Shown piece after piece: positions 1 to 64,000 of a DNA stretch of 64,000 bases. Every line of letters begins with the position of its first letter. Within the stretch, counting starts at the first letter, position 1. The stretch comes from Salinibacterium sp. (lineage in GTDB: Bacteria > Actinomycetota > Actinomycetes > Actinomycetales > Microbacteriaceae), in the NCBI GenBank assembly GCA_019638845.1, contig JAHBSZ010000001.1, positions 310,001-374,000 of the forward strand, read 5' to 3'. Both the position numbers and the translations under genes were made by a program. The notes under the pieces are model-generated. The model ran no database searches and was not told the origin of the DNA. It saw only the letters and a program-made list of their open reading frames with translations.

Positions 1-735
1 TTCGACAACGGACTGCGCCTTCGGCACACCGGCACCACACTTCCGAGCCTGCCCCACATCGACATGACCATTGCGTGCCTCGCGGCGCGCGGCGTTCACG
101 TCGAAAACCCAGAACCCGGCCTGTGGATTGTCGAACCCGGTGAGATCCAGGCCCTCGATGTCGACATCGAGCCCGACCTCTCCAACGCAGGACCATTCCT
201 CGCCGCTGCGCTTGTCGCGGGCGGGAGTGTGACCGTGCAGGGCTGGCCGACACACACCACTCAGGTTGGCGCGCGCATGGCCGACATCCTGCGCGACATG
301 GGCGGGAGGGTGACCCACGGCCCGACGTCGCTGACCGTGGAGGGCGGCGACGGCATCCGAGGCATTGCCCTCGACGAAGCGAGCGAACTTGCACCCACCG
401 TCGCCGCAGTAGCCGCGCTTGCCGATTCGGAGACCGTGCTCACGGGAATCGCTCACCTGCGCGGTCACGAAACGGACAGACTCGCCGCACTCGCGGCCGA
501 GATCAACGCGCTCGGGGGGGATGTCACCGAGACCGTTGACGGACTCATCATCCGGCCAGCGACGCTCACGGGCGGGCCGTGGCACGCTTACGAAGATCAC
601 CGGATGGCGACCGCGGGCGCGATCATCGGTCTTGCCATCGCGGGGGTGTCCGTCGACGACATCGGATCGACCTCGAAGACTCTCCCTCAGTTTCCCGAGC
701 TTTGGGCTGCACTGGTGCACGGGCACCTACCGTGA
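1..735 (+). CDS. aroA: 3-phosphoshikimate 1-carboxyvinyltransferase (EPSP synthase), 5' truncated by window edge
   Basis: The frame is open from base 1, so the start codon lies upstream and only about the last 244 residues are present. EPSP synthase transfers the enolpyruvyl group of PEP to shikimate 3-phosphate in aromatic amino acid synthesis. The C-terminal half is diagnostic: a DRLAALAAEI helix, then YEDHRMATAGAI and SKTLPQFPELW near the end, which belong to the substrate-binding DHR region and conserved tail of the family. The TGA stop overlaps the GTG of rsgA, and hisN follows with the same kind of overlap. This aroA-rsgA-hisN order is familiar from actinobacteria. Confidence 0.96.
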   Translation, partial: FDNGLRLRHTGTTLPSLPHIDMTIACLAARGVHVENPEPGLWIVEPGEIQALDVDIEPDLSNAGPFLAAALVAGGSVTVQGWPTHTTQVGARMADILRDMGGRVTHGPTSLTVEGGDGIRGIALDEASELAPTVAAVAALADSETVLTGIAHLRGHETDRLAALAAEINALGGDVTETVDGLIIRPATLTGGPWHAYEDHRMATAGAIIGLAIAGVSVDDIGSTSKTLPQFPELWAALVHGHLP

Positions 736-1778
736 GTTGGCTCACCGACGACGGCGATGACGAGGGCGACTACGCCGAGTACGACGAGTCCGCCGCGAAG
801 GTGCGCCCGAACCCCAAGGCCAACAAGCCACGCAGCAAGAACCGTCCTGAGCACGCCGATGCCATCTCGGGCCGAGTGTTCAGCGTCGATCGTGGCCGTT
901 ACGGCGTGTGGGTCGACGAGAACACACCAGACGAACGCCAGCTCATCGCCACCAAAGCTCGGGAACTCAGGACTCAGGAGGGCCGCATTTCGGTAGTAGC
1001 GGGCGACCGCGTCGACCTCGTGGGCGACACGACGGGCGATGAAGGTTCTCTCGCACGCATCGTCCGGGTGCAACCCCGAACCACGCTGCTTCGCCGCAGT
1101 GCGGATGACACGGATGCGGTCGAGCGCATCATCGTCGCGAACGCCGACCAGATGCTCATCGTCGTCGCTTCGGCCAACCCCGAGCCGCGACCGCGCCTCG
1201 TCGATCGCTATCTGGTTGCCGCCTTCGACGCCGGAATCGCCCCCATCCTCGTGATCACCAAGACCGACCTCGCCGACCCGGCGGAGTTCCTCGCGAACTT
1301 CGCCGGGCTCGACATCCGCGTGATCCAAAGCCGTTCCGACGAATTCCCCCTCGACGAGTTGCACGCGATTCTCGAGGGGCACACCACGGTCGCGGTCGGC
1401 CATTCCGGTGTGGGTAAGTCAACGCTCGTGAACGCCCTCGTGCCCGACGCGAACCGCGCTGTCGGTCGCGTGAACGACGTCACCGGACGGGGCCGGCACA
1501 CGTCGTCATCCACCATCTCGTACCGTGTGGGTACCGGCTGGATTGTCGATACCCCCGGCGTGCGCTCTTTCGGCCTCGGCCACGTCGACCCGTCGAACAT
1601 CCTCAAGTCGTTCACCGATCTTGCCGACCTGGCCCGGGACTGCCCCCGCGGGTGCACCCACTTGCCGGATGCTCCTGACTGCGCGATCGTCGAGGGTGTC
1701 GCGGCGGGGCGGCTCGGCGAGCTCGGTGCCGAGCGTCTCGAATCCTTCCAGCGACTGATCACTACGCTGGGATCGTGA
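732..1778 (+). CDS. rsgA: Ribosome small-subunit-dependent GTPase A
   Basis: A 348-residue circularly permuted GTPase that acts late in 30S subunit maturation. The motif order is permuted as expected: TKTD (G4, about 176-179) precedes GHSGVGKS (G1, 223-230) and DTPG (G3, 273-276). The C-terminal zinc site is visible as Cys304, Cys308, His310 and Cys317. An OB-fold-like region precedes the GTPase after a charged, Pro/Lys-rich N-terminal extension. I chose GTG at 732 because it forms a GTGA overlap with the aroA stop; an upstream in-frame start would run deep into aroA. The gene overlaps hisN by 4 nt, so the three are probably co-transcribed. Confidence 0.95.
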   Translation: MSWLTDDGDDEGDYAEYDESAAKVRPNPKANKPRSKNRPEHADAISGRVFSVDRGRYGVWVDENTPDERQLIATKARELRTQEGRISVVAGDRVDLVGDTTGDEGSLARIVRVQPRTTLLRRSADDTDAVERIIVANADQMLIVVASANPEPRPRLVDRYLVAAFDAGIAPILVITKTDLADPAEFLANFAGLDIRVIQSRSDEFPLDELHAILEGHTTVAVGHSGVGKSTLVNALVPDANRAVGRVNDVTGRGRHTSSSTISYRVGTGWIVDTPGVRSFGLGHVDPSNILKSFTDLADLARDCPRGCTHLPDAPDCAIVEGVAAGRLGELGAERLESFQRLITTLGS

Positions 1779-2572
1779 CCGACTTTTCTCTCGCCGACGA
1801 TCTCGCCCTCGCCCTGGCCCTCGCGGCCGATGCAGACCACATTTCGCTTGACAGGTTCCGAGCCGTCGATCTCGTCGTCACCACGAAGCCCGATCGCACC
1901 CCGGTAACGGATGCCGACCAGGCGGTCGAACGCAGCATCAGGTCAGGTATCGAAGCTGCACGGCCGACGGACTCGATCCTCGGCGAAGAATATGGCACTC
2001 AAGGCGACTCCACTCGCCAGTGGATCATCGACCCGATCGACGGTACCGCCAATTTCTTGCGCGGTGTGCCCATCTGGGGCACCCTGATCTCGCTTGCGAT
2101 CGATGGGGTGCCCGTCGTCGGAGTCGTGAGCGCACCGGCGCTGGGCAAGCGATGGTGGGCGGCACAGGGCCATGGCGCTTGGGGACAGCCGACCGGCGAG
2201 GAACCACGGCCTCTGCGGGTGAGCGGCGTCACCGAACTCGCCGACGCATCGCTGAGCTACAACAGCATCACGGGCTGGGACGAGGCCGGAAGGCTTCACG
2301 AACTTCTCGCGCTCACCCGTTCGGTCTGGCGCTCCCGGGCGATTGGTGACATGTGGTCCTACATGCTCCTCGCCGAAGGCGCTCTCGACATCGCGGGCGA
2401 GTTCGATCTCAAGCCCTACGACATGGCCGCGCTCATCCCGATCATCGAGGAGGCTGGGGGCACGTTCACCTCGGTCGACGGCGACAGCGGACCCTGGAGT
2501 GGAAGCGCACTAGCAAGCAATGGGCTGCTCCATGAAAGAGTGCTGAAAATAGTGGCCCCGACGAAAGGATAA
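1775..2572 (+). CDS. hisN: Histidinol-phosphatase, inositol monophosphatase family
   Basis: A 265-residue Mg-dependent phosphatase of the inositol monophosphatase fold, expected to dephosphorylate histidinol phosphate in histidine synthesis. Metal-binding motifs are GEEYG (about 70-74), DPIDGTANF (86-94) and a distal DLKPYDMAAL segment near residue 210. HisN-type placement beside aroA and rsgA is common in actinobacteria, which favours this over a generic inositol phosphatase, although sequence alone cannot fix the substrate. The GTG start overlaps the rsgA stop (GTGA). The 91 bases after it hold a GGGGCGCCCC palindrome and the ribosome-binding site of the next gene. Confidence 0.87.
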   Translation: MTDFSLADDLALALALAADADHISLDRFRAVDLVVTTKPDRTPVTDADQAVERSIRSGIEAARPTDSILGEEYGTQGDSTRQWIIDPIDGTANFLRGVPIWGTLISLAIDGVPVVGVVSAPALGKRWWAAQGHGAWGQPTGEEPRPLRVSGVTELADASLSYNSITGWDEAGRLHELLALTRSVWRSRAIGDMWSYMLLAEGALDIAGEFDLKPYDMAALIPIIEEAGGTFTSVDGDSGPWSGSALASNGLLHERVLKIVAPTKG

Positions 2573-2663
2573 CCACTCCTTTCTCGCGGGGGCGCCCCTT
2601 CGCTAGGCTCAGGAGTGAGTCCGCTCCCGGCGGCGGGGGCATTCTGAGAGGATCGACACAGCA

Positions 2664-3173
2664 ATGACCATCATCTCTGACACCACAATCACGCGACTGC
2701 TCGCGATCGCTACGCTCGGCATCGCAAGCTTCGCGTTGGCTGGCTGCAGCCTTCTCCCCGGCGGAAACGCGAACTCATCGTCCGGATCGGGCACCACGAC
2801 GGGCGACGAGGCCAGCGATGTGTTCAGCATCCGGATCGGTGACTGCCTCAACGACGGCGATGCCAGCGGCGAGGTGAGCACGGTTCCTATCGTGAGCTGT
2901 GACGAGCCGCACGACAGTGAAGCCTACGATTCCGGCAACCTCGACGACGGCAGTTTTCCCGGTGACGACGCGGTCAAGCAGGCCGCCGAGCAGTTGTGCG
3001 GGCCATCGTTCACGGCGTTCATTGGTCTGTCCTACGACGAGTCTGCCTACGACTACAGCTACTACTTCCCCACCGAGAACAGCTGGAGCGCCGGCGACCG
3101 TGAAGTCATGTGTGTCGCCTACGCCGACGATCTGAGCAAGGTCACCGGCACACTCCAGAACATCAATAAGTAG
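2664..3173 (+). CDS. Septum-formation-domain lipoprotein (first of a tandem pair)
   Basis: A 169-residue secreted lipoprotein. The signal peptide ends in the lipobox LAGC with acylated Cys28, followed by a Gly/Ser-rich linker. The mature domain has the layout of the actinobacterial septum-formation domain: GDCLNDG, then VSCDEPHDSEAY, then Cys residues near 112 and 151 that could form disulfides. No catalytic residues are evident. The start is an ATG preceded by GAGAGGA. Its stop overlaps the GTG of a paralogue. The family name comes from domain annotation; the molecular role is not established. Confidence 0.78.
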   Translation: MTIISDTTITRLLAIATLGIASFALAGCSLLPGGNANSSSGSGTTTGDEASDVFSIRIGDCLNDGDASGEVSTVPIVSCDEPHDSEAYDSGNLDDGSFPGDDAVKQAAEQLCGPSFTAFIGLSYDESAYDYSYYFPTENSWSAGDREVMCVAYADDLSKVTGTLQNINK

Positions 3174-3646
3174 TGCCGCGACTCCTCCCCGCCGCGGCAC
3201 TAGCCGCAGCCTGCTTCGTGCTGGCTGGTTGCAGTGCTCTCGGCGGCGGAGTCGCCACCCCGACGCCGACTCCGACGGGAGTCCCCGAGGTCGATGTGCT
3301 CGAACTCGGAGTCGGTGATTGCCTCGATACCCATGGAAAGCCCGGCATCACGGCGACCGTGCCGGTCGTCGACTGCGATCTCGAGCATGACAGCGAGGCG
3401 TACGCAACGATCATTCTCGCCGCGGGTAGCTATCCGGGCGACGACGCCGTGCGGTCAGCGGCCGTCGAAGGGTGCACGTCCAACTTCGTGACCTTTGCCG
3501 GAATCGCCTACGAAGAGTCGACGCTGGACTACGCCTACTACTTCCCCACGCTGGGGAGCTGGGCGGAAGGAGACCATCGGATTCTGTGCCTGATCCTTGA
3601 TCCAGCGCAGCGTGTAACAGGCACGCTCGAGGGCGCCGCCCGATGA
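3173..3646 (+). CDS. Septum-formation-domain lipoprotein (second of a tandem pair)
   Basis: A 157-residue paralogue of the preceding lipoprotein, starting at a GTG that shares one base with the upstream TAG stop. The signal peptide ends at LAGC with Cys20, then a Thr/Pro-rich linker. The mature domain repeats the same landmarks: GVGDCLDT, VVDCDLEHDSEAYA, SYPGDDAVRSAA and a YAYYFPTLGSW segment that matches YSYYFPTENSW in the first copy. The pair therefore arose by tandem duplication and should be co-translated. No enzyme motif is visible. Confidence 0.76.
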   Translation: MPRLLPAAALAAACFVLAGCSALGGGVATPTPTPTGVPEVDVLELGVGDCLDTHGKPGITATVPVVDCDLEHDSEAYATIILAAGSYPGDDAVRSAAVEGCTSNFVTFAGIAYEESTLDYAYYFPTLGSWAEGDHRILCLILDPAQRVTGTLEGAAR

Positions 3647-3677
3647 TCTCGGTATCAACAACGCGATAGCGACCCCA

Positions 3678-4070
3678 TGGTGGAGATGCGGGGAATTGAA
3701 CCCCGGTCCACTGCTGTAATTCCGCGCCTTCTACGGGCGTAGTTCGTGCAGGCGTTCTACTCGGCTTTGACCTTTGCCACGAACATCTAGGTCAACAAGC
3801 CCAGTCTCAGTAAGAGTCCCGCGTGCCCCTGAGGCTCAAATACGCAGCAAGTTCCCTTGATAACGCCAGGGACCGGATCAGGAACAACTCCGGGCTGACG
3901 GTCTCTATTTAGTGCGAAGGAGACTACGCCGCGAGGGCGAGGTCTGCCTTGGCAGAGACAGTGCTATGTGAATTGGCACTTATAGTTTGCACAGATCGTT
4001 TACGAGATAACCGTGCGTCCTCGACCCGCTTCTCGCGGTTTTGCAGGCAATGTCGAAACCGATCATCCCC
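3678..4070 (-). ncRNA. ssrA: Transfer-messenger RNA (tmRNA)
   Basis: On the minus strand the RNA begins GGGGATGATCGGTTTCGACA, the classic tmRNA 5' end, and ends with a T-arm (GGTTCAATTCC) and an encoded CCA at 3678. The first seven bases pair with the 3' end (GGGGAUG with CAUCUCC, one G-U) to form the tRNA-like acceptor stem. The internal reading frame encodes ANSHSTVSAKADLALAA and a TAG stop at 3924-3926, ending in the ALAA degradation signal recognised by ClpXP-type proteases. Length is 393 nt. The partner smpB lies 1 kb away on the same strand, separated by an oppositely oriented SDR gene. Confidence 0.95.
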
Positions 4071-4229
4071 ATGCTTAACCTTGCTGGCCACACCGGCCGT
4101 GCAAAGCGGGTCACTATCGCGCTGTTGAGTTACCAAGACTGCTTTCTAGGGCAGCCCTCAATACTACGCCGGATGTCCGCTCTCCACCACCTCGCAGTCG
4201 ACGCCTGCCTCCCCTGCCGCACCGTGAGT

Positions 4230-4235
4230 TAGCGT
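4230..4235 (+). promoter_or_regulatory. -10 box of a leaderless promoter for the SDR gene
   Basis: TAGCGT lies exactly 6 nt before the GTG start at 4242, and no Shine-Dalgarno sequence is present. This spacing puts the transcription start at the start codon and supports that start. No clear -35 box is seen. Confidence 0.5.
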
Positions 4236-4241
4236 GAGCAG

Positions 4242-5042
4242 GTGACCTCTCTCCTTTCCACCACCACTTCTCGAACCGCGCTGATCACCGGAGCAGGAAG
4301 CGAGTCCGGAATCGGCTTCGCTGCAGCGAAGGCCCTCGGCGCAGGCGGCGTCAGACTCGCGCTAACTGCAACGACGGCGCGTATCCACGAGCGGGTGGGC
4401 GAACTTCGGGAAGCGGGTATCGACGCATTCGGCTATGTGACGCGACTTGATACCGAAGCCGATGTCAGCAACCTGGTCACAGCGATGCGCGCCGACGGTC
4501 TCGTCCCGCTCGTGCTGGTGAACAACGCTGGAATGACGACCGTCGGTGACTCCGAGGTGGAATCCGGCGACGCCCTCATGAGTATCGACGTCTGGAACAG
4601 AGCGCTTGCCGGCAACCTGACGAGCGCCTTCCTCACGGCGCGTGCCCTGATCCCGTCACTGCGTGAAGCAGGGTGGGGGCGAATCATCAACATCTCCAGC
4701 GTGACCGGGCCGGTGATGGCCGCCCGAGCCGATGTCGCTTACGCTGCAAGCAAGGCAGGGATGGTAGGTCTGACTCGTGCTCTTGCTGTCGATGAAGCTC
4801 GCCATGGAATCACCGTGAACGCGGTGGCGCCCGGTTGGATTGCCACCGGCTCGCAATTGCCTAGCGAAGCCGACGAAGGTCGCCTCGTACCCGCCGGCCG
4901 CAGCGGAAATCCCGACGAGATCGCCTCCGCCATTGCGTGGCTTGCGTCGTCAGGCGCGTCCTACATCACCGGTCAGGTCATTGTGCTCGACGGCGGCAAC
5001 AGCGTGGCCGAACAGCGTCTCGTCGACGGCTCCGCACGCTGA
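4242..5042 (+). CDS. SDR family oxidoreductase (FabG-like)
   Basis: A 266-residue short-chain dehydrogenase/reductase. The Rossmann cofactor motif TGAGSESGIG is at about 16-25, NNAG follows near residue 92, and the catalytic Ser and YAASK lie near 150-170; the C-terminal end ITGQVIVLDGG is typical of 3-oxoacyl-ACP reductase-like members. Substrate and cofactor preference cannot be read from the sequence. It stands alone between tmRNA and smpB, on the opposite strand to both, and its stop is 1 nt from that of smpB. The GTG start is supported by a leaderless -10 box. Confidence 0.88.
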   Translation: MTSLLSTTTSRTALITGAGSESGIGFAAAKALGAGGVRLALTATTARIHERVGELREAGIDAFGYVTRLDTEADVSNLVTAMRADGLVPLVLVNNAGMTTVGDSEVESGDALMSIDVWNRALAGNLTSAFLTARALIPSLREAGWGRIINISSVTGPVMAARADVAYAASKAGMVGLTRALAVDEARHGITVNAVAPGWIATGSQLPSEADEGRLVPAGRSGNPDEIASAIAWLASSGASYITGQVIVLDGGNSVAEQRLVDGSAR

Positions 5043-5043
5043 C

Positions 5044-5520
5044 TCAGTCGCCCAGATTCCTTCGCGCTGACATTGCCCGGTCGGCTTCGCGCTTGTCGGT
5101 GCGCTCACGCAGAGTCTGACGTTTGTCATACTCGCGCTTGCCCTTCGCCACGGCGAGCTCGACCTTGGCATTGCCGTCGTTGAAGTAAATGCTCAAGGGA
5201 ACGAGTGTGTAGCCACCCTCTTTGATCTTGTTGTGAATCTTGAGAATCTGCGCCTTGTGCAGAAGCATCTTGCGCTTGCGGCGCACCGGGTGGTTGTTCC
5301 ACGAGCCCTGGTTGAACTCCGGGATGTGCACGGCGTCGAGCCACGCCTCACCCCCCTCGATGAAGCCGTAGCCATCGACCAGGCTCGCGCGCCCAGCGCG
5401 CAACGACTTGACCTCGGTTCCTGTGAGGACGAGCCCCGCCTCATAGGTGTCTTCGATCGTGTAGTCGTGGCGCGCTTTGCGGTTGCTGGCGACAACCTTC
5501 TGGCCGCGTTCCCTGGGCAT
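5044..5520 (-). CDS. smpB: SsrA-binding protein
   Basis: A 158-residue RNA-binding protein that delivers tmRNA to stalled ribosomes. Family landmarks are the N-terminal [27 protein letters not shown], the [10 protein letters not shown] segment and the basic tail [20 protein letters not shown], which is ordered in the ribosome. Length is normal for the family. It lies downstream of prfB, ftsE, ftsX and an ABC transporter on the same strand; its RNA partner is encoded at 3678-4070. Confidence 0.97.
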
Positions 5521-5561
5521 TTCAGTTCACTTTCGTCGTTCTCGTTCGGATACAAAGCCTG

Positions 5562-8204
5562 TCAGTCTAACTTGCCTGCCGACAACAACACCACGACAAG
5601 GGCGAGGATGCCCGCCGCCGAGCTCGCGAGGGCAACCGGCACGAGCAGCCCGGGAAGTTGCTCGGCGATTCCCATCGACAATCCCAATCCCACGACAAAA
5701 CCGGGCACTGCCGAGACCGCGAGTTCGGCGACGTGCGCGCCCCTCACTTCCCCCCGGCTCCATCCCATCGCCCGGATGCCGGCCCATTGCGCGCGACGGC
5801 GCACGAGGTTCATGCGTCTCGACAGCACGGCGAGCAGGATGCCAGCGGCGAGACTCGCGCCCGCAAGCACAGCTTGCGGAATCCGTGCCCGTCCCGATGC
5901 CACCGCGCCGAGGGATGTCGGTCCAGCGAGTTCGCCGCCCTGCACGAACACGGTCACCGCAATCGCAACAGACGTCGTGATGACCGCGAGCGCAAGCGCA
6001 AGCGTCACCGAAGTGGTGAGCGATGTCCTGGCCTGTATGGCACCGAACGTCAGCGGGCCCGTCACCCGCAGCTCCCGTCTCGACTGGCGACGGACCGTCC
6101 GCCGCGGGGACCGCACGCCGAGCAGCACCGCCCCAACGGAGGTCAGGAACACGAGAAGCAGTGAGAAGGCGACGCTCACACCGGCGACAGCGGGCACCGT
6201 CGTGAGCGTCAGGGCGAGCGCCCCCAGGATGACGAGAGCACCGAGGCCCACCACCTCCTCCGCTGCGAACCAGCGCGCTATGCGCAATCGCCGCCAACCC
6301 AGCTCGCGCAGCACCCCAGACTGCTCGCGACGTGCGGGGACCGACCCGAGCTGCACCACCGCGAGAAGTACCCCCAGAGCAAGGATGCAGACCACGAGCA
6401 GCGCCACACTCGTTGCCGAGACGGCGGTGTCGGCCTCCGTCACGGCACCCAGCCGCGACCACTCCTGATCGATGTATCCGAGGTTGCCGATCACCTGTCG
6501 GCCGTCGCTGTTCGTCGCAGCGAGGGCGTATCCGCTCACGAGGGTGCGCAGTTGCTGGGGTGAGGAGCCTGCGACAATTGTGGCCTGATAGCCCAGCAGC
6601 CCGAGGCTGCTTGCGGCGGACAGCAGCCTCTGTTGGGCATCCGGGGTGTAGGCGTCGATGCCCGACACTCGAACGCGGATCGCGGAGATGGGCCGGTCGA
6701 CTCCGAGTCCGTCAAGGAGGGCAAAGCTGCCCACCGCGATGTCGTTGGTGCCGGGGATGCCGAATCCCGTGAGGGAGCTCGCGAGCATCGCCGGGGCCGA
6801 AGCGTTGCCGTTAGCGTCGGCGACGAGCTGTGGCGAGACCACATCGTAGGCGCCGAGCGGCATGAAACTCACGTCACCCACGAGCGCACGAAGCTGTTCT
6901 GGGCTGAAACTGCCCACAACCTCAAGGTCGGGCGACGGCGCGCCACTCGACCCCACCGCGCCGAACAGCTTCGAGTACTCGGTAACGGCACCCGGTAGCG
7001 CCGACGCAAGCGGACCTTCCGTGTATTGGCCGTACGTTGCGTACCCGCGCGGCACCAGTACGGCACCCGTTGCGTCGTCGGAGATTGTGTACCGAGCGCC
7101 GAGGACTGATCGAGGCGCTGGATTTGCCGAGGGCCGCGCGGCCGCTTGGACGAGGGCAGGATCGATTCCGCCCAACAGTATGGGGTCACGCGCGAAGGGG
7201 TTGAGTACCGGTGCGGCGTTGAGCTCATAGTCGCCCACGACAGTCGTGCGGGCATCCGGCGCAATCTCGGGGGCTATCTGACCGTTCTGCAGAAACCCGG
7301 TTCCCTGCGCTTGCGCGACAGCCTCTGCTCCCGCGACTCCCGGCCTGACATCCTCGTACTCCTCGACCGTCACGGTGAGGCGCAGGGGCGACGGCGACCT
7401 GTCGACCACGACGATACCGTTCGGGGTGTCGAGCAGTGGGTCGAGAAACGTGCCAGCATCGCCGAGAAGTGCGCGCTCCGAAACCGGGTCGACGAGTGCG
7501 ACGGTTGCCGCCGGCCGGGGCGCGACCGAGAGCCCGAGCGGGATCGTGCCCGAGGCCGCGTCGTAAGCGCCACTTGCGAAGGTCACCCGCGAGTCGCCAG
7601 AGAGTAGCCGCGGGCTGTCGGCCAGGTCGGTCGTCGCGTAGACGACGGCTCCGCTCTGGTCACGCAGTGGAGCACCGTTGGTGTCGAATACGATCTGCGA
7701 GTAGCTCGGCTGGTAGGCGAACGCGAGGACGGTTTGCGAGGCAAGAGTGCGCTGTGACACTCCGTCGTTCGTCTCGCTCGACACCGTCACCCGGAATGCC
7801 TGCGGGTTCTCGAGGCTGGCGTCCGGACGTACCGAAACCGGCAGCCACACGACGGGGTCTCCCACGAGGTTCGACGCAGCGAATGACACCTCCGCGATGG
7901 GAGCGGCAACCTCGACCCCCGGGAGCGATCGGATCAGCGCCAGGTCGCTCAAGCTCAGTCGGCCGCCCGTCGCATCGACAAGGGCATCCGATCGCAGCAG
8001 ACCGGATGTGACCGGATCCTTGCCCGCTTGCGTCACAAGAATGTCGTACGTGCCCCGCCAGTTCTGGTCGAGAGTCTGCTGCAACACGATCGCCGAGGTT
8101 GTTTGCAACCCGGATGCCGCGAGCATGGTCACGGCGAGCAGCCCCAGAGTGGCGACCCGCGGGCGATCGCGCCACAGTCGGCGCACAGCCCCCGGCACTC
8201 CCAT
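5562..8204 (-). CDS. FtsX-like ABC transporter permease, large two-block form
   Basis: An 880-residue membrane protein. One membrane helix near residues 15-38 is followed by a roughly 570-residue, Val/Asp-rich extracytoplasmic region, then about eight hydrophobic segments from residue 600 onward in the arrangement of FtsX/MacB-type permeases (Arg-rich loops such as RRTVRRQSRRELR and RRMNLVRRRAQWAG between helices). It starts 2 nt after the stop of its ATPase. The likely role is MacB/LolCDE-like export or mechanotransmission rather than import; the substrate is unknown. It lies beside ftsEX but is not part of that pair. Confidence 0.8.
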   Translation of the reverse strand: MGVPGAVRRLWRDRPRVATLGLLAVTMLAASGLQTTSAIVLQQTLDQNWRGTYDILVTQAGKDPVTSGLLRSDALVDATGGRLSLSDLALIRSLPGVEVAAPIAEVSFAASNLVGDPVVWLPVSVRPDASLENPQAFRVTVSSETNDGVSQRTLASQTVLAFAYQPSYSQIVFDTNGAPLRDQSGAVVYATTDLADSPRLLSGDSRVTFASGAYDAASGTIPLGLSVAPRPAATVALVDPVSERALLGDAGTFLDPLLDTPNGIVVVDRSPSPLRLTVTVEEYEDVRPGVAGAEAVAQAQGTGFLQNGQIAPEIAPDARTTVVGDYELNAAPVLNPFARDPILLGGIDPALVQAAARPSANPAPRSVLGARYTISDDATGAVLVPRGYATYGQYTEGPLASALPGAVTEYSKLFGAVGSSGAPSPDLEVVGSFSPEQLRALVGDVSFMPLGAYDVVSPQLVADANGNASAPAMLASSLTGFGIPGTNDIAVGSFALLDGLGVDRPISAIRVRVSGIDAYTPDAQQRLLSAASSLGLLGYQATIVAGSSPQQLRTLVSGYALAATNSDGRQVIGNLGYIDQEWSRLGAVTEADTAVSATSVALLVVCILALGVLLAVVQLGSVPARREQSGVLRELGWRRLRIARWFAAEEVVGLGALVILGALALTLTTVPAVAGVSVAFSLLLVFLTSVGAVLLGVRSPRRTVRRQSRRELRVTGPLTFGAIQARTSLTTSVTLALALAVITTSVAIAVTVFVQGGELAGPTSLGAVASGRARIPQAVLAGASLAAGILLAVLSRRMNLVRRRAQWAGIRAMGWSRGEVRGAHVAELAVSAVPGFVVGLGLSMGIAEQLPGLLVPVALASSAAGILALVVVLLSAGKLD

Positions 8205-8206
8205 GT

Positions 8207-8857
8207 TCAGGCCAGGATCGTGCGGGAGCCGGCCGCAGCGATGAGGTGCTCGTCGTGCGATGCGGTGAGCACCGCGATGCCGTCGTCCGTGAGCCCAGCG
8301 AGGAGTTCAATCACACCGTCGGCAGTCTCCCGGTCGAGGGAGGCGGTCGGTTCGTCGACCATGAGCACCGGCGGCTCAAGCAGGAGCGCACGCGCGAATG
8401 CGACACGCTGCCGCTCCCCCACACTCAACTGATCGGGACGATGCGCCGCCCGGGAGCCCACCCCAAGGCGGTCGAGCAACTCACGCGCTCGCCGTTCGAG
8501 GGTGCGCACCCGCCGACCGGGCACCGCAGGCAACAGCACGTTTTCGAGGGCGGTGAGCCCGGAGACGAGTACGCCACCCTGATCGAGGTAGCCGATGTGG
8601 TTGCGGCGCAGCTCGGTGATGGCGTCATCCCGCAAGCCAGAGAGTGACTCACCGCTCCATGCCACCTCGCCTGCTGTGGGACGAACGAGTCCAGCCGCCA
8701 CAAGGAGGATGCTCGTCTTGCCCGATCCGCTGCGGCCCGCCAGGCAGTGCATGGTGCCCGCGGCGAGCGCGAGGTCGCAACCGGCGATGATCTCGAGATC
8801 AGGCATCCCTGCACGCTCATACCGAATGGTCACGGCGTTCAGCTCGACGAGGAACAT
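8207..8857 (-). CDS. ABC transporter ATP-binding protein partnered with the large permease
   Basis: A 216-residue cytoplasmic ATPase subunit. Walker A is GRSGSGKT (41-48), the signature is LSVGERQ (144-150), Walker B is VLMVDEP (164-170), and a switch His occurs in TASHDEH. It belongs to the LolD/MacB-like group, matching the permease immediately downstream (2 nt gap, certainly co-translated). Its ATG is about 50 nt downstream of the ftsX stop on the same strand, so it may be read from the ftsEX transcript. Confidence 0.87.
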   Translation of the reverse strand: MFLVELNAVTIRYERAGMPDLEIIAGCDLALAAGTMHCLAGRSGSGKTSILLVAAGLVRPTAGEVAWSGESLSGLRDDAITELRRNHIGYLDQGGVLVSGLTALENVLLPAVPGRRVRTLERRARELLDRLGVGSRAAHRPDQLSVGERQRVAFARALLLEPPVLMVDEPTASLDRETADGVIELLAGLTDDGIAVLTASHDEHLIAAAGSRTILA

Positions 8858-8906
8858 GGTGCCGTCAGGCTAATCCGCGGAACGTGCCAGTGGTAGACCT
8901 TGAGGG

Positions 8907-9824
8907 CTAGACCTTCAGATACCTGCTGATCGCGACGCTCGCAGACGCGGCAGCGAGAAGGGCGCCCACCACGATGAGAATCGGGACGACTATCAAGGCG
9001 TCACTCAGCCCTACGAGCGTCGTCGTGGTCTGGAGCGTCTGAGCCAGGACTCCCTTCACGAAGAATTGAACGATCGCCACGATCGCCCCACCGGCAAGGA
9101 TCGACCCGATGAACGACGCGAATACACCTTCAAGAATGAAGGGCGTCTGGATGAACCGATTCGAGGCCCCCACCAGCCTCATGATGCCGAGCTCGCGCCG
9201 TCGGGAGAACGCACTCAGGCGAATCGTGGTCGCGATCAGCAACACCGCCGCAATCAGCATGAGCACGGCGATCCCGATCGCTGTCGCGCTGGCCGCGTTG
9301 AGCACGGCAAAGATCTGGTCGAGGTAGGCGCGCTGGTCTGCGACCTCCTGCACGCCAGCAGACCCTGAAAGACTCTCGATGAGGACGTCAGCGTCATTGG
9401 GGTTGAACAGGTTCACCCGGAAGCTCTGCGGAAGCGTGTCTGGGGTGACGAATGCGGCGATGGGTTGGTCGGAGAACTGCGTTTGGAAGTTCTTGAAGGC
9501 TTGTTCGTGAGTCTCGAACTCGAACTTCTCGACGTAGGGTGCGAGGGTTGCCGACTCCAGTTGCGCTTTCACCGCCTCGATCTGGGCCGGAGTCGCCTCG
9601 GTTTGCGTACAGTTGCCCGTCGTGTCGAAGTCGGTGCACATGTAGATGGCAACTTGAGCGCGGTCATACCAGTAGTCCTTCATCTGGCCGATCTGCATCT
9701 GTAGCAGAATCGCCGCCCCCACAAAGGTGAGCGAGATAAAGGTGACGAGAATCACCGAGATAACCATGGATACGTTTCGGCGCAGTCCGTTTCCGGCCTC
9801 GCCGAGGATGAGGCCGAGTCTCAC
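8907..9824 (-). CDS. ftsX: Cell-division ABC permease FtsX
   Basis: A 305-residue divisome membrane protein that couples FtsE ATP hydrolysis to septal peptidoglycan hydrolase activation. It has one N-terminal membrane helix (about 20-45), an extracytoplasmic loop to about residue 185 containing two Cys residues (in [11 protein letters not shown]) that may form a disulfide, then three C-terminal helices with [15 protein letters not shown] between the first two, as in other FtsX proteins. The GTG start overlaps the ftsE stop (GTGA), giving the usual ftsE-ftsX pair. Confidence 0.95.
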
Positions 9825-10555
9825 GGGGCGGTCTCCCTCTCGAACGAACCGAAGCCCTGCGTGGGAACGGCCTGAGTTTGATAACCGCCCTGACGCTCGT
9901 CGCGCACAATCTGACCCGTGATGAGCTCGATCACGCGGCGCTTCATCTGGTCGACGATTCCCGCGTCGTGGGTGGCCATCAACACTGTCGTGCCGCTCAG
10001 GTTGATGCGCTCGAGGAGGGTCATGATGCCGGCGGAGGTCGCGGGATCGAGGTTTCCCGTTGGCTCGTCCGCGAGCAGGATGGCCGGCTTGTTGACGACC
10101 GCGCGCGCGATGGCGACGCGCTGCTGTTCTCCACCGGAGAGCTCGTGCGGATAGCGGTTCGACTTGCCCGCGAGCCCCACCATCTTGAGGGCATCCGGAA
10201 CCGCTTCTTGAATGAACCCGCGGCTCTTGCCGATCACCTGAAGCGTGAAGGCGACGTTGTCGAACACCGTCTTGTTAGGCAAAAGGCGGAAGTCCTGGAA
10301 GACGACGCCAAGGTTGCGGCGGAAGTAGGGAATCTTGCGGTTCGGCAGCGAGTTGAGATGTTGGCCCAGCACGTGAATCGCACCTTTGGTGGGATTCTCC
10401 TCGCGCAGGATCAGCCGCAAGAAGCTCGACTTGCCGGAACCGGAAGCGCCGACGAGGAACACGAATTCCCCCTTGAGGATCTCGAGGCTCACCGAGTTGA
10501 GAGCTGGTCGAGTAGTCCCGGGGTAGGCCTTGGAGACAGCGTCGAAGCGAATCAT
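9821..10555 (-). CDS. ftsE: Cell-division ATP-binding protein FtsE
   Basis: A 244-residue ATPase. Walker A is GASGSGKS (36-43), the signature is LSGGEQQR, Walker B is ILLADEPTG, and MATHDAGI carries the switch His. The first residues [14 protein letters not shown] match the family start, so I use ATG at 10555 rather than an upstream in-frame GTG that would run into the 3' end of prfB. The C-terminal tail is about 15 residues longer than in the E. coli protein. It overlaps ftsX by 4 nt. Confidence 0.95.
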
Positions 10556-10563
10556 TTGGGGAC

Positions 10564-10569
10564 AGCCTA
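10564..10569 (-). promoter_or_regulatory. Possible -10 box for ftsE
   Basis: On the minus strand TAGGCT ends 8 nt before the ftsE ATG, which would give a transcript with little or no leader. No Shine-Dalgarno sequence is seen before that ATG. It implies that ftsEX can be transcribed separately from prfB. Confidence 0.35.
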
Positions 10570-10631
10570 AGTAGGCGTTTCGCGCACCAGCGGAACGACG
10601 CGCACGAGGCCAAGACTCACAGGTTTGAGAG

Positions 10632-11741
10632 CTAGTCCTCGATCGTGCGCTTGCGCCACTTGATGCCGGCGTTGATGAACCCGTCGAGGTCGCCGTCGAA
10701 GACATTCGAGGGGTTGTTGACCTCGAACTCCGTACGCAAGTCTTTGACCATCTGGTAGGGCGCGAGAACGTACGAGCGCATCTGGTCACCCCAACTCGCC
10801 GTGATGACGCCTGCGAGCTCCTTCTTGGCCGCAGCCTCCTGCTCGCGCTGCATGATGAGCAACCGCGACTGGAGCACGCGCATAGCGGCCGCGCGATTCT
10901 GGATCTGACTCTTCTCGTTCTGCATCGAGACCACCAGGCCGGTGGGCAAGTGGGTGAGGCGCACCGCCGAGTCGGTCGTGTTGACGGACTGACCGCCGGG
11001 ACCGCTGGACCGGAATACGTCGACCCGGATGTCGGACTCGGGAACCTCGATGGCCCCGGCCTCCTCGATCAGCGGGATGACTTCGACAGCGGCGAAGCTG
11101 GTCTGACGCTTGCCCGCCGAGTTGAACGGACTCATCCGCACCAGACGATGGGTTCCCGCTTCAACACTGAGCGTGCCGAAGGCGTACGGGGCATCGACCT
11201 CAAACGTTGTCGATTTGATGCCCGCTTCCTCCGCATAGCTGGTGTCCATGATCGTCGTCGGGAAGCCATGCTGTTCGGCCCAGCGCAGATACATGCGCTG
11301 AAGCATCTCCGCGAAGTCCGCCGCGTCGACGCCGCCCGCACCCGCGCGAATCGTGATGACTGCCGGATGCGCGTCCCACTCACCATTCAGCAGGGTTTGC
11401 ACTTCGAGCTCGCCCAGGAGCTTCTGGATGCTCGTGAGTTCGGTGCGCGCGTCGGCTGCGGCCGCGGCATCCGACTCCTCGTTCGCCAGTTCGACCATGA
11501 TCTCCAAGTCGTCGAGGCGACTCGCGATGGACAGGATCTTGGCAAGTTCTGCCTGCCGGTGGCTGAGCGCGCTCGTCACCTTCTGCGCCTTCTCCGGGTC
11601 ATCCCAGAGGTCGGGAACTCCCGCCTGCTCACTCAGGTCGGCGATATCGGCCTCGAGCCGCTCCACCCCGACTACGGCGCGAATATCCGCGAAGGTCGAG
11701 CGAAGGGCAGAGATGTCTTCAGTGAAATCGAGCTCGTCCAT
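10632..11741 (-). CDS. prfB: Peptide chain release factor 2
   Basis: A 369-residue class I release factor. The catalytic motif GGQ is at 249-251 within [20 protein letters not shown], and the stop-codon recognition tripeptide SPF is at 204-206, which identifies RF2 (UGA/UAA) rather than RF1. The reading frame is continuous around residues 20-35, so there is no programmed +1 frameshift of the E. coli type. The gene stands upstream of ftsE with a 76-nt gap. Confidence 0.96.
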
Positions 11742-11751
11742 GTCGTAGTCA

Positions 11752-11779
11752 ACAGTAGCCTGTAGCGCATGAGCGCCAA
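11752..11779 (-). promoter_or_regulatory. Promoter of prfB
   Basis: On the minus strand TTGGCG (11774-11779) and TACTGT (11752-11757) are separated by 16 nt; the -10 box ends 10 nt before the prfB ATG, so the leader is only a few nt. It lies in the 65-bp gap shared with the divergent LysE-type gene. Confidence 0.5.
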
Positions 11780-11794
11780 CTGGTCTCGTGGCGC

Positions 11795-11800
11795 TAGCAT
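11795..11800 (+). promoter_or_regulatory. -10 box of a leaderless promoter for the LysE-type gene
   Basis: TAGCAT lies 6 nt before the ATG at 11807. It is part of a short divergent control region together with the prfB promoter. Confidence 0.5.
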
Positions 11801-11806
11801 TCGGGG

Positions 11807-12448
11807 ATGATCCCGGCCGTCAACCTCATCGCGTTCGTGCTGGTGGCGATTCCGATCATCCTGCTCCCGGGCCCCAGCGTGCTGTTCGTGATCGGGCGCT
11901 CGCTCTCTCTTGGCCGTGTCGGCGGGCTGTTGAGCGTCGTCGGCAATGCTGCGGGCGGTTTTGTCACGGTCGTGGCTGTCGCTCTGGGAATCGGACTCGT
12001 GATCGCAGAGTCGGTAGTCGTCTTCACTATCGTCAAAATCGTCGGTGCGGGGTACCTCATCTACCTCGGCGTCCAGGCGATCCGACACCGGCGCCAGCGG
12101 GCCGACGCCGCAACCGCGCGGGTGTCGCCGACCGCACCCTGGAAGCTGCTCGTCCAGGGTTTTCTCGTCGGAGTCTCCAACCCGAAGACAATCGTGTTCT
12201 TCATCGCGGTGCTGCCGCAGTTCGTGGACTACGGGGCGGGCGGCGTTCCACTCCAACTTCTCGCACTCGGTGGCCTCTTCGTCACCATTGCGTTGCTGAC
12301 CGATAGTGTGTGGGCACTCGCCGCGGGCGTCGCCCGAGACTGGTTCGCGAAGTCCCCACGCCGCATCTCGACCCTCAGCGCGACAGGCGGAGTGATGATG
12401 ATCGGCCTCGGCACCGCGAGCCTCTTCCTCGGCCACGGCAAGCAGTAG
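11807..12448 (+). CDS. LysE/RhtB family amino acid exporter
   Basis: A 213-residue membrane protein with about six hydrophobic segments. The family signature [16 protein letters not shown] lies at about 21-36, and the second conserved region [22 protein letters not shown] near residues 120-140 has the NPK motif. Members export amino acids or related small molecules; the substrate cannot be assigned. The start ATG is supported by a leaderless -10 box. It diverges from prfB and is followed on the same strand by a P-type ATPase after a small hairpin. Confidence 0.9.
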
Positions 12449-12476
12449 GGGACTCACGCCCGACGGTGAGGTGAGG

Positions 12477-12498
12477 CTGCGCTTGCTGGCGAGCGCAG
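12477..12498 (+). terminator. Small hairpin between the LysE-type gene and the P-type ATPase
   Basis: CTGCGCT and AGCGCAG can pair around an 8-nt loop, 28 nt after the LysE-type stop. There is no T-run. It may be a weak terminator, and it argues for the P-type ATPase starting at 12522 rather than at an in-frame GTG at 12471. Confidence 0.3.
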
Positions 12499-12521
12499 TC
12501 AAGCCGGGTCAGACTGGCTCG

Positions 12522-14408
12522 ATGGGTTGGATTGTGCATCAGGTTCGTCGCTATCCGCTCGTCGGCGCAACCATCGTGGTTGGCATTGCTGGCGCGCTCG
12601 TGACGCTGCTCGGCTGGCCGGATGTCACGCGCTGGCTGTTCACCGTTTTCGCCGTGCTCGTCGCTGGGTATCAGGCGATCGGCATGGTCCGCGACCTCAT
12701 GCGAGGGCACTGGGGGCTCGACATTCTCGCCGTGACCGCCATCGTCGCGACGGTTCTGGTGGGCGAGTACGTGGCCAGTATCGTCATCGTGCTCATGCTC
12801 ACCGGTGGCGAAGCGCTCGAAGACTACGCGGCGGGTCGTGCACGGCGGGAGCTCACGGCATTGCTCGACCGAGCACCGCAAGTGGCACATCGAGTGCGGC
12901 CGGACGGAACCACCGAAGATATCGCCGCGACCGACGTGGAGGTCGGCGACGTGCTGCTCCTGCGACCGTCCGAAGTAGTTCCCGTCGATTCCGAGCTGAT
13001 GAGCGAACACGCCGTCGTCGACCAGTCGTCGCTCACGGGCGAGAGTGTTCCGGTAGATCTGGACGAGGGCTCCGCGCTCCTCAGCGGGTCGGTCAACGCC
13101 GAACTTGCTGTGACCATTCGCGCCACCGCGACCGCCGCGAACAGTCAGTACCAGCGCATCGTCGCGCTCGTGAAAGATGCCTCGGAGAGCAAGGCCCCCG
13201 TCGTCCGACTCGCCGATCGGTACGCCGTGCCGTTCACCGGCGTCGCGCTCGCGATTGCGGGCCTTGCCTGGCTGGTGTCCGGGGACCCGGTGCGCTTCGC
13301 CGAAGTGCTCGTGGTCGCGACCCCGTGTCCGCTCCTCATTGCTGCGCCGGTCGCGTTCATGGGAGGGATGAGCCGTGCCGCCCGCAACGGGATCATTGTC
13401 AAGGGCGGCGGCGTGCTTGAACAACTCGGCGTGGCCCGAACTGCAGTCTTCGACAAGACCGGCACGCTGACCGCGGGCCGACCGAGCGTGGACGCCGTGC
13501 ATCCGACGGACGGCTTCACCGAGGACGACGTGCTCGCGGCCGCGGCGTCGGCAGAGCAATACTCTTCCCACGTTCTCGCCGCGTCGGTGCGCCGGGCGGC
13601 AGCGGCACGAGGCCTCGAACTCCGCGCGGCGACCACCGCTTCCGAGCAAGCGACGTTCGGGGTGGTGGCGCAGATCGACGGCCGTCCGGTGGTGGTGGGC
13701 AAACTCTCCTTCGTGCGCGAACACGCCGCCGAAGCCACGGAGGCACCGCTGAACGAGGGCGAGCTCGCGATCTACGTCGCCATCGACGGCCGGTACGCGG
13801 GCAGCATCGTCGCCCGGGACAGCGTTCGGGACAACGCAGCAAGCACTCTCGCCGAATTCGCCCGGCTCGGCATCCGGAACACCGTCATGCTCACCGGGGA
13901 TGCCTGGCCCACGGCACAGTTCGTCGCGGACCAGCTCGGGATCACCACCGTGCAGGCTGAATGTCTGCCCGCGGACAAGGTCGCGGCGGTCCGCGCGATC
14001 ACCGATCGACCGGTCATCATGGTCGGCGACGGCGTCAACGATGCGCCCGTGCTCGCGGCGGCCGATGTGGGAATCGCTATGGGTGCGACCGGATCGACTG
14101 CGGCGAGCGAATCGGCGGACGTCGTCATCACACTCGACGACATCTCGCGCACCGCACGAGCGGTCGTTATCGGCCGCGACACCAGGCGGATCGCATTGCA
14201 GAGCATTTGGCTCGGAATCGCCCTGAGCCTTGGCCTCATGGTTGTCGCCGCTTTCGGCGTGATCCCCGCGACAATCGGCGCGTTGAGCCAGGAGGTCGTG
14301 GACCTCGCAACGATTCTCGGCGCGCTTCGGGCCCTCGGATTCCGGCGCGACCGCGTCGCACTCGCGGCAGCCAGCCGCACGACCCCGGTCCCCGCCGTCA
14401 CCAGCTGA
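12522..14408 (+). CDS. Heavy-metal translocating P-type ATPase (P1B, TPCP type)
   Basis: A 628-residue metal pump. Landmarks are TGES in the actuator domain (about 172-175), the phosphorylated Asp in DKTGT (311-315), GDGVND in the hinge, and the ion-site motif TPCP (267-270) in place of the CPC of copper pumps. A second membrane motif, QEVVD, lies near residue 590. TPCP plus QExxD is what I recall for the P1B-5 group linked to Ni/Fe, but that is family memory and no C-terminal hemerythrin domain is present. No N-terminal metal-binding domain is seen. A start 51 nt upstream (GTG 12471) is possible. Its stop is 3 nt from that of the converging CsoR-family gene. Confidence 0.85.
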   Translation: MGWIVHQVRRYPLVGATIVVGIAGALVTLLGWPDVTRWLFTVFAVLVAGYQAIGMVRDLMRGHWGLDILAVTAIVATVLVGEYVASIVIVLMLTGGEALEDYAAGRARRELTALLDRAPQVAHRVRPDGTTEDIAATDVEVGDVLLLRPSEVVPVDSELMSEHAVVDQSSLTGESVPVDLDEGSALLSGSVNAELAVTIRATATAANSQYQRIVALVKDASESKAPVVRLADRYAVPFTGVALAIAGLAWLVSGDPVRFAEVLVVATPCPLLIAAPVAFMGGMSRAARNGIIVKGGGVLEQLGVARTAVFDKTGTLTAGRPSVDAVHPTDGFTEDDVLAAAASAEQYSSHVLAASVRRAAAARGLELRAATTASEQATFGVVAQIDGRPVVVGKLSFVREHAAEATEAPLNEGELAIYVAIDGRYAGSIVARDSVRDNAASTLAEFARLGIRNTVMLTGDAWPTAQFVADQLGITTVQAECLPADKVAAVRAITDRPVIMVGDGVNDAPVLAAADVGIAMGATGSTAASESADVVITLDDISRTARAVVIGRDTRRIALQSIWLGIALSLGLMVVAAFGVIPATIGALSQEVVDLATILGALRALGFRRDRVALAAASRTTPVPAVTS

Positions 14409-14411
14409 GGG

Positions 14412-14687
14412 TCAGGCGAGCATCATGAAGAGCTTCTCGAGCTCGTCGGTGGTGAGGCCGTCCTGCGACTTGGCCGCGGCGACTGGATCTGTGGCGCAGT
14501 CCTTCATGGCAGTCGAGACGATTGCGAAGCCTGCGCGATCCAACGCGCTCGACACCGCAGCGAGCTGAGTGACGACATCGCGGCAGGACGCGCCGGACTC
14601 GACCGCCGTGATCACGGCGGCAAGCTGGCCGCTCGCTCGGCGGAGACGATTGACAACCTTGCGCTGTGCGTCGAGGTCTGCGGGCAT
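14412..14687 (-). CDS. CsoR-family repressor, CstR-like (persulfide-sensor type)
   Basis: A 91-residue all-helical repressor. In copper-sensing CsoR the ligands are Cys, His and Cys at spacing 25 and 4; here Cys35 and Cys64 are kept at the right spacing but the His position (60) is Ala. Loss of that His with both Cys retained is the pattern of CstR, which senses persulfides through the two thiols. Context agrees: the gene lies 50 nt downstream of a CoA-disulfide reductase-rhodanese fusion. I chose ATG 14687 because AAGGAG sits 6 nt before it. It probably represses its own operon through the palindrome at 16491-16506. A metal-sensing role cannot be excluded, since a metal ATPase converges on it. 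Confidence 0.83.
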   Translation of the reverse strand: MPADLDAQRKVVNRLRRASGQLAAVITAVESGASCRDVVTQLAAVSSALDRAGFAIVSTAMKDCATDPVAAAKSQDGLTTDELEKLFMMLA

Positions 14688-14737
14688 GGAGTTCTCCTTC
14701 GTGGGGACGCTGGTCATTGCGGATTCACTGCGGCGGC

Positions 14738-16480
14738 TCAAGCGCTCTGGGGCACAGTATCGAGAGCGAGCATGGCATCGGCACGTGAGCCGAGCGTGGC
14801 GCGGAGAGTGAGCGTGCCACCGGAGAGTGTGGCCGAGTCAAAACCGTTCTGGGCCAGAACGCGATGCGCAATGTACGAGCGCACACCCGAGGCGCACAGG
14901 ATCCGCACCGGGCGACCGGCGCCCGCGCGCGCGACCTCGTCGAGCCGCTCCCGCAGCTCGGTGTGCGGAATATTCAGTGCGCCCGGAAGATGGCCGGTCG
15001 CGAACTCGGCGCGGCTCCGAACATCCAGCACGAGCGCCGTGTCGAGCACCTTGTCCACATCGTCGGCGTACCAGAGGACCGTCGTACCGTTCATGACGTT
15101 CTCCCCTTCCATGCCGGCGAAGTTGACTGGGTCTTTGGCCTGACCGTAGGGCGGGGAGTAGGCGAGATCCAGGTCGATGAGGTCACCGACGGTCATCCCG
15201 GCACGAATCGCGGTCGCGAGTACATCGATGCGCTTGTCGACGCCATCAGTGCCGACCGCTTGCGCGCCCAGCAGCACTCCGTCCTCAGTTCCGAAATGGA
15301 CCAGCAGGTGGATCTGCTGCGCACCGGGGAAGTAGCCTGCGTGCTGGTTGGGGTGAAGGTGGATGGTGTGGTGGTCGATTCCCGCGCTGCGCAACAGGTC
15401 GCGATTCGATCCGGTCATTGCGGCGGTGAGGTCGCCGATCCGCACGATCGCGGTGCCCACGGGGTTCGGGATGGGTCGCGCGCTCTCGGGGCGGAGAATG
15501 TCGTCCGCGACGAGGCGCCCTGCGCGGTTGGCCGGCCCGGCAAGGGCAACGGGGCGACGGATGCCCGTCACCGCGTGTGTCGATACGACCGCGTCGCCCA
15601 CCGCCCAGATTCCGGGAAGTGATGTTCGGCCGTGATCGTCAACGGCTATCGCACCGCGCTCGCACCGGATGCCGGCAGCTTCGAACGTCGTCGTGTCTGG
15701 ACGCACGCCCACGGAGAGCACGATGAGATCAGCGTCGAGACGAGTACCGTCGTCCAAGATCACGACATCGTGATCGATTCCGGGCGTGATCGCCTCGGCA
15801 GCCACACCCTCGTGCACGACAATGCCCAATCGGACGACTTCGTCGGTCACGAGTTGAGCCATTTCGGATTCCATCGGCGCGAGCAGGTGGTCAGTGAGTT
15901 GAACGATAGTGACGTCGAGCCCCTGCCGACGTAGCGCTTCCGCTGTCTCAAGCCCGATGAAACCTCCCCCGAGAACTACCGCTCGACGCGCACCGCCGTC
16001 GACGACCGACCGCATCGCGGTAGCGTCTTCGACGGTACGCAGCGTGTGCACTCGCGGGGAGTCCAGACCGGGAATCTCGGGTCGGATCGCCGCGGCGCCG
16101 GGCGAGAGAACGAGCGCGTCGTACCGAAGCTGTTCGAGACCGGAATCGGTGCTGACGGTGAGCAGGCGTTGCTCTGCGTCGAGGCCGATCACGTCGTGGC
16201 GCACGCGTACGTCGAGGTTGAGCGACGCAGCCAACGAGGTGGGCGTCTGCACGAGAAGCTTGTCGGCATCCGCGATCTCGCCACCCACAAAGTAGGGCAG
16301 GCCACAGTTCGCGAACGACACGTGGTCGCCGCGATCGAGCACGATGATCTCCGCGCGCTCATCAAGACGCCGCGCACGGGCCGCGCAACTCATGCCGCCT
16401 GCGACGCCGCCGACGATCACGATTCTCGTCGGCGCGGTGCCAGACTCGGTGGGGGATTCAACTGCAACTGTGTTCGTCAT
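14738..16480 (-). CDS. CoA-disulfide reductase-rhodanese fusion (CoADR-Rhd)
   Basis: A 580-residue FAD/NAD(P)H-dependent enzyme. An N-terminal FAD-binding motif (VIVGGVAGGMSCAARARR) is followed by the single redox Cys59 in SFANCGLPYFVGG, characteristic of CoA-disulfide reductases; a second dinucleotide motif GGGFIGLETAE lies near 170. The C-terminal 100 residues are a rhodanese domain with active-site Cys529 in LCASGVRS. Such fusions reduce CoA disulfide or CoA/protein persulfides and polysulfides in the cytoplasm. It is the first gene of a two-gene operon with the CstR-like repressor. The ATG is preceded by a near-consensus promoter with an operator in its spacer. Confidence 0.92.
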   Translation of the reverse strand: MTNTVAVESPTESGTAPTRIVIVGGVAGGMSCAARARRLDERAEIIVLDRGDHVSFANCGLPYFVGGEIADADKLLVQTPTSLAASLNLDVRVRHDVIGLDAEQRLLTVSTDSGLEQLRYDALVLSPGAAAIRPEIPGLDSPRVHTLRTVEDATAMRSVVDGGARRAVVLGGGFIGLETAEALRRQGLDVTIVQLTDHLLAPMESEMAQLVTDEVVRLGIVVHEGVAAEAITPGIDHDVVILDDGTRLDADLIVLSVGVRPDTTTFEAAGIRCERGAIAVDDHGRTSLPGIWAVGDAVVSTHAVTGIRRPVALAGPANRAGRLVADDILRPESARPIPNPVGTAIVRIGDLTAAMTGSNRDLLRSAGIDHHTIHLHPNQHAGYFPGAQQIHLLVHFGTEDGVLLGAQAVGTDGVDKRIDVLATAIRAGMTVGDLIDLDLAYSPPYGQAKDPVNFAGMEGENVMNGTTVLWYADDVDKVLDTALVLDVRSRAEFATGHLPGALNIPHTELRERLDEVARAGAGRPVRILCASGVRSYIAHRVLAQNGFDSATLSGGTLTLRATLGSRADAMLALDTVPQSA

Positions 16481-16487
16481 CCCTACG

Positions 16488-16515
16488 AGTATACCCCCGG
16501 GGGTATCTTTGGCAA
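16488..16515 (-). promoter_or_regulatory. Promoter of the CoADR-Rhd operon
   Basis: On the minus strand TTGCCA (16510-16515), a 16-nt spacer, and TATACT (16488-16493) form a strong housekeeping-type promoter. The -10 box is 7 nt from the ATG, so the transcript should be leaderless. Confidence 0.75.
16491..16506. promoter_or_regulatory. Perfect 16-bp palindromic operator, probable CsoR/CstR site
   Basis: ATACCCCCGGGGGTAT is a perfect inverted repeat filling most of the spacer between the -35 and -10 boxes of the CoADR-Rhd promoter. TA-flanked C-tract/G-tract palindromes are the known style of CsoR/CstR operators. A repressor bound here would exclude RNA polymerase, giving autoregulation of the reductase-repressor operon. 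Confidence 0.75.
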
Positions 16516-16546
16516 CACCCGCTCACCCGAACACCTGTTCAGCCGA

Positions 16547-16972
16547 TCAGGAGAACACTGATCTCGCGACCGCCGTCACCTCGATCCGCAGCCCGTCAGG
16601 CACGAACACGGTAAGCACGGGCGGCGTCCAGTACGCCGAAAGTTCCACGGTCGCGCTGCGTCCATCGAGCGACACGGCTCGCTCAAGCCGGAGGTCGGTG
16701 AACTTCGCGGTCGGGGCGCTCGCCAGGTAGCCCGAAACTGCGGCTGCGACATCCGTGCTCGTGAGGGTCGGGCGGTAGCCGGATGCAGTGAGCCCCACGG
16801 CATCGAGGGTGAACGCCTCGGCGCCGACAAGTGCCGCGCCGTCGGCGAGGGTGAAAAGGCGTTTGCGTTCGAGGTAGAGGGATGTTGCGGCGATCACGAG
16901 GAACACCAGCACGATCGACAGAAGCCCGAAGAAGATCGTCAACGGAAGGGTCGACCCGTCATCGTTTCTCAC
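16547..16972 (-). CDS. TadG-like pilus assembly protein
   Basis: A 141-residue protein with a single N-terminal membrane helix (about 8-32) preceded by DDGSTLPL, the type of class III leader seen in TadE/TadG pseudopilins, followed by ERKRLFTLADGAALVGAEAF, which is typical of the TadG-like helical region. The rest is presumably extracytoplasmic. The GTG start at 16972 overlaps the stop of the upstream TadE-like gene (GTGA). It is the last gene of the Tad cluster. Confidence 0.75.
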   Translation of the reverse strand: MRNDDGSTLPLTIFFGLLSIVLVFLVIAATSLYLERKRLFTLADGAALVGAEAFTLDAVGLTASGYRPTLTSTDVAAAVSGYLASAPTAKFTDLRLERAVSLDGRSATVELSAYWTPPVLTVFVPDGLRIEVTAVARSVFS

Positions 16973-17412
16973 CGGGAGCCCCAGAAGCGCGACACCTGCT
17001 CGGTTGCCGTTGCGCGCAGCGGGATCGCGAGCGGGAAGTCCCCCACGAGCACCGGTGGCACGAGCGGGAGCGGAACGGCCACGTCGACGGTGACCGTCAC
17101 GTAGCCCGAGCGCGTGAGACACGGCGACCTGCTGCAGTCGACCGCAATGCTCGCGGCGGACGTGACGCCGTGGTCGGCGAGCGCAAACTGGAGCGCCCGT
17201 TGTGCGCTCGCCTCGGCCGAGCCTTGGTCGGGCGCCTGCACGAATACGCGTGCGGCCTGTCGCGCTGCACCCTCGGCCGCGAATGCGCCGGCTTGGATCG
17301 TAGAGACCGTGAGTACGAGGTAGACGAGCGGCATGAGGAGGATCATCCCGACCGTGACGAACTCGAGCGACGCGGAACCCGCCTCGTCAGCCCAGTGTCT
17401 CGACCGCGGCAT
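16969..17412 (-). CDS. TadE-like pseudopilin
   Basis: A 147-residue protein whose N-terminus GSASLEFVTVGMILLMPLVY matches the TadE prepilin pattern: a small residue at the cleavage point, Glu five residues on, then one hydrophobic helix with AAEGAARQAARV beyond it. Two Cys residues in CSRSPC may form a disulfide in the extracytoplasmic part. It overlaps both neighbours and is presumably a minor component of the Flp/Tad pilus. Confidence 0.78.
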   Translation of the reverse strand: MPRSRHWADEAGSASLEFVTVGMILLMPLVYLVLTVSTIQAGAFAAEGAARQAARVFVQAPDQGSAEASAQRALQFALADHGVTSAASIAVDCSRSPCLTRSGYVTVTVDVAVPLPLVPPVLVGDFPLAIPLRATATEQVSRFWGSR

Positions 17413-17797
17413 GGCCCGACACCTCCAGCGCGCTGGGGCCGATGAGTCCGACGAGGGGTAGGGGCGCGCGAACCGTCACGATGATCGCGGGCTGCCCGAG
17501 GTAGGAGCCCGTGGATGCCGATACGTCACCCGCGTAGTCCGGACCGAGCGCCGTCGCGATGAGGTCGACAGCACGGTCGACTCCGTCCCGGCGAGAATTG
17601 TCGGCGAGCGCTCCGAACCGCGCGCCCTCGGCGGCTGCGTCCACCAGAGTGTTCCGCACCAGCAGGGCGAGCCCGAGTTGGAGCACCGCAAGGGTGAGCA
17701 CGGTCAGGAGTGCCGACACCATCACGAACTCGGCGACCGCCGACCCACGATCGTCGCGCATGCGAACCGCGGCGAACACGCGAAGTCTGGCGCGCAC
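17387..17797 (-). CDS. TadE-like pseudopilin
   Basis: A 136-residue protein with the prepilin-like segment GSAVAEFVMVSALLTVLTLAV and the typical continuation NTLVDAAAEGARFGALAD. I chose GTG 17797 because it shares one base with the TAG stop of the Flp-like gene; a start at ATG 17761 would shorten the leader. The 3' end overlaps the next TadE-like gene by 26 nt. Confidence 0.77.
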   Translation of the reverse strand: MRARLRVFAAVRMRDDRGSAVAEFVMVSALLTVLTLAVLQLGLALLVRNTLVDAAAEGARFGALADNSRRDGVDRAVDLIATALGPDYAGDVSASTGSYLGQPAIIVTVRAPLPLVGLIGPSALEVSGHAAVETLG

Positions 17798-17958
17798 TAG
17801 AAGCCGGTGACGCGTTCGATGGCCTGCTGGAACACGGCCCCGAGCGCGGGGCCCGCCAGCCCCCAAATGATGATCACGAGCCCGGCGGTCATCAGGGTGA
17901 TGAGCACCCAGCCGGGAACGTCACCGCGGTCGTCGTCGAGGCGAGGCAGGAAAGGCAT
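17797..17958 (-). CDS. Flp-like small membrane protein of the Tad locus (53 residues)
   Basis: A 53-codon gene, easily missed because of its size. The product starts MPFLPRLDDDRGDVPGWVLI, has one membrane helix (about residues 16-38) and ends QQAIERVTGF. Small proteins with an acidic DDRGxVPGWVL start next to tadE genes recur in actinobacterial Tad clusters and are candidates for the major Flp pilin. It is directly coupled to the following TadE-like gene by a one-base overlap (TAGTG). Confidence 0.72.
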   Translation of the reverse strand: MPFLPRLDDDRGDVPGWVLITLMTAGLVIIIWGLAGPALGAVFQQAIERVTGF

Positions 17959-18019
17959 CCGCCCAGTGTGGTGCGGCCTGCGCCGGGCCCGAGGCGACTG
18001 TCCACAGCCAGCCAGGCAA

Positions 18020-19360
18020 CTAGGCGAAGGCGAACAGCAACGGGAGCACGAGAACCACTGCCGCCGCCCACGCCGCGAAGACCGTCAGGTATCCGGTCTG
18101 CCAGCGCTCGACGGCGAAGGCGGTGCCGCGGCCGGCGAGCAATCGAACTGAGAGCACGGCGGTAACTGCGAGATTGATCATGAGGACGAGGTTGAGGCCG
18201 AGGGCGACCACGCGGTTGGGCGTGAAGCCGATATCCCCGACCCGAGCGACGAGCACCCCCAACACGATGACATCGAGAACGAGGGCCGCGAGCACCGCAA
18301 CCAATCGCGTGATGTCAGAGAACCGCGACACTCGACCCGCGCGCGCCGAGATGCCGTACACGACCAGCCCGAGCACCACGAGCAAGAGCAGATCGAAGCC
18401 CGCCAGCAGATCCCGATTGAAGTCGCCCCGGATGCCCACCGCGAGGTAGCTCGCGACGACAGCCACGAGCATGAGAGCGAAGAGCGGCGTGAAGATCGCC
18501 GTCAAGACCGGCGCGAGGTTCTCGACGATGCTCTTCTTTGACTCGACGAGCCACGCACTGACGATGACGGCACCGGCGGCGCCGGAGGGCAGAATCCACT
18601 CCATGACGGGGGTGATCGCGTCTGGGGCGATCGGAGCGAGCACGAGGGATGTCAGGCCGAGCAGCACCCCGCCACCCAGCGCTAAGAGCACGTAGTAGAT
18701 CGCCCATTCGCCACTGAAGCGAATCAGGTCCATGCGCCGCGCGGACGAACCGAGCTCACCGCCGATGTAGGCGACACCCGCCACCAGCCATAACAGCACT
18801 GGGAGATGGAGCGCGACCAAAATTTGGGTCTGTGAGGTGGCTTCGAAGGGATACAGGTTGACTGCCAGCCCGAAGGACACAGTGATGGCGGCGAGCACGA
18901 TGATGAGCCGAGGCCGAACGCGGCGCACCACGGCGAAGTACGCACCCAGCACCGGGAGCACGAAGAATCCCAGGTTGACCACGAACCACTGTGGAAGTCC
19001 ATACGGGATTCCGGCGAGCAGGCGGGCGATCTGGATGACCACCGCCGCGGCCACGGCGAACCCAAGCATGAGCGGCACCGAGCCCCGAGCCCCGCTTGTC
19101 TCGTCACTACCAGTAAGCACAAGTTGCTTCCACAACCGGTCGCTGTGTTCCCGGGCGAACTCGGCAGTGATTCGGTTGACCTCCCCGAGCCGTCGGACGG
19201 CCACCAGAAACGCCTCGTCCTCCGACAGCCCGGCGGCAACCAACTCGTCGGCTTGCTCTCGCAGGTGGGACTCGAGCTCGTCGGCATCGTCAGACGAAAC
19301 TGCTCCACCTCGCAAGATCGCCGCGCGCCACTGCGCGATGTGGGTGTCGAGAACGCTCAT
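18020..19360 (-). CDS. Membrane protein with N-terminal permease-prefix (HAAS-like) domain
   Basis: A 446-residue protein. Residues 1-80 are a charged helical domain (DELESHLREQADELVAAGLS, then EAFLVAVRRLGEVN) of the permease-prefix type found next to PadR regulators. The rest holds roughly ten hydrophobic segments and no ATPase or catalytic motif. I chose the ATG at 19360 because GGAGG lies 7 nt upstream; an ATG two codons earlier overlaps the padR stop. PadR-HAAS pairs are widespread; here the pair stands inside the Tad pilus cluster with its own promoter. Function unknown. Confidence 0.75.
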   Translation of the reverse strand: MSVLDTHIAQWRAAILRGGAVSSDDADELESHLREQADELVAAGLSEDEAFLVAVRRLGEVNRITAEFAREHSDRLWKQLVLTGSDETSGARGSVPLMLGFAVAAAVVIQIARLLAGIPYGLPQWFVVNLGFFVLPVLGAYFAVVRRVRPRLIIVLAAITVSFGLAVNLYPFEATSQTQILVALHLPVLLWLVAGVAYIGGELGSSARRMDLIRFSGEWAIYYVLLALGGGVLLGLTSLVLAPIAPDAITPVMEWILPSGAAGAVIVSAWLVESKKSIVENLAPVLTAIFTPLFALMLVAVVASYLAVGIRGDFNRDLLAGFDLLLLVVLGLVVYGISARAGRVSRFSDITRLVAVLAALVLDVIVLGVLVARVGDIGFTPNRVVALGLNLVLMINLAVTAVLSVRLLAGRGTAFAVERWQTGYLTVFAAWAAAVVLVLPLLFAFA

Positions 19361-19362
19361 CG

Positions 19363-19710
19363 TCATGCCTCCGTTCGGGACACTGTCATGCCCCACATTC
19401 CGCCGAGAGTTCGGGTGGCGGTTTCCCACTGGCGACGGTGCTCCGCGAGCATCGCACGGCCCGCTTTGGTGATCTCGTAGTTGCGCCGCCTGCGACCCGT
19501 ACTCGACGTTCCCCAGTCGGCCTGCACCTGCCCCGACCTCTCGAGGCGGTGTAGGAGCGGGTAGAGCATCCCGTCGCTCCACTCCAATTCACCGTCGGAG
19601 AGGTCGCGGATTCGCTTGAGAATCGCGTAGCCGTAGCTCGGGCCCTCGGCCAAAATTGCCAGAACCAGCGGTGTCGCCAGAGCAGCTACGAGATCTTTGT
19701 CGATACCCAT
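19363..19710 (-). CDS. PadR family transcriptional regulator
   Basis: A 115-residue winged-helix regulator. The PadR pattern is clear: ILAEGPSYGYAILKRI (helices 1-2), SDGMLYPLLHRLERSG (recognition helix and wing) and RRRRNYEITKAGRAML. There is no C-terminal dimerisation extension beyond about residue 105, so it is the short form. The ATG is preceded by AAGGAGG (plus-strand 19715-19721). It overlaps the start of its membrane partner and probably represses this two-gene unit; the ligand is unknown. Confidence 0.9.
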   Translation of the reverse strand: MGIDKDLVAALATPLVLAILAEGPSYGYAILKRIRDLSDGELEWSDGMLYPLLHRLERSGQVQADWGTSSTGRRRRNYEITKAGRAMLAEHRRQWETATRTLGGMWGMTVSRTEA

Positions 19711-19731
19711 GGGGCCTCCTTACCTGACACC

Positions 19732-19737
19732 ACTATA
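19732..19737 (-). promoter_or_regulatory. -10 box of the padR promoter
   Basis: TATAGT on the minus strand, 21 nt before the padR ATG and followed by a strong ribosome-binding site. No good -35 box is seen, which would fit a regulated promoter. It makes padR and its partner a separate unit from tadABC upstream. Confidence 0.5.
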
Positions 19738-19797
19738 CATTGCAGCGCTAGGTATCACGGGCAGACCAACCGCTGCGGGTTCCGCGAAGGAACGGGA

Positions 19798-20727
19798 TCA
19801 CAACCCCAACTGCAGCACCACGATCCCCGGGAAGATCGCGAACAGGATCGTGACCGGCAAGATCAGAAACACGAGTGGCACCAACATCGCGATTTCTTTC
19901 TTCCCTGCACTCTCGAGCAACCGTCTCCCAGCCTCGTCGCGTGCATCCTGCGCCTGCGCACGCAGCACATCGGCAAGGGGCGTCCCGCGATCGAGTGCGC
20001 CGAGGAGCTGGTCGACGCACCGGGTGAAAGCGGGGAGTTCGAGGTCGCTGGCGAGGTCCGCAAGGCTCTGCGCGAACGGCATCCCCGTGCCCACGGATGC
20101 CACGACTCCTGCCAACTCCCCGGCAAGCTCCCCGTGGCTGACCCGCGCCACCCGCCGCATCGCGTCGAGCACACCCTCGCCCGCGGACAAGCACAGCGTG
20201 AGAAACTCGAGCACGACCGGCAACTCGGCGTCGAGCCGCGCGAGCCGCGCGGCCGCGGAACGCTGCAGCAGTTGTTCAGGGAGAAGCACTCCCCCAACAG
20301 TGGCGGCTGCGACGGCCACCACCTGCACTGCCACCGGGAGCGGCCGAAGCCAGCCCACTGCGACCGCGAATCCGATGCCGAGAGCGGCGGCCGCGAGACC
20401 CCACAAGAGTTGGCGCGAACGGAAGGCGGCGAGGCCGAGTGGCGAGGCCGCCTGGCGCAACCTTCGGGTTGTGGCATCCGCGCCGCCAAGGACGACCGCT
20501 AGGAGGTGCTGGCCGCGCGCGAGAATTGGCGCGAACACCAGCCCAACGACGGGGAGCGGGCCAGGACCGGGTGGTGCGAGAATCTCCCGTGCCGAGGCGG
20601 ACACGTCCGCAAGGTACGGTGCGATCCTGCGCGCGAGTCGCGGTCTGCTCCAACGCGGTGCAAGACTCGCAAGGATCCATAGGCCGAGCCCAAGGGCGGC
20701 GCCCCACGCAACTGCCCATGCCGTCAC
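19798..20727 (-). CDS. tadC: TadC-like pilus assembly membrane protein (type II secretion F domain)
   Basis: A 309-residue inner-membrane protein of the GspF/TadC family that anchors the TadA ATPase. The cytoplasmic T2SF segment carries LDAELPVVLEFLTLCLSAGE near residue 170 and GTPLADVLRAQAQDARDEAG, followed by two terminal helices. The GTG at 20727 overlaps the tadB stop (GTGA), which fixes the start. Confidence 0.84.
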   Translation of the reverse strand: MTAWAVAWGAALGLGLWILASLAPRWSRPRLARRIAPYLADVSASAREILAPPGPGPLPVVGLVFAPILARGQHLLAVVLGGADATTRRLRQAASPLGLAAFRSRQLLWGLAAAALGIGFAVAVGWLRPLPVAVQVVAVAAATVGGVLLPEQLLQRSAAARLARLDAELPVVLEFLTLCLSAGEGVLDAMRRVARVSHGELAGELAGVVASVGTGMPFAQSLADLASDLELPAFTRCVDQLLGALDRGTPLADVLRAQAQDARDEAGRRLLESAGKKEIAMLVPLVFLILPVTILFAIFPGIVVLQLGL

Positions 20728-21581
20728 GAGAACCACCGCCGCTCCTCCGGTAGCCGTGCGACCGCGATCATGATGCGGTAAGCGACGACAGAGATACCAA
20801 ACCCCACGAGGATCAGCACGGTGCCTGCGGGGGTTGCGTAGGCGGACGCCGCCTCCGGTCGGGTTGCCAACAGGAGCAACACCACCCACGGTGCGGCGAC
20901 GCCGAGCTTCGCCGCGTTCATCACCCACGACTGCCGCGCCTCGATCTCCGCTCGCATCGCTGACTCCTCCCGGAGGTAGGTGCCAAGGTTGCGCAGGATC
21001 GTGGCGAGCTCCCCACCACCCACATCACGCGACATGCGGAGGGTCTCGAGAATGCGGTCCGCGACCGGATCGGCGAGCCTGACCTTGAGAGCATCGAGAC
21101 CGTGAGCGAAGTTGCCGGTGGCGCGGTACTCCCCCGCGAACTGCGCGAACGCGTGCCGAGTCGATTGCGGCCCGGAGGTCGCTAGCGTCGCCAGCCCGTC
21201 CGGCAGGGCCAGACCCGCGCGCACCGTCGACACGAGTTGGTCGACAGCATCCGGCCAGGCGATCCGGGCGACACGACGGCGCGCTCGAGCCCTCGAGGCG
21301 ACAAGAATCGACGGCATCGCCAGTGCGCCGGCGCCCGCAGCAACAGCAAGAACCGGGACCGACACGAGTGCGAAAGCCACGGATGCCACAGCCACTCCGA
21401 TCACGAGAGACACGGCGGTGAGCATGCCGGGCGTGACGCGCTCGAGCCCGGCCTGGGTGAGTCGCTCGCGCCAGAGCGTTCCGAGGGCGGACTGCCGTTG
21501 CATCCGCACCCTCGGCCACAGAAACGGCGACGCAACCAGCAGTAGTCCGGCGCCCAGCCATACCCCGAGAAGTGCGCTCAT
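20724..21581 (-). CDS. tadB: TadB-like pilus assembly membrane protein (type II secretion F domain)
   Basis: A 285-residue membrane protein paired with TadC. Hydrophobic segments at both ends flank a cytoplasmic T2SF region with WPDAVDQLVSTVRAGLALPD, RMSRDVGGGELATILRNLG and REESAMRAEIEARQSW, the usual TadB landmarks. It overlaps tadA by 4 nt and tadC by 4 nt. Confidence 0.86.
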   Translation of the reverse strand: MSALLGVWLGAGLLLVASPFLWPRVRMQRQSALGTLWRERLTQAGLERVTPGMLTAVSLVIGVAVASVAFALVSVPVLAVAAGAGALAMPSILVASRARARRRVARIAWPDAVDQLVSTVRAGLALPDGLATLATSGPQSTRHAFAQFAGEYRATGNFAHGLDALKVRLADPVADRILETLRMSRDVGGGELATILRNLGTYLREESAMRAEIEARQSWVMNAAKLGVAAPWVVLLLLATRPEAASAYATPAGTVLILVGFGISVVAYRIMIAVARLPEERRWFS

Positions 21582-22849
21582 GCGCGGAGCACCGCTACCG
21601 GATCGAGGCCCGCCGCGACGTACCGGGCCAATCGCGCGGGGTAGCCACCGGTCGGGACGAGCTCACCATACGGACTCGCGAAGATCATGCTTGCCTCAAT
21701 CACCCCGGCTTCCACCCGGCCACTGGGAGCGAGAATCTCGAGCACGCGACGCTGCCCGTGCTTATCCAGCTCGCAATACACGACGAGGTCGATCGAACTC
21801 GCGACGGCGGGGACCACGAAACCGGAGTCGATGTTGCGCCCGGCCAGCAACGGAAGCGTGCAGAGCTTCACCAGCGCGTCGCGAGCCGAATTGGCGTGGA
21901 TGCTCGACATGCCAGGTAACCCGCTGTTGAGCGCGATGAGAAGGTCGAGCGATTCGGCTTCGCGAACCTCCCCCACGATCAGCCGATCCGGACGCATGCG
22001 CAGCGCCTCCTTGATCAGTCGGCGCAAGGTCACTTCACCGGTACCTTCGAGACTCGGCTGGCGACACTGCATGGCCACAACGTCCCGGTCGCCGAGAGCA
22101 AGCTCAAAGGTCTCCTCGACGGTTACGATGCGATCCTCGGGCCTCGCGCAAGCAAGAAGTGCACGGAGGAGTGTGGTCTTACCGCTGTGGGTTGCCCCGC
22201 ACACGAGGATGTTCTGCCGCGCGAGCACGCTCATCCGCAGGAACTCGGCGGCCCGGTCGGTGATGGTGCCGAGCCCCACCAGCGCAGCCAGGTCACGGAT
22301 GCCCGGACTGAACTTTCGGATATTGACCGCCCACTCTTGGCGCGTGATGTCGGGGATGACCACGTGCAGCCGAGAACCGTCAGGCAAAGAGGCGTCGACG
22401 AACGGGGAACTGAGGTCGACGCGCCGACCAGAACTCTGCAACATCCGTTCGACGAGGTCGCGCACCTCCCCCGAACCCAGCGCGACGGCGGTCTTCTCCG
22501 CCTTGCCGTTTCGGGCGATGTAGACCGCGTCCGGAGCATTGATCCAGATCTCTTCGATCTCTGGATCGTCGAAGAATGGCTGAAGGGCCCCGAATCCGGT
22601 GAGATCGGCGACCAGCTGTCGTGCCGTCTCGGCTTCGTCTAGGAGCAGGGGAATCGCGCCGCCCAAGGCCCGTTCGCTGTACTCGCGGATCCCATCGCGC
22701 ACGTAGCGTTCTGCGAGCATCGGATCGCGTGCTAGATCGACGGCGTCACGTCGCACCCGGTCGCGAACTTTGGCCGCGATGGTCGCGAGAGGCGTAGACA
22801 TGCGGTCGATCTTCGGTGAGACGGTGCTACCCGTCCGCCGGTTTTCCAC
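21578..22849 (-). CDS. tadA: TadA-like pilus assembly ATPase (CpaF family)
   Basis: A 423-residue secretion ATPase of the type II/IV superfamily, powering Tad pilus assembly. Walker A is GATHSGKTT (218-226); Asp box, His box and Walker B regions follow in TVEETFEL, MRPDRLIVGEVRE and SIHANSARDAL. The N-terminal domain with DPEIEEIWINAPDAVYI is typical of CpaF. The GTG at 22849 lies a few nt after the start predicted from a TATTCT -10 box (22862-22867, minus strand); ATG 22801 is an alternative. No tadZ or prepilin peptidase gene is in this window. Confidence 0.88.
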   Translation of the reverse strand: MENRRTGSTVSPKIDRMSTPLATIAAKVRDRVRRDAVDLARDPMLAERYVRDGIREYSERALGGAIPLLLDEAETARQLVADLTGFGALQPFFDDPEIEEIWINAPDAVYIARNGKAEKTAVALGSGEVRDLVERMLQSSGRRVDLSSPFVDASLPDGSRLHVVIPDITRQEWAVNIRKFSPGIRDLAALVGLGTITDRAAEFLRMSVLARQNILVCGATHSGKTTLLRALLACARPEDRIVTVEETFELALGDRDVVAMQCRQPSLEGTGEVTLRRLIKEALRMRPDRLIVGEVREAESLDLLIALNSGLPGMSSIHANSARDALVKLCTLPLLAGRNIDSGFVVPAVASSIDLVVYCELDKHGQRRVLEILAPSGRVEAGVIEASMIFASPYGELVPTGGYPARLARYVAAGLDPVAVLRA

Positions 22850-22876
22850 AGCTGACTAGACAGAATAGTCGCGGTA

Positions 22877-23161
22877 ATGCGTGCAAAAAGGATGCATCAA
22901 GTGCAAGATTGTTGTGTGATGTTCTCGCTACACCCCATCTCGGGCACCCCCAACTACTTGATCCGCCAAAAGCGGCGCGATCAACCGGGAGTGACCCTTG
23001 TCGCGGAAGTCGTCGAATATCCCGAGGGATACACGTTGTACCGAATGGATGCCACAGGGGTATTGGCCGCCCAGCTTGCCACTCCTGACGAGGCTCTCAG
23101 CTTCTACAAGGACTGGGTCAAAGACACGAACCAGACCATCGTGGGTATCGCCGAAAACTGA
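22877..23161 (+). CDS. Small protein of unknown function
   Basis: A 94-residue protein I do not recognise. It has no signal peptide or membrane helix; the middle reads LVAEVVEYPEGYTLYRMDATGV, suggesting a small beta-rich fold, and the end is an acidic helix (DEALSFYKDWVKDTNQ). The first 14 residues contain two Cys and could be untranslated: ATG 22919 is an alternative start and gives an 80-residue protein. It diverges from tadA and converges with the dioxygenase gene. Confidence 0.55.
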   Translation: MRAKRMHQVQDCCVMFSLHPISGTPNYLIRQKRRDQPGVTLVAEVVEYPEGYTLYRMDATGVLAAQLATPDEALSFYKDWVKDTNQTIVGIAEN

Positions 23162-23194
23162 AGCTCGCTTGCCTGCGGGTAACCCCGAACCGGA

Positions 23195-24226
23195 CTAGCT
23201 GTAGACGGCCGCCACTGTGCGGCGATCCGGCAGCATCTGCGGCCAGAGGCGACGACGGTCACGAACGACAAACCCACGGGCGATGAAACGGTCTTTCCCG
23301 TCAAAGCGTGGGGCATACATCGAGCGGCCGTGCATGGCGCGCAGATTGTCGAGCATCAGCAGGTCGCCCGCCTGCAAATTGTGAGCATCGCGATTGGCGA
23401 TATACACCTCCACGACCTTCTCGAGCAGGCGCTGAGCTTCGGCAGTAATGCCATGCATCAGGTCTTGATCGACCAGCACGTAAGGGTCGTCCTCCGGGCC
23501 ACTGAGAATGGCGAACGGACCACGGACCGCCTCGGGATCTGGGATGTAGGGCTGGAACGATTCGTCGATCGTGGTAGCCCAGAGGGGCTGGCGCAGCTTC
23601 GCTACCTCTTCGGGAGTGAAGAGCTTTGAGATCTTGCGACCGGAGAATGCGTACGTCAATGCCTCGGGGTCACCGCGCAGTGCGCCGAGGATCACGTAGT
23701 CGGGCTTGTAGGCGGAGAAGCACTGCTCGGTGTGCGCCTCCAACTCGACCTTCGATCCCTGCGATTGCTGAGTTGTCGCAAGCTTGGGGTTGGGCACCAT
23801 GTCTTGGATGAGGTGGCCGTTGCCCTCGGCCTGATAGGCGATCATCGTGCCGAGCAATTGCGCAAGCACCGCCTGCTGCTTGGCGAAAGTGGTCTTCGCG
23901 CCGACACCACCCTTGTTATCGAGCGGGGTGTCCACGAGGTCTTCGTCGACGATGAGGCCACGGACGACCAGAATGCCGGTGTCTGAACCGACATTGGAGA
24001 AGTTGAGAATCGCCTCGCGCACCTCAACAGGAACGTTAAAGGAGGCGGCGGCCGCCTGAAGGTTGAAGTCATCGGGCTGAGTGTTGGCGTCAGCCGTGAT
24101 CGTCTGCGCAGCGGTGCGGATGGCCTCGGCCTGCGCGGCATCGAGAATGAAAAGGCTCGGCTGGAGCTCGTGAACGGTAATGTCGCTCTCCTTGTTCTCT
24201 GTGGTGCTCAGGGTGGGAGCACGCAT
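23195..24226 (-). CDS. Fe(II)/2-oxoglutarate-dependent oxygenase, clavaminate synthase/asparagine oxygenase-like
   Basis: A 343-residue enzyme of the TauD/clavaminate-synthase fold. The facial triad is visible: His165 and Glu167 in EAHTEQCF (HxE form) and distal His299 in RAMHGRSMY, with Arg317 placed to bind 2-oxoglutarate. The HxE form occurs in asparagine, arginine and related free amino-acid hydroxylases (AsnO, VioC). There is no biosynthetic cluster around it, so the substrate is open: a free amino acid or a small secondary metabolite are both possible. An inverted repeat lies immediately before the start. Confidence 0.85.
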   Translation of the reverse strand: MRAPTLSTTENKESDITVHELQPSLFILDAAQAEAIRTAAQTITADANTQPDDFNLQAAAASFNVPVEVREAILNFSNVGSDTGILVVRGLIVDEDLVDTPLDNKGGVGAKTTFAKQQAVLAQLLGTMIAYQAEGNGHLIQDMVPNPKLATTQQSQGSKVELEAHTEQCFSAYKPDYVILGALRGDPEALTYAFSGRKISKLFTPEEVAKLRQPLWATTIDESFQPYIPDPEAVRGPFAILSGPEDDPYVLVDQDLMHGITAEAQRLLEKVVEVYIANRDAHNLQAGDLLMLDNLRAMHGRSMYAPRFDGKDRFIARGFVVRDRRRLWPQMLPDRRTVAAVYS

Positions 24227-24233
24227 ACCTAAA

Positions 24234-24257
24234 TTACACCCTCGAAATCGAGTGTAA
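24234..24257. promoter_or_regulatory. Inverted repeat before the oxygenase gene
   Basis: TTACAC-CC-TCGA and TCGAGTGTAA form a nearly perfect inverted repeat (one 2-nt bulge) centred about 20 nt before the oxygenase ATG. It overlaps the likely promoter and could be an operator; no cognate regulator is adjacent. Confidence 0.4.
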
Positions 24258-24312
24258 GGGGGCCCTCAGTGACCTCCTAGGACCTTCGTCCTCTCGTACA
24301 CTGGGAGTGCCA

Positions 24313-24396
24313 GCGGGAGTGGTGAAATTGGCAGACACGCAGGATTTAGGTTCCTGTGCCCGAAAGGGCGTGCGGGTTCAAGTCCCGCCTTCCGCA
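24313..24396 (+). tRNA. tRNA-Leu, anticodon TAG
   Basis: An 84-nt cloverleaf. The acceptor stem pairs GCGGGAG with CTTCCGC (one G-U), the anticodon stem CAGGA/TCCTG encloses TTTAGGT with anticodon TAG, a long class II variable arm (GTGCCCGAAAGGGCGT) marks it as Leu, and the T-arm has GGTTCAAGTCC. CCA is not encoded. Its last 15 bases are repeated 1.24 kb downstream, marking an integration site. Confidence 0.95.
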
Positions 24397-24398
24397 CT
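24382..24398 (+). repeat. Left attachment repeat (attL) in the tRNA-Leu 3' end
   Basis: GTCCCGCCTTCCGCACT, identical to the copy at 25625-25641. It covers the 3' T-stem, the acceptor strand and discriminator of tRNA-Leu, the classic target of tyrosine integrases. Confidence 0.75.
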
Positions 24399-24498
24399 GA
24401 CGGGCTTGTGCCCACTAGGGCGCTCGGCCGTTGGTGCCGAAGGCGCGCGCGGACTCGCACTTCGGGACCCGCCGCCGGTTCCGACGCGTTGCTACAGC

Positions 24499-25404
24499 TC
24501 AACTTGGTCTCTTTTGCGCGCGTTCGGCCGCGGCAGCAACCTTGCGTATCTGGTCGAGTCCCAACTGATCGCCAACTCTCTGGCCCGCGACCTGTGGAAA
24601 GAGCGGCCTCTCGCGTCGAAACAGTCCGCTGTGGTTGAAATCGGGAACGCTCCTTCTCCACAAATGGAGTTTCGAGTCCCACGTGAATGCTCCAGTCAAG
24701 GAATCGAATCGCTCGGGAATCCATCCATACTGTGAATCACGGATTACCTGGTTCTCGATGGCACGTGTCACCACCGCAGCTGTCCAGTCCGCGAATTGAA
24801 TGTTGGCACTCAAGATACTGTCGACATGCATGGGCGGCTCGATGATCCGCTTCATTTCTTCGCGATCACTGGCTCTGCTCAGAATGTGCCCGTACATATT
24901 CGGGATCCGCTCGGCGCGGGTCCGCTCGTTGATCTGGTCGATCATGACCATCAGGCGGGACGATTTCTTGTCAGCATGCATGCATAGTCGGTTCAGGGTC
25001 TCCTGCATCGCACGCGTTTCGCGCTCAACCGGGTCCATCCGCGTTTGCTTCTCGGTTCCAAGTTCCTTCTCGTCCGCGTAATAGAAGAGGAACCCGCCCA
25101 TCTTTCGAAGCTTTGAGACGAGGCCTCGGTAAACTCGTATGTGTTGGGGGTACTTCGTGGGGGTCAAGGTACGAAACATATCCGCGCCCTTCCTCTCCCA
25201 TTGGGCCGGTGATCCAGCAGCCTCAAACTCGGCTCGAAAGACGGTGCGCTTCTCGTGGGTGAAGATTGCCCCGAAAGCCCTTGCGTTCTCCTCGGGGATC
25301 ACAAATCCCGCATACCCAAATGCAGGACTTGTTCTAAATCTCGGGTGATCTTTCGCGATAAAGGCCCCTGGCTCACCGATTTCGTCGATGTAGGCGAGCA
25401 GCAT
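24499..25404 (-). CDS. DUF3800 domain protein
   Basis: A 301-residue cytoplasmic protein. It opens LLAYIDEIGEPGAF, the first conserved block of DUF3800 (usually YxDESG), and has a second acidic block in LMVMIDQINERTRAE and an NIQFADWTAAVVTRAIEN segment near the C-terminal third, consistent with an RNase H-like metal-binding fold. DUF3800 proteins are common on mobile DNA and have been suspected to be nucleases or defence factors; activity is not established. I chose ATG 25404, since the conserved domain starts at once. Base composition is lower in G+C than the neighbours, supporting transfer. Confidence 0.75.
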   Translation of the reverse strand: MLLAYIDEIGEPGAFIAKDHPRFRTSPAFGYAGFVIPEENARAFGAIFTHEKRTVFRAEFEAAGSPAQWERKGADMFRTLTPTKYPQHIRVYRGLVSKLRKMGGFLFYYADEKELGTEKQTRMDPVERETRAMQETLNRLCMHADKKSSRLMVMIDQINERTRAERIPNMYGHILSRASDREEMKRIIEPPMHVDSILSANIQFADWTAAVVTRAIENQVIRDSQYGWIPERFDSLTGAFTWDSKLHLWRRSVPDFNHSGLFRRERPLFPQVAGQRVGDQLGLDQIRKVAAAAERAQKRPS

Positions 25405-25428
25405 GCGATTGATTATGCCCTTAACGCA

Positions 25429-25454
25429 GAAACCCACGCATCAGCGTGGGTTTC
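25429..25454. repeat. Perfect 11-bp-stem hairpin near the right end of the islet
   Basis: GAAACCCACGC and GCGTGGGTTTC pair perfectly around the 4-nt loop ATCA. It lies 25-50 nt upstream of the DUF3800 start. It has no T-run, so it is not a standard terminator for either strand; it may be an operator, an attenuator, or part of the mobile element end. Confidence 0.55.
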
Positions 25455-25620
25455 TCGAATTGGCGCGCATCCCACTGTTTCAGAGACCGCTACCTTTCAC
25501 AAAGTATCAACTTGGGTAGGGGCTTCGCAAGCCAGATCCATAATGAGGGATTGATACCCAGTATCTAACCGACCCGCGAATGCAGCGTTCAAAACGGGAT
25601 TGTGGTGTTCGCGTCAGTTC

Positions 25621-26871
25621 TCACGTCCCGCCTTCCGCACTAGCTTTGGCCGTGCGCTCCTCATCCAGCCGCTGCATCCGACCGAAGTAGCCTGCGATGG
25701 GAACGTCGGTTGATGAGTGGGCGATGATCGAGAGTGAGATCGCCACCACGATGAGGTGGAAGAGGTGTTCCGCATCGGGGCTGCCACTCTCGAGCACGAG
25801 GACACCGTAGAGCACCGAAGCGAACCCCTTTGGTCCAAACCACGCCGCGGTGGCGCGCTCCTCCCACGGCAGTTTGCTGCCGATAAGTGCCAATTCGATC
25901 GCCACCGGCCGAGCCACGATCAAAATGAGAACAGCGAAAAGGTAGCCGAGCGGCGAGACGTCGGCCAGCACGCTCGGCGCGATGAGGGCACCGAAAATGA
26001 AGATCGCGAGAAGCTTCACGATCTCGGCAATGAACTCGCCGTATTCGATGAAAGCATCACGCAGTTCGGGAGCGGCGCTGGCGACAGTGATGCCCGCCGC
26101 GAAGGCTGCAAGGTACAGGTTCGCGCCGGTGGACACAGCAACGCCGTAGACGATGATCGCGATGGCGATAGGGCCAAGCGAGGCGTACAGCGGCGTCGTC
26201 GCGAGGAACCGGATGCGCAGCAGAAACGAGACAAGAAGCGGAACCACGATCCCCAGTGCAACACCACCCACAAGCTCGAGGGTGAGGACCAGCGGCTCGA
26301 CATCCGGCCCACCGATGGCGGCGATGAAGATGAGCACCACCGGCAACGCAAGCCCATCGTTGAGCCCAGACTCGACCTGGAGCAGGCCGCGGATACGGGC
26401 GGGAATCTCGTTGCGTCCCACAATCGCCGAAGCGAAGACCGGATCCGTGGGGGCGAGGACAGCTGCGATGAGAAGCGCCTGCGGCCACGGCAAACCCACG
26501 AGCCACACCCCGAGCAGTGCCGTGATCACGAAAGTCAGGGGCATCCCGAGCAGCAACGCTCGCCCGGGCAGCCGCCACGCTCTCGCGAGGTCACGGATCG
26601 CCAAGCGCTGGCCGTCGGTGTAGAGCACAACGAACAGGGCGATCTGCGCGAGGACACTTACTCGATCATCTCCGGCCGTGAGCACCACCACGCCCGCCAT
26701 TCCCTGCCCGAGCAGGAACCCGGCCACGAGGAACACCACAGCGGTAGAGAGAACCGTGCGATGTGCAATGCCCGAAATGAGAATCGCAGCGAGCAGCACG
26801 ACGCCGAATGCGAGAATCACGGTTTTTCGTTGCGTCGAGTCGAAATGCAGGGCATGAGACAACTTTCCCAC
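25621..26871 (-). CDS. Cation/proton antiporter (CPA1 family)
   Basis: A 416-residue membrane protein with about twelve hydrophobic segments. CPA1 landmarks are LAPTDPVFASAIVG (the Asp-containing transport motif) and QVESGLNDGLALPVV, with AAWFGPKGFASVLYG near the C-terminus. It probably exchanges Na+ or K+ for protons. There is no cytoplasmic regulatory tail. Its last codons (AEGGT and the TGA stop) are read from the right attachment repeat, so in the ancestral arrangement this gene ended inside tRNA-Leu on the opposite strand. It starts at a GTG 18 nt after the ROK gene. Confidence 0.89.
   Translation of the reverse strand: MGKLSHALHFDSTQRKTVILAFGVVLLAAILISGIAHRTVLSTAVVFLVAGFLLGQGMAGVVVLTAGDDRVSVLAQIALFVVLYTDGQRLAIRDLARAWRLPGRALLLGMPLTFVITALLGVWLVGLPWPQALLIAAVLAPTDPVFASAIVGRNEIPARIRGLLQVESGLNDGLALPVVLIFIAAIGGPDVEPLVLTLELVGGVALGIVVPLLVSFLLRIRFLATTPLYASLGPIAIAIIVYGVAVSTGANLYLAAFAAGITVASAAPELRDAFIEYGEFIAEIVKLLAIFIFGALIAPSVLADVSPLGYLFAVLILIVARPVAIELALIGSKLPWEERATAAWFGPKGFASVLYGVLVLESGSPDAEHLFHLIVVAISLSIIAHSSTDVPIAGYFGRMQRLDEERTAKASAEGGT
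25625..25641 (+). repeat. Right attachment repeat (attR)
   Basis: Second copy of the 17-bp tRNA-Leu 3' sequence. The next base upstream differs (C here, A in the tRNA), with a further short match TCA before it. It overlaps the 3' end of the antiporter gene. Confidence 0.75.
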
Positions 26872-26889
26872 AGGGAAGGGACAACTTCT

Positions 26890-28101
26890 CTAGGCAGACC
26901 GACTTCCGCGCGGCTCTGCAATGAGCGCTTCGAGTGGCATCATCGCTGCGCCCAAGGCGACAGTGTCTCCTCCGAACCGGCACGCGTGCAGTGAGAACTG
27001 TCCGCCCGGCCTGACGAGCGCTTCCGCGCGGGTCGCCGCCTCGATGCGAGACGCGAAGCCTTCCATGAGTCGAAGTCCAACCCAGCCCCCGATCACAACC
27101 CGCTCAGGATTGGTGAGGTTCACGAGGCCGCCGAGCGCAGAACCCAACGTTGCGACTAGATCGTCGACGACGGCAACCGCAAGGGGATCCGACGACTCGA
27201 GCAACTCGCCGATCGCCCGCCAGCCGGAACCTTCAAAGGTTCCGCCGGCCTCCCGCCAGGTCTCGAGGATCGCATCCGCCCCGAGATATGCCTCGACACA
27301 TCCACGGCCGCCGCAACGACAAAGCCTGCCGTTGCGCACAATCTTGACGTGGCCCCACTCCCCCGCGCTACTGGTCAGGCCGCGCGCGAGTTCGCCGCGC
27401 GAGACGATCGCTAAGCCGACGCCTCGCCCGAGCAACACGACGAGAGCCTCGTCCACACCTCGCGCCGAACCATCCCACAGTTCGGCCATTGCTTGCGTCT
27501 TCGCCCCGTTCTCCCCCCAGACAGCCATGTCGTGCGACACCAGATCGACAACCGGGATCGGCGGCCAGCCGAGGCTCTGCGCGTAGAGCATCTGGCGCCC
27601 GTCGGCATCCGACTCTACGATGCCCGGCAACCCGAGGCCGATCCCCACCATGCGCTCCCACGGTGCGGGGTTTCGTGACCTGAGCGCGTCGAGCGCCTCG
27701 TCAAGATCCGCCGCAATAGCCTCGATTTTCTCGCCCTCACGACCGCCCCGAAACTCACGGTCGATGCGCGTCATGGACAGGTCGAACAGTTCCACCGCGA
27801 CACCGCGCTCGCCCACGTCCGCCCCAAGAAAGTATGCTCCCGCTGGATTCGGCGCAAGGAGGGTCACCGGTCGCCCACCGCTGGAGGCGACAGAGCCTGC
27901 CTCCATGATGAGCCCTTCGGAGATCAGTTCGGAGACGAGATTAGTCACCGACGCGACCGAGAGCCCCGATTCGCGCGCAAGAGCCGCGCGCGAGGTTTCC
28001 CCGGTGAGGATCACACTGCGTAGCGCCTGCGAGCGGTTGCGTTGACGCACTTCGCTCACGGTCGCGGGCGACGCCGTCGTCACTACGCCGCGCCCGCTCA
28101 T
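26890..28101 (-). CDS. ROK family transcriptional repressor
   Basis: A 403-residue protein with an N-terminal winged helix-turn-helix (about 15-70: ILTGETSRAALARESGLSVASVTNLVSEL) followed by a ROK sugar-kinase-like domain. The zinc motif CRCGGRGCVEAYLG is present. It is the last gene of the beta-glucoside operon and likely represses it, released by a sugar such as glucose, cellobiose or a phosphorylated form. ATG 28101 fits the domain start; longer upstream reading is out of the family. Candidate operators are the three boxes at 34178-34212. Confidence 0.87.
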   Translation of the reverse strand: MSGRGVVTTASPATVSEVRQRNRSQALRSVILTGETSRAALARESGLSVASVTNLVSELISEGLIMEAGSVASSGGRPVTLLAPNPAGAYFLGADVGERGVAVELFDLSMTRIDREFRGGREGEKIEAIAADLDEALDALRSRNPAPWERMVGIGLGLPGIVESDADGRQMLYAQSLGWPPIPVVDLVSHDMAVWGENGAKTQAMAELWDGSARGVDEALVVLLGRGVGLAIVSRGELARGLTSSAGEWGHVKIVRNGRLCRCGGRGCVEAYLGADAILETWREAGGTFEGSGWRAIGELLESSDPLAVAVVDDLVATLGSALGGLVNLTNPERVVIGGWVGLRLMEGFASRIEAATRAEALVRPGGQFSLHACRFGGDTVALGAAMMPLEALIAEPRGSRSA

Positions 28102-28120
28102 GAACCCAGAACCTACCAAG

Positions 28121-29668
28121 TCAGTCGCCGCCCGTGGGGAAGATCCGACTAATCGTCGTGTCGCCGAGGGCAATGACCCGGATGCCCCGTTCCGTGCGTT
28201 CGACGCGCACCGAAGCATCCCGACCGTCCCCGTCGAGCACCCGTGCGCCGTCGGCACGCGTGAGCTCGTACTCGAGCCAGTCACCCGCGGAGAGTTCCAC
28301 AACGAGTTCCTCCGCCGCGCGGTACGCCCTGCCGTCAGTCTGCTCAAACGGGTTGGGCGGGTTGTCTGCCTCGTGGGCCCAGCGCAGTGGCACCGTGTCA
28401 TCCGTGCGGATGCCGTCGACGCCGCCGGTCGCGGCCACCGCATACGACTCACCGGCGCCCCGATAGCCGTAACCCCATGCGGGGATGACGGCTGGCCGCG
28501 AGCCCAGAAGCGCAGCAACGATGTCGGGCTGCCAGCGGCACTTGTCGATTGTCATGTTCTCAAGAAGGTCGTCGAATACGCGGGTGGCCTCATCCGAGGT
28601 GATCGCCGACGGGTCGTCGATGCTGGCGACGACCTTCTCCCACCCTGCGGGAGCGACAATCGATGCGGGCGAGGTGCGGGTGTCGATCTTCTTCCACGGC
28701 CAGAAGTTCCAGCCAATGCCGTGTGATTCGTAGAGCCTGAATGCCGCGTAGAGCCACTCGAGGGTATTCTCGCCACCCTCTCCCATGTAGATGGGGAGGC
28801 CCAGCCGGTCCCGCGTTTCGAGATAGACCGACAGTGAACCGGTGTCGGGAGAAGACCAGTACTTGTGAAATTGCAGCAATGAGTTGTCGTCCCACACCTC
28901 GGTGAAGATGTCCCAGTTCGTCGCCCAATGCGCGCCCTCGTAGACGATGAGGTGGTCGGGGTCTACGGCGCGGATCTCCCGAGTGAGGTCGCGGTAGAGC
29001 TCTGCGAGGGCGCTCGCGTAGGTGTGCTGCCAGTCGTTAGGCAGGGGTTCGTTGAGCAGGTCGTAGCCGAGCACGACCGTTTCGTGGCGGTAGCGCTGAG
29101 CGAGGTCGCTCCACAACCGCAGCGTGAGGTCGCGGTATCGCGGCTCCATAAACAGCTCCGGTAGATTCCGCGGTGAATCATCGATATTCGTTCCAGTTTG
29201 ACCGCCCGGAGCCCCGTGCAGGTCGAGCAACACCCACAGCTTGTGCGTGCGGCACCATTCGATGAGCCGGTCGATCATGTCGTACCCGGCGTCGATGGGC
29301 GCCCCGCTCTCGTCCTGGATGATCCGCGAGTTGATCGGCAGTCGAACATGGTCGAACCCGGATGCCGCGATCAGCGCGATGTCGGCTTCGGTGATGAAGT
29401 TCGCCCGGAACCTGTCCCAGAACCCCTCGGCCCCTGATACGCCGAGCAAGCGCTCAGTAAGCCGCTCGATCTCACGAGGAGACTCGGCGCCCGGCCCGAA
29501 CCGCCACATGTACCCCTCAGGCAGCATCCAGTTGCCGAGGCCGACACCGCGTAGCAGCAGTTCGCGCCCCGAGCCGTCGATGAGCCGGGCGTCCTTGGCT
29601 CGCACGAAGCCGTCGAAGCTGGCCGGGCGAGGTTCGAACGCCGGAGCGGCAGGGAGCAGGTCGGTCAT
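28121..29668 (-). CDS. Glycoside hydrolase family 5 enzyme (beta-glucanase/exoglucanase-like)
   Basis: A 515-residue enzyme without a signal peptide, so probably cytoplasmic. The TIM barrel carries VLLDLHGAPGGQTG, the acid/base Glu in GYDLLNEPLP and the nucleophile Glu in IYMGEGGEN, as in GH5 exo-beta-1,3-glucanase-like members. The C-terminal ~120 residues (from about 395) look like a beta-sandwich accessory domain (SAGDWLEYELTRADG). In the operon it would trim imported beta-gluco-oligosaccharides. It lies between the ABC permeases and the ROK repressor. Confidence 0.88.
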   Translation of the reverse strand: MTDLLPAAPAFEPRPASFDGFVRAKDARLIDGSGRELLLRGVGLGNWMLPEGYMWRFGPGAESPREIERLTERLLGVSGAEGFWDRFRANFITEADIALIAASGFDHVRLPINSRIIQDESGAPIDAGYDMIDRLIEWCRTHKLWVLLDLHGAPGGQTGTNIDDSPRNLPELFMEPRYRDLTLRLWSDLAQRYRHETVVLGYDLLNEPLPNDWQHTYASALAELYRDLTREIRAVDPDHLIVYEGAHWATNWDIFTEVWDDNSLLQFHKYWSSPDTGSLSVYLETRDRLGLPIYMGEGGENTLEWLYAAFRLYESHGIGWNFWPWKKIDTRTSPASIVAPAGWEKVVASIDDPSAITSDEATRVFDDLLENMTIDKCRWQPDIVAALLGSRPAVIPAWGYGYRGAGESYAVAATGGVDGIRTDDTVPLRWAHEADNPPNPFEQTDGRAYRAAEELVVELSAGDWLEYELTRADGARVLDGDGRDASVRVERTERGIRVIALGDTTISRIFPTGGD

Positions 29669-29679
29669 GAGTGCTTTCG

Positions 29680-30519
29680 TTACTTGAGTCCGGAGAGGGC
29701 GAAGCCCTGGATGACATACCGCTGGAAAACGATGAACACGATGAGGATCGGGATGACCATCACGGAGGCCGCCGCCATTTGGAGCGACGGGTTCACCGCG
29801 AGCTGTTGGTTGAGGAGGGCAAGACCAACGGACAACGTGTAGAGCTTCTGGTCGCTCGCGATGATGAGCGGCCAGAGGAAGCTGTTCCAGCCGGAGATAA
29901 ACGTCAAGACCACCTGCACCGCGAGGATCGGTTTCGACATGGGAAGCACAATCTGCCAGAACGTTCGGAACTCCCCGGCGCCGTCAAGGCGTGCTGCCTC
30001 AAGCATCTCGGTCGGGATCGTCGTCATGAACTGTCGGAACAGGAAGATGCTGAACCCGCTCACGAGGGTGGGCAGCGCGATACCCACGAGAGTGTTCGTG
30101 AGTTTCATCCCATTGAGAATCAGGTACGTCGGGATCATCGTGACCTGGATCGGAATCATCATGGTCGCGAGCACGAGGAAGAACATCCACTTGCGACCTC
30201 GGAAGTCGAACTTTGCGAACGCGTAGCCCGCCATCGCCATGAGCAACAACCCGACGAAACCGATGAGCACGACCAGCACGGTATTGATGAGATAACGTCC
30301 GAAATCGAGCTCGGTGAAGAGCGTGTTGAACCACTCGAGCGTTGGCGCCTGAGGCACGATCGTCGGCGGGAAGGTCACCGACTCCCGTTGCGGCTTGAAT
30401 GCGGTGCCGAGCATCCAGAGGAACGGGAATGCGGTGATCAGCGCGCCGATCCCCAGCGCGACCCCGATCGTGACCGTGAGTGTGCGGCGCCGACGTGCGT
30501 GGGTGCGATCAGTAGTCAT
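29680..30519 (-). CDS. ABC sugar importer permease (MalG-like)
   Basis: A 279-residue membrane protein with six predicted helices. The coupling EAA loop EAARLDGAGEFRTFWQIVLP lies near residue 187. I chose ATG 30519, which overlaps the preceding permease gene by 11 nt and has an AAGGG upstream; a start 45 nt further upstream would lengthen the overlap. It forms the membrane channel with the MalF-like protein. No ATPase gene is in this operon, so a shared MsiK-type ATPase elsewhere is expected. Confidence 0.92.
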   Translation of the reverse strand: MTTDRTHARRRRTLTVTIGVALGIGALITAFPFLWMLGTAFKPQRESVTFPPTIVPQAPTLEWFNTLFTELDFGRYLINTVLVVLIGFVGLLLMAMAGYAFAKFDFRGRKWMFFLVLATMMIPIQVTMIPTYLILNGMKLTNTLVGIALPTLVSGFSIFLFRQFMTTIPTEMLEAARLDGAGEFRTFWQIVLPMSKPILAVQVVLTFISGWNSFLWPLIIASDQKLYTLSVGLALLNQQLAVNPSLQMAAASVMVIPILIVFIVFQRYVIQGFALSGLK

Positions 30520-31387
30520 CGTCAGCCCTTCGCAGCCGCAACTGAATAAGGGTGATGACGGCAATGATTGCGAAGAGCACTATCGAGCCGGCACTCGCAT
30601 ACCCGAACTGGTTGAGCCTGAACCCTTCTTTATAGAGGAAGATCGACGCCGAGGTCGTGGCACCCAGCGGACCTCCATCTGTGAGAACGAAGGGCTCGTC
30701 GAAGAATTGCAGCCACGAAATCGTCGTCGTGACGCTCACAAAGAAAATGGCGAACCTCAGCAGCGGAATCACAATGGAGAAGGTCTTCTTCCATTCGCCC
30801 GCCCCGTCGATGGAAGCCGCTTCGAGGTATTCCTTGGGAACTCCCTGCAGCGCGGCAAGGAAGATGATGATATTGAGTCCAGTTCCCCGCCACACTGCAA
30901 CGAGCGCCACCGAGAACTTGGCAAGCGTCGGATCGGACAACCACTGCACCTGCGGCACACCGACGAGCGAAAGCAGGTAGTTGAGGAGGCCAAACTGCGT
31001 GTTGTAGAGATAGCCCCACACGAGCGAGATCGCCACGATCGCGGTAATCGCGGGGATGAAGTAGAAGGCCCGAAGCGCGCGGAAGAACCAGCTTCGGCTG
31101 TGATTGAGCAGCAGTGCGACACCGAGGGAGAGCAGCACGATCGCCGGGACGCCGAAAACGGCGAACAAACCCGTGTTGCCGATGGCTTGCCAGAAGTCGG
31201 GATCGGCGAAGAGCTTGGTGTAGTTGTCGACGCCGATAAATTTCACGTTGTTCCAGTTTGCGAACGCCGAGATGTTCATGTTCGTCGTGCTAATGACTGC
31301 CGCGACGAAGATCGGGAAGATGCCGAAGGTGATGAGGAGCAACATCGCGGGCGACACGAACAGGTAAGGAGTGAGGCGGTTACGCAC
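30509..31387 (-). CDS. ABC sugar importer permease (MalF-like)
   Basis: A 292-residue membrane protein with six predicted helices; the EAA loop is EAASIDGAGEWKKTFSIVIP. It starts MRNRLTPYLFVSPAMLLLI, a common form for CUT1 family permeases of Gram-positives. It is 42 nt downstream of the substrate-binding protein gene and overlaps the MalG-like gene. Confidence 0.93.
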   Translation of the reverse strand: MRNRLTPYLFVSPAMLLLITFGIFPIFVAAVISTTNMNISAFANWNNVKFIGVDNYTKLFADPDFWQAIGNTGLFAVFGVPAIVLLSLGVALLLNHSRSWFFRALRAFYFIPAITAIVAISLVWGYLYNTQFGLLNYLLSLVGVPQVQWLSDPTLAKFSVALVAVWRGTGLNIIIFLAALQGVPKEYLEAASIDGAGEWKKTFSIVIPLLRFAIFFVSVTTTISWLQFFDEPFVLTDGGPLGATTSASIFLYKEGFRLNQFGYASAGSIVLFAIIAVITLIQLRLRRADDDY

Positions 31388-31429
31388 CGTGGTGTCCTTT
31401 CCTGTCCGTGCCGTCCACGAGGGGTGAAA

Positions 31430-32662
31430 CTAGTTGATCGAGAGACCGGCGGTCTTCGAGTACAGCGTGTCCAGCGATGCCTTACGGTCAGCACCGGTCA
31501 GCGCGATCGCATTGAGCGCGTTGAGCAATTCGGTGCCGACGGCGCCGTCCCAGTTGGAGACGAGCGGTAGCACCTTGGCCGTTGCGAGTTGGTCGGTGTA
31601 GACCTTTACATTCGGGTCGCTGTTGAGCGTCGCGTCTTCGAGCGCGGTGCTCACGGTCGGCAGTTCACCCGTCATGTCGTACCACGCGAGCTGTTGTTCG
31701 GGCTGCGAGATGTAATCGAGCAGCGCGAGTGACGCCTCCTTCTGGTCGGTGTTGTACCAGACACCGAGGTTGGAACCGGCGAACAACGAGATCGAGCCCC
31801 CGTCGCCTGCCGGAAGCGGACTTGCCTGCCACTTTCCGTCGAGCTCCGGCGCCGAATCGGCTACACCCTTGCCGAGGTACGGTCCGCTCACGAGCATCGG
31901 TGCCACCCCGGAGATGAAGCCTTGCGTCTGGTCGAAGTCGCCGTTCACCGGCACGCTGCCGTCGGCGTAGAGGCCCGTGTAGAGGTCGACGGCCTTCTGG
32001 AAGGCTGGGGTGTCGAAGTTGACATTGCCGTTTGCATCGATCACGTCACCGCCCATGCTCCAGGTCATCTCGATAGGTAGCGGAGCATCCCACTGCGGAA
32101 TGTAGTACCCGTACTGGCCATCACCGCGCGCAGCAAGGATCTTGGCGTCCGCGCGCAACTCGTCCCACGTGGCGGGGGGCGAGTCGATGCCGTTCGCCGC
32201 AAGGATGTCGGTGCGGGTAAACAGCACGCGGGTGTCGCTCGTCCAGGGGATGCTCACGATTTGTCCGCCGACCGAGGTGGCCGTGCCCGAGATACCTGCG
32301 GGGAAGTTGGCGGGGTCGAGCGCGGGATGGTTGGCGATCTCATCATCGAGAGGCAGGAGGGCGCCCGCATCCGCGAATGTACGCAGCTTGGAGAGCCCAA
32401 TCTGCAGGATGTCCGGGCCGGAGCCGGACGCCACTGCGGTCGTGAGCTTCTCGTCAATCGAATCCCACGGAATCGCGACGACATCGACGGCAATGCCGCT
32501 TCCGGCGACGAGCTTCTCGAAGTTCGTTCCGGAGTCGCCCATGACCCAAACCGTGAGCGGACCGGTTGTCTCTTCGGCGGCCGGCGTCGAGCAGGCTGAC
32601 ATCGCCAGCGTCATGCCCGCAGCGGTCATGACCGCAATAGCGGCCTGTGCTGTTCTCTTCAT
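31430..32662 (-). CDS. Extracellular sugar-binding lipoprotein of the ABC importer
   Basis: A 410-residue lipoprotein. The signal peptide ends with MSAC (acylated Cys24), after which the family 1 solute-binding fold is seen: LTVWVMGDSGTNFEKL, ASGSGPDILQIG, then VSIPWTSDTRVLFTRTDIL and a C-terminal QLAWYDMTGELPTV. ATG 32662 has AAAGGAA 8 nt upstream and matches the signal peptide, so longer upstream frames are rejected. The flanking GH1 and GH5 genes point to beta-glucosides or beta-gluco-oligosaccharides as ligand. Confidence 0.91.
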   Translation of the reverse strand: MKRTAQAAIAVMTAAGMTLAMSACSTPAAEETTGPLTVWVMGDSGTNFEKLVAGSGIAVDVVAIPWDSIDEKLTTAVASGSGPDILQIGLSKLRTFADAGALLPLDDEIANHPALDPANFPAGISGTATSVGGQIVSIPWTSDTRVLFTRTDILAANGIDSPPATWDELRADAKILAARGDGQYGYYIPQWDAPLPIEMTWSMGGDVIDANGNVNFDTPAFQKAVDLYTGLYADGSVPVNGDFDQTQGFISGVAPMLVSGPYLGKGVADSAPELDGKWQASPLPAGDGGSISLFAGSNLGVWYNTDQKEASLALLDYISQPEQQLAWYDMTGELPTVSTALEDATLNSDPNVKVYTDQLATAKVLPLVSNWDGAVGTELLNALNAIALTGADRKASLDTLYSKTAGLSIN

Positions 32663-32735
32663 TGAGGTTCCTTTTCTCGTTTTCATGTGCGGTGCAGTGA
32701 TGCATGGGCGAGTCATCCAGACTCGCACCATCGGG

Positions 32736-34142
32736 TCAGGCCGTCGTGTTCGCCACGGCTTCCTGATGCTCGGTGATGAGGCGCCGATACCAGTGCGCGC
32801 TCAGTTTGGGAATCCGTTCCTGAGTGCCGTAATCGACCCACACGAGGCCGAAACGCTTGCTGTATCCCTCGGCCCATTCGAAGTTGTCGAGGAACGACCA
32901 CGCGTAGTACCCGCGCAAATCAACCCCGGCATCGATGGCGTCGGCCGCCGCTCCGAGATAGCCGCGAAGGTAGGCGACACGCTCGGTATCGACGACGTCC
33001 CCGTTTGGATCGACGTAGTCGTCATAGCTCGCTCCGTTTTCGGTGACGTAGAGCGGCAGGCTTGTAAACTCCCGCGCCACGCGGGTGAGCACGGCGGTGA
33101 GCGACTCTGGGACCACCGACCAGCCGAACGAGGTAGTTGCAGGCTCTGCGGGCCTCTCGGTGACCTGGATCTGCTGGTCGGGCGCATGAGACGCAATGAC
33201 CCGCTGGTAGTGATTGACCCCCGCAAAATCGGTGGGTGCTCCGATGATCACGAGATCACCATCGAGGACTACGTCGGTCAGGCCGCGGTCACCAAGGGTG
33301 TCCCACACTGCCGCCGAATACTCGCCGAGGTAGACGGGATCAAGGAATATCCGATTGCTCGCCGCATCGAGCCGTTCTGCCGCTGCCGCGTCGTCTGGCG
33401 AATCGGTGGCGGGAACGATGTCGGTCACAATGTTCGTGATGCCGACGGACGCCCCGGGCGACGCAGCCCGGATGCCTGCGACCGCGAGCCCGTGAGCGAG
33501 GTTGAGGTGGTGCGCAGCATGGATTGCCGCGCGATAGTCCGCGCGGCCGGGAGCGTGCGCACCGTTTCCGTACCCCAAGAACGAACTGCACCATGGCTCA
33601 TTGAGCGTCACCCAGTCGTTGGCGACATCGCCAAGCGCTTCGACGACTCTGATCGCGAACTCGGCGAAGCGGTGTGCCGTCTCACGAACCGGCCATCCGC
33701 CTGCATCCTCGAGGGGCTGGGGCAAGTCCCAGTGGTACAGGGTGACAAGGGGTCGGATGCCGCGCTCCGCGAGCCCCGCGAGAATCCCACGGTAGTACTC
33801 GACTGCAACCGGATTGAGCTCCCCAGTGCCGCTGGGCTGAAGCCGGGACCACGAAACCGAGAGCCGGTAGTCCGTGACTCCGAGGCTCGCGAGGAGCTCG
33901 ATATCAGACTGCCAGCGGTGGTAGTGATCGCATGCGATGTCGCCAGTGTCACCATGCTTGCTGAGGCCGGTAGTGTGCGCAAAGGTGTCCCAGATGCTCG
34001 GGCCGCGCCCGCCCTCGAACGCCGCACCCTCGATCTGGTAGGCCGCAGTGGCAAGACCCCAGCGAAAGTCCCGCGGGAATCGATCGACGCGCTCGACGGT
34101 CTCCTCGGCCGCGAGGCGAGTGGTCGGGGTGGGGTCGGTCAT
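32736..34142 (-). CDS. Glycoside hydrolase family 1 beta-glucosidase
   Basis: A 468-residue cytoplasmic enzyme. Family 1 landmarks: DFRWGLATAAYQIEGA at the N-terminus, acid/base Glu in VTLNEPWC, nucleophile Glu in LYVTENGASY, and the C-terminal YYAWSFLDNFEWAEGYSKRFG. Length is typical. It is the first gene of the operon, with its own promoter (34193-34220) and a leader of about 44 nt. It should hydrolyse imported cellobiose or aryl-beta-glucosides to glucose. Confidence 0.94.
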   Translation of the reverse strand: MTDPTPTTRLAAEETVERVDRFPRDFRWGLATAAYQIEGAAFEGGRGPSIWDTFAHTTGLSKHGDTGDIACDHYHRWQSDIELLASLGVTDYRLSVSWSRLQPSGTGELNPVAVEYYRGILAGLAERGIRPLVTLYHWDLPQPLEDAGGWPVRETAHRFAEFAIRVVEALGDVANDWVTLNEPWCSSFLGYGNGAHAPGRADYRAAIHAAHHLNLAHGLAVAGIRAASPGASVGITNIVTDIVPATDSPDDAAAAERLDAASNRIFLDPVYLGEYSAAVWDTLGDRGLTDVVLDGDLVIIGAPTDFAGVNHYQRVIASHAPDQQIQVTERPAEPATTSFGWSVVPESLTAVLTRVAREFTSLPLYVTENGASYDDYVDPNGDVVDTERVAYLRGYLGAAADAIDAGVDLRGYYAWSFLDNFEWAEGYSKRFGLVWVDYGTQERIPKLSAHWYRRLITEHQEAVANTTA

Positions 34143-34177
34143 CAGTGATCGCCTTCGGCAAGGGACTCTCGTCCGTA

Positions 34178-34212
34178 CTTATTTCAAGACTTACTATAAG
34201 CCTTGTCCGAAG
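34178..34212. promoter_or_regulatory. Three-box operator: CTT-N5-AAG repeated every 12 bp
   Basis: Three 11-bp imperfect palindromes CTTATTTCAAG (34178-34188), CTTACTATAAG (34190-34200) and CTTGTCCGAAG (34202-34212) start exactly 12 bp apart. They cover the -10 box and most of the spacer of the GH1 operon promoter and the presumed transcription start. They are the best candidates for the binding site of the operon's ROK repressor. Confidence 0.55.
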
Positions 34213-34220
34213 TATGTCAA
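34193..34220 (-). promoter_or_regulatory. Promoter of the beta-glucoside operon
   Basis: On the minus strand TTGACA (34215-34220), a 16-nt spacer and TATAGT (34193-34198) form a near-consensus promoter directed at the GH1 gene. It is one of the strongest-looking in the window, fitting a repressor-controlled operon. Confidence 0.75.
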
Positions 34221-34326
34221 GCATCCGGAGGTTCTCCCCAGCGAGTTTCCCGAGAGCACCTAGTACTCTGACGTTCAATGCCCTGACTGCCGCCCTGCTC
34301 GGCAGCCGACGACTGGAGTTTCCCCC

Positions 34327-35055
34327 TTGGTACACGCCGCCCTCATCCCCTGGCTCGACCCAGAGAAGCTCATCGTCGGCTTCGGTCCTTTCGCGCTCCT
34401 GGCGGTGTGCATCATCGTGTTCTCGGAAACCGGTCTGTTGCTCGGATTCCTACTACCGGGCGACACTCTCCTGATCATCGCGGGCGTGCTCACGTTCTCC
34501 GGCGTTATGCATATCGACATCTGGTGGGTGTGTCTGGCGATCTCGGTAGCGGCGTTCCTCGGCGGCGAAGTGGGCTACCTCATCGGGCACAAAGTGGGAC
34601 CGAGAATCTTCGAACGGAAAGAGTCCGGGCTGTTCAGCATCGAAAACGTCCGGCGCACCAACGGCTTCTTCGAGCGCTTCGGAGGTCTCGCGGTCATTAT
34701 TGCCCGATTCGTGCCGATCGTGCGCACCTTCGCCCCGGTGGCTGCCGGAGTCGGCCACATGGACTACCGCCGATACTCGCTCTACAACGCCGTTGGCGCG
34801 GTTATCTGGGGAACCGGAGTCACACTGCTGGGGTACCTTCTCGGGTACATTCCCCCCGTTCGCGACTTTGTCGTCGCATATATCGACCTCATCCTTCTCG
34901 GAGCCGTTGTCGTCACCCTCGTGCCGACACTGTTCCACTACGTTCAGTCGACGATGAAGGCGCGCAAGAAGCGCGACGCCGGAATCCCGACGGACGCCGA
35001 CGTCGAAGCGCTCGTTCTCGACGAGAAGAAGTTCGACCAGCACCTCGGCGACTGA
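34327..35055 (+). CDS. DedA family membrane protein
   Basis: A 242-residue membrane protein of the DedA/SNARE-associated family. Landmarks: FSETGLLLGFLLPGDTLLIIAGVL near residue 38, FLGGEVGYLIGHKVG, the RFVPIVRTFAPVAAGVGHMDYRRY motif with the conserved Arg residues, and GYLLGYIP. Members are thought to be lipid (undecaprenyl phosphate or phosphatidylethanolamine) translocases. It starts at a TTG with GGAG upstream; a possible -10 box TACTCT is at 34264-34269. The acidic C-terminal tail is cytoplasmic. Confidence 0.91.
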   Translation: MVHAALIPWLDPEKLIVGFGPFALLAVCIIVFSETGLLLGFLLPGDTLLIIAGVLTFSGVMHIDIWWVCLAISVAAFLGGEVGYLIGHKVGPRIFERKESGLFSIENVRRTNGFFERFGGLAVIIARFVPIVRTFAPVAAGVGHMDYRRYSLYNAVGAVIWGTGVTLLGYLLGYIPPVRDFVVAYIDLILLGAVVVTLVPTLFHYVQSTMKARKKRDAGIPTDADVEALVLDEKKFDQHLGD

Positions 35056-35068
35056 TCGATACCGCACG

Positions 35069-35590
35069 CTAGCTCGCGGGTTTCTGCTTTCGCAGCACAT
35101 CGATCGCCTGTTGGGCGCCGCGCCGCACGTCGATGTCAGGGTCCTTGAGCAGCGGTTTCAGCACGTCGATGTCGGACCCCACTGACCCGAGCGCGCGGGC
35201 AGCAGCAGCGCGCACGCGAGCCACGTCATCCGTGAGCAACCGCGTAAGGATGCCCTCCACGGCCAGCCCGCGAACTGCAGCAACCCGTGCCGCCATCTCG
35301 CGCACCCGCCACGCTTGATTGTCGAGGGCAGCCGTCACCGCCTCGACCGCAGTGTCGTTCCACACATAGAGCAGCGCGCGCGTTCCCCACAGTTCCGGCC
35401 AATACAACACGGGCGCTCCGTCGAGGATGCCGCGGGCATGCTCGCCACCCACGGAAAGCAGGAAGTCCTCGCCTTCATTGTTGCCGGCGAGCAGCGAGAG
35501 CGCGCGAAGCACCACCGCGTCTTCCCCGAGTTCCGCAACTACAGCTGCGAGTCGCTTCTCGATGGGCAGGTCAATCGGTACGTCAGGCAC
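35069..35590 (-). CDS. HEAT-repeat protein
   Basis: A 173-residue soluble protein made of helical repeats: VTAALDNQAWRVREMAARVA, LTRLLTDDVARVRAAAARAL and LKPLLKDPDIDVRRGAQQAI are three successive HEAT/PBS-lyase-type units with VR at equivalent places. The first 70 residues are a separate segment with WPELWGTRALLYVW. No catalytic motif; probably a protein-protein adaptor. The GTG start has a leaderless -10 box. The gene ends 14 nt from the convergent dedA stop. Confidence 0.8.
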   Translation of the reverse strand: MPDVPIDLPIEKRLAAVVAELGEDAVVLRALSLLAGNNEGEDFLLSVGGEHARGILDGAPVLYWPELWGTRALLYVWNDTAVEAVTAALDNQAWRVREMAARVAAVRGLAVEGILTRLLTDDVARVRAAAARALGSVGSDIDVLKPLLKDPDIDVRRGAQQAIDVLRKQKPAS

Positions 35591-35596
35591 CCGTCA

Positions 35597-35602
35597 ACCC
35601 TA
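35597..35602 (-). promoter_or_regulatory. -10 box of a leaderless promoter for the HEAT-repeat gene
   Basis: TAGGGT on the minus strand, 6 nt before the GTG at 35588-35590. It overlaps the 3' end of the mntR coding region. Confidence 0.42.
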
Positions 35603-36205
35603 CGGCGTCACGATCCAGATCGACGCGAGCGCTTCCGGAGCTAGCCGCGCGCGCTGTTCTGGCGTGACAATCGAATCGACAACGATGCCCTCAGCCGCGA
35701 GATGTCGCAAGAGCAACGAGTCACGATCCGACACGCGCGCGACAGTCCCGCCTTCTACGTCAGCGAGAAGTACGGCGGCCGGTCGGCGCACGGTCCCATC
35801 TGCACCGGGTATCGGATCCCCGTGTGGATCGCGGCTGGGGTACCCCAGCTGAGCGTCCAGGGCATCGAGCAATCTGTCGCTGATCGCGTGTTCGAGAACT
35901 TCCGCTTCGTCGTGCACCTCGTCCCACCCGTATCCGACGTGATTGACGAGCCAGGTCTCGATGAGCCGGTGCCGGCGCACCATTCGCAGTGCGAGGGCCG
36001 TGCCATCCTTCGTCAATTCGACCGCACCGTAGGGCTCGTGCACGACGAGCCCTTGCGCGACCAACTTCTTGACCATCTCGGTGACGGATGACGCAGCGAG
36101 ACCCAATCGTGCAGCGAGGGCCCCCGTGCTGATCGGTTCGGGCTGCCACTCGGTGTGGGCATAGATCACCTTGACGTAGTCCTCGATCGCCGTGAGTACG
36201 GGCAT
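35600..36205 (-). CDS. mntR: DtxR/MntR family manganese-responsive repressor
   Basis: A 201-residue metalloregulator. The N-terminal winged helix (AIEDYVKVIYAH, ISTGALAARLGLAASSVTEMVKKL) is followed by the metal-binding dimerisation region (RRHRLIETWLV, DEVHDEAEVLEHAISDRLLDAL) containing the Glu/His ligands, then a short C-terminal FeoA-like domain. It begins 1 nt after the mntH stop, so it is co-transcribed with the manganese importer it most likely controls. An iron-sensing DtxR role is less likely given this partner. Confidence 0.87.
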   Translation of the reverse strand: MPVLTAIEDYVKVIYAHTEWQPEPISTGALAARLGLAASSVTEMVKKLVAQGLVVHEPYGAVELTKDGTALALRMVRRHRLIETWLVNHVGYGWDEVHDEAEVLEHAISDRLLDALDAQLGYPSRDPHGDPIPGADGTVRRPAAVLLADVEGGTVARVSDRDSLLLRHLAAEGIVVDSIVTPEQRARLAPEALASIWIVTP

Positions 36206-36206
36206 G

Positions 36207-37460
36207 TCAGTCCCCCGTCACGACGAGCACGATCAGCAACACGTTGAGCACGGTGATGAGTGCGGCAGCGGCCCAACCCGCAACCCGCAACCACGGCGCG
36301 TTGACAAACTGCCCCATCACTCTCCTGGAGCTGGCAAGGAAGACGAGAGGGATCAGAGCGAACGGGATGCCGAAACTCAAGACGACTTGGCTGAGAACGA
36401 GGGCGCGGGTCGGGTCGAATCCGATACCGAGAACGATGAGCGCCGGGATGATCGTGACCACGCGGCGCGCGAGAAGCGGAATCTGAACCTTGAGCAGCCC
36501 ACCCATGATCACCGACCCGGCATACGTTCCCACACTTGTTGAGGCGAGCCCCGATGCGAGCAGTCCGATGGCGAAGATCACCCCGACCACCGGACCGAGC
36601 GTGGCAACCACAGCGGCGTGGGCACCCTCGATGGAGTCGGTGCCCTCGATTCCGCGCAGAGCCGACGCCGCGAGAAGCAGCATCGAAATGTTCACCGCGC
36701 CGGCGACGAAGAGCGCTCCGCCGACATCCCACCGGGTCGCGCGCAAGAGTTGTGCGATGCGACCGGGGTCATGCCCGGTGGCACTGTCCCCGTGCCGGTC
36801 TCGTGCGAGGGCGGAGTGCAGGTAGATCGCATGCGGCATGACCGTTGCGCCCAGCATGCTGGTGGCGAGCAACACGGAATCGGTGCCCTGAAAACGTGGC
36901 ACGATTCCGGCCACGGCCTCCTGCGTATCGAGTCCGGTGAACAGCAGGCCGGTCATGAATCCGACAACGATCACGGCGAGCAGGACGATGATGACCAACT
37001 CGAACGAACGCTGCCCCCTGCGGGATTGGATGCTCAGCAGCACCATTGACGCTATCCCGACGATGACCCCGCCGACCAACAACGGAATGCCGAACAACAG
37101 GTGCAGGGCGATGGCGCCACCCAGAACTTCTGCGATGTCTGTCGCGGCCGCCACGAGCTCGGCTTGGATCCAGTAGGCGCGGCGCGGGGCATCCTTGAGT
37201 CTCGCGCCGAGAAGCTCGGGCAGGCTTTGGCCCGTGACGATGCCGATCTTCGCGGACTGGTACTGCACCAGCACCGCGATTGCGTTCGCGACGATGAGCA
37301 CCCACAGCAGGAGGTAGCCGTACCGGGCGCCAGCGGTGAGGTTCGCTGCGACATTCCCCGGATCGACATACGCGATTGCCGCGACGAAGGCGGGACCGAG
37401 AGCGAGCAGAGTGGAACGCGCTCGTCCCTGCCCGCGTGTCAGCCCCGACGATTTCGGCAT
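36207..37460 (-). CDS. mntH: Nramp family manganese/divalent metal transporter
   Basis: A 417-residue membrane protein with about eleven helices. The metal-site motifs are DPGN (33-36) in the first helix and MPHAIYLHSAL in the sixth, both diagnostic of Nramp proton-coupled Mn2+/Fe2+ importers. Coupling to mntR supports manganese. The ATG lies 9 nt after the rdgB stop without a Shine-Dalgarno sequence, but has a leaderless -10 box and an inverted repeat over the start codon. Confidence 0.93.
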   Translation of the reverse strand: MPKSSGLTRGQGRARSTLLALGPAFVAAIAYVDPGNVAANLTAGARYGYLLLWVLIVANAIAVLVQYQSAKIGIVTGQSLPELLGARLKDAPRRAYWIQAELVAAATDIAEVLGGAIALHLLFGIPLLVGGVIVGIASMVLLSIQSRRGQRSFELVIIVLLAVIVVGFMTGLLFTGLDTQEAVAGIVPRFQGTDSVLLATSMLGATVMPHAIYLHSALARDRHGDSATGHDPGRIAQLLRATRWDVGGALFVAGAVNISMLLLAASALRGIEGTDSIEGAHAAVVATLGPVVGVIFAIGLLASGLASTSVGTYAGSVIMGGLLKVQIPLLARRVVTIIPALIVLGIGFDPTRALVLSQVVLSFGIPFALIPLVFLASSRRVMGQFVNAPWLRVAGWAAAALITVLNVLLIVLVVTGD

Positions 37461-37467
37461 ACCGAAA
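37452..37467. promoter_or_regulatory. Inverted repeat over the mntH start, candidate MntR operator
   Basis: TTTCGG-CATA-CCGAAA is a perfect 6-bp-arm inverted repeat that spans the mntH start codon and touches its -10 box. A repressor bound here would block initiation at a leaderless promoter. The neighbouring mntR makes it the obvious candidate regulator. Confidence 0.6.
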
Positions 37468-37472
37468 CTTTA
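37467..37472 (-). promoter_or_regulatory. -10 box of a leaderless promoter for mntH-mntR
   Basis: TAAAGT on the minus strand, 6 nt before the mntH ATG, overlapping the rdgB stop codon. It allows manganese control separate from the upstream murI-rph-rdgB genes. Confidence 0.5.
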
Positions 37473-38060
37473 CCCGGGCAGGAGCTCCCGGCGCACCACA
37501 GGCATGAGCGCGGCGAACGCCAGCGCCCGATGGCTTACCGCGTTCTTCTCGTCGGGGCGCAACTCGGCCGAACTCACCGAGAGGCCAGCGGGCTTGAAGA
37601 TCGGGTCATAGCCGAAGCCGTTGGGACCGGCTGGCTCGGTGAGGATCGACCCGTGCCACAAGCCGAGCTCGACGAACTCACGGGAGGAGGCAGGAACCAC
37701 GAGAGCAGCCGCGCAGGTGAAGAATGCCGCGCGGTTGGTCTCCGACCCGAGGTTCTTGAGCACGAGCTCTACATTGTCGGTGTCGCTTCGGGTGCCCGCA
37801 TAGCGAGCGGAATGGATGCCCGGAGCGCCACCGAGCGCGACGACCGAGATCCCGGAGTCGTCGGCGATCGACGGCAGTCCCGTGAACGACGCCGCAGCGC
37901 GAGCCTTGATCAGTGCGTTCTCCGCAAACGTCTCGCCGTCTTCCACTGGCTCCGGCCCGTCGTACCCGATCAGCTCGATACCCTCGAGGGCTCCCCCGAG
38001 AATGGTCCGAAGTTCCCCGACCTTGTGCGCGTTGTGGGTTGCGAGCACGAGCTGGATCAT
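37470..38060 (-). CDS. rdgB: Non-canonical purine NTP pyrophosphatase (ITP/XTP, RdgB/HAM1)
   Basis: A 196-residue house-cleaning enzyme that hydrolyses ITP, dITP and XTP to monophosphates. Landmarks: [17 protein letters not shown] (substrate-binding THN...K), [27 protein letters not shown] and [13 protein letters not shown]. Length is standard. It overlaps rph by 4 nt. Confidence 0.95.
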
Positions 38061-38782
38061 CGCGCGAGCGCCTCCACCTGCAGCCGAGTGAGATCCACGG
38101 CTCCGCCGAGGGCGAGGTCGAGCAGCGAGTCGAGTTCGCGACGATCGAACGGCGCGCCCTCCGCGGTGCCCTGCACCTCAACGAAAAGACCACGGCCGGT
38201 GACAACTACGTTCATATCCGTCTCGGCACGCACGTCCTCGACGTAGGCCAGGTCGAGCATCGGGTCACCGTCGATGATCCCGACACTCACCGCGGCGACG
38301 CTGTCATGCAACGCCTTCGCGTTCTTTCCGATGAACCCCTTTGCGCGACCCCACTCGATGGCGTCGGCGAGCGCGACATAGGCACCGGTGATCGCTGCCG
38401 TGCGCGTTCCACCGTCGGCCTGGAGCACATCGCAGTCGATGACAATCGTGTTCTCACCGAGTGCCTTGGTGTCGATGACGGCACGCAACGAACGGCCAAT
38501 CAGCCGGGAGATCTCGTGAGTGCGTCCACCGATCTTGCCCTTGACCGACTCCCGGTCCATCCGGTCGTTGGTGCTTCGCGGCAACATTGCGTATTCGGCA
38601 GTCACCCACCCCTTGCCCTTGCCCGTCAGCCAGCGCGGAACGCCGTTGGTGAAGCTCGCCGTGCACAACACCTTCGTGCGTCCGAACGAGATAAGCGCGG
38701 AACCTTCGGCCTGGTCGCTCCAACCCCGCTCGATGGTTACGTCGCGTAGCTGATCGTTTTCACGGCCGTCATGCCTCGTCAT
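38057..38782 (-). CDS. rph: Ribonuclease PH
   Basis: A 241-residue phosphorolytic 3'-5' exonuclease that trims tRNA 3' ends. Family landmarks are [17 protein letters not shown], the long loop [34 protein letters not shown], and [22 protein letters not shown]. It overlaps murI upstream and rdgB downstream by 4 nt each, forming a tight operon seen in many actinobacteria. Confidence 0.96.
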
Positions 38783-39633
38783 CGTGCTTCTTTCTGTATG
38801 GGGATCGCTCCCGTTTCGAACGTTTCCACGCGCAACACCTCGGGGATGAACCGAGCGGCGAGTTTCTTGAAGGCCGCAGTGTCGGCCGTGGCCTCGAACG
38901 TGTGGGTGGCGGGCGTGGCCGCATGCCGTTCGAGGTCGTGGGCGACGAGGGTGCGGTACACGTCGTAGGCGGTCTCATCAGCGCTCGACACGAGCTCGAC
39001 GGAGTCACCCATCACGTACTGGATGGCCGCGGACATGAGCGGGTAGTGCGTACATCCCAGCACCAAAGTATCGATGTCTGCGGCCTTCAGCGGCGCGAGG
39101 TACTCCTCGGCGACCGCGAACAGTTCAGGCCCGCTGGTGACGCCCGCTTCGACGAACTCGACGAAGCGCGGGCAAGCCTGAGTGAACAACGTCAGGTCGG
39201 ATGCCGCGGCAAACGCATCCTCGTAGGCCTTCGACTTGATGGTTCCCACCGTGCCGATCACTCCGACTCGGCGATTGCGGGTGTGCCGTACCGCCGCCCG
39301 CACTGCGGGCTGGATGACCTCGACCACGGGGATGCCGTAACCGTCGGTGAAGCGCTCACGGGCATCCCGAAGCATCGCGGCCGATGCAGTGTTGCATGCG
39401 ATCACGAGGAGTTTGACGCCCTGAGCGACAAGGTCGTCCATGACAGCGAGGGCATACTCACGCACCTCAGCGATGGGCTTGGGGCCATACGGCGTGTGGG
39501 CGGTATCGCCAACGTAGAGGATGGACTCCCGCGGTAGCTGGTCGATGATCGCGCGGGCGACGGTGAGCCCGCCGACCCCTGAGTCGAAGACTCCAATGGG
39601 CGCGTTGTCCGCCCCAGAATGCGTACCGGGCAC
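38779..39633 (-). CDS. murI: Glutamate racemase
   Basis: A 284-residue cofactor-independent racemase providing D-glutamate for peptidoglycan. The two catalytic cysteines are visible in [11 protein letters not shown] and [24 protein letters not shown] opens the protein and [12 protein letters not shown] follows. The GTG start is supported by a leaderless -10 box, and the gene diverges from pncB over only 29 bp. Confidence 0.95.
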
Positions 39634-39639
39634 CCCGAA

Positions 39640-39656
39640 AGCGTACCCGGTAGCCT
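39640..39656. promoter_or_regulatory. Back-to-back leaderless promoters of murI and pncB
   Basis: TACGCT (minus strand, 39640-39645) is 6 nt before the murI GTG, and TAGCCT (plus strand, 39651-39656) is 6 nt before the pncB ATG. Both -10 boxes fit within a 29-bp gap; any -35 contacts would have to lie within the opposite gene. Confidence 0.5.
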
Positions 39657-39662
39657 CGGAGC

Positions 39663-40958
39663 ATGAGCACAGCGCTACTGACTGACCGCTACGAACTCAC
39701 CATGCTGGAGGCGGCGATCGGTAGCGGAACCCACGACCGACAGTGCGTGTTCGAGGTGTTCTCGCGGCGCCTGGCCAACTCTCGTCGCTACGGCGTCGTC
39801 GCGGGGACTGGTCGACTGCTGTCCCTCATCGAGGACTTTCGGTTCGGGGATGCCGAACTGAGTTGGCTCCGCGCCGAAAACGTCGTGAGCGCCGAAACCC
39901 TCGACTGGCTCGCCGACTTCCGCTTTCACGGAAGCGTGACCGGCTACCGGGAAGGGGACCTGTACTTCGCGGGTTCCCCCATCCTCGTCGTCGAGGGAAC
40001 CTTCGCCGAAGCCGTCATGCTCGAGACGCTCACCCTGAGTGTGCTCAACTACGACTCGGCAGTCGCGTCGGCTGCGGCCCGCATGGTGTCGGCAGCATCG
40101 GGGCGGCCGCTCGCCGAGATGGGATCCCGTCGCGTGGGCGAACGGTCAGCGGTCGCGGCAGCGCGGGCAGCGTTCATCGTCGGGTTCGGAGCCACGTCGA
40201 ATCTCGAGGCTGGCAGGAGTTGGGGCATCCCGACGATGGGAACCGCCGCGCACTCGTTCACCCTGCTGCACGACAGTGAAGAAGCAGCATTCCAAGCGCA
40301 GGTTGACGCTCTCGGACCGAGCACCACTCTGCTCGTCGACACGTACGACATTCCGAAAGCGGTCGAGCTCGCCGTCACGATCGCCGGACCGCAACTCGGT
40401 GCTGTGCGCATCGACTCAGGCGATCTCCCGGCCCAAGTCGCCGCGGTTCGGGCCCAACTTGACTCCCTCGGCGCCACGAACACCCGCATCACCGTCACGA
40501 ACGACCTGGACGAGTACACGATCGCTGCCCTGCGCGCAGCCCCCGTCGACTCCTTCGGGGTGGGCACCTCAGTGGTCACCGGTTCGGGCGAGCCGGCCTC
40601 CGGCATGGTCTACAAGCTCGTTGCGCACACGGATGCTGCGGGCGGCTGGGTGAGCGTCGCCAAGAAGTCCGAGGCCAAGGCCACCGTGGGCGGGCGCAAG
40701 TTCCCCGTACGCACCCTCGACGGCTCAGGTGTTGCGGTGGCGGAAACCATCTACGTTGACGAGCCCCCGGCCGTGGCATCCGGCGAGCGTCCGTTGCTCG
40801 TGCCGCTGCTCACTGCCGGAGTGCCCGACGCCCGCTACACCGGCCCCGACGGCACGCGACTCGCGCGAGAGCACCACAAACTCGCGATCGCCGAGCTACC
40901 CGAAGGCGCCTTCCGCCTGAGCCGCGGCGAACCCGCGCTTCCGACCCTCTACGCCTGA
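39663..40958 (+). CDS. pncB: Nicotinate phosphoribosyltransferase
   Basis: A 431-residue enzyme that makes nicotinate mononucleotide in the NAD salvage pathway. It begins [17 protein letters not shown], the usual family start, and contains [38 protein letters not shown] (with the phosphorylated His region), [10 protein letters not shown] and [10 protein letters not shown]. The ATG has a leaderless -10 box. Confidence 0.95.
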
Positions 40959-40976
40959 TCGCGGGGGCGTCAGCGC

Positions 40977-41234
40977 CTACGCGAGCTTCTCGTAGATCTC
41001 TTTGCAGGTGGGGCACACGGGAAACTTCTGCGGGTCGCGGCCCGGCACCCAGAGCTTGCCGCACAGGGCGAGCACGGGCTTGCCGGTGAGGGCGGACTCC
41101 ATGATCTTGTTCTTGGGGGCATAGTGCGAGAACCGCTCGTGATCGCCGTCTTCGACGAGTTCGCGAGTGATGAGTTCTTCGAGTTCGCGGTCCAGTGTGT
41201 CGGTTCCGCCACCGGTCTGGTCGAGGTCAGCCAT
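40977..41234 (-). CDS. DUF3039 family protein
   Basis: An 85-residue actinobacterial protein. It carries PVLALCGKLWVPGRDPQKFPVCPTCKEIYE, with Cys residues near 58, 73 and 76 arranged as a zinc ribbon or knuckle. The first 45 residues are acidic and helical. Function unknown. The ATG is supported by a leaderless -10 box, and the gene converges on pncB. Confidence 0.85.
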   Translation of the reverse strand: MADLDQTGGGTDTLDRELEELITRELVEDGDHERFSHYAPKNKIMESALTGKPVLALCGKLWVPGRDPQKFPVCPTCKEIYEKLA

Positions 41235-41240
41235 CGTGCG

Positions 41241-41246
41241 ATTCTA
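41241..41246 (-). promoter_or_regulatory. -10 box of a leaderless promoter for the DUF3039 gene
   Basis: TAGAAT on the minus strand, 6 nt before the ATG at 41232-41234. Confidence 0.5.
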
Positions 41247-41257
41247 CGCTCGAGTGG

Positions 41258-42801
41258 CTAGTTCTGCAGGGTGAAGGCGAGGAGCTCGGGAGCGCGGCGG
41301 TCGACGAGAAACCCACCCCAGACGACACCCCCGATGAGTGCGCCGATGCCAATCGCGGTGCCGAGCCCGAGACCGAAGAACTGCACATACTCGAGGTGCG
41401 GGTTGAGGAACACGAGAATCACCACCGGCGACGCCAGCAGCAAGGTCACAAAGAACGAGAGCGACTGGATTATCGAGCCTGCAGTACCCGCCGCCTGAGG
41501 CTGCGCGAAAGGGCTGTCGCCAGGGCGCACTGCGGGGTAGGGGAATCCCGCGGATGTCACGCTTGACACTCCGAGGGCGACGAGCAGGGTGCAGAGGCTC
41601 AGACCCACAAGTCCAGGAAAGATCATGTAGTCCTTGACCACGAGGACACTCACGAAGCTCCCCACCAGAACCAGGGGAAGGCCGAGGAAGATCGCGGGCA
41701 CGAGTCGACCCCAGCGATCATCGGTGCCCTTTGTGTCGGCGGACACGTGGGCCCAGAACGCGGTGCTGTCATAGGCGATGTCGTTGTGAACGGTCCAGCC
41801 GAGGAAGAGGCACATGACCGGCACGGGGATCCACACGATGATCCCTGCCGGCACTCCCGCAATCAGCAACGCCACCACCATGACCATCGGCACCACCGGG
41901 ATGACTGCCAAAGCGACCCGATAACGGGCATCCCTACCCCAGTAGCTCAGACTGCGAGCGGCAATCGCCCCGAGTGGGGTGGCCGGCAGTCGCTCGAACC
42001 AACCGAGGCCCGAATACAGGCGGGCGGCTGCCTCACGCTGCGGCCTCACCAACATCATGCTGACGAGAGCGCGCCACGCGACCGCGAGCACGAGAAGAAA
42101 AGCGAGACCGATGCCGAGTTTGATCCACGCGAGATCTAGGTGGCCGAGCGCGGCCTCGCCGGGGGCGCCCCATACTGCGCCGAAGGGAGTCCACTCCGCG
42201 ACGGTGGCGATCCGACGCATCACGGGTAGCCCATGCGCCTCCCAGTCGACCGTTGCACCGAGGGCAACCAGCGGCGCGACAACGGCAAGGAGGAATACGA
42301 GCAGAATTCCCGACGTGTCCCGTGCCCGACGAGACGAGAGGAAGGACGAAGCCAGCGCTGTCGACACCCGTGCGGCAAGCACACACGTCGGTACCAGGAT
42401 CAACGCCCCAATCACGGCAAACAGCACCGGAACCGCGCCCCGCGACCACGTGACAACCTGGGCGATGGCGAACACCGTGACCACGAGCGTCGGCACGCTC
42501 ACCGCGCCAGCGACAGCGAGGGCGACAGCGAGGCGCCCGTTCGGGATTCCATACAGTGCGAACCGGCGCGGGTCGATGGTGTCGTCGACGCCGAACACCA
42601 GGGGCAACAACAGAAATGCGAGCACCACGATGGTGCCGAAAACGACGACAATCACGCGAGCAATGTCGGGGGTGGCGAGCCGAAGCGCGCCGAGACCCAC
42701 CGTCACGATCCCTGCGACCCCGAGCCCATAGAGGAAGGCGAGGATCATTCCGACGAGTTGAAACGGGCTGCGTCGAAAATTGTTGACGAGAAGAACTAGC
42801 T

Positions 42802-42826
<25 letters not shown>
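41258..42826 (-). CDS. ABC transporter permease (exporter type)
   Basis: A 522-residue membrane protein with about twelve hydrophobic segments and no periplasmic domain, resembling the membrane partner of ABC-2-like exporters. It begins [24 protein letters not shown], a charged lead-in helix typical of this group. The GTG start lies 25 nt inside the end of the ATPase gene, so the two are co-translated. The substrate is unknown. Confidence 0.75.
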
Positions 42827-44286
<1,460 letters not shown>

Positions 44287-44292
44287 CGGACC

Positions 44293-44298
44293 AACCTA
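44293..44298 (-). promoter_or_regulatory. -10 box of a leaderless promoter for the ABC exporter genes
   Basis: TAGGTT on the minus strand, 6 nt before the GTG at 44284-44286. Confidence 0.45.
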
Positions 44299-44497
44299 CC
44301 AACGTTGTCGGCACCGTGAGATTGCATCACAAATCCGCAACATCCCGACGGTTCCGGTGCGTTGCACAGGTCCGATGGCTACCCTTGGAAACAGCACAAC
44401 GATGTGTCCACATAGCATCCCGCACGTAAACGGAATGCGAACAACTTTGTTCGCAGAGATTACCGTGCGCGGGACAGACACATCAGGAGTCAACCCA

Positions 44498-45235
44498 GTG
44501 CCTATCCAGTCACCCCTTCATCACGCAGCGAACGGCCACGCGCCGGTGACGAACATCGTCATTCTCGCCGCGGGTATGGGCAGCCGACTCGGTCGTTCCC
44601 TGCCGAAGCCCCTTACCGAGCTTGCCGACGGTCGAACGATCATGCAGCAGCAGTTCGACAACATTCATCACGCCTTCGGCAAGAACGCACACGTGACAGT
44701 CGTCGTGGGCTACAAGCTTGAGCACATCATCGAGGCCTTTCCTGAGGCATCGTTTGTATATAACGAGCAGTACGACCAGACCAACACGTCCAAGAGCCTC
44801 ATGCGCGCGCTTCAAGCGTCAGCGCCGGGTGGCGTGCTCTGGATGAACGGTGATGTCGTCTTCGATCCGACCGCCCTCGTGCGCGCCGAACGAATGGTCG
44901 CCCGCGACCAGTCGTTCGTCTCGGTGAACACGGCGAAGGTTTCTGACGAAGAGGTCAAATACACCACCGACGCAGAAGGCTTCATTAAGGAGCTGTCGAA
45001 GACGGTCGTGGGCGGCCTCGGCGAAGCAGTCGGGATCAACTACATCTCGCGCGACGACAAAGCCGTGCTGTTGCGCCAACTGAAGCGCGTCGGCGACCAG
45101 GACTACTTCGAGCGCGGCATCGAACTCGCGGTCGAGCAAGACAATATCCGTATCGAGCCGGTGGACATTTCCGATCTGTATGCCGTGGAGATCGACTTTG
45201 CCGAAGATCTGGAGCGCGCGAACCTCTTCGTGTAA
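44498..45235 (+). CDS. Nucleotidyltransferase for a CDP- or NDP-activated precursor (LicC/RmlA-like)
   Basis: A 245-residue NTP transferase. The nucleotide-binding motif LAAGMGSRLGRSLPKPL lies at 23-39, the metal-binding Asp in LWMNGDVVFDP, and a second Asp in YAVEIDFAEDL near the C-terminus. It resembles cytidylyltransferases that activate a phospho-alcohol. With the CDP-alcohol transferase and TagF-like polymerase downstream, a CDP-activated polyol for a wall polymer is the likeliest product. GTG 44498 has AGGAG 9 nt upstream; an ATG at 44436 is in frame but lies inside an inverted repeat. The 211-bp gap before it otherwise shows only that repeat (44437-44454). Confidence 0.8.
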   Translation: MPIQSPLHHAANGHAPVTNIVILAAGMGSRLGRSLPKPLTELADGRTIMQQQFDNIHHAFGKNAHVTVVVGYKLEHIIEAFPEASFVYNEQYDQTNTSKSLMRALQASAPGGVLWMNGDVVFDPTALVRAERMVARDQSFVSVNTAKVSDEEVKYTTDAEGFIKELSKTVVGGLGEAVGINYISRDDKAVLLRQLKRVGDQDYFERGIELAVEQDNIRIEPVDISDLYAVEIDFAEDLERANLFV

Positions 45236-45251
45236 CTCGCTGGCGGGTCGC

Positions 45252-45304
45252 GCCTGCCGAGACCTCACTCGCTGACATAGATCGTGGGTGAGATTTCGGC
45301 AGGC
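45252..45304 (+). terminator. Long hairpin after the nucleotidyltransferase gene
   Basis: GCCTGCCGAGACCTCAC and GTGAGATTTCGGCAGGC pair over 17 positions with one G-U and one mismatch around a 19-nt loop, 16 nt after the stop at 45235. There is no T-run, as is common for actinobacterial terminators. It separates the nucleotidyltransferase from the TagG-like gene, which has its own promoter. Confidence 0.6.
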
Positions 45305-45333
45305 TCGATCCGCCTCTCAGCTCGATCCGCGCC

Positions 45334-45339
45334 TACTAT
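45334..45339 (+). promoter_or_regulatory. -10 box of a leaderless promoter for the TagGH-like exporter
   Basis: TACTAT lies 7 nt before the GTG at 45347 and decides that start over an in-frame ATG at 45284, which is inside the upstream hairpin. Confidence 0.55.
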
Positions 45340-45346
45340 TGAGCGC

Positions 45347-46144
45347 GTGTCTGCCATCGCTGAAGTGCGCCCCCCACGCTCGCACCTCGCACGGTACCGG
45401 CAATCCCTTTGGCTCCTGACCGTCCGAGATCTCCGGGTGCGCTATTCAACGTCGGCGCTTGGATATTTCTGGTCGATCCTCGACCCGCTCGTCATGGCGG
45501 GTATCTACTGGTTCGTGTTCACTCAGGTCTTCCACCGGGACGTGGGAAGCGAGCCGTACATCGTCTTCCTGCTCTCAGCACTGTTGCCATGGATGTGGTT
45601 CAACGGTGCCGTCTCCGACTGCACTCGCGCCTACATCCGCGAGGCAAAACTCATCCGCTCGACAAAGATTCCGCGCACGATCTGGGTCGTGCGCCTTGTG
45701 CTCTCGAAGGGAATCGAGTTTGTCGCGAGTCTGCCCGTACTCGCGCTCTTCGCTGTCATTGCCGGGGCCACGATCAACTGGGAGGCGGTCTTCTTCCTCC
45801 TCGCGGTCGTGATGCAGGCGATCCTGACCGTCGGCATTGGGCTCATCGTTGCGCCGTTGGTCATCTTCTTCCGGGACCTGGAGCGTGCAACGAAACTCAC
45901 ACTGAGGTTCCTGTTCTATGCGAGCCCCATCATCTACGGCGTCACCGACCTGCCCCGATCCCTGCACGTCGTGGCGAGCTTCAACCCGCTCGTGGGAATT
46001 CTCTCGATGTACCGATCCGCGTTCTTCCCAAACCAGCTCGACTGGCTCGCGATCGGTATCGGAGCAGGCGTCACGCTGGCGATTTTCGCCGTGGGCATCC
46101 TCGTCTTCACGCGCACCGAGCGTGCCGTGCTGAAGGAGATCTGA
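45347..46144 (+). CDS. Polysaccharide/teichoic acid ABC exporter permease (TagG-like)
   Basis: A 265-residue ABC-2 permease with six predicted helices. It starts with a cytoplasmic lead (RYRQSLWLLTVRDLRVRYSTS) and continues LGYFWSILDPLVMAGIYWFVF, a hallmark of Wzm/TagG proteins; REAKLIRSTKIPRTIWVV is the conserved cytoplasmic loop. It exports a lipid-linked glycopolymer. The stop overlaps the start of the ATPase gene by one base (TGATG). Confidence 0.92.
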   Translation: MSAIAEVRPPRSHLARYRQSLWLLTVRDLRVRYSTSALGYFWSILDPLVMAGIYWFVFTQVFHRDVGSEPYIVFLLSALLPWMWFNGAVSDCTRAYIREAKLIRSTKIPRTIWVVRLVLSKGIEFVASLPVLALFAVIAGATINWEAVFFLLAVVMQAILTVGIGLIVAPLVIFFRDLERATKLTLRFLFYASPIIYGVTDLPRSLHVVASFNPLVGILSMYRSAFFPNQLDWLAIGIGAGVTLAIFAVGILVFTRTERAVLKEI

Positions 46145-46881
46145 TGGCTGTCCCGGTTATCCGTGTCGATGACGCGGGAATCCGCTTCCGCCGCAACCGC
46201 CGATCACGCCGCAACTTCAAAGATCTCTTCGCAAGCCGCAAACGCCGCGCCCGGGCCAACGAGTTCTGGGCTTTGCGCAATGTCACATTCGACGTTCACC
46301 AGGGTGAGGCAATCGGCGTCGTTGGGCGCAACGGTCAGGGCAAGTCGACGTTGCTGAAGCTCGTCGCAGAAGTGATTCTGCCGGATGAGGGTGCCGTCTC
46401 GGTGCACGGTGGGGTTGCCCCCCTCATCGAGATCACCGGTGGTTTTGTCGACGACCTCACCGTGCGAGAGAACGTCTTCCTGACTGCCGGGCTGCACGGA
46501 ATGTCAAAGAGCGAAATCGCCGCACGCTTCGACGAAATTATCGCGTTCGCGGAGATCGGCGACTTTCTCGATACGCCGTACAAACACCTCTCCAGCGGGA
46601 TGCGCGTTCGTATCGCCTTTGCGGTGATTTCGCGGCTCGAAGAACCGATCATTCTCGTCGATGAAGTATTGGCAGTCGGCGACAAATCGTTCCGGGAGAA
46701 GTGCTACAAGCGCATCGAAGAACTCCTGGCCGGCGGGCGCACCCTGTTCTTCGTCTCGCACAACGAACGGGACCTCCGTAGATTCTGCACTCGTGGGCTT
46801 TACCTCGACAAGGGCGCGCTCGTGCTTGACGGGCCGATTGGCGACATCCTCGATCGCTACAACGCGGACTACGGAACCTGA
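46144..46881 (+). CDS. Polysaccharide/teichoic acid ABC exporter ATPase (TagH/Wzt-like)
   Basis: A 245-residue ATPase. Walker A is GRNGQGKST (61-69), the signature is LSSGMRVRIAFA, Walker B is ILVDEVLAVGD, and FFVSHNERD holds the switch His. The extended N-terminus with FRRNRRSRRNFKDLF before FWALRNVTFDV is typical of the Wzt/TagH group; there is no C-terminal carbohydrate-binding domain. It is coupled to the TagG-like permease. Confidence 0.93.
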   Translation: MAVPVIRVDDAGIRFRRNRRSRRNFKDLFASRKRRARANEFWALRNVTFDVHQGEAIGVVGRNGQGKSTLLKLVAEVILPDEGAVSVHGGVAPLIEITGGFVDDLTVRENVFLTAGLHGMSKSEIAARFDEIIAFAEIGDFLDTPYKHLSSGMRVRIAFAVISRLEEPIILVDEVLAVGDKSFREKCYKRIEELLAGGRTLFFVSHNERDLRRFCTRGLYLDKGALVLDGPIGDILDRYNADYGT

Positions 46882-46908
46882 TCCCGAGTGCTGTACAGCT
46901 CGGTCGAG

Positions 46909-46914
46909 TACGGT
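46909..46914 (+). promoter_or_regulatory. -10 box of a leaderless promoter for the 278-residue orphan
   Basis: TACGGT, 6 nt before the ATG at 46921, giving this gene transcription independent of the exporter genes. Confidence 0.5.
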
Positions 46915-46920
46915 TGAGCA

Positions 46921-47757
46921 ATGGCGAAAACGCGGGAGATCGACGTCTCCCATCCGATGGTCGTACGCGGCATCGATCGCGTCCTGACGGTACAGAGGCC
47001 GGTTGTGCTTGCCCACATTCGTGGCATTCGTCGCGGGCGGCCCAACGCCACTCCTGACGAGATCATCCGCACACTCGAGCGGCGCTATCTTGCCGCCGTG
47101 ACCACGGGTGGTGCGCTCGTGGGCGCTAGTTCGGTCGTGCCCGCTATCGGAACCGGAGCCTCGCTCGCTCTTTCCGGAGTCGAGACCGCTGGCTTCCTTG
47201 AAGCGAGCGCACTGTTCGCCCAGTCCGTCACAGAGGTGCACGGGATTGTGGTGGACGATCCCGATCGGGCACGCGCGCTCGTGATGACCATGGTGCTCGG
47301 TACAGCCGGCAGCGACCTCGTCCGACAACTTGCCGGCCAAGCGGGAGGGGGTACCGGCAAGACAGTGTTCTGGGGTGAGATGATCACCAAGAGCATGCCG
47401 CGTGCCGTGGTCGCCCCGATCGCGGACCGACTGAAGAAGACCTTCATGAAGAAGTTTGCTGTCGCTCAGGGCACCAATGTGGTGGGCCGGCTCATCCCGT
47501 TCGGGATCGGTGCCGTGATCGGCGGCGGCGGCAACCACCTCCTCGGCCGTCAGATCGTACGCACGGCGCGCGAAGGATTCGGACCCACGCCCGAAACATT
47601 CCCGGAATGGTTGGAGTTCGTTCCCAAGCAGCCCAAGCAGCCCAAGCAGCCCAAGGCACCGAAACAGCCCAGGGAGTCCAAAGTCCCCAAGGCGCCCACC
47701 CACCTGAAGCTGGAGCGCTTGCCGCGACGGAAGGCAATCGCGGCGCCGAAAGACTGA
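46921..47757 (+). CDS. Protein of unknown function with Gly/Ala-rich hydrophobic segments and a Lys/Pro-rich tail
   Basis: A 278-residue protein I cannot assign with confidence. Two Gly/Ala-rich hydrophobic stretches (about 60-90, TTGGALVGASSVVPAIGTGA; and about 190-210, PFGIGAVIGGGGNHLLG) could be membrane-inserting or glycine-zipper-like. The region between is helical with many charged residues. The last 45 residues contain PKQ repeats (KQPKQPKQPK) and are strongly basic. No enzyme motif. It follows the TagGH-like exporter and precedes another orphan on the same strand; each has its own leaderless -10 box. Confidence 0.7.
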   Translation: MAKTREIDVSHPMVVRGIDRVLTVQRPVVLAHIRGIRRGRPNATPDEIIRTLERRYLAAVTTGGALVGASSVVPAIGTGASLALSGVETAGFLEASALFAQSVTEVHGIVVDDPDRARALVMTMVLGTAGSDLVRQLAGQAGGGTGKTVFWGEMITKSMPRAVVAPIADRLKKTFMKKFAVAQGTNVVGRLIPFGIGAVIGGGGNHLLGRQIVRTAREGFGPTPETFPEWLEFVPKQPKQPKQPKAPKQPRESKVPKAPTHLKLERLPRRKAIAAPKD

Positions 47758-47775
47758 GCTGTCGTAGGTCGCGGT

Positions 47776-47781
47776 TACGCT
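47776..47781 (+). promoter_or_regulatory. -10 box of a leaderless promoter for the 89-residue orphan
   Basis: TACGCT, 7 nt before the ATG at 47789. Confidence 0.45.
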
Positions 47782-47788
47782 GTCATAC

Positions 47789-48058
47789 ATGTATGAGGAT
47801 GCCTACCGCGTACCGTTTCGGCTGGACCGTCGGCCACCGGTGTACGGACTGTTGAACACGAGCGACGAACGCGTGACCGGCGTCGCTATCACGATCCATG
47901 GGGCCGGGGTGCTGGCCGCCAACAACCCTGCCACGCTTCTTCCGGGCGAACGGCTCGACGTGACGGTCGCTGGGGCTCATCTGGAACGAGGCACGATTCT
48001 GGTGGTGCGCTGGCGCCGACTCGACGGCGTTGAGTACCTGTGGCGGGTGAACGCCTAG
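47789..48058 (+). CDS. Small beta-rich protein of unknown function
   Basis: An 89-residue soluble protein I do not recognise. Alternating hydrophobic residues (RVTGVAITIHGAGVL, RLDVTVAGAHLERGTILVVRW) suggest a single beta-sandwich-like domain. No Cys, signal peptide or membrane helix. It ends 3 nt from the convergent TagF-like gene and sits within the wall-polymer region. Confidence 0.6.
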   Translation: MYEDAYRVPFRLDRRPPVYGLLNTSDERVTGVAITIHGAGVLAANNPATLLPGERLDVTVAGAHLERGTILVVRWRRLDGVEYLWRVNA

Positions 48059-48061
48059 CTG

Positions 48062-49351
48062 CTACTCCGTCGTTGCGTCATCGTCATCATCATCGAACGG
48101 GTCACCCTCGCTGCCACGCGCATCCCCGATGTGAAGCTTGTCGTGCTTCTCCCACACTTTCATGAGTTTCGCGATCGCCGCGCGGAATCGTTTGGTCGCC
48201 TCGCCCGGAGTGGTGTCGCCGAAGTGGCGCTCCACCCAAAATTGCAGGCGGGCCTGAGCCCCTTCGTCGAACTGAACGCGGGTCGCGATCGCCACGATGT
48301 CCGAAACCTCGGAGGCGAGCAGCCACTCGCACGCGCCGAGGTACCCGCTTTCGTCGACCTCGGCGTCGGGCGACGCCGGGCGCGTGATGAGGAGCGGTTT
48401 GCCGGTGGCCAGCCGGTCGTAGACCATGGCCGAAATGTCGGTGATCGCGACATCCGGGGCAACGAGTTGCCACCCCAACTCATTCGAGGTGTCGAACACG
48501 TGCTGCGCTGTGGGATCCGCCGCGTTGGCCTTCGCGATTGCGGCGATGATCGCCTCATTCGCCGCCTTGTATTCGGGGTCGACGACTCCACTGCGGGGGT
48601 GCGGCCGGTAGATCAGTCGATGCTCAGGGGAGGCAAGCAACGATGTCGCGAGCGCGACCCCGTGCGTGGCGATGGAGCCGTACGCCGCAGCCGCGCGATC
48701 GCCCTCCCACGTTGGGGCGTACAACACCACCGTGCGGTCATCGGGAGCGTAGGGCAGCTCTCCCGCGAAGTGGTCGGCCTGCGGGCGGCCAATCGGGATC
48801 GCACGCCGCGCGAGGTCGAAGTCCCAGAGCTTGTGACGGAGGCGATCGATGGCCGCGTCGCCCGCCACGAAGCTGTAGTCGTATGCCTTGAACTGGTTGG
48901 TGGTCATGTACATCTTGTCGCTCTCACCATGGTTGATGAAAACGTGCCACATGCGTCCATACCTGAACATTTGAAAGTTCTTGGCGCTCTGGTTGACGTA
49001 GAAGACGATGCGGATGTCTTGGGTCTGCACGAAGCGCTCGAGGTCTGCGACATTGCGCAGGTAGTGCGCGGGAACTGGCGACTCTGCCCACAAGGCGAGC
49101 GCGGTGCTCGGGGCACGCGCAATAATCGCCACCGGCCATGTCGAGGCGAGTTCAGCGAGCGGCGCGTACCACTGCCGAAGTTGGTACAGGTTCACTTTGG
49201 TGTCAGCGAAGTACACGGCGATCTTGATGCTGCCCGGTGCAGGCAGCGGATGCGACGGCAACTGCCTCGCGACTGCCCCACGATTGCGGCGGGAGATGAA
49301 CATGTTGCGGACCAGTCGCTGAGCGGTCCTGATGTCTTTCAGTAAAGGCAC
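48062..49351 (-). CDS. CDP-glycerol glycerophosphotransferase family protein (TagB/TagF-like)
   Basis: A 429-residue peripheral membrane enzyme of the family that transfers polyol phosphate from a CDP-activated donor to build or prime a teichoic-acid-like chain. Landmarks: the basic N-terminal region that binds membrane, HVFINHGESDKMYMTTNQ (catalytic His), VVLYAPTWEG and LIYRPHPRSG (second His) and DVAITDISAMVYDRLATGKPLL. The C-terminus is a short Asp-rich tail. I prefer GTG 49351, 7 nt after the upstream stop; GTG 49384 overlapping the upstream gene is equally open. The repeat domain expected for large processive TagF proteins is absent, so it may be a primase-type or short polymerase. Confidence 0.86.
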   Translation of the reverse strand: MPLLKDIRTAQRLVRNMFISRRNRGAVARQLPSHPLPAPGSIKIAVYFADTKVNLYQLRQWYAPLAELASTWPVAIIARAPSTALALWAESPVPAHYLRNVADLERFVQTQDIRIVFYVNQSAKNFQMFRYGRMWHVFINHGESDKMYMTTNQFKAYDYSFVAGDAAIDRLRHKLWDFDLARRAIPIGRPQADHFAGELPYAPDDRTVVLYAPTWEGDRAAAAYGSIATHGVALATSLLASPEHRLIYRPHPRSGVVDPEYKAANEAIIAAIAKANAADPTAQHVFDTSNELGWQLVAPDVAITDISAMVYDRLATGKPLLITRPASPDAEVDESGYLGACEWLLASEVSDIVAIATRVQFDEGAQARLQFWVERHFGDTTPGEATKRFRAAIAKLMKVWEKHDKLHIGDARGSEGDPFDDDDDDATTE

Positions 49352-49358
49352 ATGTCCA

Positions 49359-50234
49359 TCAAACCAGCGGCGGGCGACCCGCACGCGCCATGCGCCACAC
49401 CGTTATCCACTTGATGCGTCGACGGCCGCCGGGGTTCTCTCGCCAGCCTGCGACCCAACCACCGAGCCACGCACGCAGACCAGTGGGGTTGCGCATCGAG
49501 CGCAGGAGCTGGATACCCGTCCAACTAGCCACGTAGATCGGCGCCAGCAACCATGGCAGGTTTCGTTTCGCGAGCCACAGCCGGTTTCGAGCGTTGAGCC
49601 GGTAGTAGTACGAGTGTCGGGCTGGATCGATTGCGGGGTGGTGTGCGACGAGATCGCCCGCGTACAACACCCGGTGCCCGGTGTCCCATACTCGCCACGC
49701 GAGCTCAATGCCCTCGTGCGCGTAGAAATAGGGGCCACCCCATCCACCTACCGCGTCGTACACCGACCTGGGCAGCAATGTCGCACCCTCCCATACCGAG
49801 AAGACATTGCTCGAGTGTTCGGGATCACCCTTACGAATGCGTGGGATCCACCGCCTCGGGTTCGAGACTCCCGTGGGATCTACTACCCGTGGCTGAAGGA
49901 GACCGATCGATGGATCGGCTTCGATCTTCGCGATCGCGTCTGCCAGAAAGGTGGGCGATGGGATGCTCGCGTCGTCGTCGAGGAAGAACATGTAGTCCCC
50001 CGTCACCATGTCGGCACCCGCGTTGCGGCCGGCGGGGATCCCGAGGTTGTCGGGTAAGTGCAGCCCGCGAACCCCGCGCGGCAAGCCCACCGGCAGCCAA
50101 GCGTTGCCGACAACGACCACATCGAGACTCACGCCGGTCTGCGCAGCGAGACTCGCGAGACCACGTGCGAGGTCATCCGGCCGGGTGCCTTGGCTGAGCG
50201 AAACGACGCCGACGACCGGGACTGTGGCGGCCAC
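49359..50234 (-). CDS. Family 2 glycosyltransferase
   Basis: A 291-residue GT-A enzyme. The donor-site motif is FFLDDDASIP (about 83-92), preceded by NLGIPAGRNAGADMVTGDY, and the acceptor/base region is YFYAHEGIELAWRVWDTGH. The C-terminal part has a hydrophobic, Trp-rich segment near 220-255 that could associate with membrane. The GTG start abuts the upstream TAG stop, so it is translated with the CDP-alcohol transferase. It probably decorates or builds the wall polymer; the sugar is unknown. Confidence 0.86.
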   Translation of the reverse strand: MAATVPVVGVVSLSQGTRPDDLARGLASLAAQTGVSLDVVVVGNAWLPVGLPRGVRGLHLPDNLGIPAGRNAGADMVTGDYMFFLDDDASIPSPTFLADAIAKIEADPSIGLLQPRVVDPTGVSNPRRWIPRIRKGDPEHSSNVFSVWEGATLLPRSVYDAVGGWGGPYFYAHEGIELAWRVWDTGHRVLYAGDLVAHHPAIDPARHSYYYRLNARNRLWLAKRNLPWLLAPIYVASWTGIQLLRSMRNPTGLRAWLGGWVAGWRENPGGRRRIKWITVWRMARAGRPPLV

Positions 50235-51053
50235 CTAGGACCGCACCCGTTTCGATGCCATGATCGCCACAAAGTGTCCAACCAGCGCGAGCACGGCGAG
50301 CGGCACCAGGGCCAGCACGAGGATGCGGTCGGCGAGCAGAGGCGGCAAGAACAACCCCACGATCGCCGTGGCAAAGGCGAGCATCGTGAGCTCGACCGAG
50401 TGGTAGAGGCGGTGGAACGGCACGAATTTCGCCGCGCGACGCAGCCGTGCAACGAGTGCTTGGCTCGGTTCGGCTTCGCCCTTGCGATCACTGAGCTTGG
50501 CCAGCCCCGCGTTCGCGCGTGCGACGTGCACCATGTCATTGAGCGCCTTATTGAGCACGATGACGAGCGCGAGCGCAAACCCAGCCGTCGTCCAGGCGAA
50601 GTCCGCAGGAAACTCGAGCGGCCAGCCTGCGGCCCGAATACCCAGCACGATCGGGATAAGCGCTTCGGTCGAGTAGTGCCCGACCTTGTCGAGGAATACA
50701 CCGGCGGGCGAGCTTATACCACGCCACCGAGCAACCTCACCATCGGAGCAGTCCACGAGCATCTGAAGCTGGCCCATTACCAGGGCTAGGGACGCTCCCG
50801 CGACTCCGGGGATGAGCAACGACGCAGCGGTAGCCCAGCCCACAAGAATCATCAGCCCGGTGACCCCGTTGGCGCTGATGCTTGTCTTGAGTAGCAGCCA
50901 GGTGAGGTAGGGCGAAATGCCCCGAAGGTACAAGGACGCCGTCCAGTGCTCGGCGTTCGCTCGCTGGCGGACCTCGGGTGGTTGGCTCACCCCACGCAAC
51001 TGCGCGATGCTCGTGGGTCTGGCGGGGTGACTTTCGATGGTCACTGACGTCAC
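50235..51053 (-). CDS. CDP-alcohol phosphatidyltransferase family membrane protein (variant motif)
   Basis: A 272-residue membrane enzyme with about six helices. The CDP-alcohol motif is DCSDGEVARWRGISSPAGVF followed by LDKVGH: Asp101, Asp104, Gly105, Ala108, Arg109, Gly118 and Asp122 are kept, but the last Asp of the usual D-x2-D-G-x2-A-R-x8-G-x3-D-x3-D is His126. It should join a CDP-alcohol with an alcohol acceptor. Position between a GT2 and another GT2, near a nucleotidyltransferase and a TagF-like enzyme, points to wall polymer or a special phosphoglycolipid rather than bulk phospholipid. GTG 51053 overlaps the stop of the upstream gene (GTGA). Confidence 0.83.
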   Translation of the reverse strand: MTSVTIESHPARPTSIAQLRGVSQPPEVRQRANAEHWTASLYLRGISPYLTWLLLKTSISANGVTGLMILVGWATAASLLIPGVAGASLALVMGQLQMLVDCSDGEVARWRGISSPAGVFLDKVGHYSTEALIPIVLGIRAAGWPLEFPADFAWTTAGFALALVIVLNKALNDMVHVARANAGLAKLSDRKGEAEPSQALVARLRRAAKFVPFHRLYHSVELTMLAFATAIVGLFLPPLLADRILVLALVPLAVLALVGHFVAIMASKRVRS

Positions 51054-52075
51054 CTTCCCGTGTGCACAGTGATATTGCGAGTCAGCTTGAGGAAACCGAG
51101 CACGAAACCGATGCCCCAGCCGAAGTGGATGCACGGCAACACTACGAGGTACCACAGGCCGGTGCGTAGCCCTTCCCGCGCCGCGTTCACGGATGCCGCC
51201 ACCACAAGCAGCGCGTACACCGCGGGGACGACGAACGCGACAACGAGCCAGGTCACACCGGTGGTGAGGCCCACCACGCCAACGATGAGAGTCGCGAGGA
51301 TGCCGATGACGGCCAGCGGCGGCACGAAATACCGCAGTCCGTTGGCAGTACCGAAGCGCCGCGCGAGTTCGCCGCGCCAGATTCCGGTGGCAACGAACTG
51401 TCGGATGAGCTTGCGCAGACTGGCACGGGGCCGGTACACCACGGTGAGTTCAGGAGTGAACCAGACGGTTCCGCCCGTGGCACGCAGTCGACGATTGAGT
51501 TCCCAGTCCTGGCCGCGCTTGATGCCTTCGTCAAAGAGTCCGACCTCGAGAAGTCGTTGACGCAGGAACACGCCGAGATAAGCAGTATCGGCCGGACCGG
51601 CCTTTCCACCGACGTGATGCTGCGTCCCACCAAGCCCCTCCCGTGAGCCGTAGGCGTGCGCGACGGCCTTCTGGAAAGGGGTTGTCCCCTCCGCTTTCAT
51701 GATGCCGCCAACATTGTCGGCGCCGGTCTCCAAGAGCACCCGCACCGCGACGCGCGTGTAGTCACGGGGAAGCACGGAGTGGGCATCCACTCGCACCACA
51801 ATCGGGTTCACGGATGCCAAAATCGCGACGTTCAACCCACCGGGCGTCGACCCCAATTCATTGGGCAGGCTCCGGATGCGGGGATCGACGCGGGACATCT
51901 CAGCGATCACGTCGTTCGTGCCATCGACGCTGGGACCCAGCGCGAGGATCACCTCGAACGGTCCCTCGTAGTCCTGATCGATGAGGCTGTTGACTGCGGC
52001 CTCAATATGCTCCACCTCGTTGAGGACCGGCATGACGTAGGAGACGCCGGGAAGAGCGTCGGACTGCTTCGCCAT
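51050..52075 (-). CDS. Family 2 glycosyltransferase with C-terminal membrane helices
   Basis: A 341-residue enzyme. N-terminal GT-A domain: VSYVMPVLNEVEHIEAAVNS, VVRVDAHSVLPRDY (metal-site Asp-x-His form) and FDEGIKRGQDWELNRRLRATGG (catalytic Asp region with QDWELNRR). Three hydrophobic segments follow from about 250. The arrangement resembles SuccinoglycanBP/ExoA-type transferases acting at the membrane. ATG 52075 is preferred to an in-frame TTG three codons upstream. First gene of the four-gene minus-strand wall-polymer set. Confidence 0.86.
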   Translation of the reverse strand: MAKQSDALPGVSYVMPVLNEVEHIEAAVNSLIDQDYEGPFEVILALGPSVDGTNDVIAEMSRVDPRIRSLPNELGSTPGGLNVAILASVNPIVVRVDAHSVLPRDYTRVAVRVLLETGADNVGGIMKAEGTTPFQKAVAHAYGSREGLGGTQHHVGGKAGPADTAYLGVFLRQRLLEVGLFDEGIKRGQDWELNRRLRATGGTVWFTPELTVVYRPRASLRKLIRQFVATGIWRGELARRFGTANGLRYFVPPLAVIGILATLIVGVVGLTTGVTWLVVAFVVPAVYALLVVAASVNAAREGLRTGLWYLVVLPCIHFGWGIGFVLGFLKLTRNITVHTGR

Positions 52076-52100
52076 GGGATCCAATTGAGTCGAGCTGGGT

Positions 52101-52138
52101 GGTTGGTCGAGCCTACCAAGCGGCAGGCTCGACCAGCC
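52101..52138 (-). terminator. Hairpin terminator after the HtrA-type protease gene
   Basis: GGTTGGTCGAGCCT and AGGCTCGACCAGCC pair over 14 positions (one mismatch) around a 10-nt loop, 1 nt after the protease stop. No T-run. It separates the protease from the glycosyltransferase gene on the same strand. Confidence 0.72.
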
Positions 52139-52139
52139 C

Positions 52140-53471
52140 TTACTTCAGCTCGCCGAGTGTCACGTCGACCTGCCCGGCACTGCCGTCACGTACGTAGGTG
52201 ACGGTCGCCTTCGAGCCCGCGGCGACAGCGCGCACCTGAGCAGTGAGGTCGGTCTTGCCCGTGACGGGCAGCCCATTGAATTTGGTCACGATGTCTCCGA
52301 CCTTGAGGCCGGCCTGGTCGGCAGCTCCACCGCTGGTCAGCTCTACGATCGAAGCGCCGACAACTGTCGGGTTCTTCTGGTTGGTGTCTTCGGTAACGTC
52401 GGTCACGGAGGCCCCCAACAGGCCGTGCGTTGCGGTGCCCGTCTGCCGAATCTCCTGAGCGATGCGCTGGGCAAGGTTGGAGGGGATGGCGAACCCCACA
52501 CCGATCGAACCGGACTGCGAACCGGAACTGGTGCTGCTAGCCGAAGCGATAGCGACATTGATCCCGATCACATTGCCGTCGGAGTCGAGCAGCGCGCCAC
52601 CCGAGTTGCCGGGGTTGATCGCGGCGTCCGTCTGGATGACCGAGAGCGAGATCGTCGCGGAGGATGCGGCGCCCTGTGTGTTTTGCCCCGGCATATCGAA
52701 GTTGAAGAACGGGTCGCTGCCCTGGTTGGGCGTTGTGTCTTGGGTACTCGTGTCCGGCGGCACAGCGGAAGACGCAATGGTAATGCTGCGGTTGAGCGCA
52801 CTCACGATGCCGTCGGTGACGGTTCCGGCAAGACCAAGTGGCGCGCCTATCGCGATCGCGGTGTCGCCCACGTTCAGATTCGACGAGTCTGCGAAGGTCG
52901 CGGGCTGAAGGTCGGTGACTCCGTCCACCTTGATGACGGCGAGGTCCGAGATCGGGTCCGTGCCAACGATGGTGGCCGTAAAGAGCCGGCCGTCGCTGGT
53001 GGTCACGGTGATCTTCGGGTTCGAGATCTGTCCGTCGAGGGTCACGACGTGCGTGTTGGTGAGGATGAAGCCATCCTTGCTCAGGACGACTCCCGAGCCG
53101 GTGCCGCCAGCGTTGGCAGACAGGACACCGATCGTGACGACCGACGGCATGGATCGCGCAGCGACCGCGGTCACCTGGGTCGCGCTTGTCGTGTCGTTGA
53201 CCGTGATCGTCGTCGGGTTCGCGGTGCCCACGACCGCCGTTCCGCTGGTGTTGCTTGAGGTCGCCCACAGGGTTACTCCCGCGCCGGACACTCCACCAAC
53301 GAGCGCACCCACCGCGAGCGCCGCCACGAGGCCCATCACAACCGGGGTGCGTTTAACGAAAGATGCGCCGGTGTGCACCTGCTCCGGTGCCGGTTCGGTC
53401 ACCGCGGCGGGGGCGAGTGAGTGAGAGCTGTCGAGGGAACCCGTGGTCGGGTCCTGGGGCGCGTCGGTCAT
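52140..53471 (-). CDS. Membrane-anchored trypsin-like serine protease with PDZ domain (HtrA/DegP type)
   Basis: A 443-residue protease. A cytoplasmic Pro-rich head (to about 45) and one membrane helix precede the extracytoplasmic protease. The catalytic triad is in ILTNTHVVTLDG (His), ISDLAVIKVDG (Asp) and NPGNSGGALLD (Ser). A PDZ domain occupies the last 95 residues (GASIVELTSGGAADQAGLKVGDIV). Such enzymes handle misfolded envelope proteins. ATG 53471 has AAGGAG 8 nt upstream, so longer in-frame starts are rejected. Confidence 0.93.
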   Translation of the reverse strand: MTDAPQDPTTGSLDSSHSLAPAAVTEPAPEQVHTGASFVKRTPVVMGLVAALAVGALVGGVSGAGVTLWATSSNTSGTAVVGTANPTTITVNDTTSATQVTAVAARSMPSVVTIGVLSANAGGTGSGVVLSKDGFILTNTHVVTLDGQISNPKITVTTSDGRLFTATIVGTDPISDLAVIKVDGVTDLQPATFADSSNLNVGDTAIAIGAPLGLAGTVTDGIVSALNRSITIASSAVPPDTSTQDTTPNQGSDPFFNFDMPGQNTQGAASSATISLSVIQTDAAINPGNSGGALLDSDGNVIGINVAIASASSTSSGSQSGSIGVGFAIPSNLAQRIAQEIRQTGTATHGLLGASVTDVTEDTNQKNPTVVGASIVELTSGGAADQAGLKVGDIVTKFNGLPVTGKTDLTAQVRAVAAGSKATVTYVRDGSAGQVDVTLGELK

Positions 53472-53594
53472 GATGGATGCTCCTTCCAAAGCCATGCCAG
53501 CATTCATCGCCAACCTGAATATTGTATTTGGAGGTGCTGTGAGGCAGCCGCCGTATTGCAGAAGGTTGGATGGGAGGGGCGCCAGCGCACGCCA

Positions 53595-53600
53595 TAGGCT
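53595..53600 (+). promoter_or_regulatory. -10 box of a leaderless promoter for the aminotransferase
   Basis: TAGGCT, 6 nt before the GTG at 53607. It lies in the 135-bp region shared with the divergent protease gene, where I see no other clear element. Confidence 0.5.
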
Positions 53601-53606
53601 CACAGT

Positions 53607-54806
53607 GTGGCGATATCCGGTTCATGGGAGCGTGCAGCGCGCGGCGCGATGCTGCTGGGCGACGATGGCGAGTTGCGACCGACGATCTTCGCGGAGATGT
53701 CGGCGCTCGCAGCATCAACGGGTGCCATCAATCTGGGTCAGGGATTTCCGGACGAAGACGGCCCCGTCGAGGTGTTGGATGCCGCACGCACAGCCATCAC
53801 AGATGGGATCAACCAGTACCCGCCGGGCCTCGGCCTGCCCGTGCTGCGCGAAGCGATCGCCGAACACCAAGAACGCTTCTATGGCATCCGCGTCGATCCC
53901 GCCACGAATGTGCTCGTCACAGCCGGGGCGACCGAGGCTCTTGCCGCGACGATTCTCGCCCTGACGGATGACGGCGACGAAGTCGTCACCCTCGAACCCT
54001 TCTATGACGCTTACGCGGCGATCATCGGTCTCTCGCGAGCAACCCACGTGACCGTTCAGCTCCGGGCGCCGGACTTCCAGCCCGACCACGACGACCTGCG
54101 CGCCGCCATCACCGACCGTACTCGCCTGATCATCATCAACTCCCCGCACAATCCGACCGGGAGCGTGCTCCCCCGCGAAACCCTCGAACTGCTCATTGAA
54201 CTCGCGCACAAGCACGATGCCCTCATCGTCACCGACGAGGTCTACGAGCACCTCACGTTCGGTGTCGAGCACATCCCCATCGCGAGCCTGCCCGGTGCGG
54301 TCGAGCGCACCATCACCATCTCCAGCGCGGGCAAGACCTTCAGCACAACGGGATGGAAGATCGGCTGGATCGTTGCGCCGTCAGAACTTCTCGCTGCCAT
54401 AGTTGCGGTGAAGCAGTACCTCACCTATGTGAACGGGGCTCCGTTTCAACCGGCAATCGCCGTCGGCTTGCGCCTTCCCGACGAGTACTTCACGACGGCC
54501 GCCGCAACCCTCGCAGCAAAGTGCGACATCCTTTCCGCCGGACTCGGCGCTGCGGGGTTCGCGGTGAGCCGACCCCAGGCGGGCTATTTCGTCATCGCGG
54601 ATGCCTCGCCTCTGGGCGTCACGGATGCCGCAGACTTCTGCCGCGCACTTCCCACCCTGGCCGGGGTGGTGGGTGTTCCGGTCACAGCGTTCGTGCATCC
54701 CGACCGGCGGAACGGTTACTCCTCCCTCGTGCGGTTCGCGTTCTGTAAAAAGGTCGAACTGCTTGAGGTGGCGTCGGCACAACTCGCGGGGCTCCGAACC
54801 ACCTGA
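53607..54806 (+). CDS. PLP-dependent aminotransferase, class I/II
   Basis: A 399-residue fold-type I aminotransferase. Landmarks: NLGQGFPDEDGPVEVLDAA, QYPPGLGLPVLREAIAEH, NSPHNPTGSVL, the PLP-binding Lys in ISSAGKTFSTTGWKIGW and VRFAFCKK with the substrate-carboxylate Arg. It resembles the kynurenine/methionine aminotransferase-like and succinyl-DAP aminotransferase-like groups, between which sequence reading cannot decide. A leaderless -10 box supports GTG 53607. The LacI-controlled gene follows on the same strand but has its own promoter. Confidence 0.9.
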   Translation: MAISGSWERAARGAMLLGDDGELRPTIFAEMSALAASTGAINLGQGFPDEDGPVEVLDAARTAITDGINQYPPGLGLPVLREAIAEHQERFYGIRVDPATNVLVTAGATEALAATILALTDDGDEVVTLEPFYDAYAAIIGLSRATHVTVQLRAPDFQPDHDDLRAAITDRTRLIIINSPHNPTGSVLPRETLELLIELAHKHDALIVTDEVYEHLTFGVEHIPIASLPGAVERTITISSAGKTFSTTGWKIGWIVAPSELLAAIVAVKQYLTYVNGAPFQPAIAVGLRLPDEYFTTAAATLAAKCDILSAGLGAAGFAVSRPQAGYFVIADASPLGVTDAADFCRALPTLAGVVGVPVTAFVHPDRRNGYSSLVRFAFCKKVELLEVASAQLAGLRTT

Positions 54807-54822
54807 GTCGCGACAGGCCTCT

Positions 54823-54838
54823 AGTCAAGCGCTTGACT
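54823..54838. promoter_or_regulatory. Perfect 16-bp palindrome, LacI-type operator
   Basis: AGTCAAGCGCTTGACT is a perfect inverted repeat with the central AAGCGCTT common to LacI/GalR-family operators. It overlaps the -35 box of the SAHH-like gene. The LacI-family gene at 56015-57043 is the obvious regulator. Confidence 0.78.
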
Positions 54839-54862
54839 GGCGGCATGGGCCGACTGTAGTGT
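54833..54862 (+). promoter_or_regulatory. Promoter of the SAHH-like gene
   Basis: TTGACT (54833-54838), 18-nt spacer, TAGTGT (54857-54862), then 7 nt to the ATG at 54870, giving a leaderless transcript. Half of the LacI-type palindrome forms the -35 box, so repressor and polymerase must compete. Confidence 0.6.
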
Positions 54863-54869
54863 CGCCAAC

Positions 54870-56018
54870 ATGACCACTCGCATTGACTGGGTAGCAGAAA
54901 GCTGCAGGCTGCTCACCGCGATCTCCGCGGAGTTCGCCACGACGCAGCCGTTCGCCGGTCTCACCATCGGCACGGGCATCCACCTCGAACCAAAGACTGC
55001 CGCGCTCATCATGACTCTGGCTCGAGGTGGCGCTCGCGTCATAGCGACGGGCAACCTCAACACCACGCAACAGGGAACCGTCGACTACCTGCGCGAGCGT
55101 GGAATCGAGGTCATCGGCGGTCCCACGAGTGACTCGGCCCAACACGACGCCGACCTGCGCGAGGTGCTCGCGGCACATCCGGACCTTCTCCTCGACAACG
55201 GTGGTGACCTGTTCGCGCGCTATCTCGAGAACCCGTGGGACGGCCTGCTCGGCGGAACCGAAGAGACAACGTCGGGGCGTTCCCGACTTGCCCCGCTTCG
55301 CGCGGAGCTCGCGCTGCCGATCCTCGTAATCAACGACAGCCCCATCAAGCAGTTTGCGGAGAACAAGCACGCCGTCGGTCAGAGTGTCTTCGAGAGCTAT
55401 CTGCGCATCACCAACCGCTCGACGGGGGGAAAGCAGGTCGTCGTCTTCGGCTACGGATCCTGTGGTCAGGGAGTCGCTTCGAGCTTTCGCAACGCCTATG
55501 GTCTGGTGACGGTGATCGACACCGACCCGGTGAAGCGTCTCGAGGCGTGCCTCGACGGCTTCGACGTGAGCGAGCGGGACAACGCCCTGCGTCGCGCCGA
55601 CATCGTCGTGACGGTGACCGGCGCGCGAGACATCCTGCTCGCTGGCGACCTGCCCTTGTTGCGCGACGATACCATCCTGATGAACGCCGGACACTTTCCG
55701 CTCGAAATCGATGTCCCCGCCCTCCTCGCCCATCCGGACGTCGAGCGGGTCACAGACGCGACGGACGGTCTGCAGACCCTGCACACCCACGACGGACGTC
55801 GCATCCACCTCGCTACCGGTGGGCACATGGCGAACCTCGCTGGTCCGCGGCCGATGGGAAACTCGATCGAATCTATGGATCTCGGCTTCGCCCTCCAGGC
55901 GCGCTGCCTCGAGGCCATCGCACTCGGCACGGTCGCGGCCGACTCGGTGGTCGTTCCCGTTCCACGCGTCATCGACGAGGCCGTGGCCACGTCGTACCTC
56001 GAACTCGTCGCGCGCTAA
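54870..56018 (+). CDS. Adenosylhomocysteinase-like NAD-binding protein, short divergent form
   Basis: A 382-residue protein with the architecture of S-adenosylhomocysteine hydrolase: NDSPIKQFAENKHAVGQS corresponds to the catalytic NDS..K..FDN segment, KQVVVFGYGSCGQGVASSFR is the NAD-binding GxGxxG, and NAGHFPLEID matches the NIGHFDxEI block. It is 50-100 residues shorter than housekeeping SAHH and several substrate-site residues differ (no FDNxYGCRES). A sugar-type LacI regulator and operator control it. It may act on another nucleoside-like thioether or be a specialised SAHH; I regard the fold as certain and the substrate as open. Its stop overlaps that of lacI-family gene. Confidence 0.78.
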   Translation: MTTRIDWVAESCRLLTAISAEFATTQPFAGLTIGTGIHLEPKTAALIMTLARGGARVIATGNLNTTQQGTVDYLRERGIEVIGGPTSDSAQHDADLREVLAAHPDLLLDNGGDLFARYLENPWDGLLGGTEETTSGRSRLAPLRAELALPILVINDSPIKQFAENKHAVGQSVFESYLRITNRSTGGKQVVVFGYGSCGQGVASSFRNAYGLVTVIDTDPVKRLEACLDGFDVSERDNALRRADIVVTVTGARDILLAGDLPLLRDDTILMNAGHFPLEIDVPALLAHPDVERVTDATDGLQTLHTHDGRRIHLATGGHMANLAGPRPMGNSIESMDLGFALQARCLEAIALGTVAADSVVVPVPRVIDEAVATSYLELVAR

Positions 56019-57043
56019 GCCCGCGCTCGCGCCGTCGAATCGCGGGCAATGATCTGCGTTCGCAGCGTTTCGACTACCGGAGGTTCGGCCCCGAGAAGGA
56101 TGCCGTTGAGCGTGCGGCCGGCACGCGCTCCGAGTTCACGCGCCGAGAGGTCGACGCTGGTGAGTGATGGCGTCACCATCGCCGAATACGGAAGGTTGTT
56201 GAATCCCGCGACCGAAAGCTGCTCGGGAACCGCAATCCCCAGCCGAGCCGCGGCCGCCAACACTCCGTACGCGAGGAGGTCATCGCCGCACACCACGGCC
56301 GTGACACCCGCGTCGACCCAGGCGGGAAGCACCGTCAGCGCACTGTCAAAGGCAGACTGAATTGCCATCCGCGGAATCACCAGGTCAGCAACAGCGAGCG
56401 TCGCACCTCGTGCGCTGAGCTGGTCGTGGAGGGCATCACGGCGATGCTGGAGCGTCGCCTTGTCACGGCCGATGCCGACATAGCCAACCCGAGTGTGTCC
56501 AAGCCCAATCAGGTGATCCGCGAGCCCGACTCCGGCGGCCTCCACATCGAAATCCATGCTCGACATACCTGGACGGGTCTCCCCCGAGTCGAGGAGGATC
56601 GTCGGGCACGTGGGGGCGATGCTGTCGAGAAGAGTGCGCCCTGGGCTCGCCAGCACGAGGGCCGCGAGATCACCCGCGAGAGCACGATGCACAGTTGACG
56701 GGTCGTAATCGTCTCCACGTCTGGGCACCAAAATCGTGAGCGATAGGGAGTCATCGAGTACCGACACGAGGCCGTCGAGCACGAGCGAGAAGAACGGGTT
56801 CGTCGGATTGGGCGAGACAAAAGCTACAGTGTCGCGACGACCCTGGGCCAGCGCACTGGCGGTGGTGTTGACTCGATAGTCGAGAGTCGCAATCGCCTCG
56901 CGAACCCGCAGTTCAGTCTCGGGAGTGACGCGGCCCGCTGCCTTTCCGTTGACGACAAGCGACACCGTGGCCACCGAGACGACCGCGAGTTCGGCGACGT
57001 CGCGCGCGGTGGCGCGGCGTCTGAGATCACGGGTCACCCCCAC
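56015..57043 (-). CDS. LacI family transcriptional regulator
   Basis: A 342-residue repressor. The N-terminal helix-turn-helix and hinge are ATARDVAELAVVSVATVSLVVNGK and RVREAIATLDYRVNTTASALAQ. The periplasmic-binding-protein-like effector domain follows (FVSPNPTNPFFSLVLDGL, GYVGIGRDKATLQHRRDAL, SVAGFNNLPYSAMVTPSLTS). It converges on the SAHH-like gene with overlapping stops and probably acts at the palindrome at 54823-54838. The effector is unknown, perhaps a nucleoside or sugar. Confidence 0.92.
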   Translation of the reverse strand: MGVTRDLRRRATARDVAELAVVSVATVSLVVNGKAAGRVTPETELRVREAIATLDYRVNTTASALAQGRRDTVAFVSPNPTNPFFSLVLDGLVSVLDDSLSLTILVPRRGDDYDPSTVHRALAGDLAALVLASPGRTLLDSIAPTCPTILLDSGETRPGMSSMDFDVEAAGVGLADHLIGLGHTRVGYVGIGRDKATLQHRRDALHDQLSARGATLAVADLVIPRMAIQSAFDSALTVLPAWVDAGVTAVVCGDDLLAYGVLAAAARLGIAVPEQLSVAGFNNLPYSAMVTPSLTSVDLSARELGARAGRTLNGILLGAEPPVVETLRTQIIARDSTARARA

Positions 57044-57091
57044 ATGTTCTCACGAACCACCCGACCGGTCTGTGCACCCCCACGCAGGTTG

Positions 57092-58852
57092 CTAGACGGC
57101 GGCACCCACAGCGCTCAGCGGAAGGGTCATGCTGAAGGTCGTACCAACTCCTTCTTCACTCTCCACACCCATCTCGCCGTGATGAGCGGTCACGATCGCT
57201 TTGGTGATCGTGAGGCCCAGACCGACACCGGGCACTGCATTTCGCGTCGCCGTCGTCGCCCGGAAGAATCGCGAGAACAGTTTGTCGAGTTCAGACTCGG
57301 CGATGCCCATGCCCGTGTCGCGGACCGTGATCACGGCACTCTCGGCAGTCGTGTCGAGCGCGAGAGTAACCGATCCACCCCGGGGCGTGAACTTGATCGC
57401 ATTCGAGATGAGGTTGTCCACGGCCTGACCGAGGCGCACGGGGTCACCGTGCACCACGGCCGGGACGTCGGGTAATACTTGGACGAGTTGGATGCCGGCG
57501 GTGTCAGCCACCGGGCGAGCAGACTCGAGCGCAGCGGTCACGATGCTCTCCAGCGGAACTATGCGGGCATCGAGCGGGAACTTCCCCGACTCGACCTGCG
57601 CGGTGAAGAGCAGGTCGCCGACGAGCCGCAGCAGACGGTGAGCGTTTCGCTCGGCGACACCCAGATACTGCAGGTGCTCCTCCGAGAGCGGGTTGTCCTC
57701 ATCGTCGCGCATGAGTTCGAGGTATCCGAGGATGGAGCTAAGCGGTGTGCGCAACTCATGAGAGATGAGACCGACAAACTCGTCCTTGAGACGTGCCACT
57801 TCGCGGGCCTGCGTCACATCGTTGGCGACGAAAAGATAGCCGCGGGTGCGGCCTTCTTCGTCGACACGCTTGGTGACGGAGAGCTGTACGGGCACGGTGG
57901 TGCCATCGCTGCGTCGGTACGTCCACTCCCGAGACTCAGCCTGACCTAGGCGCGCGGTCTCCACGAGCGCCGAGAAGCCGGGGTTGAGCACGGTCTCCCC
58001 TGGCGGGTAGTTCATCTCGCGAGCGCGCTCCTCGAGCTCCTCCGGAAGGTGGAAGTCGTAGATGTAGAGCTTGTCCTCCGCCTCATGAGGCAACGGACCG
58101 AGGATCTTGGTGGCACCCGGGTTCCACGCATCGACGAGGCCCGTAGCATCCGTTCCGATAACAGACTGCTCAGTGACCGCAGCCCACACCCCGCGGAACA
58201 TCCGATCGAAGGCTCGGTACTTGGATTCGCTCTCCTGAAGCTGCGCGGCGTACTCGACGGTGCGCTGGAGCATGCGCTCCTTCTCCTCCGCCAAGCCCTG
58301 GATCGCCTCAAGCTGCTTGCGGCTCTGGCGAGCAAGCTCGTTGATGATCCCGGCCGCAATCGCCAAGACGATGGGACCGAACAACCCTCGAAGCCACCCA
58401 CCAGGTTGGTCGGGGATCGACAGCGTCAGCAAATACGGCATCATGAGCGCAACAGAGGATCCGACGCCCGCGTAGGCAATGAAACGACGACCTTCTGCGG
58501 CGGCGAGCCAGACCACCGGAAGAACAATGAGCGTTGACCAGAGCGAGTCGGGCCCGCCGGTGGCGGCACGAAATGCACCAACCCCGAAGAGGTCGATCAT
58601 CGGGATGAGCAACGCCCAGCGGGTGAGTGTCGGGTACCGCGTGAAGATCAACGACAGGAGCGTCGCAACCGCGATAAGACTGATGGCGGCAACCGCAGCT
58701 CCAGTGTCCAAGAAGCTGAGGCCCGGCACAGCGAAGGTGAGGATGACGGCAGCGACCACCGCGATTGCGGTCGCCGACTGCTTGACTGCTGGCGAGGGAT
58801 GATCGAGATCCATCGCGATGCGCTCGGCAAGTCGGGTACGGAGGGTATTCAT
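57092..58852 (-). CDS. Membrane-bound PAS-domain sensor histidine kinase
   Basis: A 586-residue sensor kinase. About five to six hydrophobic segments fill residues 25-175 (a MASE-like sensor without large external loop), then a coiled-coil linker (RKQLEAIQGLAEEKERMLQRTVEYAAQLQE), a PAS domain (about 215-345), the phosphorylated His in LKDEFVGLISHELRTPL (H-box), and the HATPase domain with N-box DNLISNAIKFTP, G1 VRDTGMGIAE and G2 GVGLGLTITKAI. The ATG overlaps the stop of the upstream response regulator (ATGA). No DNA-binding response regulator is encoded nearby. Confidence 0.92.
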   Translation of the reverse strand: MNTLRTRLAERIAMDLDHPSPAVKQSATAIAVVAAVILTFAVPGLSFLDTGAAVAAISLIAVATLLSLIFTRYPTLTRWALLIPMIDLFGVGAFRAATGGPDSLWSTLIVLPVVWLAAAEGRRFIAYAGVGSSVALMMPYLLTLSIPDQPGGWLRGLFGPIVLAIAAGIINELARQSRKQLEAIQGLAEEKERMLQRTVEYAAQLQESESKYRAFDRMFRGVWAAVTEQSVIGTDATGLVDAWNPGATKILGPLPHEAEDKLYIYDFHLPEELEERAREMNYPPGETVLNPGFSALVETARLGQAESREWTYRRSDGTTVPVQLSVTKRVDEEGRTRGYLFVANDVTQAREVARLKDEFVGLISHELRTPLSSILGYLELMRDDEDNPLSEEHLQYLGVAERNAHRLLRLVGDLLFTAQVESGKFPLDARIVPLESIVTAALESARPVADTAGIQLVQVLPDVPAVVHGDPVRLGQAVDNLISNAIKFTPRGGSVTLALDTTAESAVITVRDTGMGIAESELDKLFSRFFRATTATRNAVPGVGLGLTITKAIVTAHHGEMGVESEEGVGTTFSMTLPLSAVGAAV

Positions 58853-59223
58853 CGGACTTCCTTACCTACCGACAGCCAGGTTGCCAGTTCACGCGGGCTA
58901 AAGGGCTTGGCGAAGAAGTAGTCTGCACCTGCCTCAATGCCGATCGACTGGGACTCCTCATCGACGGATGCCGAGAGGAGAAGTATTCGCAAATCGCCGA
59001 CGCTCGCGTCCGCCCGTGCAGCGCGGCACACCTCGAGCCCAGTCATTTCGGGCATCGAGACATCGAGGATGGCGAGGTCGGGGTGATGCTCGAGAATCGC
59101 CTCCAAAGCGAGAGCCCCGTCCGCAACGCTCGCGACAAGCTCGAGCCCCGCGCGGTTGACGGCGATGGACACGAGCGTGCGGATGTCTTGATCATCGTCC
59201 GCGACGATGACTGTCGGGCTCAC
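58849..59223 (-). CDS. Single-domain response regulator (receiver only)
   Basis: A 124-residue CheY-like receiver. VIVADDDQDIRTLV gives the acidic pocket, the phospho-acceptor Asp is in LAILDVSMPEMTG (about residue 53), and the conserved Lys is in YFFAKPFSPREL. There is no output domain. GTG 59223 overlaps the upstream receiver gene (GTGA), and the stop overlaps the kinase start. It likely relays phosphate from the co-encoded kinase. Confidence 0.9.
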   Translation of the reverse strand: MSPTVIVADDDQDIRTLVSIAVNRAGLELVASVADGALALEAILEHHPDLAILDVSMPEMTGLEVCRAARADASVGDLRILLLSASVDEESQSIGIEAGADYFFAKPFSPRELATWLSVGKEVR

Positions 59224-59594
59224 AGTTCCACCCACCGAGGAACAGTTGCCTCGAGTACCTGGCGCACCTGTGCACCGGTAAACGGCTTGGGGAGCGTCGC
59301 ATCGGCGATCGGGAAGTCCGAGGCATCCAGAACTGACGTGATCGCGATCGCGCACGCCGGCCGCTCGGACTTGAGCTTGGTGGCAAGCTGCCACCCGTCC
59401 ATGCCCGGCAGCTGGAGGTCGATGACCGCCAAATCGTGGCGCTCACGTTGATAAGCAGTGATTGCTTCCTCGGCAGATTGAACGAGTGTCACGATGCATC
59501 CGGCTCGCTCGAAGTAGCGGAGGAGCAGGCCAGCCTGATCCTCGCTGTCCTCGACGACCAGGACTTTCACCCTGTCGACCTCAGTCGCGCGCAT
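59220..59594 (-). CDS. Single-domain response regulator (receiver only)
   Basis: A 124-residue receiver. KVLVVEDSEDQAGLL is the acidic pocket, the Asp is in LAVIDLQLPGMDGWQ, and ATLPKPFTGAQV has the Lys. I chose ATG 59594, preceded by GAGGGGG at good distance, over an ATG 27 nt upstream. It is the second of two receiver-only proteins in this operon, as in multi-step phosphorelays. Confidence 0.89.
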   Translation of the reverse strand: MRATEVDRVKVLVVEDSEDQAGLLLRYFERAGCIVTLVQSAEEAITAYQRERHDLAVIDLQLPGMDGWQLATKLKSERPACAIAITSVLDASDFPIADATLPKPFTGAQVRQVLEATVPRWVEL

Positions 59595-59630
59595 GGAATA
59601 TTCCCCCTCGATAACCAGCATGTCGATGTC

Positions 59631-60641
59631 CTAGACCGCAGCCGAGTCGCGAACGATTTCGAGTGCCTCGACGTAGCTCCCGGAGCCGTAGCGCGACCAT
59701 GCGCGTGCCGTGGCCAATGCGAAATCGGGTAGCAGATAGTCGGCTCGGCCTTCCTCGCCGGAGGCAAAGGAAGCAAGCATCTCAAGCTTCGCATCGGTGA
59801 ATCCGTCGATGGAAACGAACCGATTGGGTCGGAAGTCGGGAGTCGACGACGTGCCCTGGTAGCAGGCGACCGTGCGAACCTTCGCGGCAGCGATCAGTGT
59901 CGATTCGTGCACGGCCCGGTGGTCTTGGTTGTCGTCGTTCTTGCTATGGACGTAGACCACGGAAGCGCCGACGTCGCCGACGACCTTGCGGATGATGTCG
60001 ACCAACGGAAGTCCGCTGGGGTGCGCTCCCCCGAGCGCATCCTCGAGCAGAAGCTCAGCACCGATCACCTGAGCGGATGCCGAACTCTCTTTCCATGCGT
60101 TCTGGATGCCACCGACCCGCATTCCCGCGGAAAGGGTAAGGATCGTGACACGGTCGCCCGCTGCCCGATGGGCTGCCAAGATTCCACCAACGCCAGCCTC
60201 GACATCGTCAGGGTGGGCGCCAACGGCCAGCACGCTCTCGGCCGCCGAGACAACAGTCGCCGTACGGCGCGCTTCTGTTGCGAGCCGCGTGACGTGGTTG
60301 ACGAGATCTGCCGAACTTACGGGCTTCGTCAGGAACTCGTTCGCGTCATAGCGTAGCGCCGTGATGGCGTAGTCGACGGACGCGTGCGCAGTCATCACGA
60401 TGACCGGCAGACCTGGTTTGACTTGGCGAACCTGCTCGATGAGGTCGAGTCCCGACATGCCAGGCATCTCGATATCGGTAAGGAGCACGTCGGGCTGAAA
60501 CTCCGCGACGGCATTTGCCGCTAGGCGCGGATCAGCGAGCGTGATGACCACGCATTCGCCGCGCTTCTCCAAGACCGTCTTGGAATACAACGCGACATCT
60601 GGGTCGTCTTCAACGATGACGACTCTAAAAAGTTCAGGCAT
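59631..60641 (-). CDS. Response-regulator receiver fused to a PIG-L/LmbE deacetylase
   Basis: A 336-residue two-domain protein. Residues 1-125 are a receiver: EDDPDVALYS acidic pocket, Asp56 in LLTDIEMPGMSG, and the conserved Lys in NEFLTKPVSS. Residues 133-336 are a PIG-L/LmbE zinc deacetylase: AVGAHPDDVEAGVGG with the HPDD motif at 143-146 and a later QDHRAVHES carrying the third His. PIG-L enzymes deacetylate N-acetylglucosamine-type substrates. The arrangement implies phosphorylation-controlled deacetylation. ATG 60641 has a G-rich ribosome site upstream. First gene of the operon with two receivers and the kinase. Confidence 0.9.
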   Translation of the reverse strand: MPELFRVVIVEDDPDVALYSKTVLEKRGECVVITLADPRLAANAVAEFQPDVLLTDIEMPGMSGLDLIEQVRQVKPGLPVIVMTAHASVDYAITALRYDANEFLTKPVSSADLVNHVTRLATEARRTATVVSAAESVLAVGAHPDDVEAGVGGILAAHRAAGDRVTILTLSAGMRVGGIQNAWKESSASAQVIGAELLLEDALGGAHPSGLPLVDIIRKVVGDVGASVVYVHSKNDDNQDHRAVHESTLIAAAKVRTVACYQGTSSTPDFRPNRFVSIDGFTDAKLEMLASFASGEEGRADYLLPDFALATARAWSRYGSGSYVEALEIVRDSAAV

Positions 60642-60693
60642 CCGTTTCCCCCCCTGGGATGAGATGTCACTCACTGTACGGTTACAACTGATC

Positions 60694-60707
60694 GGGGTAC
60701 ATACCCC
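60694..60707 (-). terminator. Short hairpin after the nitrilase-type gene
   Basis: GGGGTA and TACCCC around a 2-nt centre, 13 nt beyond the nitrilase-type stop in its direction of transcription. It could be a weak terminator, or an operator for the receiver-PIG-L operon that starts 53 nt further on. Confidence 0.3.
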
Positions 60708-60720
60708 CAAGGTGGTGCCC

Positions 60721-61518
60721 CTAGATTTGGTGCACTCCGAACCGTCGCAGCGACAAAGCGGGGTTCTTTTCTCGGACCGATGCCACGCGCGCCAGCGTGA
60801 CCTCGGTGACCGCGATCCCGGTCTCTTCCCCGATCGTGACGAGCTCGACCCCCATCGGGTCGACAACCATGCTGTTCCCGGCCCCGACGGGCGGCGCGTG
60901 GTCGGCCGCCGCAACGTAGATCGTGTTCTCGATCGCTCGCGCCGTCACCAACACACGCCAGTGATGCTCCTTGAGCGGACCACGCACCCACTCGGCCGGA
61001 ATAAGTGCGAGATCGACGCCCACATCGACCAGCCGCCTGGTGACTTCCGGGAACCGGACGTCGTAACACGTTTGCATTCCCACCGTGAATCCGTGCCATG
61101 AGAAGGTCTCCGGCGGCTGAATGGGGCCCATGATCACGCGGTCCGATTCCCGCTGCCCAAATGCGTCATAGAGGTGCAACTTGCGATGGGTGGCGACGAC
61201 AACGCCGGCGGGGTCAACCGCCACGAGGGTGTTGCTCACGCGAGTGGCATCCGTGGTGGTTTCGAGCATGCCTGCGACGATGTGGATGCCCAGCCGCGAC
61301 GCAATCGCAGCGAGCCCCATGACGAACGGACCGTCGAGAGCCTCAGCCGCGGCCACCGATGCATCACCAAGCTCAGCCTCGAAGAACGCGGAGTACTCCG
61401 GGAAAACGACGAGGTCAGCCCCTCGCGCCACTGCCTCGGTCGCGAACTCTTCGATGACGGCGAGATTCCTGTCGCGGTCATCACCGGGTACGAACTGGGC
61501 AACGGCGATGAAACTCAT
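60721..61518 (-). CDS. Nitrilase-superfamily amidohydrolase
   Basis: A 265-residue carbon-nitrogen hydrolase. The catalytic triad is visible: Glu in LVVFPEYSAFF, Lys in THRKLHLYDAF and Cys in GMQTCYDVRFPE. RALVTARAIEN-like residues and GNSMVVDPMG complete the fold. It probably hydrolyses an amide (omega-amidase or carbamoyl-type) rather than a nitrile. ATG 61518 fits the family start. It is the last gene of the catabolic operon. Confidence 0.88.
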   Translation of the reverse strand: MSFIAVAQFVPGDDRDRNLAVIEEFATEAVARGADLVVFPEYSAFFEAELGDASVAAAEALDGPFVMGLAAIASRLGIHIVAGMLETTTDATRVSNTLVAVDPAGVVVATHRKLHLYDAFGQRESDRVIMGPIQPPETFSWHGFTVGMQTCYDVRFPEVTRRLVDVGVDLALIPAEWVRGPLKEHHWRVLVTARAIENTIYVAAADHAPPVGAGNSMVVDPMGVELVTIGEETGIAVTEVTLARVASVREKNPALSLRRFGVHQI

Positions 61519-61528
61519 GCGGCCAAGC

Positions 61529-62728
61529 CTAGGCTCCTGGCCGGACGCCCGTCGCGATCTGCTGGCGATAAGGGAGCAGGGCAGCCTTGAGGCCGACACC
61601 CACGACACCCACGAGCCGATCGTCGCGGTAGTAACCCACCGCGACGTCGCCGCCGAGGGCGCCTTCGAGAATTCGCACGTCGTCCGGATCGCCGAGTCCG
61701 GGCAGCCCATAGGCCTGCAGCTTGAGGTCGAATTGGTTCGACCAGAACGATGGCATCGGAGTGAAGGGTACGGCTACAGCCGCCGCGAGGTCGCCGCCCA
61801 AGGCAGCGCCGAGTACGGTGCCGGCACGGCGACCGGTGTCGGTGGGGATATTCCAGTGCTCGACCCGGCGCGCGACGTCGTCGAACATGGGGTTGGGGAA
61901 CCGCGCGATATCGCCGACCACATACACGTCGTCGTGCGCGGTGCCGTCGATCGTGACAGCCCGCAGTGCATTGTCGGCGAGCACTCCGTCGCTCAGGTCG
62001 AGGCCGCTGTCCGCCAGCCACTCCGAATTGCAATCAGACCCGATCGCCTCGATGACGACGTCGGCGGGGATGGCCGTGCCGTCGGCGAGTACAACTCCAT
62101 CATCGAGCCCGGCGACCGTGGCACCCAGCACGAAGGTCACACCCTCTGCCTCCAACCGCAGGCGCAAGTCGTGCGAGAGCATCGCTCCGAGCGGACGCAC
62201 CATCGGCTCGACGCTCGGCGTCACGACAGTCACGGTGCAGCCGAGCTTGGTCGCCGTGGCGGCCAGTTCGCAGCCCAAGAACCCCGACCCGATGACCACC
62301 ACACGGGCACCCCGCACCAGTTCGTCGCGAAGCGCCATCGCATCGTCGAGGGTCCGCACGGCATGGCGGCCCACTTGGGTCGGGAAGTCAAGACGGCGGG
62401 GTCGTAATCCAGTGGCGATGACGAGGGCCGTGTACGGGGTAACCGCGTCGTCGTCCGTGGTCACGGTGTGTGCCGTGAGGTCCACCGATGTGGCCCTCGC
62501 GCCGAGCATCCATTCGACATCAGCGGTCTCTGCCCGGGGTGGGAAGGCGACAGCATCGTGGGTAACTGCGCTCGCGAGCACATCCTTCGACAGCGGGGGT
62601 CGGTTGTAGGGCGCGTGAAGCTCTTCACCGATCATCTGGATCGGTCCGGCATAGCCCGCGCGGCGAAGAGACTCGGCCGTGCGCAGACCGCCCATCGCCG
62701 CACCGACGATGACGACGGGATCGGTCAT
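61529..62728 (-). CDS. FAD-dependent ferredoxin reductase
   Basis: A 399-residue flavoprotein of the oxygenase-coupled NAD(P)H-ferredoxin reductase group. Two dinucleotide motifs are present: VVIVGAAMGGLRTAESLR (FAD) and VVVIGSGFLGCELAATATK (NADH), with NRPPLSKDVL and DVYVVGDIARFPNP as further landmarks. The ATG overlaps the ferredoxin stop (ATGA). It should pass electrons to the neighbouring ferredoxin, which serves a cytochrome P450 or other oxygenase not within this window. Confidence 0.92.
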   Translation of the reverse strand: MTDPVVIVGAAMGGLRTAESLRRAGYAGPIQMIGEELHAPYNRPPLSKDVLASAVTHDAVAFPPRAETADVEWMLGARATSVDLTAHTVTTDDDAVTPYTALVIATGLRPRRLDFPTQVGRHAVRTLDDAMALRDELVRGARVVVIGSGFLGCELAATATKLGCTVTVVTPSVEPMVRPLGAMLSHDLRLRLEAEGVTFVLGATVAGLDDGVVLADGTAIPADVVIEAIGSDCNSEWLADSGLDLSDGVLADNALRAVTIDGTAHDDVYVVGDIARFPNPMFDDVARRVEHWNIPTDTGRRAGTVLGAALGGDLAAAVAVPFTPMPSFWSNQFDLKLQAYGLPGLGDPDDVRILEGALGGDVAVGYYRDDRLVGVVGVGLKAALLPYRQQIATGVRPGA

Positions 62729-62919
62729 TCGACGATGCGGATGGCCTGCATCGGGCACACGTCGACAGCCGCCTCCACGTTGTGGCGCAACGACTCGTCG
62801 GCCTCGGCAACGTACTCGAGTTTGTCATCAGCGTTGAGTGTGAACACCTCGGGCGCCTCGAACACGCACTGGCCATAGTGCTGGCACAGACTCATGTCGA
62901 CGTCGATCTTGATCGTCAT
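62725..62919 (-). CDS. [3Fe-4S]-type ferredoxin
   Basis: A 64-residue electron carrier. It has Cys12-x5-Cys18 (CQHYGQC) and a distal Cys in DVCPMQAI, the pattern of the single-cluster [3Fe-4S] ferredoxins that accompany actinobacterial P450s; the usual fourth Cys is His14. It overlaps both the reductase and the FAH-family gene by 4 nt. Confidence 0.93.
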   Translation of the reverse strand: MTIKIDVDMSLCQHYGQCVFEAPEVFTLNADDKLEYVAEADESLRHNVEAAVDVCPMQAIRIVE

Positions 62920-63821
62920 TTCTTCTCCTTGGCGGTCGTCACAACATCGTTTGTCACGACAGTGCTTGGGTATAGGTCACGCGACGGGGTACGGATGCCA
63001 CGGAACTCCCAGTCTCCACCGAGAGCCGTCGACACTACCTCTTCGCTTTCGGTGGGTTGCGCTCCCACATCGGTACGGACGGGCACCGGGCCAGTGACTA
63101 CGTGGTTACGCAGTGTACCCAGTCCCTCGACCTCGACCTCGACGACGTCGCCGGGCTCGACCGGGCGCGAAAACGCAGGTGTGCCGGAGAACAACATGTC
63201 GCCGGGCTGCAAAGTAATGGTGCGGGCGATATCAGCCACGAGGTAGTGCATGTCCCACTCCATGTGATCGGTCGTGTCATCCTGCCTCACCTCCCCGTTG
63301 ACGATGGTGCGAAGGCGTTTGCCGCGGAAATCCCAATCGGTGACAAGCCCCGGACCCACGGGAGCGAGCGTGTCGCTGCCCTTTACGCGCAGCATGGAGC
63401 CTGCGTCCGTGTCGCGGAAATCGTGCAGACCGAAATCATTGCCGATCGAGTAACCCGCGATGTAGTCCGCGGCCTGGCTCGGCGCAATGTTGCGGGTGGT
63501 GCGGCCGATCACGATGACAATCTCGCCCTCGAAGTTCAGCCACTTGCAGCCCTCGGGCCGCACCACCGCACCACCATGGCTGTTCAGCGCGGTTACCGGT
63601 TTCTGGAAATAGGTGGGTGCGGCGGGGAGCTTGGTCATGAACTCTTCGGTGCGGCTCGCGTAGTTCAAGTGCACGGCGATGATGCTGCGTGGGATGCTCG
63701 GCGGCAGGTGGTGCGCCTCGTCGACGCCCACCTCCCGGCCGTCACCGGCAACAAGCACGTCGCCGTGCCTCTCGACCTGCACGGCCGATCCGTCAAGCAG
63801 GATGCGGCGAAACTCCGTCAC
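62916..63821 (-). CDS. Fumarylacetoacetate hydrolase family protein
   Basis: A 301-residue enzyme. Landmarks: FQKPVTALNSHGGAVVRPEG, LNFEGEIVIVIGRTTRNIAP with the metal-binding Glu residues, GNDFGLHDFRD, KGSDTLAPVGPGLVTDWDF and LQPGDMLFSGTPAF. This group hydrolyses or decarboxylates ring-cleavage products (HpaG-, 2-hydroxyhepta-diene-dioate-like) in aromatic degradation. The GTG start lies 6 nt after the stop of the next gene upstream. Confidence 0.9.
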   Translation of the reverse strand: MTEFRRILLDGSAVQVERHGDVLVAGDGREVGVDEAHHLPPSIPRSIIAVHLNYASRTEEFMTKLPAAPTYFQKPVTALNSHGGAVVRPEGCKWLNFEGEIVIVIGRTTRNIAPSQAADYIAGYSIGNDFGLHDFRDTDAGSMLRVKGSDTLAPVGPGLVTDWDFRGKRLRTIVNGEVRQDDTTDHMEWDMHYLVADIARTITLQPGDMLFSGTPAFSRPVEPGDVVEVEVEGLGTLRNHVVTGPVPVRTDVGAQPTESEEVVSTALGGDWEFRGIRTPSRDLYPSTVVTNDVVTTAKEKK

Positions 63822-63827
63822 GGCGCG

Positions 63828-64000
63828 TCAGTCCCGACTCAGGACGAGGTTCTTTGCCGGCGGGAATCCGCCCTCCGGCTTCGGGAACCAGACGTGCACC
63901 TGACCGGTGCCAATCGAGTTCTCGTACTCGCTGTACATGACGCCGGGGACGGTGCAGGCCTCTTCCCCGATGGCGCCGACAGTCAACAACCAGTGTCCAA
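63828..64000 (-). CDS. Unidentified protein, C-terminal 57 residues only (cut by window edge)
   Basis: On the minus strand the open frame runs from the window edge to a TGA at 63828-63830. The visible part includes LLTVGAIGEEACTVPGVMYS, GQVHVWFPKPEGGFP and the end KNLVLSRD. I do not recognise it. It is the upstream neighbour of the FAH-family gene with a 6-nt gap, so it belongs to the same operon. By position it could be an oxygenase or other enzyme of the pathway, but nothing visible shows this. Confidence 0.6.
   Translation of the reverse strand, partial: GHWLLTVGAIGEEACTVPGVMYSEYENSIGTGQVHVWFPKPEGGFPPAKNLVLSRD

Follow-up and report, generated by a model that had tools for sequence, protein, structure and literature searches.

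A conserved structured RNA accompanies the DUF3800 gene of a candidate CIME-like islet at tRNA-Leu(TAG) in Salinibacterium

Introduction

Cis-mobilizable elements (CIMEs) carry their cargo between att-like direct repeats, sited where a tRNA or other gene has its 3' end, and hold no recombination, conjugation or mobilization genes; excerpts of PMC7563491 give 1.2-13 kb for classical CIMEs and 130-220 bp for gene-less microCIMEs. A similar islet lies in the window, by which we mean the whole 64,000-nt stretch of Salinibacterium sp. DNA analysed here (contig JAHBSZ010000001.1, positions 310,001 to 374,000). Its cargo stands between att-like repeats at the 3' end of tRNA-Leu(TAG) without a recombinase, and the sizes of the 1.24-kb islet and of the gene-less units of about 148 bp found in relatives match those in the published excerpts. 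Whereas CIMEs derive by deletion from an ICE or IME at the same site and can be excised and transferred with a helper, no parent ICE or IME was found for it at tRNA-Leu (an unsystematic look, with the 16 kb of genome G023 judged by eye), and some repeats in the islet's relatives are far longer (157-198 bp).

DUF3800-associated RNA motifs of Rfam were reportedly described by Weinberg in 2017. According to excerpts of PMC11701678, RF02969 is DUF3800-I and RF02968 is DUF3800-IX. As in those motifs, a structured RNA adjoins the DUF3800 gene of the window, but no DUF3800 family matches it at E<=10 (positions 23000-27000). In RCd22/AbiF, an ncRNA neutralises the toxin encoded after it (excerpts of PMC12373285, which also describe ToxIN), and the window likewise encodes an ncRNA before a defence-type protein gene; however, AbiF-Cd/RCd22 combines two RNA motifs with an Abi_2 protein of proven activity, whereas here one motif accompanies DUF3800 and activity is predicted. 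The islet shares with ToxIN and type III toxin-antitoxin systems a structured RNA directly before a putative toxin or nuclease gene. It differs from ToxIN in that its RNA lacks tandem repeats and has, in P3, at most a doubtful Rho-independent terminator. The fold of the ToxIN toxin also differs from that of DUF3800.

AlphaFold work assigns DUF3800 to the RNase H fold, with its catalytic site rearranged, notes ncRNAs associated with it and describes it beside Cas12a2 (excerpts of PMC10910872); some V-A2 and VI-F loci carry it as well (excerpts of PMC12669027). Our search of the published literature for DUF3800 found no account of its function, and RNA of the window's type is not described in the excerpts of PMC10910872, PMC11701678 or PMC12669027. 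Here we report that a conserved structured RNA is the second part of the islet, which is thus not a one-gene element.

Boundaries and contents of the islet

As a sequence-only reading of the window had noted, the 3' end of tRNA-Leu(TAG) is repeated exactly about 1.24 kb away (Table 1). The 17-mer has exactly two copies in the window, 1,243 bp apart, and stretches to 21 nt if one mismatch is allowed. Scored as a bare direct repeat around a 1.1-kb segment it reached 18. The best of 52 random segments scored 17 (of 60 drawn, the 8 lying close to DUF3800 units were excluded); the length of the repeat alone is weak evidence, barely above chance, and its position at a tRNA 3' end gives it meaning. 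DUF3800 is the only ORF above 100 aa wholly between the repeats, and both the ORFs and the Pfam matches bear out the absence of an integrase, as of any recombination, conjugation or mobilization gene. Elsewhere in the window's genome there are 11 matches to phage integrases (PF00589), which might act in trans. Two shorter, mechanically called ORFs (93 and 99 aa) also lie between the repeats, antisense to DUF3800 or its leader.

G+C between the repeats is 56.6%, compared to 64.2% in the window, confirming the drop that had been reported while placing it above the proposed value of about 50%. By part it is 55.2% in 24496-25624 and 51.9% in 25438-25624, and 2 of 314 sliding segments of the islet's size had as low or lower a value. 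A scan of the right segment for a sigma-70 consensus promoter found nothing.

Table 1. Features of the islet and its flanks, in window coordinates
Feature	Coordinates	Strand	Basis
tRNA-Leu (anticodon TAG)	24313..24397	+	ARAGORN; Rfam RF00005, 53.7 bits
Direct repeat copy 1, attL-like (tRNA 3' end and following base or bases)	24382..24398	+	exact 17-mer
Left terminal segment	24399..24495	.	resembles first ~100 bp of gene-less ~148-bp unit (G072, G007; Smith-Waterman)
DUF3800 protein, 301 aa from conserved ATG at 25404	24499..25404	-	PF12686; invariant acidic residues (alignments A2, A3)
Structured RNA, three helices, directly upstream of DUF3800	25422..25495	-	model R1, covariation, fold z
Right segment, probably with RNA promoter	25496..25624	.	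GATACT by eye, 7 nt before RNA
Direct repeat copy 2, attR-like	25625..25641	+	exact 17-mer; overlaps last codons of antiporter ORF
Flanking Na+/H+ antiporter (PF00999), convergent with tRNA	25621..26871	-	ORF and Pfam match

We then compared the tRNA-Leu site among relatives. The tRNA 3' end recurs downstream in 5 of the 27 genomes of the genus (the window's own genome G000, and G013, G007, G021 and G022; about 1.3 to 14 kb of downstream sequence per genome). In G007, G021 and G022 the additional copy closes a gene-less unit of 146-148 bp made of a spacer and an exact tRNA 3' copy, and G072, outside the genus, has such a unit of 147 bp after its tRNA-Leu. The left 97 bp of the window islet scored 44 and 41 in Smith-Waterman alignment with the units of G072 and G007, respectively; 400 dinucleotide shuffles reached at most 34. 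Scores against G022 (25) and G021 (24) were within the null and no better than that of the unit-less G019 (24), and similarity of the right end (25541-25620) to the ~148-bp unit was also within the null. Because the left end resembles a gene-less unit in genomes without DUF3800, the second copy of the tRNA end may be older than the gene; the repeat described earlier as a pair of intact att sites is exact over 17 bp, but may not have arrived with its cargo. None of the relatives examined had an exact empty site corresponding to the window's own islet. The prediction that relatives may carry different cargo held in G013, another species of the genus, where an MntA/HepT pair occupies 1,106 bp at the same tRNA-Leu, without an integrase and with a 27-bp repeat that has one mismatch. 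Two other candidate features of this site were set aside: an A-to-C substitution in the second copy of the repeat, tried as marker for one element family (only 2 of 9 pattern matches in the genome contigs were at tRNA-Leu, so that it is no broad marker), and the 16-kb gap between tRNA and antiporter in G023 as an island (its long ORFs appear metabolic by eye, and it has no second tRNA copy).

A structured RNA upstream of DUF3800

The same hairpin stands before DUF3800 homologues in other genera, and through it the window RNA was spotted: 74 nt, with 17 nt separating its end from the conserved ATG. We aligned 15 such RNAs over 75 positions, from the window, 12 other genomes of the family and a Rhodococcus and a Gordonia plasmid. 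In the resulting fold, P1 (GGU-A-GC/GCGCC) encloses P2 with its UGAAAYA-type loop and is followed by the P3 hairpin. Across the 15 sequences, 97.7% of paired cells were compatible with pairing, compared to 88.0% in shuffles, and double-sided changes occurred at 12 pairs compared to 5.0, with 0 of 500 shuffles doing as well; further pair types showed no excess (21 versus 19.2, 113 of 500 shuffles). RNAalifold, to which no fold was supplied, returned a nearly identical structure with 13 pairs bearing double-sided changes. The window RNA alone folds with z = -4.1 and scores 86.7 bits with model R1, whose alignment contains the sequence itself. Variation among the 15 RNAs falls in stems and short loops, and no long variable guide-like segment was seen within the 75 positions. 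A scan for Rho-independent terminators was negative, P3 being a strong hairpin that lacks a proper U-run.

By model R1 there is one RNA copy per DUF3800 gene: a single full-length RNA in the window and in locus L111, while L110, which has two DUF3800 genes, has an RNA for either of them. Searched against Rfam, the window RNA reached the gathering score of no family, and its hairpin had sub-threshold matches at E<=10 to Leu_leader (the best, 24.3 of 50 bits), BSnc120 and rnk_pseudo. The DUF3800 families of Rfam were also absent at E<=10 from L132 2700-3100 and L109 9400-9700, and at gathering score from sets of 12 and 20 sources.

Pairing of the RNA with DUF3800 across genomes, plasmids and phages

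Of the 27 genomes of the genus, 1 contains DUF3800 of the window's kind; in the family it was present in 14 of 398 genomes and, in a sample of the phylum, in 1 of 396, the window's own. This patchy distribution and the lack of an integrase agree with the minimal cargo unit previously proposed, with the correction that its one gene, still the sole ORF above 100 aa, comes with a 74-nt RNA that the sequence-only reading had missed. The RNA precedes all 14 near-full-length DUF3800 homologues found in the family, which come from 13 genomes (G394 has two, and that of G310 is in two pieces), and, at the near-full-length loci inspected, is placed immediately ahead of the conserved start codon. G308 has DUF3800 fragments only, and G394 has an additional distant copy (28%).

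Strong R1 matches (>=72 bits) numbered 18 in the 398 genomes, of which 14 were directly upstream of DUF3800 and 4 stood alone; 13 of the linked RNAs were in the alignment of R1, whereas the second copy of G394 and the four solo RNAs were not. A tblastn search found no convincing DUF3800 remnant beside the solo RNAs. Two of their genomes, G382 and G414, are without any PF12686 match, G260 has two distant ones, and G300 holds another, complete unit. At L232, a short tblastn match (E 0.005) falls on the RNA itself. Counting weaker matches (25-39 bits), 55 of 398 genomes have some R1 match; of two weak matches inspected, that of G366 is a terminator-like hairpin by eye, and that of G219 lies near a contig start.

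The pairing extends to mobile DNA. Nineteen plasmid records carry DUF3800, two at 58-60% identity and the others at 32% or less, as do four phage records. R1 matched at 20-34 bits directly upstream of DUF3800 in 7 of 9 proteobacterial plasmid and phage loci (the two without a match, L133 and L195, are close relatives), and at E<=0.063 in 12 of 22 viral loci, which include L235 (identical to the unit of G300) and the phiO18P kin L239 and L240. By eye, a hairpin lies upstream of DUF3800 in all 20 viral loci inspected. A separate alignment of 20 RNAs chosen from plasmid, phage and viral loci produced an 11-pair hairpin with double changes at 7 pairs, but did not recover P1 and P2.

Insertion of related units and of other cargo

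Direct repeats scored above shuffle nulls at 4 of 16 DUF3800 loci (G000, the window's locus and marginal on its own, 18; G094, 28; G218, 56; G346, 142) and at none of the other 12. Units of two other genera are true insertions: direct repeats (28 and 157 bp) flank them, and relatives have the site empty, so that the comparison of filled and empty sites proposed earlier succeeded for two related units, though not for the window's own. In the genus of G094, the unit is present at 3 of 15 loci, and both flanks are found without it at 9 of the other 12, the left flank not being found at the remaining 3. G094 has two copies of the 28-bp repeat, and G842 and G841 have one each. G308 is one of these 12, and because a DUF3800 fragment adjoins this flank, the unit has probably decayed there. 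G218 lies at the same gene end as G094, with a left flank unlike that of the empty sites. For G346 we searched 24 genomes of its genus and compared 17 loci: G346 and G310 carry the unit, and the flanks adjoin without it in G830, G829 and G835; the remaining loci have wider gaps or lack the left flank in the available stretch. G310 has no upstream repeat copy. The two 157-bp copies of G346 are identical at 152 of 157 positions and have a few states in common that are absent in relatives, which points to a duplication of the host's own DNA. G394 has two copies of the RNA and gene alone, 1,033 bp long, 98.8% identical and 37 kb apart, with no repeats. These nearly identical copies and the empty sites support the mobility of the unit.

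MntA/HepT islets served as a control. Relatives of the HepT of G013 occur in 27 of 229 genomes; we examined the best 8 of 30 loci, 7 of which were testable (L273 has no downstream sequence). L275 has a 47-bp repeat at tmRNA, with copies 994 bp apart and 91% identical, and L276 a 198-bp repeat at the 3' end of a long ORF, with copies 987 bp apart and 79.8% identical, while the other 5 of 7, including L270 beside tRNA-Ser, have no direct repeats. Repeat-flanked islets are therefore not peculiar to DUF3800, and putative toxin or defence modules of about 1 kb, of at least two unrelated cargo types, can sit between att-like repeats without a recombinase.

This control bears on the idea that the RNA and DUF3800 form a mobile element of their own, moving by RNA-aided transposition or homing as IS110 or homing nucleases do. 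A likely RNase H-like fold with an adjacent RNA, the duplicated 1,033-bp copies without any other gene, and the 28- and 157-bp repeats at different gene ends all suit such an element. However, unrelated MntA/HepT cargo forms the same islets, so that the repeats need no DUF3800; moreover, repeat length is not constant and the duplicated copies lack repeats, and we consider this idea highly improbable. A far stronger contender, although one we would still place on the less probable side, is that the pair entered a pre-existing, gene-less, microCIME-like unit of about 148 bp, in which case the repeats would not be the islet's own att sites. The units with an exact tRNA 3' copy in G007, G021, G022 and G072 and the resemblance of the window's left segment to G072 and G007 argue for it, but G022 and G021 are no more similar than a unit-less genome and the right end shows no similarity. 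The alternative, which fits the data too, is a single element family whose left end is conserved and from which the ~148-bp units arose by deletion. On the CIME-like reading, movement would depend on integrases of other elements acting in trans, on accretion, or on recombination through gene 3' ends.

Discussion

An integrase-less, CIME-like islet carrying an RNA-DUF3800 module is the best-supported account of what we observed: the repeats, the covariation of the RNA, its fixed linkage to the protein, the patchy spread, and the repeats with empty sites at two relatives. From the anatomy of the module, its setting and the RCd22/AbiF precedent, we infer a toxin held by an RNA antitoxin, with an RNase H-fold toxin or anti-phage nuclease restrained by the RNA as the most likely function. 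The whole of this reading, an islet acquired at the tRNA-Leu 3' end together with an RNA-restrained nuclease, we hold to be quite possible, with the balance tilting slightly against it; the single-copy RNA, the weak RNase H match and repeats at only 4 of 16 loci count against it. In such a system, RNA and mRNA would come from one promoter, the RNA in excess because P3 would partly stop transcription, and the RNA would bind the nuclease, toxic or directed against phages, and restrain it in the way of type III-like toxin-antitoxin systems. An infection that stops host transcription or degrades the RNA would then set the nuclease free, and solo RNAs could be anti-addiction copies or remnants.

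Two other roles for the RNA were weighed. It might be merely a cis-acting leader of the DUF3800 mRNA, either an attenuator or an autoregulatory binding site, as its place before the start codon and the capacity of P3 to attenuate would allow; we find this doubtful, given four strong RNAs without DUF3800, two of them in genomes lacking any PF12686 match. That the RNA is a cofactor or guide, and DUF3800 an RNA-programmed or RNA-activated defence nuclease rather than a restrained toxin, is suggested by the recurrence of the pairing in Actinomycetota and Pseudomonadota and by the company of DUF3800 with Cas12a2 (excerpts of PMC10910872) and some V-A2/VI-F loci (excerpts of PMC12669027), but no long variable segment that could serve as a guide was seen within the 75 positions of the RNA; we think such a role unlikely. 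More tentatively, since we think it possible but less than probable, the window may sample a widespread RNA-restrained or RNA-activated RNase H-fold system, in which an RNA of about 75 nt and DUF3800 are conserved on chromosomes of actinobacteria as well as on plasmids and phages of proteobacteria, solo RNAs act in trans against addiction, and the pair spreads as integrase-less cassettes of about 1 kb, sited at the 3' ends of tRNA, tmRNA and other genes, of a kind that other small toxin modules use too.

The DUF3800 protein of the window matches PF12686 at E 1e-11 (46.2 bits against a cut-off of 21, profile positions 1-148 of 149), and its invariant residues include D5, E6, E68, K111, D154 and D204 in the numbering of alignment A2. 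A longer ORF starting at a GTG and reaching 25437 would overlap the RNA. Structure prediction (pLDDT 67.7, pTM 0.71) and fold search, proposed along with the earlier reading, put RNase H2 first among PDB structures with a weak match (E 0.5, probability 0.44). PADLOC gave only a weak match (E 0.03), NCBIfam none, and a PDB sequence search no useful identification. DUF3800 proteins accompany some CRISPR types and one copy sits in a phage defence hotspot; a conserved partner RNA with clear covariation makes their function directly testable, the question being whether the RNA silences, activates or guides the nuclease. The nuclease-defence reading is supported by this company with Cas12a2 and V-A2/VI-F loci and by the setting in phage phiO18P: there DUF3800 lies between rep and portal, an interval that holds other genes in phages A051 and P05B and that E. 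coli phages of the P2 type use as a defence hotspot (excerpts of PMC9122126).

The RNA and DUF3800 in other settings

Two differing DUF3800 genes adjoin in genome G394, and we found that the second (28% identity) has its own hairpin RNA, which scores 30 bits with R1, the covariance model of the islet's RNA. In genome G300 the RNA and DUF3800 unit lies in a stretch that recurs without any difference within a 43.6-kb contig listed as viral in IMG/VR. The RNA also occurs without DUF3800, at four loci; ORFs that by eye we named HigA-like antitoxin and Doc/Fic-like lie immediately after the copy in L232 and close to that in L230, respectively.

Other structures at tRNA ends

Units of 146-148 bp without genes lie downstream of tRNA-Leu at four loci (L063, L064, L065 and L121), and at the end of each the tRNA 3' end is repeated exactly; similar in two genera, they look like microCIMEs (gene-less cis-mobilizable elements) or a structured RNA. 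An MntA-like ORF stands immediately beyond the second tRNA 3' copy in G007. Among the MntA/HepT islets, the MntA of G013 matched PADLOC PDC-S09. The additional tRNA-Leu 3' copy of Diaminobutyricibacter tongyongensis, 38 bp further on, bears a single A->C change in the T-loop, and five copies of this kind stand in tandem in G077 (L123).

Coordinates of islets, solo RNAs and related features
Feature	Locus	Position	Strand
Adjoining DUF3800 genes, G394	L110	9492-11678	
Stretch containing G300 unit	L107 (= L124)	4924-11923	
MntA/HepT islet, 27-bp repeats, tRNA-Leu(TAG), Salinibacterium MAG G013	L074	11098-12230	
tmRNA 3' end, bearing a MntA/HepT islet and 47-bp repeats	L275	730-1156	
MntA-like ORF, G007	L065	1470-1775	
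Additional tRNA-Leu 3' copy, D. tongyongensis	L085	3428-3486	
Solo RNA	L229	3038-3111	-
Solo RNA	L230	2721-2796	+
Solo RNA	L231	2804-2877	+
Solo RNA	L232	2998-3071	-
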